A stretch of DNA of 41,417 nucleotides, from positions 1 through 41,417 of the forward strand of contig JAUWLU010000005.1 in NCBI GenBank assembly GCA_030613545.1, given 5' to 3'. The notes beneath the pieces are model-generated. The model was not told the origin of the DNA. It ran no database searches and saw nothing but the letters and a program-made list of their open reading frames with translations. The DNA is from Desulfuromonadales bacterium (GTDB lineage: Bacteria > Desulfobacterota > Desulfuromonadia > Desulfuromonadales > Syntrophotaleaceae). Every line of letters starts with the position of its first letter. The stretch's first letter is position 1. Both the position numbers and the translations under genes were made by a program. Below, one piece after another: positions 1 to 41,417 of this stretch.

Positions 1-933
1 GGCAAGGTTCTGGGCAAGAACTTTCGCGAAGTCATCAAGACCGAGCATCTGCCCCTGATCAAGGAGTTGCGCATCCTATTGGCTGAATCGGGCAAGGATT
101 CGATTCGCACACAGGTGACCGTCGATCTACCCGACACTAAACTGACCCTGCTGGTCAATCTTACTACCCTGCGGGACGAAAACGACGAGTTCATGGGTAC
201 GGTGGTAGTGTTTGACGATCTAACGGAACTGATTCGCGCCCAGCGCATGGCCGCCTGGCGGGAGGTTGCACGACGCATCGCTCACGAAATCAAGAACCCC
301 CTGACCCCTATTCAACTGTCCGCCCAGCGCCTGAGACGCCGCTACCTGAGCCGCTTCGATAGCGACGATACGGTGTTCGACGAATGCACCCTGATGATCG
401 TGAAACAGGTCGACGAGCTGAAAAACCTGGTCAACGAATTTTCCAGCTTCGCCCGCATGCCGGCCAGCCGTCCGACTCCCAACAACCTTAACGAGATCAT
501 CGCCGAGGCCCTGGTTCTCTATCAGGAGGGCCACAAGGAGATCGACTTCGCCTTCAGTGCCAATGACCAATTGCCCATTTTCAATCTCGACCGCGATCAG
601 ATCAAGCGGGCGGTAATCAACCTGCTCGACAATGCCGTCAGCGCCATCTCCACCGAAGGCCATGTCACCGTCGAAACGAGTTACAACCCGGCCCTGCAAA
701 TTGCCTCCTTTACCGTGGCCGACGACGGCTGTGGCATCTCAGCAGAAGACAAGCCGCGCCTTTTCGAGCCCTACTTTTCTACTAAAAAGACCGGTACCGG
801 GCTGGGCCTGGCCATCGTTTCCAGCGTCATTTCCGACCACAACGGCTACATTCGAGTCAAGGACAACCAGCCGAAAGGCACCCGTTTCATCGTCGAGTTG
901 CCGGTGGCCAACGACCGCGGGTCTTTAACATAG
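1..933 (+). CDS. ntrY: NtrY-like nitrogen-regulation sensor histidine kinase (5' end outside window)
   Basis: The reading frame is open from base 1, so this is the C-terminal part of a larger kinase whose membrane and HAMP regions lie upstream. What remains is the end of a PAS domain, then the H-box (RRIAHEIKNPLTPIQ, with the phospho-accepting His), an N-box (LLDNAVSAI), a G1 box (DDGCGI) and the GTGLGLAIV G2 box. The HEIKNPLTPIQLSAQRLRRRY signature is typical of NtrY. The gene ends 10 bases before ntrX, so the two should be co-transcribed, and NtrY would phosphorylate NtrX. In related bacteria this pair handles nitrogen or envelope/redox responses; the signal here cannot be told from the fragment. 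Confidence 0.9.
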   Translation, partial: GKVLGKNFREVIKTEHLPLIKELRILLAESGKDSIRTQVTVDLPDTKLTLLVNLTTLRDENDEFMGTVVVFDDLTELIRAQRMAAWREVARRIAHEIKNPLTPIQLSAQRLRRRYLSRFDSDDTVFDECTLMIVKQVDELKNLVNEFSSFARMPASRPTPNNLNEIIAEALVLYQEGHKEIDFAFSANDQLPIFNLDRDQIKRAVINLLDNAVSAISTEGHVTVETSYNPALQIASFTVADDGCGISAEDKPRLFEPYFSTKKTGTGLGLAIVSSVISDHNGYIRVKDNQPKGTRFIVELPVANDRGSLT

Positions 934-943
934 GGAAACAGCC

Positions 944-2299
944 ATGAAAACCATATTGGTCATAGACGACGAACAGAGCATTCGCCAAAGCCTGAAGGGT
1001 ATTCTGCAGGACGAAGGTTATCGGCCGCTCTTTGCCGAAAGCGGCGAAGATGGCCTGAGCCTGCTGCGCGAGGAGAGCCCGGACCTGATCCTGCTTGATA
1101 TCTGGCTGCCGGGCATGGACGGCCTTGAAACCCTGCGCCTGATTCGTGAAGACTTTCCCGAGCAGTTGGTCATCATGATGAGCGGTCACGGCACCATCGA
1201 AACCGCTGTCAAGGCGACCAAACTCGGCGCCTACGATTTCATAGAAAAACCCCTGTCTTTGGAAAAGGTGCTGCTCTGCGTCGAAAATGCCTTCAAGGTC
1301 GGCCAACTGGTGGAAGAGAACCGTTCCCTGAAGCAAAAGATGGCCAAAGATTGCGACATGATCGGTCAAAGCGAAGTGATCTGCTCCCTCAAGGAACAGA
1401 TCGCCATTGCCGCCCCGACTTCAGGCTGGGTATTGATCACCGGTGAAAACGGCACCGGCAAGGAACTGGTGGCCCGCGCTACCCACAATCTTTCGAAGCG
1501 GCGCGGCAAACCGTTCGTCGAAGTGAATTGCGCCGCCATCCCCGAAGAACTCATCGAATCGGAATTGTTCGGCCATGAGAAAGGGGCCTTCACCGGCGCC
1601 ACCGCCCTGCGCAAAGGCAAGTTCGACCAGGCCCATGAAGGGACCCTGTTTCTCGACGAAATCGGCGATATGAGCCTCAAGACTCAAGCCAAGATTCTGC
1701 GCATTTTGCAGGAGCGCAAATTTGAGCGGGTCGGCGGCAGCCGTACCATCGAGGTCGATGTGCGGGTCATCGCCGCTACCAACAAGGACCTTGAAAAGGA
1801 GATAGCGCAGGGCAATTTCCGTCAGGACCTCTATTACCGCCTCAACGTACTGCCCTTTCATGTACCGCCGCTACGTGAACGCTGCAAAGATGTTCCTTTG
1901 TTGACGCAGCATTTTCTGGCCCACTTCTGCAACCAGGAGGGGCGGCCGATCAAAACCATGGCCCCCGCCGCCCTCGAAGCACTGATGAACTATTCCTGGC
2001 CGGGTAACGTTCGGGAGTTGAAAAATCTGGTGGAGCGCCTGGTGATCATGATTCAGGAAGAGACCATCTCCCCCGCCCATCTGCCCGAATCGGTGCTGGA
2101 AAATTCGGCAACTCGTGCCGTATCCAGCAGTGCAACGACCCTTAAGGAAGCCCGGGAGCAGTTTGAAAAGGATTTTATCCGCCAGAAACTGACAGAATTC
2201 GACGGCAACATCTCCCGCACCGCCGAAGCCATCGAAATGGAACGATCCAACCTTCACCGCAAGCTTAAAGCCTTTGGCATCGAGTATAAAAAATCCTGA
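944..2299 (+). CDS. ntrX: NtrX-like sigma-54-dependent response regulator
   Basis: This 451-residue NtrC-family activator is the partner of the upstream kinase. The receiver domain (about 1-120) has acidic residues D8/D9 and the phospho-acceptor D52 in LLDIWLPGMDG. The AAA+ domain follows with Walker A GENGTGKE, the sigma-54-contacting GAFTGA loop and Walker B GTLFLDEIGD. The C-terminus carries a Fis-type helix-turn-helix (GNISRTAEAIEMERSNLHRKL). A start at ATG 944 is supported by its position just after the ntrY stop and an AGGGA-like site. It should activate -24/-12 promoters after phosphorylation. An efficient hairpin terminator follows. Family assignment is firm; the target genes are unknown. 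Confidence 0.95.
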   Translation: MKTILVIDDEQSIRQSLKGILQDEGYRPLFAESGEDGLSLLREESPDLILLDIWLPGMDGLETLRLIREDFPEQLVIMMSGHGTIETAVKATKLGAYDFIEKPLSLEKVLLCVENAFKVGQLVEENRSLKQKMAKDCDMIGQSEVICSLKEQIAIAAPTSGWVLITGENGTGKELVARATHNLSKRRGKPFVEVNCAAIPEELIESELFGHEKGAFTGATALRKGKFDQAHEGTLFLDEIGDMSLKTQAKILRILQERKFERVGGSRTIEVDVRVIAATNKDLEKEIAQGNFRQDLYYRLNVLPFHVPPLRERCKDVPLLTQHFLAHFCNQEGRPIKTMAPAALEALMNYSWPGNVRELKNLVERLVIMIQEETISPAHLPESVLENSATRAVSSSATTLKEAREQFEKDFIRQKLTEFDGNISRTAEAIEMERSNLHRKLKAFGIEYKKS

Positions 2300-2325
2300 C
2301 TCACCCCGTGCAGACCGATAAAATA

Positions 2326-2363
2326 ACAAACGCCCGAACAGCCTAAGCCGTTCGGGCGTTTGT
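2326..2363 (+). terminator. Intrinsic terminator after ntrYX
   Basis: Perfect 14-bp inverted arms (2326-2339 and 2350-2363, core CGCCCGAAC/GTTCGGGCG) flank a 10-nt loop, 27 bases after the ntrX stop. A-rich sequence on one side and T-rich on the other make it usable in both directions. Confidence 0.85.
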
Positions 2364-2393
2364 ATATTCGGTAATAGCTGCCGGACTAATCTT

Positions 2394-2542
2394 GATGCTT
2401 TCGCAAAAAGGCATGAGATGGCTAAGCAAAAAGTTCGACCTACAAGGCGTAGTGGTTTTTCAGGGGTGAAGGCATACACAGGGTATGTCAAAGTCCTGAA
2501 AAGCGCTGCAACGCAGTAGGACGAACTTTTTGCGACGCCATC
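2394..2542 (-). repeat. Long imperfect palindrome repeat, copy A (inverted orientation)
   Basis: This 149-bp element matches copies at 12344-12426 and 29751-29902, here on the opposite strand. Ends are GATGGCGTCGCAAAAAG and, reverse-complemented, GATGCTTTCGCAAAAAG, so they form imperfect terminal inverted repeats. A second, closer inverted copy (GATGGCTAAGCAAAAAG) lies inside, and the centre contains a nested inverted repeat CAGG...CCTG with T/A flanks, so the whole unit folds into a long stem. It sits between the convergent genes ntrX and rbgA. Its last two bases form part of the rbgA stop codon. There is no coding capacity. It could be a MITE-like or REP/BIME-like element; which one is inference. 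Confidence 0.9.
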
Positions 2543-3380
2543 AATCTTCCCGAGGTGGTGCCTCCAAGCTGATACGGCCGATCTTGCCGCCCTGCAAATC
2601 ACGCAACAAAACCTCTGCCGCCCGGTAGGAATCGACGATGCCGCCCGGTCCGAGACAACCGCGCCGGCGCCCGATCTCATCCAGCAGCTCGGCAGCTTCG
2701 ACGGGCAGCTTCTCGAGCTTGTAGCGCTGGGCCAGAAACTCGCCGTAAGTCTGCAGCAGATACTCGGCCGCAAACAGGGCTACAGCCTGATAATCCATGG
2801 CATTGTCGCCAATGGCGCCACTGGCGGCCAGGCGGTAGGCGCCCTGCTGATCACTGAGATTGGGCCACAGGATACCGGGTGTGTCGAACAGCAACACGCC
2901 GTTGCGCAAATCGATCTGCTGAGCATTTCTGGTAATGGCCGGACGGTCACCGACCTTGGCAATGCGCCGCCCGGCAAGGGTATTGATCAGGGTGGACTTG
3001 CCCACATTGGGAATGCCCATGACCATAACCCGCAGGGGCCGACCCGGTTTGCCGCGATGAGGAACCAGACTGCGACACAGTTTCGGCACTCGGGTCGCCT
3101 CCCCCTTGTTGGCGGCATTGAGAGCCAGGGCGCGAAGGCCTTGATCGTTCTTTTCAAAAAACCGCACCCAGTCTTTGGTGACCAGGGGATCGGCCAGATC
3201 CGCCTTGTTCAGCACCTTGATAAAGGGCTTGTGCTGACGCAGTTCGGCCAGCAAGGGATTGCCGCTGGATGCCGGCAGCCGAGCGTCGAGCACCTCAATG
3301 GCGACATCGATCTTGGGAATCGCCTCGGCAATCTGTTTACGGGCGGTATTCATATGCCCGGGGAACCACTTGATGGTCAT
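2541..3380 (-). CDS. rbgA: Ribosome biogenesis GTPase YlqF/RbgA
   Basis: A 279-residue circularly permuted GTPase that, in the family, binds the large ribosomal subunit and helps late 50S assembly. The G motifs appear in permuted order: NKAD (G4) at residues 58-61 precedes GIPNVGKST (G1) at 122-130 and DTPG (G3) at 166-169. The N-terminus MTIKWFPGHM is the YlqF hallmark. The gene starts 35 bases after the hemY stop and probably shares its transcript. The TGA stop is formed by an A-T pair shared with the end of repeat copy A, so the element abuts or defines the C-terminus. The function is standard. Confidence 0.93.
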   Translation of the reverse strand: MTIKWFPGHMNTARKQIAEAIPKIDVAIEVLDARLPASSGNPLLAELRQHKPFIKVLNKADLADPLVTKDWVRFFEKNDQGLRALALNAANKGEATRVPKLCRSLVPHRGKPGRPLRVMVMGIPNVGKSTLINTLAGRRIAKVGDRPAITRNAQQIDLRNGVLLFDTPGILWPNLSDQQGAYRLAASGAIGDNAMDYQAVALFAAEYLLQTYGEFLAQRYKLEKLPVEAAELLDEIGRRRGCLGPGGIVDSYRAAEVLLRDLQGGKIGRISLEAPPRED

Positions 3381-3415
3381 GCTTATCGCTCCTGACGCCG
3401 GGGCGCCTGTTAATG

Positions 3416-4831
3416 CTATTCGGTTTGCCGGCTGCGGTCGGTAGCGAGGATCGCCGATGCCGTCCGCTGCGCAGCGCTGACGCAGTCGTTCAGGCCGATG
3501 CCGAAAAAGGCATTGCCGGTAAAAAACAGGCCGGGATAGCGGGCGGTACGCTGCAGCAAATCTTGCAGCCGCCGCCCGTGACCGACCAGGTATTGGGGAA
3601 TGGCCTGGCGATGGCGGAAGATCTGCACAAAATCGGGTTCGGCATCAATGCCCATGGTCTGCCGCAACGCCGCCCGAGTCTCGGCCACCACCCGGTCACG
3701 ATCCCAACCGGCCACTTCAGGATGGGTGGCGCCACCCAGCAAAGAGCGTAACAGCACGCAATCCTGCGGAGCCCGCCGGGCAAAGATACTGGAATCCCAC
3801 AGGGTACCCAACAGCGGCATGGCATGGGGCCGCGCCACCAGATAGCCAAAACCGTTGAGGTTATGGGCGACTCGCTGGCGGCGGTAACCGAAGCAAGCCA
3901 CCTGCAATGAGGCATAAGGAATTTGTTCCAGCAAGGCGGCCATTTGTTGATCGAATCCCTTCACCAGGCTGGCGAAACTGTAGGCGGGAACCGCCGACAC
4001 CACGACATCGGCGGTCAGTTGACGGCCATCGGCCAACTGCAAGTTAAATTTAGCCCCTGCCGGCTCCAGTCCGGTCACCGCTGCTGAGACCTGAACCTGG
4101 TCGGCCAGCACCTCTTGCAAACGATCGGTGAGTTGTTGCAAGCCGCCGGCAAAAGAGGTCAGCACCCCGGCCGGTCCGGAAGCGCTGGCCACCGCCTGAC
4201 CGGAACGACGCGCCGCGCGCCGCTGGCGGGCCAGGCGCAGCATGGCGCGAAACAGGCCGCCGTATTCTACCTCCAATTGATGGATGCGGGGAAAACAACT
4301 CTGCAGACTCATGGTTTCCGGGTCACCGGCGAAAATTCCCGACACCATCGGCCCGACCAGCCGCTCAAGGGCCTGCCGACCCAGCCGGCGGCGACAGAAA
4401 TCGGCCAGGCTTTCGTCGCTCCCCCCGCTGCGGGGAGGAATGACTATTTCAGCGGCCATACGCAACTTAGCCGATGGCGAAAGCAAGCTGGTCCGCAGAA
4501 AGGCCGCGGCATTTTCCGGCACCTGGTGCAGGCGGTCCAAGGCATAGATAAAACGACGGCGGGCGTTATCATTGGAGCGCACCAGGTCTTCAGCGACCGC
4601 CAATTGCTGACAGAGGTCAAGGGTGGCCGGTTTGCCGTCGAGAAATCCGTTGGGACCCCATTCGCAAAGATAACCGTCGTCGCTGCGCAGACTACGGATC
4701 TTGCCGCCGACCTGGGCCTCTTCCTCGAGCACGGTCAAAGACAGCTGCCGGCCGTTGGCGCGAGCTTGCTGCTGTAGCAGAAAGGCTGTAGCCAGACCGG
4801 AGATACCGGCACCGATGATAACCACCTGCAT
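3416..4831 (-). CDS. hemY: Protoporphyrinogen oxidase (HemY/HemG-PPOX type)
   Basis: A 471-residue FAD flavoprotein that converts protoporphyrinogen IX to protoporphyrin IX in heme synthesis. The N-terminus has the dinucleotide-binding motif GAGISGLA (residues 7-14) followed by the acidic E of the second strand; later it has the GPNGFLD segment and the C-terminal TGNAFFGIGLNDCV stretch that closes the FAD site in PPOX enzymes. Length fits the family. ATG 4831 has a strong GGAGG nine bases upstream. It is the first gene of a hemY-rbgA unit and is divergent from dnaJ. The family is usually called oxygen-dependent, which is odd for an anaerobe but known in Desulfuromonadia; the electron acceptor used here is unknown. 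Confidence 0.92.
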   Translation of the reverse strand: MQVVIIGAGISGLATAFLLQQQARANGRQLSLTVLEEEAQVGGKIRSLRSDDGYLCEWGPNGFLDGKPATLDLCQQLAVAEDLVRSNDNARRRFIYALDRLHQVPENAAAFLRTSLLSPSAKLRMAAEIVIPPRSGGSDESLADFCRRRLGRQALERLVGPMVSGIFAGDPETMSLQSCFPRIHQLEVEYGGLFRAMLRLARQRRAARRSGQAVASASGPAGVLTSFAGGLQQLTDRLQEVLADQVQVSAAVTGLEPAGAKFNLQLADGRQLTADVVVSAVPAYSFASLVKGFDQQMAALLEQIPYASLQVACFGYRRQRVAHNLNGFGYLVARPHAMPLLGTLWDSSIFARRAPQDCVLLRSLLGGATHPEVAGWDRDRVVAETRAALRQTMGIDAEPDFVQIFRHRQAIPQYLVGHGRRLQDLLQRTARYPGLFFTGNAFFGIGLNDCVSAAQRTASAILATDRSRQTE

Positions 4832-4948
4832 GGTATACCGCCTCCAATAGAATTAATGGATCGCCCATTATGACAACAAACGAACCGCTATGCAATGATG
4901 CCGCTAAACGACCACGAGACTTTTTGGCCAAACCTTTTCGCGGCCCCC

Positions 4949-4977
4949 TTGACCTTCGGCAGGACCCTCTCTATATT
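4949..4977 (+). promoter_or_regulatory. Sigma-70 promoter of the dnaJ-type gene
   Basis: TTGACC (4949-4954) and TATATT (4972-4977) are separated by exactly 17 bp, placing a start site near 4984, about 29 bases before the chaperone ATG. No CIRCE heat-shock operator was seen. Confidence 0.7.
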
Positions 4978-5012
4978 GTCAGGGCATTTCAGCTGCACAA
5001 TCGGGAGACACC

Positions 5013-5903
5013 ATGAGCAAAGACTACTACGCCACCCTTGGCGTCGCAAAAGGCGCCGATGCCGATACCATCAAAAAGGCCTATCGCAAACTGGCCCTTA
5101 AACACCACCCGGACAAGAACCCGGACGACAAGCAGGCCGAGGAGAAATTCAAGGAGATAACCGAGGCCTATGCGGTCTTGTCCGACACTGAGAAGCGCCG
5201 TAAATATGATCAGTTCGGCGATAGCGGCTTTCATCAGCGCTATTCTCAGGAAGACATCTATCGCAATTTCGATGTCGGCGACATGTTCCGCGAATTCGGC
5301 TTTGGTTCTGACGACATCTTCGGCCGCATGTTTGGCGGAGCTGGCGGGCGCAGCACCTTTTTCGGCGGCCGTCCGCAACCGGTGAAAGGCCAGGATTACG
5401 TCATGCATCTCAGCATCCCTTTCCGCCTGGCGATAGAAGGGGGCAAAAAACGTGTCGAATACCGCGGTGAACAGGGCCTGGAGATTCTCCAGGTAACCAT
5501 TCCTGCCGGCATCGAATCGGGGCAGAAGCTGCGGGTGTCCGGCAAGGGCGGCCGTAGTCCTTCGGGCGGCCCGGCGGGCAACCTCTTTCTGGAAATCAAG
5601 GTCAACCCCGATGCCACCTTCAGCCGGGAAGACCGGAATCTGCTGGCAAAGGTCCGCATCCCTTTCAGCGGCGCCTGTCTCGGCTTATCGGTCGAGGTCC
5701 CCACCCTGCAGGGAAACAAACGGATCAAGGTGCCGGCGGGCATTCAGAGCGGTGGCAAGATTCGCCTCAAAGGCTATGGTGTGCCGGCCAAGAAGGGCCA
5801 TGCGGCTGGCGACCTGTATGCGATCATCGAGATAGAGGTTCCCGACCAGCTCAACGTCGAGCAAAAGGCCCTGCTCAAGAAATTGCAGAAGGCCGGCCTG
5901 TAG
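5013..5903 (+). CDS. cbpA: DnaJ/CbpA-type (class II) J-domain co-chaperone
   Basis: A 296-residue Hsp40. The J domain occupies residues 1-70 with the catalytic HPD tripeptide at 32-34; a G/F-rich linker follows (about 95-125), then two substrate-binding beta-barrel subdomains. The four CxxCxGxG zinc repeats of DnaJ proper are absent, which makes it class II. It stimulates DnaK ATPase and delivers unfolded clients in the cytosol. A good SD (GGGAGA) precedes the ATG. It is transcribed alone, from a clear promoter to a hairpin terminator at 5929-5959, and is embedded in a heme gene cluster, an arrangement I recall from related genomes but cannot check here. Confidence 0.92.
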
Positions 5904-5928
5904 ACAACACGCACCGCACGCTGCCCAC

Positions 5929-5959
5929 ACAAAAGCCTCTCTTGACGAGAGGCTTTTGT
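5929..5959. terminator. Bidirectional terminator between dnaJ-type gene and hemH
   Basis: Perfect 13-bp arms (ACAAAAGCCTCTC and its complement) around a 5-nt TTGAC loop. A- and T-runs on either side allow termination of both convergent genes. Confidence 0.85.
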
Positions 5960-6043
5960 CGTCCCGGCCATCGTCAGACAGGGCCCATAAAGCACGGCTT
6001 TATGCGCAGACCGTAGAGCGTCGGTGCCGGCGGCTGGATTTTA

Positions 6044-7060
6044 TTAGCCGTGAAGGGCCAGATGGTGTCTGGCCAGTTGTGCCAGCGCTCGAATAAAATC
6101 CTCGTGATCATTGAGGGAGGGGCTGCGCACCATACGCTTGATGCCTCGCTGGCAGGCCGCCGCCTGCAGTTCGATATCGATTTCGTAGAGGGTCTCGACA
6201 TGATCGGAGACGAAGGACAGAGGCACCACCAGCACCTCCGTCTGGCGAGCCACGGCCAGCTTGCCAAGCAGGGTGGTCACCGCCGGGCCGGTCCAGCGCA
6301 CCGGACCGCTGCGGCTTTGAAAGCCCAGTTGCCATTTCCGATCCGGCAGGCGTTGTAGAAGTCCCCGAACGGTGGCCAACACCTGACTGAGATAGGGGTC
6401 GCCTTGATCGATGACCTTTTGCGGCATGGCATGGGCGGAGAAGAGCAGCGGCACTCGCTCCCGCCGATCGGCCGGGAAGCGCTCCAGACCTTCGTTGATG
6501 CGCGCCACCAGGGCATCGAGATAAGCGGACCAGTCGTACCACTGGGATATGACGGCATAGGCCAGGCCGGGAAAGAGCGTCGCCGCAGCCCGCTGAAAGT
6601 CGGCAATACTGCTGCCGCTGGTGGCACCGGCATACTGGGGATAGAGGGGCAGCACCAGGGCTTGCTCGATGCCGTCGTTGCGCATCTGCCACAGCACCTC
6701 TTGAGCCCTAGGCGCTGAATACCGCATCAACACATAGGTTCGCCAGCGGTCTCCCAGCTGCCGCCCCAAAGCGGCAGCCTGGCGTTCGCTCCAATCGCGC
6801 AACGGCGACTTGCCGCCGATCTGGCGATAATGCTCCCGGCTTTTAGGCGCACGGCGCCGGGCCAGCAAGCGGGCCAGGGGCTTTTGCAACAGAGGGCCGC
6901 CCGGCAGTTTGATCAGCTGCCGATCGCTGAAAAGCCGGCACAGGTAGGGCTCCACGTCCTCCAGACTCTCGGGACCGCCCATATTGAGCAGCACCAGCCC
7001 GGTTACCCGGTCGGCTCGCAGGCTGCCGCAGCCTGCCAGGGAATCAAGTGTCCGTTGCAT
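6044..7060 (-). CDS. hemH: Ferrochelatase
   Basis: A 338-residue enzyme that inserts Fe2+ into protoporphyrin IX. Family landmarks are the N-terminal VLLNMGGPESLEDVEPYL, the metal-site LLFSAHAMP with its His, and the late VVPLSFVSDHVETLYEID with the Glu/His pair. A TTG lies directly before the ATG at 7060; GAGGAC upstream spaces better with the ATG, so I use it. The stop of hemE at 7076 is only 15 bases upstream, so hemE-hemH are translationally close and form one operon. The C-terminus ends in a short tail without a ferredoxin domain or membrane segment. Confidence 0.95.
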   Translation of the reverse strand: MQRTLDSLAGCGSLRADRVTGLVLLNMGGPESLEDVEPYLCRLFSDRQLIKLPGGPLLQKPLARLLARRRAPKSREHYRQIGGKSPLRDWSERQAAALGRQLGDRWRTYVLMRYSAPRAQEVLWQMRNDGIEQALVLPLYPQYAGATSGSSIADFQRAAATLFPGLAYAVISQWYDWSAYLDALVARINEGLERFPADRRERVPLLFSAHAMPQKVIDQGDPYLSQVLATVRGLLQRLPDRKWQLGFQSRSGPVRWTGPAVTTLLGKLAVARQTEVLVVPLSFVSDHVETLYEIDIELQAAACQRGIKRMVRSPSLNDHEDFIRALAQLARHHLALHG

Positions 7061-7075
7061 CAAGTCCTCGCTCGC

Positions 7076-8107
7076 CTAACCCCTGCCGCTCAGACGATGC
7101 ACGCATTCGACCAGAAATGCGGCTTTTTCCGGAGCCACGGTCGGCACAATACCATGGCCCAGATTGAAGATATGGCCGGGTCGACCGGCATTTTCATTGA
7201 GGATGCGCTGTACTTCCCGTTCGATGACCGCGTCAGGAGCAGCCAGCACTGCCGGGTCGAGATTGCCTTGGACCGCCATGCCGGGGCCCAGCTGGTCGCG
7301 AGCGCGCCCCAGAGAAGCACACCAGTCGAGTCCGATAACCTGGCCGCCGGCTTGTTGCACGGTATCGAGCATGGCGCCGCCGCCTTTGACAAAGTGGATG
7401 ACCGGCACCCCCCGTCCCTCGAGGGCGGCAATCAACCGGCGGCTATAGGGCAGCACAAAGGTCCGATAATCGGTGGGCGAGAGGATGCCGCCCCAAGTGT
7501 CAAAAATCTGAATGGCCTCGGCTCCAGCATCGATTTGCGCGTTCAGATAGCGGCAACTCGTTTCGGTGACCTTATCCATTAGCGCCGCATACACATCCGG
7601 CGCCTGGTACATGAGGCGTTTGAGACTGGCAAAATCCTTGCTGCCGCGCCCTTCAACCATGTAACAGACCAGGGTAAAGGGGGCGCCGCCGAAACCGATC
7701 AGCGGTACACGGCCCTGTAATTCCCGGCGAAGCAACCGAATCGTCTGATAGACATAAGGCACCTCTTCCTGAACCTCGGGAATCCTCAGAGCCGCCACCG
7801 CGCCAGCATCGCGCACCGGCTTGCTGAACACCGGACCCGGCTCGTAGCGCAGCTCCAGGCCCATGGCTTCGATCGGTATCAGAATATCGGAAAAGAGAAT
7901 CGCCGCATCGACCCCGAGAATATCGATCGGCTGAATGGTGACTTCGGCAGCCAGTTCGGGATTCTTGCAGAGCTCGAGAAAGCTGACCTTGGAGCGGATG
8001 GCCATGTATTGGGGCAGATAACGGCCGGCCTGGCGCATCAACCAGATGGGGGTTCGCGCCGTCGGTCGCCCCCAACAGGCCTCGATGAAATCATATTGCA
8101 TGTTCAT
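7076..8107 (-). CDS. hemE: Uroporphyrinogen III decarboxylase
   Basis: A 343-residue enzyme converting uroporphyrinogen III to coproporphyrinogen III. The N-terminal RPTARTPIWLMRQAGRYLPQY region holds the two substrate-binding arginines, and ILFSDILIPIEAMG carries the catalytic Asp. IGFGGAPFTLVCYMVEG and the late IFNLGHGI complete the family signature. Length is normal. It follows the radical-SAM gene by 12 bases and precedes hemH by 15, so these three minus-strand genes look like a single operon. An AGGA lies about ten bases before the first ATG; a second in-frame ATG two codons later is possible. Confidence 0.96.
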   Translation of the reverse strand: MNMQYDFIEACWGRPTARTPIWLMRQAGRYLPQYMAIRSKVSFLELCKNPELAAEVTIQPIDILGVDAAILFSDILIPIEAMGLELRYEPGPVFSKPVRDAGAVAALRIPEVQEEVPYVYQTIRLLRRELQGRVPLIGFGGAPFTLVCYMVEGRGSKDFASLKRLMYQAPDVYAALMDKVTETSCRYLNAQIDAGAEAIQIFDTWGGILSPTDYRTFVLPYSRRLIAALEGRGVPVIHFVKGGGAMLDTVQQAGGQVIGLDWCASLGRARDQLGPGMAVQGNLDPAVLAAPDAVIEREVQRILNENAGRPGHIFNLGHGIVPTVAPEKAAFLVECVHRLSGRG

Positions 8108-8119
8108 GCCGTACCGTTC

Positions 8120-9202
8120 CTATGATTGACGACCGGCCCAGGCCGGCGGCTGATAGGTGCAGAAAGGTTCCTCGGCCAGATAATCGCCATGAACCGCGTC
8201 GGCTCGCGCCCGGCAGCCGCCGCAGACCCGCAGATATTCACAGACCCCACATTTGCCCCGATAGAGGCTGAAGTCGCGCAACTCATTCAATAACGGGGCA
8301 TTGAACCAGAGGTCCTTGAAGGAGTGCTGCTTGACGTTGCCGGCGATGGTCGGAAAGTAGGAGCAAGGCTTGAGGTTACCATAGGCATCGATCAGACAGA
8401 TGCTCTGTCCGGCCAGACAGCCCTTGCCGCCACCGGTGGAAAAGGACAGGCTGCGCCGCTCGTAAGAAACCTTGGAAGCTCGCGCCAGCTGCGGAGCGAT
8501 ACGGTAGTAGTGAGGGGCGCAGGTGGGGCGCATGAGAATCTCCGTTTCCTGACACTCCTGGTGAAAATGCCAGGCAAGAATCTCCTCATAGTCCTCCGGC
8601 GAGATCAGCTCGTCCATGATTTCCTGACCACGCCCGGTCGGCACAATCATGAACAGGTACCAGGCGACCGCACCCAGCTCTTTGGCCAGCCGAAAGGTAG
8701 CAACGATATCGGCCTGATTGCGGCGGGTAAAAGAAGAATTGATCAGAAACTTGATGCCGTGGCGCTGCAGAGTGCGAGCGGCACGAATGGTGGCATCAAA
8801 AGCGCCGGGGCTCTGGCGAAAGTCGTCGTGCAGTTCGGCACGGGAGCCGTCGAGGGAAAGAGAGACCATGCGAATACCGCAATCGATCATCTGCCGGCAG
8901 ACCTGGTCGTTGACCAGTGTGCCGTTGGTCGCCAGACACATGCGCAGACCCTGCTCCGTACCGTAACGGGCGATGGTAAAGAGATCGTCGCGCAGCAGCG
9001 GTTCGCCGCCGGACAATACCAGCACCGGCTTGGCCACCTGGCAGATATCGTCGATAAGGCGCAAGGCCTCTTCGGTGGAAAAGTCCCCCTCGGCCGCGTT
9101 CATATCTGCCGAACACCGGCAATGGACGCATTGCTGGTTGCAGCGCCGAGTGATTTCCCAGGCGATCCACTTGGGCAAAAAGGGCTGGTCGTCGGAACTC
9201 AT
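8120..9202 (-). CDS. Radical SAM/SPASM protein of the AhbD/NirJ (heme modification) type
   Basis: A 360-residue radical-SAM enzyme. C21-x3-C25-x2-C28 binds the SAM-cleaving 4Fe-4S cluster, and LSGGEPL gives the SAM-binding GGE motif. A cysteine-rich C-terminal SPASM region (CLAGQ...C...[13 protein letters not shown]...C) would hold one or two auxiliary clusters. The [17 protein letters not shown] start resembles AhbD, which decarboxylates Fe-coproporphyrin to heme, and NirJ of heme d1 synthesis. Its place in front of hemE-hemH supports a tetrapyrrole role, but whether it acts on coproporphyrin(ogen), siroheme products or a peptide is inference. ATG 9202 is chosen over the longer upstream frame because AGAGGAG stands four bases before it. 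Confidence 0.75.
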
Positions 9203-9289
9203 GTCTCTCCTCTGGCAGGGCTGCTGAAACAGAAGCTTCATCTTACCCCAGATACAGAACCCTTCACAAGCTCGGGATAGAGCCACAAA

Positions 9290-9317
9290 AAAAGGCGGAT
9301 CGTAAGATCCGCCTTTT
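9290..9317 (-). terminator. Intrinsic terminator of the NMO-like gene
   Basis: Perfect 12-bp arms (AAAAGGCGGATC and complement) with a GTAA loop, 27 bases past the stop of the minus-strand gene at 9345. On that strand a run of seven or more T follows the stem. Confidence 0.88.
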
Positions 9318-9344
9318 ATCCGTTCAGTCTGGGTTGAGCAGGAT

Positions 9345-10442
9345 TCAGCCGTTGGAAACCATTTTCGGCAGCGCGGCGCTCATCCCGAACAGTTCTTCAA
9401 AAATCGCCGCCACGGTGGTAATGCGGTCGGCTTTCCAGGCATTGCTGCCACAAAACACCAGGCCATTGACCACGTCGCCACGTTGAGCGCGATCCAGCGC
9501 CTCGACAATGCAGAACCGCTCCCGGTTCTCCTTGAACGTGCAGCGGTGCAAGCAATTACTCAGGCAACGCTGGCCGGCGGCCAACTGACCCTCGCGAATC
9601 TGCTCGAGGTGCTTGATGATGGCCCGACCGGGAAGACCGGCAGGACTCATCACCAGACCGATATCCTCCGGTCGGCAGTCGAGATAAGCCTGTTTGAAGG
9701 CCAAATCCGCGTCGCACTCTTCAGTGCAGACAAAACGGCTGGCCATCTGTACAGCGTCAGCGCCCTGGGCCAGAGCCCGCTCCATATCGGCCTGATCCCA
9801 GATGCCACCAGCGGCAATAACCGGAACCTCGGCTTGCCAGGTCTCCCTAAAATAGGCCTTGACGGCACGTACCGTAGCATACTGATCGTATTGGCCGGTA
9901 CCGATATTTTCCAGCTTTTCACCAAGATGACCACCGGCGGTATCGGGATCTTCGACCACCACCGCATCGGGCAGCCGACCGTAATTTTTGTGCCATTTGC
10001 GCGCAATCAATTCTGCCGCGCGACTCGACGAGACGATGGGTATCAGGGCCACGTCGGGGAAGCGGTCGGCAGTAAGACCCGGCAACTGCATGGGCAGCCC
10101 GGCACCGCTGACGATGAACTTGGCTCCAGCCTCGCAGGCTGCTATCACCATCTCAGCGTAATTGGTCACAGCGACCATGCAATTGACCCCGATCACCCCT
10201 TCCGGCGCGATAGCGTAGGCCTTGCGGATTTCGTCCTGAAAAGCCAAAGGATCAGCCGCGGCCAGATTACGACCGTTGAAGTGGCGGCTGTTGACACCGA
10301 TACCGGCTGCCGCCACGGTGCCGAAGCCCCCGCAACGGGCAACATGGCCGGCCAGACGGCCCGCGGAAATACGCACGCCCATGCCGCCGAGCACCAGGGG
10401 AAAGGGGGCACTATGACGGCCGATAGTCAGACTATGATTCAC
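9345..10442 (-). CDS. Nitronate monooxygenase / FabK-like FMN flavoprotein
   Basis: A TIM-barrel flavoprotein of the 2-nitropropane dioxygenase family, about 365 residues. Landmarks are the N-terminal [20 protein letters not shown], the FIVSGAGLP strand, the [14 protein letters not shown] flavin/substrate loop, and [30 protein letters not shown] for phosphate binding. A C-terminal CLSNCLHRC stretch adds extra cysteines of unknown role. An ATG exists at 10451 but has no ribosome site; GTG 10442 has AGGA eight bases upstream, so I favour it. The gene is monocistronic with its own terminator. Substrate is unknown: the family includes nitronate oxidases and enoyl-ACP reductases. Confidence 0.8.
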
Positions 10443-10615
10443 AGCTAACATCCTGAATATGAGGGTTTACGAAACTAAAAGCCATGATCTGCCATGACTT
10501 GAATCAAATACTACCACCGGCTGGCCTGCAGCAAATGTAATAGTTGTGTAAAAAGAGCCCTGCCTTCCAGCCAAAAAGCCTTGTTCCCACTGGACCGCAG
10601 TGGTAAGAAAGCAGT

Positions 10616-11578
10616 ATGAAATTCTTACGCCGTCTCGTCAGTCCCCTGATCGTCTTTATCGGTATCCAGCTCGCCTGGGTGCTGGTGGTTGTGTTCTGGA
10701 TCTCGTGGTTTGTACGCAACAACCGCAAACTGAGGACCCTGGCAGAAAAATATGGCCCGGGATTGCCCCAGGGCGGTCTCGACTGGCTGCTCCTCGTCGA
10801 AGTCCTGGTGCTGCTGATAGCGATCTTGGCCGGGGTCTATGTGATCTTTCTCTACTGGCGACGTCAGACCGCCCTGGCCCAGGAGCAGCGAAACTTTATC
10901 TCCCAGGTCAGCCACGAATTTAAAACACCGCTGGCCTCCCTGCAGCTGCACCTCGAAACCATTCGCCTGCGCCGGCCGGACCAGCAGCAACTCGACTTCT
11001 TTCTCGGAACCATGCTCGAAGATACCGTGCGCCTGCGCAGCCTGGTCGACAACCTGCTCGACGCCAGCCGACTGGAACAGAAACGCATCCGTCTCGACCT
11101 GAAACCCGACAACCTCTCGCACCTGCTGACGGAATTTTTTCAGCAGAAAGCCGCAACCCTGCCAGCAGAAGCCCACATGACCCTGGATCTGGCTCCCGAC
11201 CTTCATGCCCGCATCGACCGTGCGGCGATGCAGATGGTGCTGCGGAATCTGCTGGAAAATGCCCTGCTCTACTCCGACGGTCCGCCCGTCATTCGTGTCA
11301 GTCTCAAGGCAGAGGGTTCCCGCTGTCACCTGTGTTTTTCCGACCAGGGACGGGGGATCGCGGCCAAGGACAGAAAAAAAGTCTTCCGCATGTTCTACCG
11401 CGTTCGCAAAAGCGATGAAACCATTCGCGGATCGGGCCTCGGTCTGTTTATCGTCAAAGCCGTCATCTGGCGTCACAAGGGCAAGGTCTGGCTTGAGAGC
11501 GAGGGGCTGGGGCACGGCACCAGCTTCCACATCCTGCTACCGCGTATCGAGCCAGCCGAAGGAGCCGGCCATGATTGA
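10616..11578 (+). CDS. Membrane sensor histidine kinase (PhoR-like, short sensor)
   Basis: A 320-residue kinase with two predicted membrane helices (about 13-33 and 57-80) separated by only some 23 residues, so there is little periplasmic sensor and the signal is probably sensed in or near the membrane. The H-box SQVSHEFKTPLASLQ places the phospho-His at H100. N (RNLLENALLYS), G1 (DQGRGI), F (FRMFYR) and G2 (GSGLGLFIV) boxes follow. The stop overlaps the start of the response regulator by 8 bases, so the pair is translationally coupled. The input signal is unknown. Confidence 0.9.
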   Translation: MKFLRRLVSPLIVFIGIQLAWVLVVVFWISWFVRNNRKLRTLAEKYGPGLPQGGLDWLLLVEVLVLLIAILAGVYVIFLYWRRQTALAQEQRNFISQVSHEFKTPLASLQLHLETIRLRRPDQQQLDFFLGTMLEDTVRLRSLVDNLLDASRLEQKRIRLDLKPDNLSHLLTEFFQQKAATLPAEAHMTLDLAPDLHARIDRAAMQMVLRNLLENALLYSDGPPVIRVSLKAEGSRCHLCFSDQGRGIAAKDRKKVFRMFYRVRKSDETIRGSGLGLFIVKAVIWRHKGKVWLESEGLGHGTSFHILLPRIEPAEGAGHD

Positions 11579-12278
11579 CCCCTATATCCTGCTGGTTGAA
11601 GATGAACTCCATATCGCCCAGGGCTTGAAGTTCAATCTGGAAATGGAAGGCTTTGTGGTTGAGCATGTTACCACCGGCGAACAGGCCGTGGCCAAAAAGC
11701 CCTGGGCCGGTTGCTGTCTGGTCATTCTCGACCTGATGCTCCCCGGCATGGATGGGCTGCAGGTGTGCCGTACCATTCGCCAGGGCAATCTCCAACTGCC
11801 GATCCTGATGCTGACCGCCATGGGCAAGGAACAGGATCGCATTGCCGGACTGGCCGAGGGGGCCGATGACTACCTGACCAAGCCCTTCAGCCTCGATGAG
11901 TTTCTGTTGCGGGTCAAAGGCATTCTGCGCCGGGCCGGCTGGTATCGCCCGAAAACGGTCGTGGAGGAGTGTTACACCTTTGCCGGAAATCGGGTCTACC
12001 TGCAGCAGCAGCGCGCGGTCACCGACAACAAGGAAATCACCCTGACCGAACTCGAAACCCGCATGCTGCAGGTTTTCTTTGTCCACGAAGGCGAGGTTCT
12101 GTCCCGAGCAAAACTGCTCGAATCGGTGTGGGGAGTCGCGCCGGACACGGAGACACGTACTCTGGATAATTTTATCGTCCGGCTGCGCAAATATTTTGAA
12201 AAGCGACCGAGCCATCCGCAGCACTTTGTTACCGTGCGCGGGCGGGGCTACCGCTTTCAACGACAAGCGAAGCGCTGA
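11571..12278 (+). CDS. OmpR/PhoB-family response regulator
   Basis: A 235-residue two-domain regulator. The receiver has D54 in VILDLMLPGMDG, T81-type switch residue in LMLTAMG and K in TKPFS. The C-terminal winged helix (about 135-232) ends in the usual LDNFIVRLRKYFEK...FVTVRGRGYRF. It starts inside the end of the kinase gene with GGAG upstream and shares its transcript, which ends at the strong terminator 12283-12325. It should bind direct-repeat operators when phosphorylated; targets are not evident here. Confidence 0.93.
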   Translation: MIDPYILLVEDELHIAQGLKFNLEMEGFVVEHVTTGEQAVAKKPWAGCCLVILDLMLPGMDGLQVCRTIRQGNLQLPILMLTAMGKEQDRIAGLAEGADDYLTKPFSLDEFLLRVKGILRRAGWYRPKTVVEECYTFAGNRVYLQQQRAVTDNKEITLTELETRMLQVFFVHEGEVLSRAKLLESVWGVAPDTETRTLDNFIVRLRKYFEKRPSHPQHFVTVRGRGYRFQRQAKR

Positions 12279-12282
12279 TTCC

Positions 12283-12325
12283 AAACGACAGAAGGGGGAG
12301 CCAATGGCTCCCCCTTCTGTCGTTT
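12283..12325 (+). terminator. Very strong hairpin terminator after the two-component operon
   Basis: The arms 12283-12302 and 12306-12325 are perfectly complementary over 20 bp with a 3-nt AAT loop; the outer part is AAACGACAG/CTGTCGTTT. It begins 4 bases after the stop codon. Confidence 0.92.
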
Positions 12326-12343
12326 AGACAGTAGCTAATTTTT

Positions 12344-12426
12344 GATGGCGTCGCAAAAAGTCCACCCTACTACGTTGCAGGTCGAAATTTTTGCTTAGCC
12401 ATCACATGACTTTTTGCGAAAGCATC
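12344..12426 (+). repeat. Long imperfect palindrome repeat, copy B (internally deleted, 83 bp)
   Basis: Both ends match copies A and C (GATGGCGTCGCAAAAAGTC... and ...GACTTTTTGCGAAAGCATC), but the central nested hairpin of about 69 bp is missing. The junction lies at a short TGCAG/TGTAG similarity seen in the full copies, consistent with a deletion by slippage. It sits between the convergent response regulator and sulfite reductase genes, 19 bases after a strong terminator. Confidence 0.88.
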
Positions 12427-12435
12427 AGATTTTAG

Positions 12436-13098
12436 CTATCCTAAAATCTCTTTGCGAAAGGCGTCGATGCCCATCTCGTTGATAAATTTGCCAATCCGGC
12501 CCCGCTTGTTGAGCTTTTTGAACCACTCGACAACCTTATCCATGATTGCCATGGCTTCCTCATCGCTGGGGATATGCTCGGCCAGTTTCAGCGAAAGGCG
12601 CGGCATGCCGCCGCCGTTTCCGCCGACCATGACGTTCCAGCCCTTCGGCGTACCGATCAGGCCCACATCCTTGATGCAGGCTTCGGCGCAGTCGTTGGCG
12701 CAGCCGGAAACGCCCATCTTGAATTTCCAGGGCAGCTCCAGACCGTGGTATTTTTCGTCGAGCTGCATGCCGACACCAACGGAATCCTGCTGGCCGCGTT
12801 TGCAGAAGGTGGTACCCGGGCAGATCTTGACCGAGCGTACGCAAAGACCGATGGCCGCACCCGGCTTCTGGTCCAAAGCTTCCCAAACCGCATCGAGTTT
12901 TTCCTCGGCCAGGCCGACGATGGCAATCCGCTGGGCACCGGTTATTTTAAGCACCTGGGCATCAAAACGTTCGGCCACATCGGCGATCTTGCGCAGGGCA
13001 GCCGGGGAAATCACGCCACCGGGGATATGCGGGGCTATGGCATAGGTTTCCTTGTCTCGCTGAACAATGGCGCCTTTTTCCAGAATGTCTTTTTTCAT
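12436..13098 (-). CDS. Assimilatory-type low-molecular-weight sulfite reductase (siroheme/4Fe-4S)
   Basis: A 220-residue single-half sulfite/nitrite reductase. Normal sulfite reductases have two such halves or two subunits; this length matches the roughly 23-27 kDa assimilatory-type enzymes described from Desulfovibrio vulgaris and Desulfuromonas acetoxidans. Siroheme and cluster ligands are C93 and C99 (CPGTTFC) and C133 and C137 (CANDC). An N-terminal ferredoxin-like half domain (1-75) precedes. ATG 13098 is preceded by AGGAG ten bases upstream; the longer frame lacks support. An 8-bp hairpin (12428-12448) overlaps the last codons and stop. It is transcribed alone. It would reduce sulfite to sulfide in the cytosol; the electron donor is not encoded nearby. 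Confidence 0.85.
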   Translation of the reverse strand: MKKDILEKGAIVQRDKETYAIAPHIPGGVISPAALRKIADVAERFDAQVLKITGAQRIAIVGLAEEKLDAVWEALDQKPGAAIGLCVRSVKICPGTTFCKRGQQDSVGVGMQLDEKYHGLELPWKFKMGVSGCANDCAEACIKDVGLIGTPKGWNVMVGGNGGGMPRLSLKLAEHIPSDEEAMAIMDKVVEWFKKLNKRGRIGKFINEMGIDAFRKEILG

Positions 13099-13187
13099 AG
13101 CTGAGTTTCTCCTAAACAGCAAAATTCACAGGATATACAACAGACTCAAACCTTAGGCAGAACAGCTAAAATGATAACAGGCAAATC

Positions 13188-13559
13188 TTAGCCCGTACCC
13201 AGCAAATTGTCAACCGTCGCAAACAAATCATCGAGCTTGAAGGGCTTGACCAGATAATCATAGACGCCCAAGGCCGCAGCGCGGTCGCGCTCGGGTTGCT
13301 GGTCTTTGGCGGTCAGAATCATAAAGGGACAGAGTTTATAATCAGTGTTTTGCTGCAGATATTCAATGGTTTCAAAACCGTCCATACCGCCGGGCATCAT
13401 CAGATCGACAATAATCAGGTCGAAACACTGCTCCTGGGCCAGCTGCACCGCCCGTTCGCCGCTCTCCGCCAGAAAGACCTGCCGGTCTTCCCTGCGCAGA
13501 CTGATCTCCAGCAGCTGACGAATGATGGCCTGATCATCGACGACAAGTATCTTCTTCAC
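13188..13559 (-). CDS. Single-domain response regulator (CheY-like)
   Basis: A 123-residue stand-alone receiver: acidic D8/D9, phospho-acceptor D52 (LIIVDLMMPGGMDG), T in LTAKD and K in VKPFK. There is no output domain, so it would act by protein contact or in a phosphorelay. It starts with GTG, with AAGG about nine bases upstream, 54 bases after the kinase at 13614-15317, which is its likely phosphate donor. Confidence 0.88.
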   Translation of the reverse strand: MKKILVVDDQAIIRQLLEISLRREDRQVFLAESGERAVQLAQEQCFDLIIVDLMMPGGMDGFETIEYLQQNTDYKLCPFMILTAKDQQPERDRAAALGVYDYLVKPFKLDDLFATVDNLLGTG

Positions 13560-13589
13560 CCGACCACCTTCACTTCAAGGACCAAAACC

Positions 13590-13623
13590 CCTGCCATCAT
13601 CACCCTGCCATCATCACCCTGCC
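13590..13623. repeat. 14-bp tandem duplication at the kinase-regulator junction
   Basis: The unit CCTGCCATCATCAC occurs twice in tandem (13590-13603, 13604-13617) and a third partial CCTGCC follows. It spans the stop codon of the histidine kinase, so the duplication lengthened the gap to the response regulator without touching either protein's core. Confidence 0.85.
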
Positions 13624-15317
13624 GGCAGGGTAAAATGCACAACCGTGCCCTCACCGAAACAACTCTCCACCCAGATCCTGCCGCCATGAGCTTTGATGAT
13701 CTCCTGAACGATATTCATGCCGAGCCCTACCCCTTCAATGGCTGAGTTGGACGTATCGGCCCGGTAAAACTTATCAAAGATCCGCTGCAGCTGGTCTTCG
13801 CTCATACCGATGCCCTGATCTGCGATCGACACCTGAAAACCGCTGTCGCGGCGCTGCCCGGTAACCCGCACCGGACCGCCCTGGGGGGAGTATTTCACCG
13901 CGTTGCTGAGAATATTTTCCAACACCTGGCGCAACTTGACCCGGTCGCCGCAAACCACGGAGTCCTCCGGTTCCAGAGCAACCTCGAACAGATGGCGGTC
14001 CGACGTCCAGGAAAGTTGCGAGGTGGCCTGCTTAATAAGCTGCGACAGATCACAGGGCGTTTTCTGCAACACGAAGCCGGCCCCCGATTCGATGCGCGCC
14101 AGATCGAGCAGATCGTTGACGATCCGCGCCAGACTCTCGGATTGCTCGTGAATTATGGCCAGCATGGAGCGGCGCTGGGCATTCTCCAGGTCGGAACGGG
14201 CCAGCAGAATTTCAGAAAAGCCTTGGATCGAAGTCAAGGGGGTTCGTAATTCGTGAGCTGCGGTGGTAATGAATTCGGTCTTCATCGAATCGATTTCCCG
14301 CTCCCGGCTCACATCCCGCAACGTGGTAATGATCCCGCTGTGTCGATCTGTCTGATCGCGAATCGCCGACATTCGCGCCTGCAGAGCTCGCAGCTCCTTG
14401 CCGGCACTGTCGCACAGCTCGAATTCGAAGAGGTCCCCTGCCTCGCCACAGCGCAGGGCCTTGACCAGCTTCTCTGGCAACAACGCAGTTACACAGGGAT
14501 CGTCCACGGACCGATTGATCACCTGCTCGAAAGTAACCCCCAACAAAGACTCCGCCGAAGGATTCATAAGCACAATGCGGTGGCGGGTATCGGTCACGAT
14601 CAGACCGTCGCCAACGGACTTCAGAATACAGGCTATCTTGGCCCGCGCTTCCCGTGCCGAGACAAGGGCTTTTTTCAGCTCCTCTTCAGCCCCTTTACGA
14701 TCGGAAACGTCCTGCACCAAGCCGATGCCATAGAGGGGTTGCCGTCGATCATCGAACATCCAGGCACTGGTCACATGCCCCCAGACCAGCTTGCCGTCTT
14801 TGCAGACAAAACGTTTTTCGTAGTCGAAGGCTTCGCACTTGCCGGCGCGAATAGCCTCAAAACGCTCCCGAGTAGCGAGCAGGTCTTGAGGATGGGTCAG
14901 GTCAAACACTGTCAGGTGCTGCAGTTCTTCACGACTGTAACCGATAAAATCGCAGAAGGCCGAATTAACCTGCAGATACCGTCCTTCCAGGGTAATGGTG
15001 TTCATGCCGGCGGCGGCATGCTCAAAGATAGAGCGAAACAGTTCTTCGCTCTCCCGTAACCGGCCATCAAGACGCTGACACTGAACCATGCTCAGTTTCA
15101 GACGTTCATTGACTTCAGTCAGCTCCCGGGTACGCTGCTTGATCAAGGCCTCCAGGGCACCACCGCCCCCGCCCCCCTGGCCGGAGCAACGCCCCTTGGT
15201 CGGCGGCGATTGTCCTCCACCATTCCTGCTGCGCCGCGGTCCCGGCGCTGCAGCCTTCAGCAGACGTCGCCTAAGCGCCCGGCGCGATCGATTGACTGTA
15301 GATCTTCTGTTACCCAT
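13614..15317 (-). CDS. Soluble PAS-PAS sensor histidine kinase
   Basis: A 567-residue kinase with no membrane segment. A basic, Arg-rich N-terminus and a run of glycines (48-53) lead into a short coiled region, then a PAS/PAC domain (about 90-210), a second PAS (225-345), and the kinase core: H-box AAHELRTPLTSIQ with H355, N-box ENILSNAVKYS, G1 ADQGIGM, F-box IFDKFYRAD and G2 GVGLGMNIV. It likely senses a cytoplasmic signal (redox, small ligand) and passes phosphate to the receiver at 13188. ATG 15317 has its purine-rich site 22 bases away across a small hairpin (see 15318-15349). Confidence 0.88.
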   Translation of the reverse strand: MGNRRSTVNRSRRALRRRLLKAAAPGPRRSRNGGGQSPPTKGRCSGQGGGGGGALEALIKQRTRELTEVNERLKLSMVQCQRLDGRLRESEELFRSIFEHAAAGMNTITLEGRYLQVNSAFCDFIGYSREELQHLTVFDLTHPQDLLATRERFEAIRAGKCEAFDYEKRFVCKDGKLVWGHVTSAWMFDDRRQPLYGIGLVQDVSDRKGAEEELKKALVSAREARAKIACILKSVGDGLIVTDTRHRIVLMNPSAESLLGVTFEQVINRSVDDPCVTALLPEKLVKALRCGEAGDLFEFELCDSAGKELRALQARMSAIRDQTDRHSGIITTLRDVSREREIDSMKTEFITTAAHELRTPLTSIQGFSEILLARSDLENAQRRSMLAIIHEQSESLARIVNDLLDLARIESGAGFVLQKTPCDLSQLIKQATSQLSWTSDRHLFEVALEPEDSVVCGDRVKLRQVLENILSNAVKYSPQGGPVRVTGQRRDSGFQVSIADQGIGMSEDQLQRIFDKFYRADTSNSAIEGVGLGMNIVQEIIKAHGGRIWVESCFGEGTVVHFTLPAG

Positions 15318-15349
15318 GGCTATCGCAGAAGCGATACCGCCCCCTCCTC
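15318..15349 (-). promoter_or_regulatory. Ribosome site separated from the kinase ATG by a hairpin
   Basis: On the minus strand a strong AGGAGGGGG is followed by TATCGC-TTCT-GCGATA (15321-15336), then GCC and the ATG. With the 16-nt hairpin folded, the effective SD-AUG spacing becomes normal. The hairpin is seen directly; its role in start-site presentation is inference. Confidence 0.5.
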
Positions 15350-15470
15350 TTGAAAAAACAGCAGCAGCATCCCTGCCGACTATCTTTTTGCCCGGATTAA
15401 AGCTGGGGATGTCCCTAAGTGGCGTAGTTTAGCAGACAACATCGCTAATTCAAGGGCTCGGCTCATTTTT

Positions 15471-15510
15471 ACAACATTTCGTTGTCATTAGCGGGACAAC
15501 TATTTATAGT
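15471..15510 (+). promoter_or_regulatory. Sigma-70 promoter with overlapping palindrome before the OCD-family gene
   Basis: TTGTCA (15482-15487) and TATAGT (15505-15510) are 17 bp apart, giving a start near 15517. An inverted repeat ACAAC-N5-GTTGT (15471-15485) overlaps the -35 box and is a candidate operator. The rest of the 260-bp divergent gap holds nothing I recognise. Confidence 0.55.
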
Positions 15511-15577
15511 TTCTTTAATCGGAACACAGACTATATGCCTGACCGACGCAGGCCAGCGTTTCAAGGAGACTTAACCA

Positions 15578-16537
15578 ATGGCACTGTTTCTGACTGAAGA
15601 GGATGTTCGACAGGTCCTGACCATGCCCATGGCCGTCACGGCGGTTGAAGAGGTGCTGCGCGAAGTCAGCCTGGGTCGAGCGGTAAATATTCCGCGGCAG
15701 CGGACCCGAGTCCCCAAAGGGGCCCTGCATATCCTGCAGGGGGCGGTGGAGAGCCAGCAGATCATGGGCTACAAGGCGTACACGTCCACCAGGGAAGGCA
15801 ACCGCTTCCTGCTCTATCTCTACGACAGCAGTCACGGAAATCTGCAGGCGGTCATCGAAGCCGACTATCTCGGCATGATGCGCACCGGAGCCGCCAGCGG
15901 TGTCGCCAGCAAATGGCTGAGCCGCAACGATTCGACCACGGTCGGGCTGTTCGGCTCGGGCTGGCAGGCACAGGGTCAACTGGAAGCTCTCTGCTGCGTT
16001 CGGCCCATCTCCCGAGTCAAGGTTAAGGCCCGCAATGCTGAACGACTGGGCGATTTCTGCCGCCACAACAGCGATCGGCTCGGGATTCCCGTCGAGCCCT
16101 GTCAAGACGCTGAACAGGTCGTTCGAAACAGCGATATCGTCACCACTGTCACCACCGCCGCCGAACCGTTGATTCACTTTCCCTGGGTGGCAGAAGGCAC
16201 CCATCTCAATGCCGTCGGCAGCAACGCCCTGATCCGTCGCGAAATCGACGAAAAGACCATCCGCAGCTGCAGCCTGGTTACCGTCGATGCCCGGGATATC
16301 GCCGCTGGCGAGTGCGGCGACCTGTTGCCGCTGATCGAAAAGGGGCGCCTCAACTGGCGGCAGGTGGTAGAGCTGGGCGATATCATTGCCGGCCACGCCA
16401 GCGGCCGGACCGCCAGCGAACAGATCACCCTGTTCGAATCCCAGGGCATGGCCGTTCAGGACCTGATGGTCGGCACTCGGGTACTGGCTGCCGCCCGAGC
16501 GAAAGGCCTCGGCAAGGAACTGCCCTTCGGCAGTTGA
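15578..16537 (+). CDS. Ornithine cyclodeaminase / mu-crystallin family protein
   Basis: A 319-residue NAD(P)-dependent enzyme. K66 in GYKAY and R102 in MMRTGAASG match the substrate-binding/catalytic Lys and Arg of the family, and GLFGSGWQA (residues 124-131) is the Rossmann glycine motif. An ACEG-like late region has AVGSNAL and DIIAGHASGR. AAGGAG stands ten bases before the ATG. Family members include ornithine cyclodeaminase, alanine dehydrogenase and ketimine or delta1-pyrroline-2-carboxylate reductases; the substrate cannot be fixed from sequence. It is monocistronic and converges with priA 25 bases downstream. Confidence 0.85.
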   Translation: MALFLTEEDVRQVLTMPMAVTAVEEVLREVSLGRAVNIPRQRTRVPKGALHILQGAVESQQIMGYKAYTSTREGNRFLLYLYDSSHGNLQAVIEADYLGMMRTGAASGVASKWLSRNDSTTVGLFGSGWQAQGQLEALCCVRPISRVKVKARNAERLGDFCRHNSDRLGIPVEPCQDAEQVVRNSDIVTTVTTAAEPLIHFPWVAEGTHLNAVGSNALIRREIDEKTIRSCSLVTVDARDIAAGECGDLLPLIEKGRLNWRQVVELGDIIAGHASGRTASEQITLFESQGMAVQDLMVGTRVLAAARAKGLGKELPFGS

Positions 16538-16562
16538 ACAATCGCCGAGGCTTTATCCTTTT

Positions 16563-18761
16563 TCACAACATATCGACAGGATCGACATCGATGGTCGCCG
16601 TCACCCCGGCCGGCACTCGGCTGCGCAATTCTTTGAAGTGGCTCAGCAGACGGCGCAATGCAGGCCTGCTGGAGGCCTTGAGCAGAATCTGCCGACGCCA
16701 TTTGCCGCGCAACCGGCTCAAGGGACAGGGCGCCGGACCGAGGATCTCCACCGTACCATCGCCGGCCAGTTCCTGCCAGGCGTCCGCCAGCCCTTCGGCA
16801 GCGGCGATCACGCGCTGTTCATCGTTTCCCGCCAGCAGGCAATTCACCAGATGGCCAAAGGGCGGATAGCCCAGCACCTCACGGTTGGCCAATTCCTCGT
16901 CGTAAAATGACCGGTAGTCGTGACCTGCCGCACAGCTCAGCACATAGTGCTCAGGATCGTAGGTTTGAATCAGCACCCGGCCGGGCTTTTCACCTCGGCC
17001 GGCCCGGCCGGCCACCTGGGTCAACAGCGAAAAGGCCCGCTCGGCAGAACGAAAGTCGGGCAGATTGAGGGCGCTGTCGGCATTGACCACCCCGACCAGG
17101 GTCACGCCGGGAAAATCGTGTCCCTTGGCCACCATCTGGGTACCGACCAGCACATCGATACGGCGATTGGCCATCCCGTCGACCAGCTGCTGATGGGCGC
17201 CCTTGCGCAGGGTGGTATCGCGGTCCATACGACCGATGACGGCGGCGGGCAACAGCTCAGCCAATTCTTCCTCCAGGCGCTCGGTACCGGCTCCTTCCGG
17301 AGCCAACTCACTGCCGTGGCAAACGGGGCAGATATCGGGTGGAGGCAGGGAAAAATCACAATAATTGCAGCGCAGCACCCGCTGCTGCTGATAGTAGGTC
17401 AGGGTAATTTCGCAATTGGGACAGCGCACCGTCGCGCCGCAGTCGACGCAGAGCAAAAAGGGAGCAAAGCCGCGCCGGTTCAAAAGCAACAGGGATTGTT
17501 CTCCGCGCTCCAGGTTCTCCTGCAGAGCCAGCCGCAACGGCTCGGCCAGAACGCCTTCGGGACGCTGCTCGGACAGGTCGATCAGTTCCACCGCCGGCAG
17601 CGGCCGCCCCATGACCCGGTCGGCCAGGGGCAGATATTCGGTCTGCCCCTGCTGCGCCCGATAGAAGGTGGTTAGCGCCGGAGTGGCACTGCCCAGCAAT
17701 ACGGTGGCACCAAGCATCTGGCCACGCAACAGGGCCAGATCGCGGGCATGATAGCGAAATCCGTCCCCCTGCTTGTAACTGCCCTCGTGTTCCTCATCGA
17801 CCACAATGATCCCCAGTCCTTCTATGGGGGCAAAGACCGCCGACCGGGCGCCGATGACGATATCGACCTCCCCGCGAGCCACGGCTCGCCAAGAATCGTA
17901 ACGCTCGCCATCGGACAGACCTGAGTGAAGCACCGCCAGCCGCGCCCCTTCCGCGGCAAACCGGGCTCGAAAGCGCCCTACCAACTGAGGGGTGAGGGCA
18001 ATCTCCGGCACCAGCACCAGCGCCTTGCGCCCCAGCCTTAAGGCCTGCTGAACAGCTCGCAGGTACACTTCAGTCTTGCCGCTGCCGGTAACGCCGTGCA
18101 ACAGCATCGGCCGAAAAGCGGCGCTGGCCAGGGCCTCTTCAATGGCCTGCAAAGCGGCCAACTGTCCGGCAGCGGGCACTACCGGGCAATCGGCGGTCAG
18201 CGGTACGGCGGCGAAGGGATCCCGTTGCCGTTCCCTGCTGTCTTCGCCGACAAAGCCCTGCTCCACCAAGCGCTTGAGACTGCTGTAGACATCGCCGAAT
18301 TGTTCTTTGAGTTGCCCCAAGGGCGTGGCGCCGTGCTGCCGCAGATAGTCCACGATGGCCCGCTGTTTCGCCCCTCGTGGCTCATCCTTTTCCGGCAGCA
18401 GGGTAAAAAACCGCTCGGCAAGGATTGCCGGCCCCTGCCCGGCGCCGCTCAGACCAGCCGGCAGGGCGGTGCGAATCACCTCTCCAAGGGGGTGACAATA
18501 GTAGTCGGCGGCCCATTCAAAAAATGCCACCATCGACTCATGAAAAAGAGGCTCGCGATCGAGCACTTCAACCACATCTTTCAGCCTTGCAACGGGCTGT
18601 TCGGTAAAACCGAGCAGATAGCCGACCACTTGACGCCGGCCGAGGGGCACCCGCAGCCGTGCACCGACCCGAGCCTGTTGCGACAACGATGCGGGAATCC
18701 GATAGCAAAGAGCTTTGGGCAAGGGAGCGGCAACTGCCACGCGAGCGATCAGATCAGACAA
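16563..18761 (-). CDS. priA: Primosomal replication restart helicase PriA
   Basis: A 732-residue 3'-5' helicase that reloads the replisome at stalled forks. The N-terminal DNA-binding part (1-100, VPLGRRQVVGYLLGF) is followed by the helicase core: Walker A GVTGSGKTEVYL, Walker B VDEEH, motif III GSATPAL, and the zinc-binding cysteine set CVDCG...CPNC...CNYC...CPVC inserted between the lobes; VGTQMVAKGHDFPGVTLVGV and QVAGRAGRG close the core. The start is TTG 18761 with GAGG nine bases before it, and no better start is visible. Length and all motifs are normal. Confidence 0.96.
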   Translation of the reverse strand: MSDLIARVAVAAPLPKALCYRIPASLSQQARVGARLRVPLGRRQVVGYLLGFTEQPVARLKDVVEVLDREPLFHESMVAFFEWAADYYCHPLGEVIRTALPAGLSGAGQGPAILAERFFTLLPEKDEPRGAKQRAIVDYLRQHGATPLGQLKEQFGDVYSSLKRLVEQGFVGEDSRERQRDPFAAVPLTADCPVVPAAGQLAALQAIEEALASAAFRPMLLHGVTGSGKTEVYLRAVQQALRLGRKALVLVPEIALTPQLVGRFRARFAAEGARLAVLHSGLSDGERYDSWRAVARGEVDIVIGARSAVFAPIEGLGIIVVDEEHEGSYKQGDGFRYHARDLALLRGQMLGATVLLGSATPALTTFYRAQQGQTEYLPLADRVMGRPLPAVELIDLSEQRPEGVLAEPLRLALQENLERGEQSLLLLNRRGFAPFLLCVDCGATVRCPNCEITLTYYQQQRVLRCNYCDFSLPPPDICPVCHGSELAPEGAGTERLEEELAELLPAAVIGRMDRDTTLRKGAHQQLVDGMANRRIDVLVGTQMVAKGHDFPGVTLVGVVNADSALNLPDFRSAERAFSLLTQVAGRAGRGEKPGRVLIQTYDPEHYVLSCAAGHDYRSFYDEELANREVLGYPPFGHLVNCLLAGNDEQRVIAAAEGLADAWQELAGDGTVEILGPAPCPLSRLRGKWRRQILLKASSRPALRRLLSHFKELRSRVPAGVTATIDVDPVDML

Positions 18762-18857
18762 GAGCGACGACCTCGGTGCCCGAAAGGCACTGTTGTTAGG
18801 ATTTGATGGTTGACCACTAAACGACCGAAGACATTGGAAAATCGGACAGTTGGTGCC

Positions 18858-18874
18858 TTGGCACGGCCCATGCT
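18858..18874 (+). promoter_or_regulatory. Candidate sigma-54 promoter of the phosphoesterase gene
   Basis: TTGGCAC-N5-ATGCT matches the -24/-12 consensus (TGGCAC-N5-TTGCW) at all but one base with correct spacing, 90 bases before the GTG start at 18965. An alternative reading as a sigma-70 -10 (TATAGT) in the same place cannot be excluded. Confidence 0.45.
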
Positions 18875-18964
18875 ATAGTCCCGGCAGGGTCTTGTGCCAG
18901 CAGCCAAGGTTCATTCGAAAGCTTCAGGGGCTTTTTTCAGCATCTGCCGGGAGCATCGCAATTC

Positions 18965-19879
18965 GTGAGCGAAACCACCACTCAACAAACCGTAACCAGC
19001 CTTTCCCGCCGCCGGTTTCTCACTGCCGGGGCCGGGCTGGCCGGCAGCCTCGTTCTGGGCAAGGCCTGCTGGCATGAACCGCGGACCTTCGTGGTCGAAC
19101 GGCAGCAACTGAGCATCGCCAAGATCCCCCCTGGACCTGGGCTGCGTATCGTCCACCTGTCGGACTTGCATCTGCGCTCCCTGTCGGCCCATTTCGCCGC
19201 GGCAGCGGCAACCATCAACGACCTGCGCCCCGATCTGATCCTGCTGACCGGCGACTATCTCGACCAGGCGCGGAGACTCGACGGCGCCCTCAACTTTGTC
19301 AGGCTGTTGCGCTCCGAGGGGGGCATCTTTGCCGTCCAGGGCAACTGGGAGTACTGGGCCCGCCTGGAAGGGGAACCCCTGCGGCGGCAGCTGGCCGAGG
19401 CGGGGGCCGAACTGCTGATCGACGAGCGCAGCGACCTGCTGATCCGCGGCATCCCCCTGTCGATCCTCGGCATCGATTATCCATCGGCCTCCCACAGCCT
19501 GGAAAAGATTCGGCAGACCGCAGCCACCAACCGCCTCAACATCGTCCTCTCCCATGTGCCGGCCTTTGGCCACGACACGCTGACCCCTCTGGCCGACCTG
19601 ATCCTAAGCGGCCATACCCACGGCGGCCAGGTTCGACTGCCCTATATTCGGCCCTTCTATCTGCCGCGCTTTTCCGCGCCTTTCGTTGCCGGCCTCTACC
19701 GGGTAACGGCCAATCGCATTCCCCTCTATGTCAATCGCGGCATGGGCACCAGCGTTTTGCCGGTGCGCTTATTCTGCCAGCCGGAAATCGCCTTGCTGCA
19801 GCTGCATAGCCCGCCGGCGGGCGAATTGCCCTGGCAACAGCAGCCTGCAGCCCTCGCCAGCGGTCTCATAAAGACCTGA
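18965..19879 (+). CDS. Tat-exported metallophosphoesterase (YkuE-like)
   Basis: A 304-residue calcineurin-type phosphoesterase. The N-terminus has a twin-arginine signal (SRRRFLTAGAGLAGS), so it is probably exported folded and anchored or periplasmic. Metal motifs: HLSDLHL, LTGDYLD, LSH and GHTHGGQ. The usual GNHD/E motif reads GNWEYW here, with Trp replacing the His; the other ligands are intact. Relatives act on phospholipid headgroups or UDP-diacylglucosamine-like pyrophosphates; the substrate is unknown. GTG start with GGGAG about ten bases before. It converges with aroF 9 bases downstream. Confidence 0.85.
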   Translation: MSETTTQQTVTSLSRRRFLTAGAGLAGSLVLGKACWHEPRTFVVERQQLSIAKIPPGPGLRIVHLSDLHLRSLSAHFAAAAATINDLRPDLILLTGDYLDQARRLDGALNFVRLLRSEGGIFAVQGNWEYWARLEGEPLRRQLAEAGAELLIDERSDLLIRGIPLSILGIDYPSASHSLEKIRQTAATNRLNIVLSHVPAFGHDTLTPLADLILSGHTHGGQVRLPYIRPFYLPRFSAPFVAGLYRVTANRIPLYVNRGMGTSVLPVRLFCQPEIALLQLHSPPAGELPWQQQPAALASGLIKT

Positions 19880-19888
19880 CATCTCGCC

Positions 19889-20902
19889 TTAGCGGATTTC
19901 GAGCACAGGCAGCAACTGGCGAATCTGCGCCATCAAATCGGCAAAGCCCTCGCCGGTGAGGCTTTGGGCTCCATCGCAAAGGGCGGTTTCCGGAGCGGGA
20001 TGAACCTCGATCATCAAGCCATGGGCTCCGGCCACCAGGGCCGCTTTGGCCATGACCGGCACCAGCGACCTCTTGCCGGTGGCGTGACTGGGATCGACCA
20101 CAATCGGCAGATGACTCAACTCCCTGACCAAGGGAACGATGGACAGGTCGAGGGTATTGCGGGTCGCTGTTTCAAAGGTGCGGATGCCCCGTTCGCAGAG
20201 CACCACCTGACTATTGCCCTCGGCAAGGATGTATTCGGCCGCCGCCAGAAATTCCTCCAGCGTGGCGCTCATGCCCCGCTTGAGAAATACCGGGCGATCG
20301 AGCTTGCCGACCTCTTTGAGCAATTCGAAATTCTGCATATTGCGGGCACCGATCTGCACTAGATCGGCATAGCGACAGACCGCTTCGAGTTGGCCGATGC
20401 GCATCACTTCAGTGACCACCGGCATGCCGAACTCATCGCCGGCGGTACGCAGATATTTGAGGCCTTCAACACCCAGCCCCTGAAAGGAATGGGGACCGGT
20501 TCGCGGCTTGAAAGCGCCCCCCCGCAGGATATGAGCACCGGCACTCTTCACCAGGCGCGCCGCAGCAACGATCTGCTCTTCGCTTTCGATGGAGCAGGGG
20601 CCGGCCATGACCACCGGAGGGAGGCCATTACCCAGAACCACATCGCCTACCCGCACCTCGCTGTCTACGGGATGAAAATCGCGGGAAACGAGCTTGTAGG
20701 GCTTACTGACATGGATAACCTCAAGCACGCCGGGCAGTTCGAGAATAGTGCCATCATCGACATACCCCTGGTTGCCAAGCACCCCGATAGCGGTTCGCTC
20801 TTTGCCGGGGATCGGTTCACTTCGAAAGCCGAGGGCGGCCACCGCCGCCTGCACGGCCTCGATCTCTTCAGCTGTGGCTTGGTGGTGCATTACGATAAGC
20901 AT
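19889..20902 (-). CDS. aroF: 3-deoxy-7-phosphoheptulonate (DAHP) synthase, AroF type I-beta
   Basis: A 337-residue first enzyme of the shikimate pathway, joining PEP and erythrose 4-phosphate. The first 70 residues form the ferredoxin-like regulatory domain seen in Thermotoga-type DAHP synthase, which gives feedback control by aromatic amino acids. The barrel shows [49 protein letters not shown] and [10 protein letters not shown]. The frame is open further upstream, but ATG 20902 has AGAGGA nine bases before it and matches the usual N-terminus ([10 protein letters not shown]), so that start is used. It is divergent from the small cytochrome gene. Confidence 0.95.
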
Positions 20903-21095
20903 GGTCAGCCATCCTCTTCCGTTAAATGAACAATAGCTAAACAGGACATTTTCGCTTCGCGAATCCGTATTCAGACTATGGTAAATACCACTTTTTATCG
21001 GGACTTCGCAATTGTCAAAACAAGCGGCATGGGCTATGCTCGCCAAAGTTCGTCAGAGATTCGACCAGTTAGCCTCTTTTACTGAGATTTCCGCC

Positions 21096-21404
21096 ATGAC
21101 CATCATCCGACAGATTAGCTTATATCTGGCCTTTTTTCTCTGCCTGAGTTCTGCCGCCGACGGATCGATCAAGCCGGAGGAAATAATGCCGATGCTCGGT
21201 TGCCGCGCCTGCCACCGGCACGGCGGTGAAGGTGGCCAACTCGGACCAGGCCTCGCCGGGATCGGCCAGCGCATGACCAGGCGGGAGCTACGCCACACAC
21301 TGATGTCTCGAGATGAAACAGATGACCAGCGCCACATGCCGAGCTACGACTACCTGTCCGAACCAGAACTGCAACAGCTGCTTGATATCCTTGAGCAGCA
21401 ATAG
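21096..21404 (+). CDS. Small monoheme c-type cytochrome
   Basis: A 102-residue exported protein. Residues 1-20 are a Sec signal (MTIIRQISLYLAFFLCLSSA), followed by one heme-attachment motif C36-R-A-C39-H40. A Met in RHMPSYDYL near residue 85, before SEPELQQLLDIL, is the likely sixth ligand as in cytochrome c551-type proteins. The longer frame upstream of 21096 does not look like a signal peptide, so this ATG is preferred although its ribosome site is weak. It likely carries electrons in the periplasm. Partners are unknown. Confidence 0.85.
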   Translation: MTIIRQISLYLAFFLCLSSAADGSIKPEEIMPMLGCRACHRHGGEGGQLGPGLAGIGQRMTRRELRHTLMSRDETDDQRHMPSYDYLSEPELQQLLDILEQQ

Positions 21405-21655
21405 GGGCTGGCCGCTTTTTAGTGGCATTCCGGTAGTTGAAAAAGGTTATCGGCTATGATAATCTGCCGGGCTTCGGTTCGCCCAGGGGAGAGATGGGCA
21501 GGCTCAGGCCGCTTCTCGAATAGGCATCCCCATCAACCGGCGACTTTCAACTGACTGATTTTGTAATGATTCAAGAAACTGATCTATTCAGCAAACGCTG
21601 AAAAAGTATCAAGAAATTTGTTCAGCAACCCAGACAACAGAGGGCGTGATTCTTC

Positions 21656-22357
21656 ATGACTCAGCGCATCATCGAGATAACCTCTCCGACCTTTCTCCCG
21701 GAGCAACAACTTGACCCCCCTGTCGATTTCGCCGCGTTATTTGGCAACGACAACCCCCTGGCCCTGGAGATCGGCTGCGGCATCGGTGACTTTATTGTGC
21801 AACTGGCGGCGCAACAGCCGCAGCGAAACTTTCTGGCCATCGATATCTACAACAAGGGCTGCTACAAGACCTGCCGCAGAATCGACACAACGGGCCTGAC
21901 CAATGTTCGGGTCATGCGTATCGAGGCCCGGTTTCTACTCGACCGCTATCTGACCATGGACAGCCTGGACGCCGTGTACATCAATTGCCCGGACCCCTGG
22001 CCCAAGAAGCGTCATCGCCAGCGGCGCCTGGTCAACCGGGAATTTCTTAAAACATTACTGTACTATCTGCGGCCCGGCGGCGAACTCTTCTTCTGCACCG
22101 ATTTTGCCGATTATGCCGAACAGATCGCCCCGCAACTGCTCAGCCTGACCGAATACCAGAGCAGGCTTCCGCAACTGCCCGGCCAGTTGCCGGAGGACTA
22201 CCCCCGCTCGAAATACATGCGCCGCTTTCTTGAACAGGGACAACCGATCTGTTTTCTGCATTGCAGCAAACGGGAATCCTGCACCAGCGGCCCTCATTTG
22301 CTGGCACCGGTCAGCCCCGGATTTCGAACCCATTGGAGCACCCTGCAACATGGCTGA
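21656..22357 (+). CDS. trmB: tRNA (guanine-N7)-methyltransferase
   Basis: A 233-residue SAM-dependent enzyme that makes m7G46 in tRNA. LEIGCGIGDF is the SAM motif and NCPDPWPKKRHRQRRLV is the TrmB signature. AGGG lies about 11 bases before the ATG. Its last 8 bases overlap truD, so two tRNA-modifying enzymes are translationally coupled. The 251-bp gap upstream holds a GC-rich inverted stretch (around 21470-21500) but no RNA family I recognise. Confidence 0.94.
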   Translation: MTQRIIEITSPTFLPEQQLDPPVDFAALFGNDNPLALEIGCGIGDFIVQLAAQQPQRNFLAIDIYNKGCYKTCRRIDTTGLTNVRVMRIEARFLLDRYLTMDSLDAVYINCPDPWPKKRHRQRRLVNREFLKTLLYYLRPGGELFFCTDFADYAEQIAPQLLSLTEYQSRLPQLPGQLPEDYPRSKYMRRFLEQGQPICFLHCSKRESCTSGPHLLAPVSPGFRTHWSTLQHG

Positions 22358-23543
22358 CTACTTGACTAAACAATTCGCCGGCACCGGCGGCACCATCAAA
22401 GAGTGTCCGGATGACTTCCGTGTCGAAGAGATCCCCCTCTATGAACCTTGCGGCGAAGGTGAACACCTCTATCTCGACGTGGAGAAAAGCGGCCTGACCA
22501 CCTTTGATTTGCTGGAAACCCTGGCAAAAGCCCTCGGCGCCAAAAGGCAAGAGATGGGCTATGCCGGCCTTAAGGACGCGCGAGCCGTCACCCGGCAGAC
22601 CATTTCGATGACCGGAGTCCGGCCCGAACAGGCCATGGCCTTGCAACTCGACGGCATCACCATTCTGGCGGCCCGCTACCATCGCAACAAACTACGCACC
22701 GGCCACCTGCAAGGCAATCGCTTTACCATTCGCGTTCGCGATGTCGGCCCCCAGGCCCTGGAAAGAGCCCAGGAAACCTTGCATGTCCTGCAAATGACCG
22801 GGGTGCCCAACTACTTCGGCGAGCAGCGTTACGGCGTGCTGGGCAACAACCATCTGGTGGGCAAGGCGATTTTGAACGAGGATTTCTCTGCCGCAATCGG
22901 CCAGATCATCGGCGACCCGGCGACGATCCGCAACGCCGACTGGCAGCGAGCCGCCGAGGCCTTTGCCAACGGCGACATCGAAACGGCCCGCAGACTGCTG
23001 CCCCGGGGCATGGGCAGCGAAGCCCGATTGCTGGGCCAGTTGGCCAAGGGCTGTCCACCCCAAAAAGCTCTGTTCAACATGCCGCACAAGCTGCTGCGTC
23101 TCTACCTGTCGGCCTACCAGTCCTACCTGTTCGACCGCATCGTCAGCATGCGGCTCGCTTCTCTGGAGACCCTCTGGTCTGGCGACCTCGCCTACAAACA
23201 TGACAACGGCGCCTGTTTTCTGGTAACCGATCCGGCTGAAGAGCAACCGCGGTCCGACCGCCTTGAAATCAGTCCGTCAGCCCCGCTATACGGCTATAAG
23301 GTGACATTGAGTCAGGGGCAAGCCGGCATCCTTGAAGAGAGTCTGCTGACCAAGGAAGGCCTGACCCGGGACAGCTTCCGTCTCGCCCGCGGCCTCTCTC
23401 TCGAAGGGACTCGCCGCCCGCTGCGCGTGCCGATAGGGGAGGTCACTGTCACGGCAGAGAGCGACCACCTAACATTGGCCTTTACCTTGCCCAAAGGCAG
23501 CTATGCCACCAGCGTCTTGCGCGAGGTAATCAAGACAGGCTGA
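22350..23543 (+). CDS. truD: tRNA pseudouridine(13) synthase TruD
   Basis: A 397-residue pseudouridine synthase. The catalytic Asp is D76 in GYAGLKDARAVT, and VPNYFGEQRYG follows as in E. coli TruD. The TRUD insertion domain lies in about 150-300. ATG 22350 lies inside the trmB end (overlap 22350-22357), with GGAG eleven bases upstream. The frame is open upstream but the shared MADYLTKQFAGTGG start fits the family. A sigma-54-like promoter begins 59 bases after the stop and belongs to something else. Confidence 0.94.
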   Translation: MADYLTKQFAGTGGTIKECPDDFRVEEIPLYEPCGEGEHLYLDVEKSGLTTFDLLETLAKALGAKRQEMGYAGLKDARAVTRQTISMTGVRPEQAMALQLDGITILAARYHRNKLRTGHLQGNRFTIRVRDVGPQALERAQETLHVLQMTGVPNYFGEQRYGVLGNNHLVGKAILNEDFSAAIGQIIGDPATIRNADWQRAAEAFANGDIETARRLLPRGMGSEARLLGQLAKGCPPQKALFNMPHKLLRLYLSAYQSYLFDRIVSMRLASLETLWSGDLAYKHDNGACFLVTDPAEEQPRSDRLEISPSAPLYGYKVTLSQGQAGILEESLLTKEGLTRDSFRLARGLSLEGTRRPLRVPIGEVTVTAESDHLTLAFTLPKGSYATSVLREVIKTG

Positions 23544-23602
23544 TTCCAGCACCCTGAATTACCACCCCAACCACACCCCTGCGGACGCCACCTACAACAG
23601 AA

Positions 23603-23618
23603 TGGCACAAAATTTGCT
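23603..23618 (+). promoter_or_regulatory. Consensus sigma-54 promoter
   Basis: TGGCAC-AAAAT-TTGCT matches TGGCAC-N5-TTGCW at every fixed position, placing a start near 23629. No start codon with a ribosome site follows, only a hairpin at 23665. IclR begins 517 bases downstream. Confidence 0.6.
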
Positions 23619-23628
23619 GTAAAAAATC

Positions 23629-23695
23629 TGTAAAACACTGTACACATACTTCCAGATAACTTGTTAAACTGGTGGCCAGTTTATTTATTTTTCTT
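23629..23695 (+). ncRNA. Candidate sigma-54-driven small RNA or attenuated leader (~65 nt)
   Basis: The predicted transcript runs from the sigma-54 start to the U-rich tract after the hairpin at 23665-23683. It has no open frame and no similarity I recognise. It could be a real small RNA, or a transcription attenuator in a long iclR leader. This is inference from promoter-terminator spacing only. Confidence 0.3.
23665..23695 (+). terminator. Hairpin with T-rich tail downstream of truD
   Basis: TAAACTGG-TGG-CCAGTTTA (23665-23683) is a perfect 8-bp stem with a 3-nt loop, followed by TTTATTTTTC. It would terminate truD readthrough as well as any transcript from 23629. Confidence 0.65.
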
Positions 23696-23850
23696 CGCCA
23701 AAAGCAGAAGCCAGGCATACGCTCAGCACCATTAAAAACATCGGCAGCCAACCATAAACCACTACTCTTATTGAACATTTCAACCCAGACGGGACCTTAA
23801 AGGCTTATATAGAGCGTTACTTATTTGACTTAATCGACAGCCCAACCTTG

Positions 23851-23879
23851 TTGACTTTCATAAAACAAGATTTTATTAT
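23851..23879 (+). promoter_or_regulatory. Sigma-70 promoter, likely for iclR
   Basis: TTGACT (23851-23856) and TATTAT (23874-23879), spacing 17 bp. The start near 23886 would give an iclR leader of about 260 nt. Confidence 0.55.
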
Positions 23880-24145
23880 TTCACATAACCTACGTTCAGA
23901 AATGGCCTTTTAAGCCTCTTTTTTCATCAGGCAATGCGCCAAATCAGAACAGGCTATCCACTATAAATTTTGCACCATTCGCCATCTTACTGAAACAGTC
24001 GCCTCAGAACCTTGCTCGCCCTGAGTCAACTTAACGGACCACCCCGCCACAAGCAAGCGGGGCATAAAACCAGCATCAAATCATCCTATCGCAGCGAACT
24101 GAAGGAAATTTGACCCATAGAAGATTAAAAGAGGATACAAACACC

Positions 24146-24931
24146 ATGGCACGTAAAGAAAAGTCTGAATACATGATCCAGGCTGTGTCCCACGCCCTCG
24201 ATCTGCTTGAGCAGTTCCATGGCGACGATGTCGACGAACTCGGGGTCACGGAACTGAGCAAACGACTCAAGCTCCATAAAAATAATGTCTTCCGCCTCCT
24301 TGCAACCCTCGAATCCCGCGGTTATATCGAGCAGAACAAGGCGACCGAAAACTACCGCCTGGGCCTCAAGTCCCTGGAACTGGGCCAAACTTTTATCAAA
24401 AAGATGGGCCTGCTGCATCAGGCCAAACCGGTTCTGGAAGAACTGGTCGAGGAATCCAACGAAACCTCCTACGTCGCCATCTTTAAAGACGGCTACATCG
24501 TCTACCTCGATGTGGTGGAAACACGCCTTACGGTACGAGTGGTTTCCCGCGTCGGCACTCGGCTACCCTCCTACTGTACCGCCGCCGGCAAAGTCCACCT
24601 GGCCTACATGTCCGACGAGGAACTCGAAAGCTACCTGCCCAATCAGGAAATGGAAGCCTACACGCCGCACTCCATCACCGACCGCGACGTGCTCAAGAAG
24701 GATCTGGCCAAAGTCGCCGAACAGGGCTATGCCTTTGACATCGAAGAACTCGATATCGGCGTCCGCTGCGTTGCCGCCCCGATCCGCGACTATACCCGGC
24801 GCATCGTCGGCGCCCTGAGCATCTCCGGTCCCGCTACCCGCTTTACCGATGAACGACTGGAAAAAGAACTGGTTCCCTTGGTGACTCGAGCCGCCGAAGA
24901 GCTTTCGACCCGCCTCGGCTTTCACAAATAG
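24146..24931 (+). CDS. IclR-family transcriptional regulator
   Basis: A 261-residue regulator. The N-terminal winged helix (about 8-70) includes LGVTELSKRLKLHKNNVFRLLATLESRGYIEQ. The ligand-binding domain (about 85-258) has SYCTAAGKVHLAYM and AFDIEELDIGVRCVAAPIRD, which are the family's conserved pocket segments. GAGGA lies 11 bases before ATG 24146. Neighbours do not suggest a clear catabolic target; the hydrolase 214 bases downstream is only a possibility. The long AT-rich leader may allow self-regulation. Confidence 0.92.
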   Translation: MARKEKSEYMIQAVSHALDLLEQFHGDDVDELGVTELSKRLKLHKNNVFRLLATLESRGYIEQNKATENYRLGLKSLELGQTFIKKMGLLHQAKPVLEELVEESNETSYVAIFKDGYIVYLDVVETRLTVRVVSRVGTRLPSYCTAAGKVHLAYMSDEELESYLPNQEMEAYTPHSITDRDVLKKDLAKVAEQGYAFDIEELDIGVRCVAAPIRDYTRRIVGALSISGPATRFTDERLEKELVPLVTRAAEELSTRLGFHK

Positions 24932-25039
24932 ACCCGTTTCAACCGCGCCACTGCCTTGATGCAACAATGCAGCTGTCCGCCGGCGAAACACTGCCGCCGG
25001 CCTTACCCCCCGTGCCAAGGCAAAGCAAACAGGACTTTC

Positions 25040-25080
25040 GCCATGAGGCCGGGGCGGCACTGCCGCCCCGGCCTCATGGC
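25040..25080. other. GC-rich perfect palindrome between iclR and hydrolase
   Basis: Arms of 18 bp (GCCATGAGGCCGGGGCGG and complement) with a 5-nt CACTG loop. There is no T-run after it. It may stop transcription with Rho, protect an mRNA end, or form a cruciform. Confidence 0.7.
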
Positions 25081-25145
25081 TGCCTCCGTTACCGGCCGAG
25101 CGCCTCGCAACAACCTGCCGCGCCGCCGCGGCGAGATCCCATGTC

Positions 25146-25982
25146 ATGACCACTAAACACACACCGCAACTGGAATTACTTATCTCCCAGGCCCGCCAGC
25201 ATGGAGTGCGTCACGATGACCATCTGCCCTTTCTGCTGACGCCAGCCAAGGCCAACGGCTGCGGTGTGCTGCTGGTTCACGGTTTCACCGCCAGCCCCCG
25301 CGAGATGGAGCCCCTGGCTCAATTTTTGACTGGGCTGGGATTTACCACCATGGGTGTGCGCCTGCCGGGTCACGGCACCAGCCCGGAGGATCTGGCCATG
25401 CGGCACCAGGAGGAATGGCAGCAGGCGGTAGAGGAAGGGTATCTGTTACTGCGGCAGCACACTCGAAAGATCTTCGGCGTCGGCCTCAGCACCGGCGCCC
25501 TGCTGCTCGTCGCCCTGGCCGCTCGCCAACCGCTGCAGGGGATGATTCTACTTTCTCCCTTTTTGCGGGTCAAACACCGGCTGGCTCCGGCCGCCGGCCT
25601 GCTGCGCTTTATCAGAAAACACCAAAGCCGACCGGTAGCTCCCGAGCTGGCCGCGACCTACTACGACCGCCGACCGCTGCATGGTGTACATCAGATCAAC
25701 CGACTCTGCCGCCAGGTGCGGCGCCTGGCCGGCCAGGTAACCGCTCCGGCCCTGCTGGTCAACGGCACCGGCGACCAGACCGTTCGCGTCGACAGCAGCC
25801 TGGACTTATTTCACCTGCTGCCGAGCCGCCACAAAGTCTTTCATCTCTACGGGCCCGAGGTCGGCCACACCCTGACTGCACCGGACAATCCTCGCCGACC
25901 GGAACTCTACGCCCTCATTCAACACTTCCTGGAGCTTTGGTCACCCCAGCAGGATGACTCAAGCGCTCCATCAGAGACCTGA
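25146..25982 (+). CDS. Alpha/beta hydrolase (carboxylesterase/monoacylglycerol lipase-like)
   Basis: A 278-residue serine hydrolase. VLLVHGFTASPREM is the oxyanion-hole HGFT segment; the nucleophile lies in GVGLSTGALL (G-x-S-x-G), the Asp in GTGDQTV and the His in EVGHTL, so the triad is complete. It resembles Est30-type carboxylesterases. There is no signal peptide, so it is cytosolic. The ribosome site is weak (GAG about ten bases upstream). Its 3' end overlaps the convergent coaE by 68 bases. The substrate is probably a short or medium acyl ester. Confidence 0.85.
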   Translation: MTTKHTPQLELLISQARQHGVRHDDHLPFLLTPAKANGCGVLLVHGFTASPREMEPLAQFLTGLGFTTMGVRLPGHGTSPEDLAMRHQEEWQQAVEEGYLLLRQHTRKIFGVGLSTGALLLVALAARQPLQGMILLSPFLRVKHRLAPAAGLLRFIRKHQSRPVAPELAATYYDRRPLHGVHQINRLCRQVRRLAGQVTAPALLVNGTGDQTVRVDSSLDLFHLLPSRHKVFHLYGPEVGHTLTAPDNPRRPELYALIQHFLELWSPQQDDSSAPSET

Positions 25983-26541
25983 CCTGGCCTTGGGTCTCTC
26001 TTGCCGTACCGGAGTTATCGACCACAAAGTCGGCGCGGGCGATCTTTTCCCCCTGCTGCATCTGGGCAGCGATACGGGCTAGAGCCTGCTGCCGATCGAT
26101 TCCATCCCGAGCCATCAGCCGTGCCAACTGCACCTCCGCATCGACCTTCACCACCAGAACCTTATCGACCTGCCGGTCGGCACCGGCCTCGTACAGCAGG
26201 GGAGCATCGTAGATCACCAGCGGTGCCCCGCCCTGCTCTGCCTCGCGCAGCCTCGTGCGGGCCAGGGCGGCAATTGCCGGATGGGTCATACCGTTCAACA
26301 CCCTGCGGGCCTGATCGTCATTAAAGATCATATCGGCCATCAGCTGACGATTCAGGGTTCCATCTTCGTGCAGAACCTGCCGGCCAAAGTGCTCGGCAAT
26401 CAGCTGCAAGGCTTTAGCGCCCGGACGGACAATCTCCCGGGCCAATACGTCAGCACTGACCACCACGGCCCCCAACGCTTGAAAAGCCTGCGCCACTGTC
26501 GTTTTACCGCTGGCAATGCCGCCGGTTATTCCCAACACCAT
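25915..26541 (-). CDS. coaE: Dephospho-CoA kinase
   Basis: A 208-residue enzyme for the last step of CoA synthesis. GITGGIASGKT (residues 4-14) is the P-loop; VVVSADVLAREIV and VIYDAPLLYEAGADRQVD are family segments. GGGAGG stands seven bases before ATG 26541. The C-terminal tail (HPAGVTKAPGSVE) is encoded opposite the end of the alpha/beta hydrolase. Confidence 0.95.
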   Translation of the reverse strand: MVLGITGGIASGKTTVAQAFQALGAVVVSADVLAREIVRPGAKALQLIAEHFGRQVLHEDGTLNRQLMADMIFNDDQARRVLNGMTHPAIAALARTRLREAEQGGAPLVIYDAPLLYEAGADRQVDKVLVVKVDAEVQLARLMARDGIDRQQALARIAAQMQQGEKIARADFVVDNSGTARETQGQVRSLMERLSHPAGVTKAPGSVE

Positions 26542-26790
26542 TTGATTGCCTCCCAGAACCAGGTCCGTCGATCGCAGATTATCGAAAACGGGTGAAATAG
26601 ATCAAAAATTGTCGTACTATGAAAGCATTTACTTTATTGTGGCGCTGCTCGCTGGTCCTGTTTGTCAGCCCCGCTGCGGCAAAATATACCACAGCCACCG
26701 GCTGCTGCTGAAGCAGAGAAGCCATCTACCGCTTACCAAACCCAGCCGGCACCACTCAACCGGTCGTCGGAAAGACAATAGCGATCCTCC

Positions 26791-28440
26791 ATGAATGGAA
26801 ACCGTAGCGGACATAACGAATCTGCCAAACTCGACCGCCAGGATCAGGTTTCAGCAGCCCTGATCGGCATCGGCAAGTTGTTCAAGGCGGTCCGTTTCTA
26901 TCCGCCCGGCCATCCGGCCCTTGAGAGTGCCTGCAAGGAGACCCGCAGTCTTCTCGCCCCCCTGCTGCGGCAGGGCAACCTGATTCTGACCATTCGAAAA
27001 ACTGGCTTCTACTGGCAGGAAGAACCTGTCGCTAGCGAAGTTCCGGTTTTGAGAGATCTGGCCTTCTACTTCTTCGCCCGCCTGGTGCATCGCCTGCTGT
27101 TTCTCCCCGAACTGACAACTCGCGGCCTCGAAGCCTTTGCCCGCTGCGCCATCGGCGAACCGGCTGAGATACAACGGGCGGGAGGCCTGCAGGAGCTTCT
27201 GCTGCAACAACATGTTACCGGTCTGTTCCTCAATGAAATCGACCTGCAGACGGTCCAGGCCCGTCGCGAACAGATCCTTATCGAGCAAGGCCTCGATCCG
27301 GAGGAGTTGGACAAGCACCCTTTTGAACTGCCCCCGGAACCCCCTTCCACCGCAGATACGGAAAATATTCTTTCGCCCGAAGTTCTACTGGAAAACCTTA
27401 CGGCCACCCAACTCGACCCGGCGGAACTGCTGCGGCAACTGGAAAACGAGAACTCGGATCAACGCTATCGCCTGCTCTGCCAAAAACTCGTCGCCATCCT
27501 GCCGGAGAATCTGCACGAACCAGACTTGACCACACCGCGCAAAGCTCTGCTATTGCTGGCCAGACATGGCGCCGAAAAGGCCCGCAGCAACAACCAGCGA
27601 CGCACTTGCCTGGGGGCTCTCGACAAACTCGGCAGTCCGGAGCTGTTGCAATTTTTCACCAACGCTCTGTGCGACAAGCACCAGCACAGTGTGGGTCGCG
27701 ACAACATTATCGAGGTCCTGACCGTGCTGCAAGAAAAAGCGGCCGTTGCCCTGGTTAACAGACTGGCCAGCGAGGACAACAGCCAGGTCCGCAAATTGCT
27801 ATCCGAGGCCCTGGTCAAACTCGGCAACTGCGCTGTTCCGACCCTTGTCGAACGGCTAGCCGACAACCGCTGGTATATTACTCGCAACGCGGTGGCCATT
27901 CTCGGCAGAATCGAGAATCGCAAAACAGCCATTCACATTCGCCCTTACCTCGATCATCGCGATTACCGCGTCCGGCGAGAAGCGCTTCGAGCCTTGGGCC
28001 GCATCGGCGGCCCCGTGGCCCTCAAGGGGCTGCAGCAACTGATCGACAACCGGGACCGGGAGCTATGCCCGCCGGCAATCGTCGCCCTGGGAGCAATGCA
28101 AAACGAAGCCGCGGTCGATCCGCTGCTCAGACTGTTGGGCTCCTTTGATCCGCTGTTGAAGAGCCTTGATCTCAAGAGAGGGGCAATCAAAGCCCTGGGC
28201 GCCATCGGCTCGCCACAAGCCGCCCCGCTCCTGATAAAAGTTCTCAAGCGAAAGCGCTTTTGGAAACGCAATCACTACAACAAGCTGCGCAGCAGTGCAG
28301 CCCAGGCGTTGGGTAACATCGCCACCGAGGGCTCGCTGGCGGCCCTTGAAGCCGCCAGCAAAGACTCTTCGCCGCTGGTGGCCCATGTCACACGGGAAGC
28401 CCTCGAAAAGATCTCCGCAAGGACCAAAAATGAACCCTGA
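26791..28440 (+). CDS. HEAT-repeat protein with an N-terminal domain shared with the HD-GYP neighbour
   Basis: A 549-residue soluble protein. Residues 20-130 form a domain containing LFKAVRFYPPGHPALES and a beta segment LTIRKTGFYWQEEPV; the same arrangement (AYKGLRLYPAQHPSIRS ... MGLLEETLFIDDHLF) is found in the next gene. A linker with acidic and Pro-rich stretches follows (160-220), then at least eight HEAT/PBS-lyase-type repeats (about 250-545; for example RRTCLGALDKLGSPELLQFF, RNAVAILGRIENRKTAIHI, RREALRALGRIGGPVALKGL). Such repeats form a protein-binding solenoid. The stop overlaps the start of the HD-GYP gene by 11 bases. No enzyme motif was seen. The ribosome site is weak. Function unknown. 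Confidence 0.85.
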   Translation: MNGNRSGHNESAKLDRQDQVSAALIGIGKLFKAVRFYPPGHPALESACKETRSLLAPLLRQGNLILTIRKTGFYWQEEPVASEVPVLRDLAFYFFARLVHRLLFLPELTTRGLEAFARCAIGEPAEIQRAGGLQELLLQQHVTGLFLNEIDLQTVQARREQILIEQGLDPEELDKHPFELPPEPPSTADTENILSPEVLLENLTATQLDPAELLRQLENENSDQRYRLLCQKLVAILPENLHEPDLTTPRKALLLLARHGAEKARSNNQRRTCLGALDKLGSPELLQFFTNALCDKHQHSVGRDNIIEVLTVLQEKAAVALVNRLASEDNSQVRKLLSEALVKLGNCAVPTLVERLADNRWYITRNAVAILGRIENRKTAIHIRPYLDHRDYRVRREALRALGRIGGPVALKGLQQLIDNRDRELCPPAIVALGAMQNEAAVDPLLRLLGSFDPLLKSLDLKRGAIKALGAIGSPQAAPLLIKVLKRKRFWKRNHYNKLRSSAAQALGNIATEGSLAALEAASKDSSPLVAHVTREALEKISARTKNEP

Positions 28441-29752
28441 ATCGTTTCAGCAGATTGTCGTCGGCTTTACCAGCGCCTATAAAGGGTTACGTCTTTATCC
28501 GGCCCAGCATCCCAGCATTCGCAGTCAACTGGAAAAGCTGCTGCAGCGCCTGATCGCCCATCTTGAGCAACGGGAAATGCTTAAAATGGGCCTGCTGGAA
28601 GAGACGCTATTCATCGACGACCACCTGTTTGCCATTCAGACTCCGGCCATCGCAACCCTCGCCCAACTGCTGAAGCAGTTGCAGATCGAAGCCCTGGAAT
28701 TTCACCGCGGCCTGACCGAAAGCGAACTGCTTGATTTTCTGCAACTGCTGGGGCGCAGCGACATCGACCCTGCGGACCTGGAGACGATGTTGGCGGAACG
28801 GAATATCGAGCACATTCGGCTGGCAGGCGGCAACCCCGACGAAGACCAGGAGCCACGCAGGGTCTACGGCCGGGCGATGACGGTCGTCAATGAAATCTTC
28901 GAAGATGTGCGCCTGGGGCGCATCCCCTGCTCGCAAAAGGCCAAACATATCGTAAAAGATATGGCCAAGCTCACCCTTGCCGACCCCCATGCCCTGTTTG
29001 CCCTGTCGATGCTCAAAAGCTACGACAACTACACCTTTACCCATTCGGTAAACGTCTCGGTGATAGCCCTGGCCGTCGGCCGGGCCTGTGACCTGTCTGA
29101 AGAACAGTTGCGCACCCTGGGCCTGGGCGGGCTGCTTCACGACATCGGCAAGCTGAAGATCGATCTGGCGATCATCAACAAGCCGGGGCGCCTGACCGAG
29201 CAGGAGTTTGCCCAGATCATGAACCATCCCCGCCTGGGGGCGGAAATCCTTCACGACACAGCCGGCATTCCCCCGAGCGCTGTCGACATCGTGCTGGGCC
29301 ACCATCTTCGTTACGATCGACAAGGCTATCCAGCCGATGCCCGATTACACGGTTCTCCGGAAATGGTCCACATAGCGGCCATCGCCGACACCTATGATGC
29401 CATCACCACCCTGCGCGCTTACCAACGACCGGTCACCCCGCGGCAAGCCATTACCAAAATGCAGAAGATCAGCGGCTCCATGCTCCACCCCGATTACCTG
29501 CAGGCCTTTATCACATCCCTCGGCACCTATCCGGTCGGCAGCCTGGTGCGCCTGGCGAACAACGAAATAGGCCTGGTGATGCGGGTCGGCACCGACAATC
29601 CGGACGAAATGGAACTCAAGATTCTCTTCAGCGCCGACGGACAACATCTGTCAGAACCTCGCTCCCGCCAACTGGCCAGCAGCGATAAGCATCTGGTAGT
29701 GGCCGAAGTCGACAGCTTTATCAAAGGTGTCAATCCGGTCGACTATTTTTGA
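28430..29752 (+). CDS. HD-GYP domain phosphodiesterase with N-terminal regulatory domain
   Basis: A 440-residue protein. Residues 1-110 carry the domain it shares with the HEAT protein before it. The HD-GYP domain (about 195-370) has the metal-binding LLHDIGKLKID, NHPRLGAEIL, and HHLRYDRQGYP, so the His/Asp ligands and the GYP signature are present, although the usual HHExxDGxGYP has Leu and Arg at two places. HD-GYP proteins hydrolyse c-di-GMP or cGAMP. ATG 28430 has AAGGA eight bases upstream. The TGA stop uses the first two bases of repeat copy C. The overlap with the HEAT gene suggests a two-protein signalling unit. Confidence 0.88.
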   Translation: MNPESFQQIVVGFTSAYKGLRLYPAQHPSIRSQLEKLLQRLIAHLEQREMLKMGLLEETLFIDDHLFAIQTPAIATLAQLLKQLQIEALEFHRGLTESELLDFLQLLGRSDIDPADLETMLAERNIEHIRLAGGNPDEDQEPRRVYGRAMTVVNEIFEDVRLGRIPCSQKAKHIVKDMAKLTLADPHALFALSMLKSYDNYTFTHSVNVSVIALAVGRACDLSEEQLRTLGLGGLLHDIGKLKIDLAIINKPGRLTEQEFAQIMNHPRLGAEILHDTAGIPPSAVDIVLGHHLRYDRQGYPADARLHGSPEMVHIAAIADTYDAITTLRAYQRPVTPRQAITKMQKISGSMLHPDYLQAFITSLGTYPVGSLVRLANNEIGLVMRVGTDNPDEMELKILFSADGQHLSEPRSRQLASSDKHLVVAEVDSFIKGVNPVDYF

Positions 29753-29902
29753 TGGCGTCGCAAAAAGTCCGCCCTCCGGCGTTGCAGCGCTTTTTCAGGA
29801 CTTCGACATACTATATGTGTATGCGTTCACCCCTGAAAAACTACTACGCCTTGTAGCTCGAAATTTTTGCTTAGCCATCTCATGACTTTTTGCGAAAGCA
29901 TC
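29751..29902 (+). repeat. Long imperfect palindrome repeat, copy C (152 bp)
   Basis: Full-length member of the family at 2394-2542 and 12344-12426. It has the outer ends GATGGCGTCGCAAAAAGTC / GACTTTTTGCGAAAGCATC, the inner end TTTTTGCTTAGCCATC, and a central hairpin with TTTTTCAGG and CCTGAAAAA arms. It lies between the convergent HD-GYP and HEAT genes. Its first two bases complete the HD-GYP stop codon. No coding capacity. Confidence 0.92.
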
Positions 29903-29934
29903 ATTTTTAAGAAGAGCTGCAGCAGGAAGGGATT

Positions 29935-30534
29935 TTAAAGGGAAGGCTCGGGGTCATCCGTTTCATCCAGGTGCAATACGCCAAGAGCTTCGGCGGCCAG
30001 GGCTCTCACGGCGGGACGCCGGTCTTTGAGCAGAGCCAGCAGCTCGGCCTCGGCAACCGGATCGGCAATGGCGGCCAGGGATCGCACGGCACTTTTTACC
30101 AATTCTTCATCCGACTCTTGCAAAAGGGCCGTTAAAAAGGGGGTCAGACGACGGTCGGAAAAGTTGCCGAGAGCTTCGGCGGCATGGACTCTAACCACCG
30201 GATGGGGATCTTTGAGGTGACGCACCATATATTTCAGGACTTTAACGTTCTTTTTTCTACCCAAAACCTGAAGAGCGGCACCACGAACATCCGCGTCCTT
30301 GGCGTTGAGCGCTACCACCAGTGGCGAAAAGACCTTTGGACTGACCACCTGCTCCAGAGCATAAATGGCTCGAATCTGTTGATCGCGACTGCCGGACTTC
30401 AGAACCCTGGCAATCCCATCAAGTCCTTGCATGGACTCGAGGTTTTCCAGCGCTGCGGCGGCGGCCTCGCGCACACTGCGATCGTCATCGCTCAGCGCTT
30501 CGACCAGGGCTTTTTTTCGTTTTTCAAGCATCAT
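29935..30534 (-). CDS. HEAT-repeat protein (199 aa)
   Basis: A small all-helical protein made almost wholly of HEAT repeats: DRSVREAAAAALENL, DQQIRAIYALEQVV, DADVRGAALQVLGR, HPVVRVHAAEALGNF, EELVKSAVRSLAAI, RPAVRALAAEALGVL. No signal or membrane segment is present. MMLEKRKKAL from ATG 30534 is the likely start; the frame is open upstream but ends there in unlikely sequence. It may act as an adaptor; it faces the HEAT/HD-GYP pair but has its own transcript. Function unknown. Confidence 0.8.
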   Translation of the reverse strand: MMLEKRKKALVEALSDDDRSVREAAAAALENLESMQGLDGIARVLKSGSRDQQIRAIYALEQVVSPKVFSPLVVALNAKDADVRGAALQVLGRKKNVKVLKYMVRHLKDPHPVVRVHAAEALGNFSDRRLTPFLTALLQESDEELVKSAVRSLAAIADPVAEAELLALLKDRRPAVRALAAEALGVLHLDETDDPEPSL

Positions 30535-30664
30535 ACACCCACAAAGGTTACCGGTTATCGGCCTGCCTAAACGCACTCTAACAGAAAGCAAAAGACGGCG
30601 CAACGGCTTTAGGTTCGGCGCCCTTTCCGGGACCAAATCCCCCAACCGGGGGACCAACGCAAGG

Positions 30665-30693
30665 CTTGAACCCAGCGAGAGTTCCTGTTATTA
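30665..30693 (+). promoter_or_regulatory. Sigma-70 promoter of nfnAB
   Basis: TTGAAC (30665-30670) and TATTAT (30688-30693) are 17 bp apart; the start near 30700 leaves an 86-nt leader before nfnA. Confidence 0.6.
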
Positions 30694-30785
30694 TGGGTGG
30701 CTGAACCCTCAATGGCATGGTATCTTAACGACGCTGACCATTGATGAGGGGTCGAGCCCTGAAGATATCCGCTGGGAGCGCTTAC

Positions 30786-31643
30786 ATGTTCGAAGTTCTG
30801 CAAAACGACACGCTGGCACCGAATGTTCACCGGTTGGTGATTCGTGCCCCGCGTATCGCCAAAGCCCGCAAATCCGGCCAATTCGTTATTGTTCATCCGG
30901 AACAGGGCGGCGAACGCATCCCCTTGACCATCGCCGATGCCGATCCGCAAGCCGGCACCATTACTCTGTTTGTCCAGGCAGTCGGCCCCTCGACCCTGCA
31001 GATCGTCGGCACCCCCGCTGGCGGCAGCTTGCAGGACATCGCCGGACCGCTGGGCAAGGAAACCGAAATCGAACGGTGGGGCCGGGTGGCCTGTGTCGGC
31101 GGCGGGGTCGGTACCGCGGTCCTCTACCCCCTGGCCAGAGCCCTGGCCGATGCCGACAACGAGGTGACCACCATCATCGGTGGTCGGGCCAAACCGTTTA
31201 TCATCCTGGCCGACGAACTGGCCGAATTTTCCCGCGAGGTGCTGATCACCACCGAGGACGGCAGTCTCGGACGGCAGGGTTTTGTCACCAACGCCCTGCA
31301 AGAGCTCATCGATGACCCCGAGCGCTGCCCCCAGGCAATTTTTGCCGTCGGTCCGGTGCCGATGATGCGGGCGGTGTGTGAATTATCTCGACCTTACGGC
31401 ATTAAGACTATCGTCAGTCTCAACCCGATCATGATCGACGGCACCGGCATGTGCGGCGGTTGCCGGGTCAAGATCGGCAACGAGACCAAGTTTGCCTGCG
31501 TCGACGGACCTGAATTCGACGGCCACCAAGTCGATTTCGCCTTACTGGTGGACCGTTTGACCATGTACCGGGAACAGGAAGCCAAATTGATCGGTGAGCT
31601 GCCGCCGGAACTTCAGAAAAAAATCATCAAGGTAAAGAAATAG
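30786..31643 (+). CDS. nfnA: NADH-dependent ferredoxin:NADP oxidoreductase subunit alpha (NfnA / SudB)
   Basis: A 285-residue FAD/NAD-binding subunit. The FAD-binding RIPLTIADAD (RxPxT/S motif) and an NAD domain CVGGGVGTAVLYPLA are followed by the 2Fe-2S region DGTGMCGGCRVKIG...FACVDGPEFDGH. GGGAG lies eight bases before ATG 30786. With NfnB, 7 bases downstream, it forms the flavin-bifurcating NfnAB complex that couples NADH, NADPH and ferredoxin; older annotations call the pair sulfide dehydrogenase SudBA. Cytosolic. Confidence 0.9.
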   Translation: MFEVLQNDTLAPNVHRLVIRAPRIAKARKSGQFVIVHPEQGGERIPLTIADADPQAGTITLFVQAVGPSTLQIVGTPAGGSLQDIAGPLGKETEIERWGRVACVGGGVGTAVLYPLARALADADNEVTTIIGGRAKPFIILADELAEFSREVLITTEDGSLGRQGFVTNALQELIDDPERCPQAIFAVGPVPMMRAVCELSRPYGIKTIVSLNPIMIDGTGMCGGCRVKIGNETKFACVDGPEFDGHQVDFALLVDRLTMYREQEAKLIGELPPELQKKIIKVKK

Positions 31644-31650
31644 CTTTCCG

Positions 31651-33063
31651 ATGAAAAAAAATCTAAGTCATAAAGAGATCATGGCCATCAAGCGGGTAAA
31701 AATGCCTGAGCAGGATGCGCAGGAACGCAGCCGCAACTTCAAGGAAGTCAACCTGGGCCTGAGCAAGGAACAGGCGATCCGCGAAGCGCAACGCTGCCTG
31801 CAGTGTAAAAGCCAGCCCTGCGTTGACGGCTGCCCGGTCCGAGTGCGAATCCCGGAATTTATCGAGGCATTGGCCGAAGGCGATCTGCCCGAAGCGGCCC
31901 ATATCCTGCTGGCCGACAATACCCTGCCGGCGGTTTGTGGCCGGGTCTGCCCTCAGGAAGATCAGTGTGAAATTCGCTGCGTGCGCGGCGCCAAGAGCGG
32001 TCCGGTAGCCATCGGCTACCTGGAGCGGTTTGTCGCCGACTGGGCCATGGAACACCCCGAGGAACTGCCTACCGGGAGCACCCCGCAAGCTAGCGGAAAA
32101 AGCGTTGCGGTGGTCGGCTCCGGTCCAGCCGGCCTGACCATGGCCGGTGAGCTGGCTCACATGGGCCACAGCGTGACCATCTTTGAAGCGCTGCACGACA
32201 CCGGCGGTGTACTGCGATACGGCATCCCCGAATTCCGCCTGCCAAAACGAATCGTTGACCTTGAAGTAACTCGCCTGCAGAACCTTGGCGTGACCATCGA
32301 ATGTAACATCATCGTCGGCAAAACGATGACCCTTGAGGAGCTAAGCGAACAGTTCGATGCCGTCTTTATCGGTAACGGCGCTGGCCTGCCGGTAATGCTG
32401 GACCTCGATGGAGAAAATCTCAAGGGGGTCTATTCGGCCAACGAGTATCTAACCCGTGTCAACCTGATGGGGGCGTGGCGTAGCGACTTTCCCACTCCGA
32501 TCATTCATGGTCGCCAGGTGGCGGTCATCGGCGGCGGCAATACCGCCATGGATGCGGTACGTACTGCACGCCGACTCGGCGCCGAGCGTGCCATCATCCT
32601 CTACCGCCGCAGCGAGGCGGAGATGCCGGCCCGTATCGAAGAGATCATACACGCCAAGGAAGAAGGCATCGAATTTATCCTACTGGCCGCGCCGCTGGAA
32701 ATCCTCGGCGATGAGCAGGGTTGGGTTACCGGACTGCGTTGCCAGAAGATGGAACTTGGCGAACCCGATGCCTCCGGTCGGCGGCGCCCGGTGCCCATTG
32801 CCGGGGCAACCTTTGAACTGGAAGTCGATGTGGTGGTCAACGCCATCGGGACTCGAGCCAACCCCCTGCTGACCGCTACGGCGCCCAACCTGAAGCTATC
32901 CCGCAAGGGCAATATCGAAACGGACAGCACCGGGGCGACCAATCTTCCCGGGGTCTTTGCCGGCGGCGATATCGTCCGCGGCGGCGCCACGGTTATTCTT
33001 GCCATGGGCGACGGCAAAAATGCTGCTGCCGCCATCGATGCCTACCTCAACAAAGGCGCCTGA
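31651..33063 (+). CDS. nfnB: NADH-dependent ferredoxin:NADP oxidoreductase subunit beta (NfnB / SudA, GltD-like)
   Basis: A 470-residue subunit with an N-terminal cysteine-rich domain for two 4Fe-4S clusters (CLQCKSQPCVDGCP and CGRVCPQEDQCEIRC), then the glutamate-synthase-small-chain-like double dinucleotide fold: VVGSGPAGLTMAG for FAD, VIGGGNTAMDAVRTARRLGA for NADP, and the C-terminal GVFAGGDIVRGGATVILAMGDG. Size and motifs match NfnB. A second ATG at 31681 with GAGA upstream is a possible alternative start. Gene order nfnA-nfnB, with no glutamate synthase large chain nearby, favours Nfn over GltD. A terminator follows. Confidence 0.9.
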   Translation: MKKNLSHKEIMAIKRVKMPEQDAQERSRNFKEVNLGLSKEQAIREAQRCLQCKSQPCVDGCPVRVRIPEFIEALAEGDLPEAAHILLADNTLPAVCGRVCPQEDQCEIRCVRGAKSGPVAIGYLERFVADWAMEHPEELPTGSTPQASGKSVAVVGSGPAGLTMAGELAHMGHSVTIFEALHDTGGVLRYGIPEFRLPKRIVDLEVTRLQNLGVTIECNIIVGKTMTLEELSEQFDAVFIGNGAGLPVMLDLDGENLKGVYSANEYLTRVNLMGAWRSDFPTPIIHGRQVAVIGGGNTAMDAVRTARRLGAERAIILYRRSEAEMPARIEEIIHAKEEGIEFILLAAPLEILGDEQGWVTGLRCQKMELGEPDASGRRRPVPIAGATFELEVDVVVNAIGTRANPLLTATAPNLKLSRKGNIETDSTGATNLPGVFAGGDIVRGGATVILAMGDGKNAAAAIDAYLNKGA

Positions 33064-33085
33064 CAGCCGACCACCCCCTGAATTC

Positions 33086-33119
33086 AACAGCCCACACGAC
33101 CCTCGTGTGGGCTGTTTTT
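33086..33119 (+). terminator. Intrinsic terminator after nfnAB
   Basis: Perfect 14-bp arms (33086-33099, 33103-33116; core CAGCCCACACGA) with a CCC loop and a T-tract TTTTT. Confidence 0.92.
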
Positions 33120-33170
33120 GTTTATAGGCGACATCTGGACCGCCCGCATAAAAAAGAGTATGCTGAGTCC

Positions 33171-34493
33171 ATGAACAAGACTCCCCATCAAACCCTGGAA
33201 CATCTGGCCACCATCCTCGACAGCGTCGCTGACGGCGTTTTTACCGTCGATAGCTCGATGCACATCACCTGGTTTAATCGGGCCGCCGAGCAAATCACCG
33301 GTTTCACCCAGCAGGAAGCGCTGGGCCGCCCCTGCTGTGAAATCTTCCGTAGCAGTATCTGTTTTTCGGCCTGCCCGGTCCGCGAAGCCATGGCCAGCGG
33401 CCACAGTGTAGAAAGTCGCGAAATTGATATCCTCAATCGTTACAATCGGGAGATCCCCATCTCGGTCAGCGCCTCCGTCCTACTGGATGCCAGTGGCCAG
33501 GCAACCGGCGGCGTAGAAACCTTTCGCGACCTCTCCCGACTGCGCGCCCTACAACAGGAAGTCAGCGAAAAATATACCTTTCACGACCTGGTCAGCCGCA
33601 ATCCGGCCATGCGCAAGCTGTTCGATATTCTGCCCGATGTGGCCGCCAGCGATGTCACCACCCTGCTGCAGGGGGATAGCGGCACCGGCAAAGAACTCTT
33701 TGCCCGTGCCTTGCACGATCTCAGCCCTCGACGGGACAAGCCGCTGGTAACCATCAATTGTGGGGCTCTGCCGGAACAGCTTCTCGAAGCGGAGATTTTT
33801 GGTGCCCGCAAAGGGGCATATACCGGCTCTATCGAGGATCGCCCCGGCCGTCTCGCCCAGGCCGAAGGCGGTACCCTGTTTCTCGACGAGATCGGCGATC
33901 TGCCCTTGGCCCTGCAGGTCAAACTGCTGCGGGTGCTGGAAAATCGCGAGTACCAACCCCTGGGGGCCAAGGGGCCGCGCCGGGCCGATGTTCGGTTTAT
34001 CGCCGCCACCCATCGTCATCTGGAAAACATGGTCGCCGCCGGCACTTTTCGCCAGGATCTGTTTTTCCGTCTCAACGTCGTGCAACTGGCCATTCCGTCA
34101 CTGAGGGAACGTCCCGAAGACATCCCCCTGCTCCTGGACATGGCTCTCGACCGCTTCAATAAGCACTACGGCAAACAGATTCGCGGGTTTGATGGCGAAG
34201 TCCTCAACCTGCTTCTCGATCATCCCTACCCCGGCAATGTCAGGGAACTGCTCAATATCGTCGAGCGAGCGGCTATTCTCTGTCGCACTGAGCAGATTAC
34301 AGTCGATCTACTACCCGCTAACCTGGCCCCTCATTCTACCGGCAACCGCCGACCGGTCAGCGGTCGACCGGATACCGAACAACTACAAGGGATGCTGATC
34401 CGCCATGCCGGCAACCGCAGTGCCCTGGCCAGGGAACTGGGCGTCAATCGCACCACCCTATGGCGCTGGCTTAAGGACTGCAATCTTGGCTGA
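33171..34493 (+). CDS. PAS-type sigma-54-dependent activator of the ORP-like cluster
   Basis: A 440-residue activator. The PAS domain (about 8-125) contains four clustered cysteines, C55, C56, C64 and C68, in RPCCEIF...CFSACP, which could hold an Fe-S cluster or act as a thiol switch. The AAA+ domain has Walker A GDSGTGK (168-174), a GAYTGS version of the sigma-54 loop (215-220), and Walker B GGTLFLDEIGD. A C-terminal Fis-type HTH ends RSALARELGVNRTTLWRWLK. It stands just upstream of NifX/Mrp genes, like DVU2106, the activator of the Desulfovibrio orange-protein operons. GTTGC palindromes and a -24/-12 promoter lie between it and the next gene. The ligand sensed is unknown. Confidence 0.88.
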   Translation: MNKTPHQTLEHLATILDSVADGVFTVDSSMHITWFNRAAEQITGFTQQEALGRPCCEIFRSSICFSACPVREAMASGHSVESREIDILNRYNREIPISVSASVLLDASGQATGGVETFRDLSRLRALQQEVSEKYTFHDLVSRNPAMRKLFDILPDVAASDVTTLLQGDSGTGKELFARALHDLSPRRDKPLVTINCGALPEQLLEAEIFGARKGAYTGSIEDRPGRLAQAEGGTLFLDEIGDLPLALQVKLLRVLENREYQPLGAKGPRRADVRFIAATHRHLENMVAAGTFRQDLFFRLNVVQLAIPSLRERPEDIPLLLDMALDRFNKHYGKQIRGFDGEVLNLLLDHPYPGNVRELLNIVERAAILCRTEQITVDLLPANLAPHSTGNRRPVSGRPDTEQLQGMLIRHAGNRSALARELGVNRTTLWRWLKDCNLG

Positions 34494-34513
34494 CCACCAT
34501 TCTGCTGCATCAA

Positions 34514-34541
34514 GCAACATTGTTGCATAACTCATGCAACA
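34514..34541 (+). promoter_or_regulatory. Upstream activator sequence: overlapping GTTGC palindromes
   Basis: TGTTGCAT-N5-ATGCAACA (34521-34541) is a perfect 8-bp dyad, and GCAACA-T-TGTTGC (34514-34526) overlaps its left arm. They lie about 165-190 bp before the -24/-12 promoter, the usual distance for activator sites. Confidence 0.55.
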
Positions 34542-34594
34542 CCGCCCCGCCCTGCCTACCCCCCTCTATTCCACAGCGATCCTTTAGACAAAGC

Positions 34595-34608
34595 GTTGCA
34601 AGCGCAAC
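34595..34608 (+). promoter_or_regulatory. Second GTTGC dyad
   Basis: GTTGC-AAGC-GCAAC, about 100 bp before the -24 element. Same half-site as the palindromes at 34514-34541 but with shorter spacing. Confidence 0.4.
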
Positions 34609-34704
34609 AGCCCCCCCTTTCTCCCCCGAAATCGATCAGCCCTAAAATCCCCCTCAAGCAATTGTTTTTACGGAAGATTTTAAATAAATTCAGAAACGGT
34701 CAAC

Positions 34705-34721
34705 TTGGCACAGCTCTTGGA
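34705..34721 (+). promoter_or_regulatory. Sigma-54 promoter of the ORP-like cluster
   Basis: TTGGCAC-N5-TTGGA: the -24 GG is perfect and the -12 GC is GG. The predicted start near 34732 falls next to the ATG at 34734, so the mRNA would be almost leaderless unless transcription starts elsewhere. Confidence 0.55.
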
Positions 34722-34733
34722 ATAAAAGAGGCT

Positions 34734-35171
34734 ATGTCAACGGCCAACGACCACAAACCACAGCGCATCGCCATTCCCCACTATGGACAGCGGATCATGC
34801 CCCGCTTTGGCCTGGCGCGGCAATTCTATCTGGTGACTGCCGACCGGCACAAACACCAGATCGACGAGCCCGTTCACCATCAGTGGGACCCTTGTCAGGA
34901 ACCGTCGGTCGCCCGCTGGCTGAAACAGATGAGGGTATCCGGAGTAATCTGCGACGGCATCCATCCTCGTTTTCAGACGGCCCTCAAAGCAGAAGGGTTG
35001 TGGATCCTGGGCGGCGCCTGGGGAGAAATCGGCGATGTGCTTGAGCGCTGGCTTAATGGACAGTTGACGGCGTCGAATGATTTAGCCGGCACGGGCCAGG
35101 AGACCTGTTGTCGACCGTCCCGCAGTCACTGCCGTGACCGCAGTTGCCCTAAACCGCCAACAAGGAGATAA
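34734..35171 (+). CDS. NifX/NifB-domain (MTH1175-like) protein with cysteine-rich tail
   Basis: A 145-residue protein of the dinitrogenase Fe-Mo-cofactor-binding fold, the same family as the Desulfovibrio orange protein. RIAIPHYGQRIMPRFGLARQFYLV is the first strand-loop region and VSGVICDGIHPRFQTALKAEGLWILGGAWGEI the second half. An added C-terminal tail has five cysteines (CCRPSRSHC...C) and basic residues, suggesting metal or cluster binding. First gene after the -24/-12 promoter; the next gene begins 5 bases after its stop. A role in Mo/Cu or Fe-S cofactor handling is inference from the family. Confidence 0.8.
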   Translation: MSTANDHKPQRIAIPHYGQRIMPRFGLARQFYLVTADRHKHQIDEPVHHQWDPCQEPSVARWLKQMRVSGVICDGIHPRFQTALKAEGLWILGGAWGEIGDVLERWLNGQLTASNDLAGTGQETCCRPSRSHCRDRSCPKPPTRR

Positions 35172-35176
35172 CCGTC

Positions 35177-35536
35177 ATGAAAATTGCCATTACCGCCCAG
35201 GAACCGTCCCCGGACAGTCAAATCGATCCCCGTTTCGGCCGCGCGCCCTGGCTGATGATTTACGATCCAACCGAGAACAACTGGCAATTGATCGACAACA
35301 GCGAGGGTCTCAATGCGGCCCACGGTGCCGGTATTCAGGCCGCGCAGAAGGTTATCGACCAGCAGGCAACTGCCATCATTACCGGCGCCATCGGACCCAA
35401 GGCCTATCGCTCCCTGACCGCTGCCGGCATCAAAATTTTCCACGGTGCCAAGGGCTCCGTCAGCCAGGCCCTGCAGGCCTTTCAGGCCGGCGACCTTGCC
35501 GAAGCTAACGCTGACGATGCCACCGGCGGCGTTTAA
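35177..35536 (+). CDS. NifX-like (MTH1175 family) protein, ORP-like
   Basis: A 119-residue single-domain protein: MKIAITAQEPSPDSQIDPRFGRAPWLMIYD, AHGAGIQAAQKVIDQQATAIITGAIGPKAYRSL, and KIFHGAKGSVSQALQAFQAGDL are the three conserved blocks. AAGGAGA lies ten bases before the ATG. The size and the DPRFGR block fit the Desulfovibrio orange protein, which carries a Mo-Cu-sulfide cluster non-covalently. Whether this protein binds it is not shown by the sequence. It is co-transcribed with its neighbours. Confidence 0.82.
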   Translation: MKIAITAQEPSPDSQIDPRFGRAPWLMIYDPTENNWQLIDNSEGLNAAHGAGIQAAQKVIDQQATAIITGAIGPKAYRSLTAAGIKIFHGAKGSVSQALQAFQAGDLAEANADDATGGV

Positions 35537-35549
35537 ACAGGACCGGACG

Positions 35550-35975
35550 ATGAACAAACGTATTGCCATCCCCAGCGGCAAAGGAGGAACCGGCAAGACC
35601 ACCATCGACGGCTCCCCCGGCACCGGTTGCCCAGTCATTGCTTCGCTGACCGGTGCGGACCAACTACTGGCAGTTACCGAACCGACCATGAGCGGCCGAC
35701 ATGACCTTAAACGGGTAGCGGACCTCACCGCGCACTTTGGCGCCGGTCTGGCGATATGCATCAACAAATGGGACCTTAATCCATCCCTACCCCAACTGAT
35801 TGAAAACGACGCACGGCAGCGCAACCTGCCCGTAGTGGGAAAAGTCCGCTACGACCGGACAGTCACCGAAGCACAGATTCACCATCTAACAGTGGTAGAA
35901 CATGCAGCGAGTGGAGCCGCCGCTGACCTTAAGAAGCTGGGGCAGGCAGTTTCCGGTCTGCTGCCAACACCTTAG
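35550..35975 (+). pseudogene. MinD-superfamily ferredoxin ATPase with its middle deleted
   Basis: The 141-residue product begins with the Walker A of a MinD/Mrp-like ATPase (RIAIPSGKGGTGKTTI) and jumps directly to DGSPGTGCPVIASLTGADQLLAVTEP, the second half. Relatives are near 290 residues, with a two-cluster ferredoxin domain and the rest of the ATPase core between these blocks, so about 140 residues are missing in frame at the TTI/DG join. C-terminal motifs CINKWDLNP and VVGKVRYDRTVTEA are intact. The ATG at 35550 follows the previous stop by 13 bases. In Desulfovibrio the ORP operons hold two such ATPases; here only this reduced one is seen. It may be inactive, or keep only part of its function. 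Confidence 0.8.
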
Positions 35976-36051
35976 CGGCACAAGGAGACACCCTGACGAC
36001 TGCCCTTGCTATTGCTCGCGGCAAACAAACCCTTTTGCAGAGGAGCATCAT

Positions 36052-36390
36052 ATGAAAATCGCCATTCCCCTTCATCAAGGAACCCTGAGTATGCATTTCG
36101 GCCATTGCGAACATTTTGCCCTGGTCGAAGTCGACGAACAGAATAAAGCCATCCTCGGCGAGAGCCTGCACGAACCACCTCCTCACGAGCCGGGACTGCT
36201 ACCCCGCTGGTTGAGCGAATTGGGCGCCAACTTGGTCATCGCCGGAGGCATGGGGCGGCGTGCCCAGGAGCTGTTCGCCAGCAACAACATCGCCGTTCTG
36301 GTCGGGGCACAGGGTACCTCACCACAACAATTGGTTACCGCCTACCTGACGGGCAACCTGGAAACAGGAGAAAACTGCTGCGACCATTAA
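36052..36390 (+). CDS. NifX-like (MTH1175 family) protein, third copy
   Basis: A 112-residue protein with MKIAIPLHQGTLSMHFGHCEHFALVEVD, LGANLVIAGGMGRRAQELFASNNIAVLVGAQG, and a CCDH end. It has HFGHCEHF in place of DPRFGR and is the type usually placed beside Mrp ATPases. AGAGGAG stands four to five bases before the ATG. The 76 bases before it contain a stray AAGGAGACACC site and no start, which may be a remnant of a lost gene. Role as for the other NifX-fold members. Confidence 0.82.
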   Translation: MKIAIPLHQGTLSMHFGHCEHFALVEVDEQNKAILGESLHEPPPHEPGLLPRWLSELGANLVIAGGMGRRAQELFASNNIAVLVGAQGTSPQQLVTAYLTGNLETGENCCDH

Positions 36391-36442
36391 TCGAGTGGTC
36401 AGGAAAAGTCGCATCAACATAAACCGCAGGAGTTGCATTATC

Positions 36443-37309
36443 ATGAACACCAGCCAGCAAAGCTGCCAAAACGACAGCCAAAAGACCACGCCCGAGCAAC
36501 TGCAGGAACAGTTAACAGAACGGTTGAAGGGTGTTAAAAACAGAATTCTGGTCATGTCCGGCAAGGGCGGCGTAGGGAAAAGTTCAACAGCCGTCAATCT
36601 TGCCCTGGCCCTGGCCCAAGAAGGCAAACAGGTCGGCCTACTCGATATCGACATCCACGGCCCGAGCATTCCCAAGATGCTCGGCATCGAAACGAAACGG
36701 CCCCTTAATGGCCCTGAAGGACTGATACCGATTTCCTATCTGCATAACCTCAAAACTATGTCGGTCGGCTTTCTGCTGGAAAACGACATGACGCCGCTGA
36801 TCTGGCGGGGTCCGATGAAAACCAATCTTATTCAGCAATTTCTCAAAGACGTTATCTGGGGAGAGCTCGATTATCTGGTCATCGACTGTCCGCCCGGAAC
36901 GGGGGACGAACCCCTTTCCGCCGTTCACTGTCTGATGTCGGCCGGCGGCCATAACACCGGAGCGCTTCTGGTTACCACTCCTCAGGAGGTCGCCGTGCTC
37001 GATGTACAAAAATCGGTGATTTTCTGCCGTCAGCTTGATCTGCCGGTGTTCGGCGTGGTGGAAAACATGAGCGGGTTCGTCTGCCCCAAGTGCGGTGAAA
37101 CTATCGATATCTTTAAACAGGATGGCGGCAAAAAGATGGCCGCGGAACTCAATGCGCCTTTTCTGGGACAGATACCGATTAATCCCGCCATGGTAGAAGC
37201 CGGGGACATGGGCAAGCCCTATATCGCGACGGAGCCCAAGGGACCTATCGCCGAGACCATCCGCGCCATCGCCGGTCGTTTGATGGCCGAATGCGCCGCA
37301 ACCACCTGA
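36443..37309 (+). CDS. mrp: Mrp/NBP35-family Fe-S cluster carrier ATPase
   Basis: A 288-residue P-loop ATPase. GKGGVGKSS (40-48) is the deviant Walker A with two lysines; LLDIDIHGPSIPKML follows, DYLVIDCPPGTGDEPL is Walker B, and VENMSGFVCPKCGE supplies the CxxC that bridges an Fe-S cluster between two subunits. An N-terminal extension of about 30 Gln-rich residues is present. GCAGGAG lies about nine bases before ATG 36443; the longer frame from 36395 is less likely. It is the last gene of the cluster. It loads or transfers Fe-S (or similar metal) clusters, perhaps to the NifX-fold proteins. Confidence 0.9.
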   Translation: MNTSQQSCQNDSQKTTPEQLQEQLTERLKGVKNRILVMSGKGGVGKSSTAVNLALALAQEGKQVGLLDIDIHGPSIPKMLGIETKRPLNGPEGLIPISYLHNLKTMSVGFLLENDMTPLIWRGPMKTNLIQQFLKDVIWGELDYLVIDCPPGTGDEPLSAVHCLMSAGGHNTGALLVTTPQEVAVLDVQKSVIFCRQLDLPVFGVVENMSGFVCPKCGETIDIFKQDGGKKMAAELNAPFLGQIPINPAMVEAGDMGKPYIATEPKGPIAETIRAIAGRLMAECAATT

Positions 37310-37335
37310 GCGTCGGAAACAAAAACAACGACGGC

Positions 37336-37381
37336 AAAAAACAGCCGCCCCGCCAATACTGGCGCCGGGCGGCTGTTTTTT
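37336..37381. terminator. Bidirectional terminator after mrp
   Basis: Arms AAAAAACAGCCGCCC (37336-37350) and its complement (37367-37381) enclose a smaller CCA-N-TGG stem. It serves the convergent gene at 37431 as well. Confidence 0.9.
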
Positions 37382-37430
37382 CCAGCGAAAAAAACGACGA
37401 TCAAAACCTTCACTGCCACCTCTGGCCGAC

Positions 37431-37706
37431 TCAGACGGCGGCTTTTTCACGGATGACCAGTTCCTGGCCGAAACGCTGGACCTCCTCCAAGAGATGGCGT
37501 GAAACGGCACGTCCATCTTCGGGCCGCACGAGAAGAATGGTCTCGGCATCGCCGGTGAAAACATTCTCCCCGAAAAACGAAAAGAACAGCAGCTTGTAGC
37601 CTGCGCGGTACAGTGCGTCGACCTTATGCCTGTCCATAAAACGATAGCATTGAACGCCGCGGCCTTTTAAATAGAGCTCCAATCGTCTGAATTCGCTGTC
37701 TTCCAT
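37431..37706 (-). CDS. Hypothetical protein, 91 aa
   Basis: A small soluble protein starting MEDSEFRRLELYLKGRG and ending VIREKAAV, with a central hydrophobic segment (KLLFFSFFGENVF) and a conserved-looking DAETILLVRPEDG. No known motif. GAGGCAGG stands before ATG 37706, and codon use resembles neighbours, so it is probably a real gene. It shares a terminator with mrp. Function unknown. Confidence 0.65.
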   Translation of the reverse strand: MEDSEFRRLELYLKGRGVQCYRFMDRHKVDALYRAGYKLLFFSFFGENVFTGDAETILLVRPEDGRAVSRHLLEEVQRFGQELVIREKAAV

Positions 37707-37873
37707 ACCTGCCTCGCGTCCTATCTCGGAAAATCTACGTTTAACAGCTACGCTTATATCTATATCGCAACTTTCTGGCCGGGCAAGCCAGAACCGCTTG
37801 CCCCTTTCGGTGTGAATATGTCAAGCATACGATACGATAACAGACAACAGAATGAAGAGGACAGGAGGAGACC

Positions 37874-38710
37874 ATGTTGTGCATTCGCCCGATTCTCGCC
37901 ACCCTGCTATTGTGGACCGCCATCGGTTGCTGGCCGGCCGATCTTTCGGCTGCACCCCGTGCTGAGTTGTGGCCCTACTGGCAAGGTCATAATGCCGCCA
38001 GCGGTCGACGCATCGACCATACCCGCTGGGAAGTCTTTTTGAGCCGCTATCTTGATACCGATCACCCCAGCGGCATTTACCGGCTGCGCTATGAAGATGT
38101 TGAAGAACAGGATAAAACACGGCTTAAAAAGTATCTGGCCGATCTTGCCGCAGTGCGGGTAACCCAGCTCAATCGCCCCGAACAGCTTGCCTTCTGGGTC
38201 AATCTCTACAATGCCCTGACGGTACAGGTGGTGCTCGATCATTACCCGGTCTCAAGCATTCGCGCCATCGACATCTCTCCGGGCCTGTTTCAGCGAGGGC
38301 CTTAGGATGCGAAACTGGTGCGCATCGAAGGTCTGCATCTGAGCCTCAACGATATCGAGCATCGCATCCTGCGCCCTATCTGGCAGGATGCCCGACTCCA
38401 TTACCTTCTCAATTGTGCCAGCCTCGGCTGCCCCAACCTGCCGCCGCAGCCCGTCAGTGCCAGCAACGGCGAACAGCTACTGGAGCAAAGCGCTCGCAGC
38501 TTTATCAACCATGCCCGAGGAGTAACCTTCGATGCCGGCCGGTTGATCCTTTCTTCCATTTATGAGTGGTATCAAGACGACTTCGGCAGCTCTCGGAAGA
38601 ACCTTCTGAAGCACCTGCAGCGTTATGCCCATCCCGACTTGGCCAATAGGCTTAAAAACTACCGCGGCCCCATCGTATACCGCTATGACTGGAAGCTCAA
38701 CGCCCCTTGA
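37874..38710 (+). pseudogene. DUF547-family exported protein interrupted by an in-frame amber codon
   Basis: One frame runs from ATG 37874 (AGGAGGAGACC upstream) to TGA 38710 and is broken once, by TAG at 38303-38305. Read through, it would give about 278 residues. The first 142 contain a signal peptide (possible lipobox near GCW) and the family's LNRPEQLAFWVNLYNALTVQVVL; the second part has LVRIEGLHLSLNDIEHRILR, HYLLNCASLGCPNL and FINHARGV, all DUF547 blocks. At the break the sequence reads RGP-TAG-DAKL where relatives usually have GPW, so a TGG-to-TAG change is the simplest reading. Either a point-mutated gene, a sequencing error, or readthrough (UAG recoding). DUF547 function is unknown. 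Confidence 0.85.
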
Positions 38711-38870
38711 TGAGGCCAGGGTTAAGACCGTTTAGCCCGGAAGCTCTTTATGTTATTCTGTTGGCCGTTCATTGATTAGCCGATGAAGACCTACTTAATG
38801 CATCCAAAGGGTCTGGTCTTCGAGGCTTGAGGCATTTGCACCCCTTGCCAGGGGCGCTTCAGGAGCGACC

Positions 38871-39698
38871 ATGAAGACCTGTTTTTCCCTACCACAGCGA
38901 TTTCCCCGACTGTGGTTGCTCACCTTGTGGCTATTGCTGGCGGGCTGTAGCAGCAATCCAGCCACCAGGCCCCTGCCAGCAGCCGATCCCATCGGCCAGT
39001 TGCTGGAAATTCCGCAGCCCGCCGCTCCTTCGGCCCGACCGAAGACTTCCCTTGACAGAATGGGCTATGCCGTTCAGGTCGGCGCCTTCGCCCAACTCGA
39101 TAACGCAGTGCGCTTTGAGCGGATGCTCAACCAACGAGGCATCGACGCCTTTTACTTTCGTCATGAGTCGGGGCTATTCAAGGTCCGGTTTGGTAATCAT
39201 GCCGATTATCAAAGCGCCCGCCAGCAAGCCGAGAAGCTCTGTTCTCAGGGCCTGATCGATCGCTTTTTTATTGTCATTCCAGAAAGTTATAGTGTCGCCC
39301 GAACGACACCCAACCACCAGGGGGCAGTGCGCGAAGAGCTGGTCAAAACAGCCCGCCGCTTCATTGGCGTTCCCTACCGCTGGGGCGGGACCGACCGGAC
39401 CAAGGGCTTTGACTGCAGCGGCCTGACCATGGTCTGCTACCGCCTCAACGGCCTCAATCTGCCGCGGGTGTCCCGCAACCAGTTCGGCGCCGGGCGCTGG
39501 GTGCCCAGAAAAGACCTGGCCAAGGGCGACCTGGTCTTTTTCGCCACCAACGGCGGCCGACGGGTCTCCCACGTCGGCATGTACATCGGCGCCGGTCGTT
39601 TCATCCATGCCCCCCGCACCGGCAAGACGGTGCGCATCGCAAAGCTCTCCACTCCCTTCTTCGCCCGCACTTACATGGGCGGCCGCAGCTACCTCTGA
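38871..39698 (+). CDS. SPOR-NlpC/P60 cell-wall lipoprotein
   Basis: A 275-residue lipoprotein. A signal with lipobox LLAGC (Cys26) is followed by a Pro/Ala linker, a SPOR peptidoglycan-binding domain (about 64-137, YAVQVGAFAQLDNAVRFERML), and an NlpC/P60 domain (about 153-275) with catalytic C182 (GFDCSGL) and His residues H234 (SHVGMYIG) and H246 (FIHAPRTG). It should cleave peptide bonds in peptidoglycan at the cell envelope. CAGGAG stands seven bases before the ATG. A hairpin (arms near 38785 and 38815) lies in its leader. A terminator follows. Confidence 0.93.
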   Translation: MKTCFSLPQRFPRLWLLTLWLLLAGCSSNPATRPLPAADPIGQLLEIPQPAAPSARPKTSLDRMGYAVQVGAFAQLDNAVRFERMLNQRGIDAFYFRHESGLFKVRFGNHADYQSARQQAEKLCSQGLIDRFFIVIPESYSVARTTPNHQGAVREELVKTARRFIGVPYRWGGTDRTKGFDCSGLTMVCYRLNGLNLPRVSRNQFGAGRWVPRKDLAKGDLVFFATNGGRRVSHVGMYIGAGRFIHAPRTGKTVRIAKLSTPFFARTYMGGRSYL

Positions 39699-39705
39699 AA
39701 ACGGC

Positions 39706-39729
39706 AAAAGCCCGCATCAGCGGGCTTTT
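39706..39729 (+). terminator. Intrinsic terminator after the NlpC/P60 gene
   Basis: Perfect 10-bp arms AAAAGCCCGC and complement with an ATCA loop, 7 bases after the stop. Confidence 0.88.
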
Positions 39730-39760
39730 CAATCGACTGCAGTTCCATCCAAGGTCTCAT

Positions 39761-41011
39761 TTATCCAGCGGCAACAGGCGAACTGGCGGAAACATCAAAA
39801 CCCGTGTCGCCCAAAGCCTGCTGCCAGACCCTGAGCTGATTGCGTCCGCTATTTTTGGCGGCGTAGAGGGCCTGATCGGCTCGCTTGAGCAAAGTCGCGA
39901 CATCAACTATTTCACCGTCATTCAGAGTGGCAATTCCGAGGCTGACCGTAATCCCCAGGAGTTCTGCGCCATCCCTGACGGTGGTCCTTTCGATCGCCTC
40001 CCGCAGGCGTTGCGCCAGCAGGAAAGCGCCGGCCGCATCGGTATCCGGTAGCAGCACGACAAATTCCTCGCCACCGTACCGGCAGGCGCTATCTGCTTTG
40101 CGAATCGCCTGAGAAACCGTCTCTGCGACCTTTTTCAGCACCAGATCGCCGACTTCGTGGCCATAACGGTCGTTGAACTGTTTGAAATAATCGATATCCA
40201 TCATAATAAGGCTGAGGAAGCGGGGGTGGTGAGCACAGCGGGCCAGTTCCCGTTCGGCGATGGTCATAAAATGGCGACGGTTAGCCAGGTCGGTCAATGG
40301 GTCGAGACGAGCCAGGGACTCGGCCTTGTGCTTTTCATCTTCGGAATGAACCAGAGCCTGCTGCAACTCCCCGTTCTGTCGCTCGATGATGCGCCGATGC
40401 TTGAAGGCGACGCGCTCAGAGCGCTCCAGAACGTAACAGCCGAACATGCACGTCAGGTTGAAAAAGAAGAAAATAAATGTATTGCCAACCAGAAATAGCC
40501 ACGGTATGTCAGCATAAAACACCGCAATGCATATAAAAGCGACAAAAGTGAGCCATGAACTGATGTTGGAGATTATCCAGTCTGGGACCAAAATATAATA
40601 AAAAAGGACGCACAACAGCAGGCCACCGTAATAAATATGGTTGCCGGGCGAGCTGGAATGAGCAATCAGGTAGATGGTGACAAAGCTACAGATGCTCTCC
40701 GTCACCAGATTGACTATATTTCTAAACCTGAAATCGTATTTCGTATAGCTAATAAGCAGTGCCAACAATATTGCCGGACAAACGAACGCAAAGCGAAGCC
40801 ACAGGCAGGTGACCCGCATTTCCGGAATGATCGCCAAATCCAAAAGGTAAAAAATCCCATACATGAAGATGGCGACCAGCAGGGTGTAACGCCGCTGCTT
40901 GAGACTCCGTGCAAGATAGTCCTGCTTAAACTCCGCTTCGAGTCCCTTGTCAAGAAACTTTAGCGTGAGCAAGCTTGAAGCAACATCATCGCCCTTCTGC
41001 TGTCGGCTCAT
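39761..41011 (-). CDS. Membrane diguanylate cyclase (GGDEF)
   Basis: A 416-residue enzyme that makes c-di-GMP. About six membrane helices span residues 40-205, followed by a short coiled linker (ERQNGELQQALVHSEDEKHKAES) and the GGDEF domain (about 235-395). The active site reads RYGGEEF, and an RKAD inhibitory site precedes it at the normal distance, so it is probably active and product-inhibited. GGAGG lies seven bases before ATG 41011. It pairs conceptually with the HD-GYP gene at 28430, which could break down the product, but it is not in the same operon. Confidence 0.93.
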   Translation of the reverse strand: MSRQQKGDDVASSLLTLKFLDKGLEAEFKQDYLARSLKQRRYTLLVAIFMYGIFYLLDLAIIPEMRVTCLWLRFAFVCPAILLALLISYTKYDFRFRNIVNLVTESICSFVTIYLIAHSSSPGNHIYYGGLLLCVLFYYILVPDWIISNISSWLTFVAFICIAVFYADIPWLFLVGNTFIFFFFNLTCMFGCYVLERSERVAFKHRRIIERQNGELQQALVHSEDEKHKAESLARLDPLTDLANRRHFMTIAERELARCAHHPRFLSLIMMDIDYFKQFNDRYGHEVGDLVLKKVAETVSQAIRKADSACRYGGEEFVVLLPDTDAAGAFLLAQRLREAIERTTVRDGAELLGITVSLGIATLNDGEIVDVATLLKRADQALYAAKNSGRNQLRVWQQALGDTGFDVSASSPVAAG

Positions 41012-41141
41012 TTGGCAACCTCCATAATCTGCAACGGTTCGCTCCTGCGAAGTCAGACCCGACTGTGATTTCCTGACAATTGTTCAATCGACCTTTTTCA
41101 AAGAAATGTAGCGCGCCCGGTCCCTTGGACACAAGTTTGGC

Positions 41142-41417
41142 TTATGCAGCCTGACGATTTTCCAGCCAGTCTTGGCGGATCTCCTGAGGCGCTTTGAAGG
41201 CGTTTTTCTCGACACGCCACTGGCTGTTGTAAAGCTCCACGAAGTTTTTCACTGCTTCGCGGACATCCTCTACGGTGCGGAATACCCGACCGTAGATGGC
41301 CTGCTCTTTCAAAGTTCGGTTGAAACGTTCGGCGACTCCGTTGGTCTGAGGTTGCGCAACGAAGGCGAAGCTGGGTGTGATCCCCCAGAACTTCAACTGG
41401 TTCAGAAAATGATCGGA
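41142..41417 (-). mobile_element. C-terminal part of an integrase-core (rve) transposase, cut by window edge
   Basis: The frame is open to base 41417, so the 5' end of the gene lies outside. The visible 92 residues include WGITPSFAFVAQPQTNG and VAERFNRTLKEQ, the last acidic motif (E) of the DDE integrase core, and a C-terminal LYNSQWRVEKNAFKAPQEI found in IS3/IS481-type transposases. The element's end should lie in the 130-bp gap before 41142; no clear terminal repeat was seen. Element family is uncertain. Confidence 0.8.

Follow-up and report, generated by a model that had tools for sequence, protein, structure and literature searches.

A conserved sigma-54-type site downstream of truD and its possible role as a distal input to an iclR-family gene in Desulfuromonadales

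Introduction

Enterobacterial glnA is known for its tandem sigma-54 and sigma-70 promoters. The locus described here, in the spacer between truD and an iclR-family gene of a Desulfuromonadales bacterium, resembles that arrangement in that one leader would combine a sigma-54 promoter under regulation with a sigma-70 promoter open to repression, but it differs in that the gene encodes an IclR-family regulator and the sigma-54 promoter is the distal one. Within the same order, the RpoN regulon of Geobacter sulfurreducens has been described, and the main text of that study retains 110 predicted promoters, upstream of protein-coding genes, and names neither truD nor IclR (PMC2725144). As far as that text describes them, our site has in common with those promoters the order, the -24/-12 consensus, RpoN and a place in noncoding DNA upstream of genes. 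Sigma-54 also drives small RNAs, among them Pxr of Myxococcus (PMC5568312) and Qrr1 of Vibrio (PMC10162802), both of which have been studied experimentally; Pxr is structured and about 100 nt long (PMC5568312). The unit considered here is like these in having an intergenic sigma-54 promoter, no ORF and a possible terminator downstream, and unlike them in that it has no conserved structure and is predicted from sequence. No earlier report of a sigma-54 input to iclR was found in the open-licence papers searched; such an input would sit on a highly conserved IclR regulator of the Desulfuromonadales, the order of Geobacter and Desulfuromonas.

Results

The features discussed are collected in Table 1, with positions numbered in the window, by which we mean the whole 41,417-nt stretch of DNA that was analysed. 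The -24 half of the site, TGGCAC (23603-23608), and the -12 half, TTGCT (23614-23618), are separated by AAAAT, so that GG at -24 and GC at -12 have the canonical GG-N10-GC spacing and the TGGCAC-N5-TTGC consensus is satisfied. The site lies 59 bases after the truD stop codon in a truD-iclR spacer of 602 bases, and the GC content from the promoter to the T-tract is 31%, as against 58% for the window. The genome encodes rpoN (Sigma54_DBD, E 2.2e-64) and at least one sigma-54 activator protein (Sigma54_activat). No clear activator-site dyad was found in the 200 bp upstream of the promoter, where its expected place is at or inside the end of truD. Exact matches to TGGCACNNNNNTTGCW occur seven times in the 2.85-Mb genome compared with once in a reversed control, and three of the six other sites are intergenic in promoter orientation: one follows the end of a gene for an ammonium transporter, one falls between the genes for a sigma-54 activator and for a protein with a dinitrogenase FeMo-cofactor domain, and the third precedes a gene for a predicted secreted protein by 70 nt.

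Table 1. Positions of the predicted elements and genes in and around the truD-iclR spacer.
Feature	Position	Strand	Remarks
truD (tRNA pseudouridine synthase D), upstream gene	22356..23543	+	Pfam TruD, E 5.8e-122; start codon approximate
Predicted sigma-54 promoter (-24/-12), TGGCAC AAAAT TTGCT	23603..23618	+	Exact match; conserved mostly 1-60 nt after truD, several families
Expected transcription start	~23629	+	12 nt from the -12 C; from sigma-54 promoter geometry
13-mer TAAAACACTGTAC, ~+3 to +15	23631..23643	+	TAAAACACCGTAC in four other genus members
Hairpin TAAACTGGTGGCCAGTTTA with T-tract TTTATTTTTC	23665..23693	+	Candidate terminator of the truD and/or sigma-54 transcript
P1, sigma-70-type promoter, TTGACT-N17-TATTAT	23851..23879	+	Palindromic site TAAAACAAGATTTTA between the hexamers
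T-tract 36-38 nt downstream of P1	23919..23924	+	Position conserved in genera g1 and g4
Regulator gene of the iclR family, probably the downstream target	24146..24931	+	Pfam IclR_C, E 6.7e-50; HTH_IclR

The unit at 23603-23695 holds no credible forward ORF. Short forward ORFs were rejected as not conserved, and the sole listed ORF that spans the unit, of 82 amino acids on the minus strand (23530-23778), was discarded as a gene since nothing related is found at the orthologous place. An Rfam search of the unit gave no match and a tRNA search gave nothing. The initial annotation, which had read an exact -24/-12 site after truD in AT-rich DNA, a hairpin with T-tract beginning 36 bases past the expected start (~23629) and the absence of an ORF, was right on each of these points, in its positions as well as its arithmetic.

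One explanation for the site is a chance match to a 16-bp consensus in AT-rich DNA, without function, and an exact match found once in 41 kb is indeed unremarkable when taken alone, as four sites with at most one mismatch were found in the window against 1.9 expected. The comparison with relatives argues otherwise. Orthologues of truD are present in 129 of 136 genomes of the order, and with a sigma-54 position weight matrix made by hand from the published consensus, 22 of 64 truD-downstream regions scored at least 12 bits against 0.39 expected from dinucleotide shuffles, a count that includes the window itself and species of one genus that are not independent of each other; at this threshold reverse complements gave no site and the reversed sequence gave one. 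Sites follow truD in four of four readable members of genus g1, five of five readable members of genus g3, four or five of five of family f4 and part of family f18, and the spacer of these relatives has otherwise diverged. The aligned sites of genus g1 read TGGCAC-GCCGT-TTGCT (G001), GGGCAC-ACCGT-CTGCC (G002) and TGGCAT-GAAGT-CTGCT (G004), and in G003, where the locus is cut by a contig end, the -12 GC is lost (TTAC for TTGC). Genus g3, which belongs to the same family as the window, has TGG with ACTTGCT/A 2-19 bases after truD (five species readable and a sixth masked by Ns; one of the distances depends on the chosen end of a disrupted truD frame). In family f4 four species show CGGCAC-N5-TTGCT at a distance of 2-6 bases from truD, and the fifth has a variant in which the first G is altered; TGGCAW-N5-TTGCW is found in four species of f18. 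Across 20 species from three families, G3, T13, G14 and C15 are invariant, G2 and C4 are kept in 19 of the 20, and the spacer columns are free. Going by these alignments, the recurrence of the site at one place in so many families cannot be chance, the kinship of the species and the hand-made matrix notwithstanding, and a functionless match is so improbable as to be refuted for practical purposes. The sigma-54 promoter is very probably real because the same place is kept in many relatives, and it is the survival of the -24/-12 elements while the spacer drifts that turns a promoter call from raw sequence into a strong and testable one.

No recognisable site is present in genus g2, in families f16, f17, f6 and f7 or in more than half of f18, and iclR therefore does not need a sigma-54 site everywhere. 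Other families have sites at -397 to -454 relative to iclR (TGGCATATACCTTGCT and others), which were considered as deep conservation; they were discarded because they are contained in the coding region of a divergent, universal-stress-protein-like gene.

A different gene follows the site in family f12. Here the pattern TGGCAAA-N-CC-YTTGCA lies 3-15 nt after truD, with a sigma-54-like TTGGCAAANCCYTTGCA directly after the gene at three loci (L177, L178 and L179), and in the three genomes with readable spacing it stands about 80-95 nt before a DUF4212 gene that is followed by a sodium:solute symporter gene. As the f12 site precedes the symporter operon, iclR need not be the original target. Perhaps the promoter changed targets, or perhaps the arrangement is convergent; we hold either view loosely, since the f12 site might be a sigma-70 -35 element (TTGGCA). 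The regulatory position after truD would be shared, by the symporter operon in one family and apparently by iclR in others. Another possibility is that the promoter has lingered as a relic after the loss of an operon whose ancestral order was truD-sigma54-DUF4212-symporter, as in f12, and the window's genome does contain no DUF4212 gene. A relic should decay, yet the -24/-12 elements have stayed fixed in genera and families that lack the operon here, even as the spacer and flanks around them changed to saturation, and the doubt over the f12 site as a -35 element applies here as well; we consider a relic very unlikely.

The hairpin at 23665-23683 has eight pairs, three of them G-C, and an energy of -6.9 kcal/mol. 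A simple scan of 1 kb returned one terminator-like site against 1.3 expected, and a stricter test for a hairpin plus T-tract at the same distance was passed by none of 60 shuffles; the hairpin is only marginally above chance. All five members of the genus have a T-tract 65-68 nt after the -12 element, at which the hairpin energies are -6.9 in the window and -3.4, -3.2, -3.2 and none in the relatives. No counterpart of the hairpin was found in the genus alignment, and a terminator scan gave only one weak candidate, in G001. Compensatory conservation was also considered and rejected, no pairing being preserved in the genus alignment. Genus g4 has T-tracts 77-83 nt after the -12 element, one of them with a good hairpin; between the sigma-54 site and P1 there is no T-tract or terminator in genus g3 or family f4, and in family f18 the T-runs come far later than the site and are without hairpins. 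A convincing hairpin with T-tract is present only in the window's species.

The hairpin could simply terminate truD and have nothing to do with the sigma-54 promoter that it follows. No other terminator-like site was found within 750 nt of the truD stop codon, and several f18 species have a hairpin between truD and the sigma-54 site, which indicates that truD ends nearby. Against this, the structure is weak, is not kept in the genus and would stop a sigma-54 transcript equally well. We regard a truD terminator as quite possible, if somewhat short of even odds, and it is compatible with the explanation that we prefer below.

Near the expected start, the 13-mer TAAAACACYGTAC is the same in five of five genus members except for one C/T change, and the next 45 nt diverge; among the matches listed it is exact at this place only. 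It could be a start-site operator or the 5' end of a functional RNA. A role as half-site of the P1 operator was rejected, as the P1 matrix score was not above background in most species. If the 13-mer is taken as a pairing region (UAAAACACYGUAC), the unit could encode a sigma-54-driven small RNA of about 60 nt that ends at 23665-23693 and acts on other mRNAs. The retention of the 13-mer, the T-tract distances in the window's genus and in g4 and the rarity of the hairpin-plus-T combination in shuffles would fit this, and Pxr (PMC5568312) and Qrr1 (PMC10162802) are precedents. However, the hairpin fades in the relatives, the promoter-keeping genus g3 and family f4 are without a terminator, and sites complementary to the 13-mer with at most two mismatches were no commoner than in a reversed control. 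The predicted transcript segment of 69 nt is no more stably folded than shuffles (z = -0.42) and, with no Rfam match, the unit offers neither a conserved or unusually stable structure nor a known RNA family. A dedicated small RNA is, in our estimation, rather unlikely.

The initial annotation had suggested such an RNA, of about 65 nt, as a possibility and had proposed conservation of promoter and hairpin downstream of truD as a check. The outcome is divided: the -24/-12 pair is kept after truD, and the hairpin is not, the genus retaining the position of the T-tract only. The small RNA is thus less certain than a second switch for iclR. The other reading offered at the time, an attenuator in an iclR leader, fared better, in that a leader fits the comparative data more closely than a small RNA, and attenuation within it may occur.

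Downstream, P1 was found upstream of iclR at 88 fetched loci, some of which represent the same species twice, and is conserved across the order. It contains TAAAACAAGATTTTA at 23861-23875 (pattern TAAAACA-NN-ATTYTA) and, at up to two mismatches, has a single occurrence in its own genome. As the motif is unique to the regulator's own promoter, this suggests that IclR may autoregulate through the palindromic operator in P1. In 57 of 58 genomes the iclR gene has an orthologue with at least 70% identity. A run of 5-8 T follows P1 in seven of seven species of genera g1 and g4, and in G003, G007 and G009 it is accompanied by a strong terminator hairpin, so the iclR leader has a candidate attenuator of its own. 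The segment 23880-23924 has two candidate readings, a conserved leader attenuator or an RNA of about 45 nt in the iclR leader. We also note that the 300 nt before iclR (23842-24146) are 69-76% identical within the genus, which makes for a conserved 5' leader of unusual length; they are much better kept than the spacer's first 300 nt, for which the genus comparison gave no match.

Discussion

We propose that the site is an activator-dependent, distal sigma-54 promoter that feeds the iclR leader and that, in the window's genus, may be attenuated to an RNA of about 60 nt; we give this reading a probability of about 0.55. We infer transcription from the site, the identity of its activator as an enhancer-binding protein and iclR as its target. 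When that protein is active, the promoter at 23603-23618 would fire towards iclR and transcribe the truD-iclR spacer, as a conditional promoter far from the gene. The transcript of most site-keeping relatives would continue through P1 into iclR and so supply the gene with another input in addition to P1; no stop would be met before P1 in genus g3 or family f4. In the window's genus it would first meet the T-tract with its hairpin of variable strength, about 55 nt past the start, and for this reason part of the transcript may end as an RNA of about 60 nt. Such an RNA would be an attenuated leader and not a dedicated, conserved small RNA. One finding runs against read-through in genus g4, where the strong terminator that follows P1 would halt the sigma-54 transcript too.

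A more elaborate form of this arrangement can be imagined for the genus, and perhaps for g4, in which an RNA of about 60 nt with an invariant and functional 5' UAAAACACYGUAC would combine with the tract after P1 into an iclR leader with two promoters and two attenuators. We think this unlikely; if it were true, a two-attenuator leader would link a sigma-54 signal to an IclR regulator found throughout the order. Between the sigma-54 site and P1, four f18 loci (L163, L167, L173 and L174) have a further conserved block around CAAACTGTTATATTAT...AACAGTTCTATCC, which resembles another promoter or operator.
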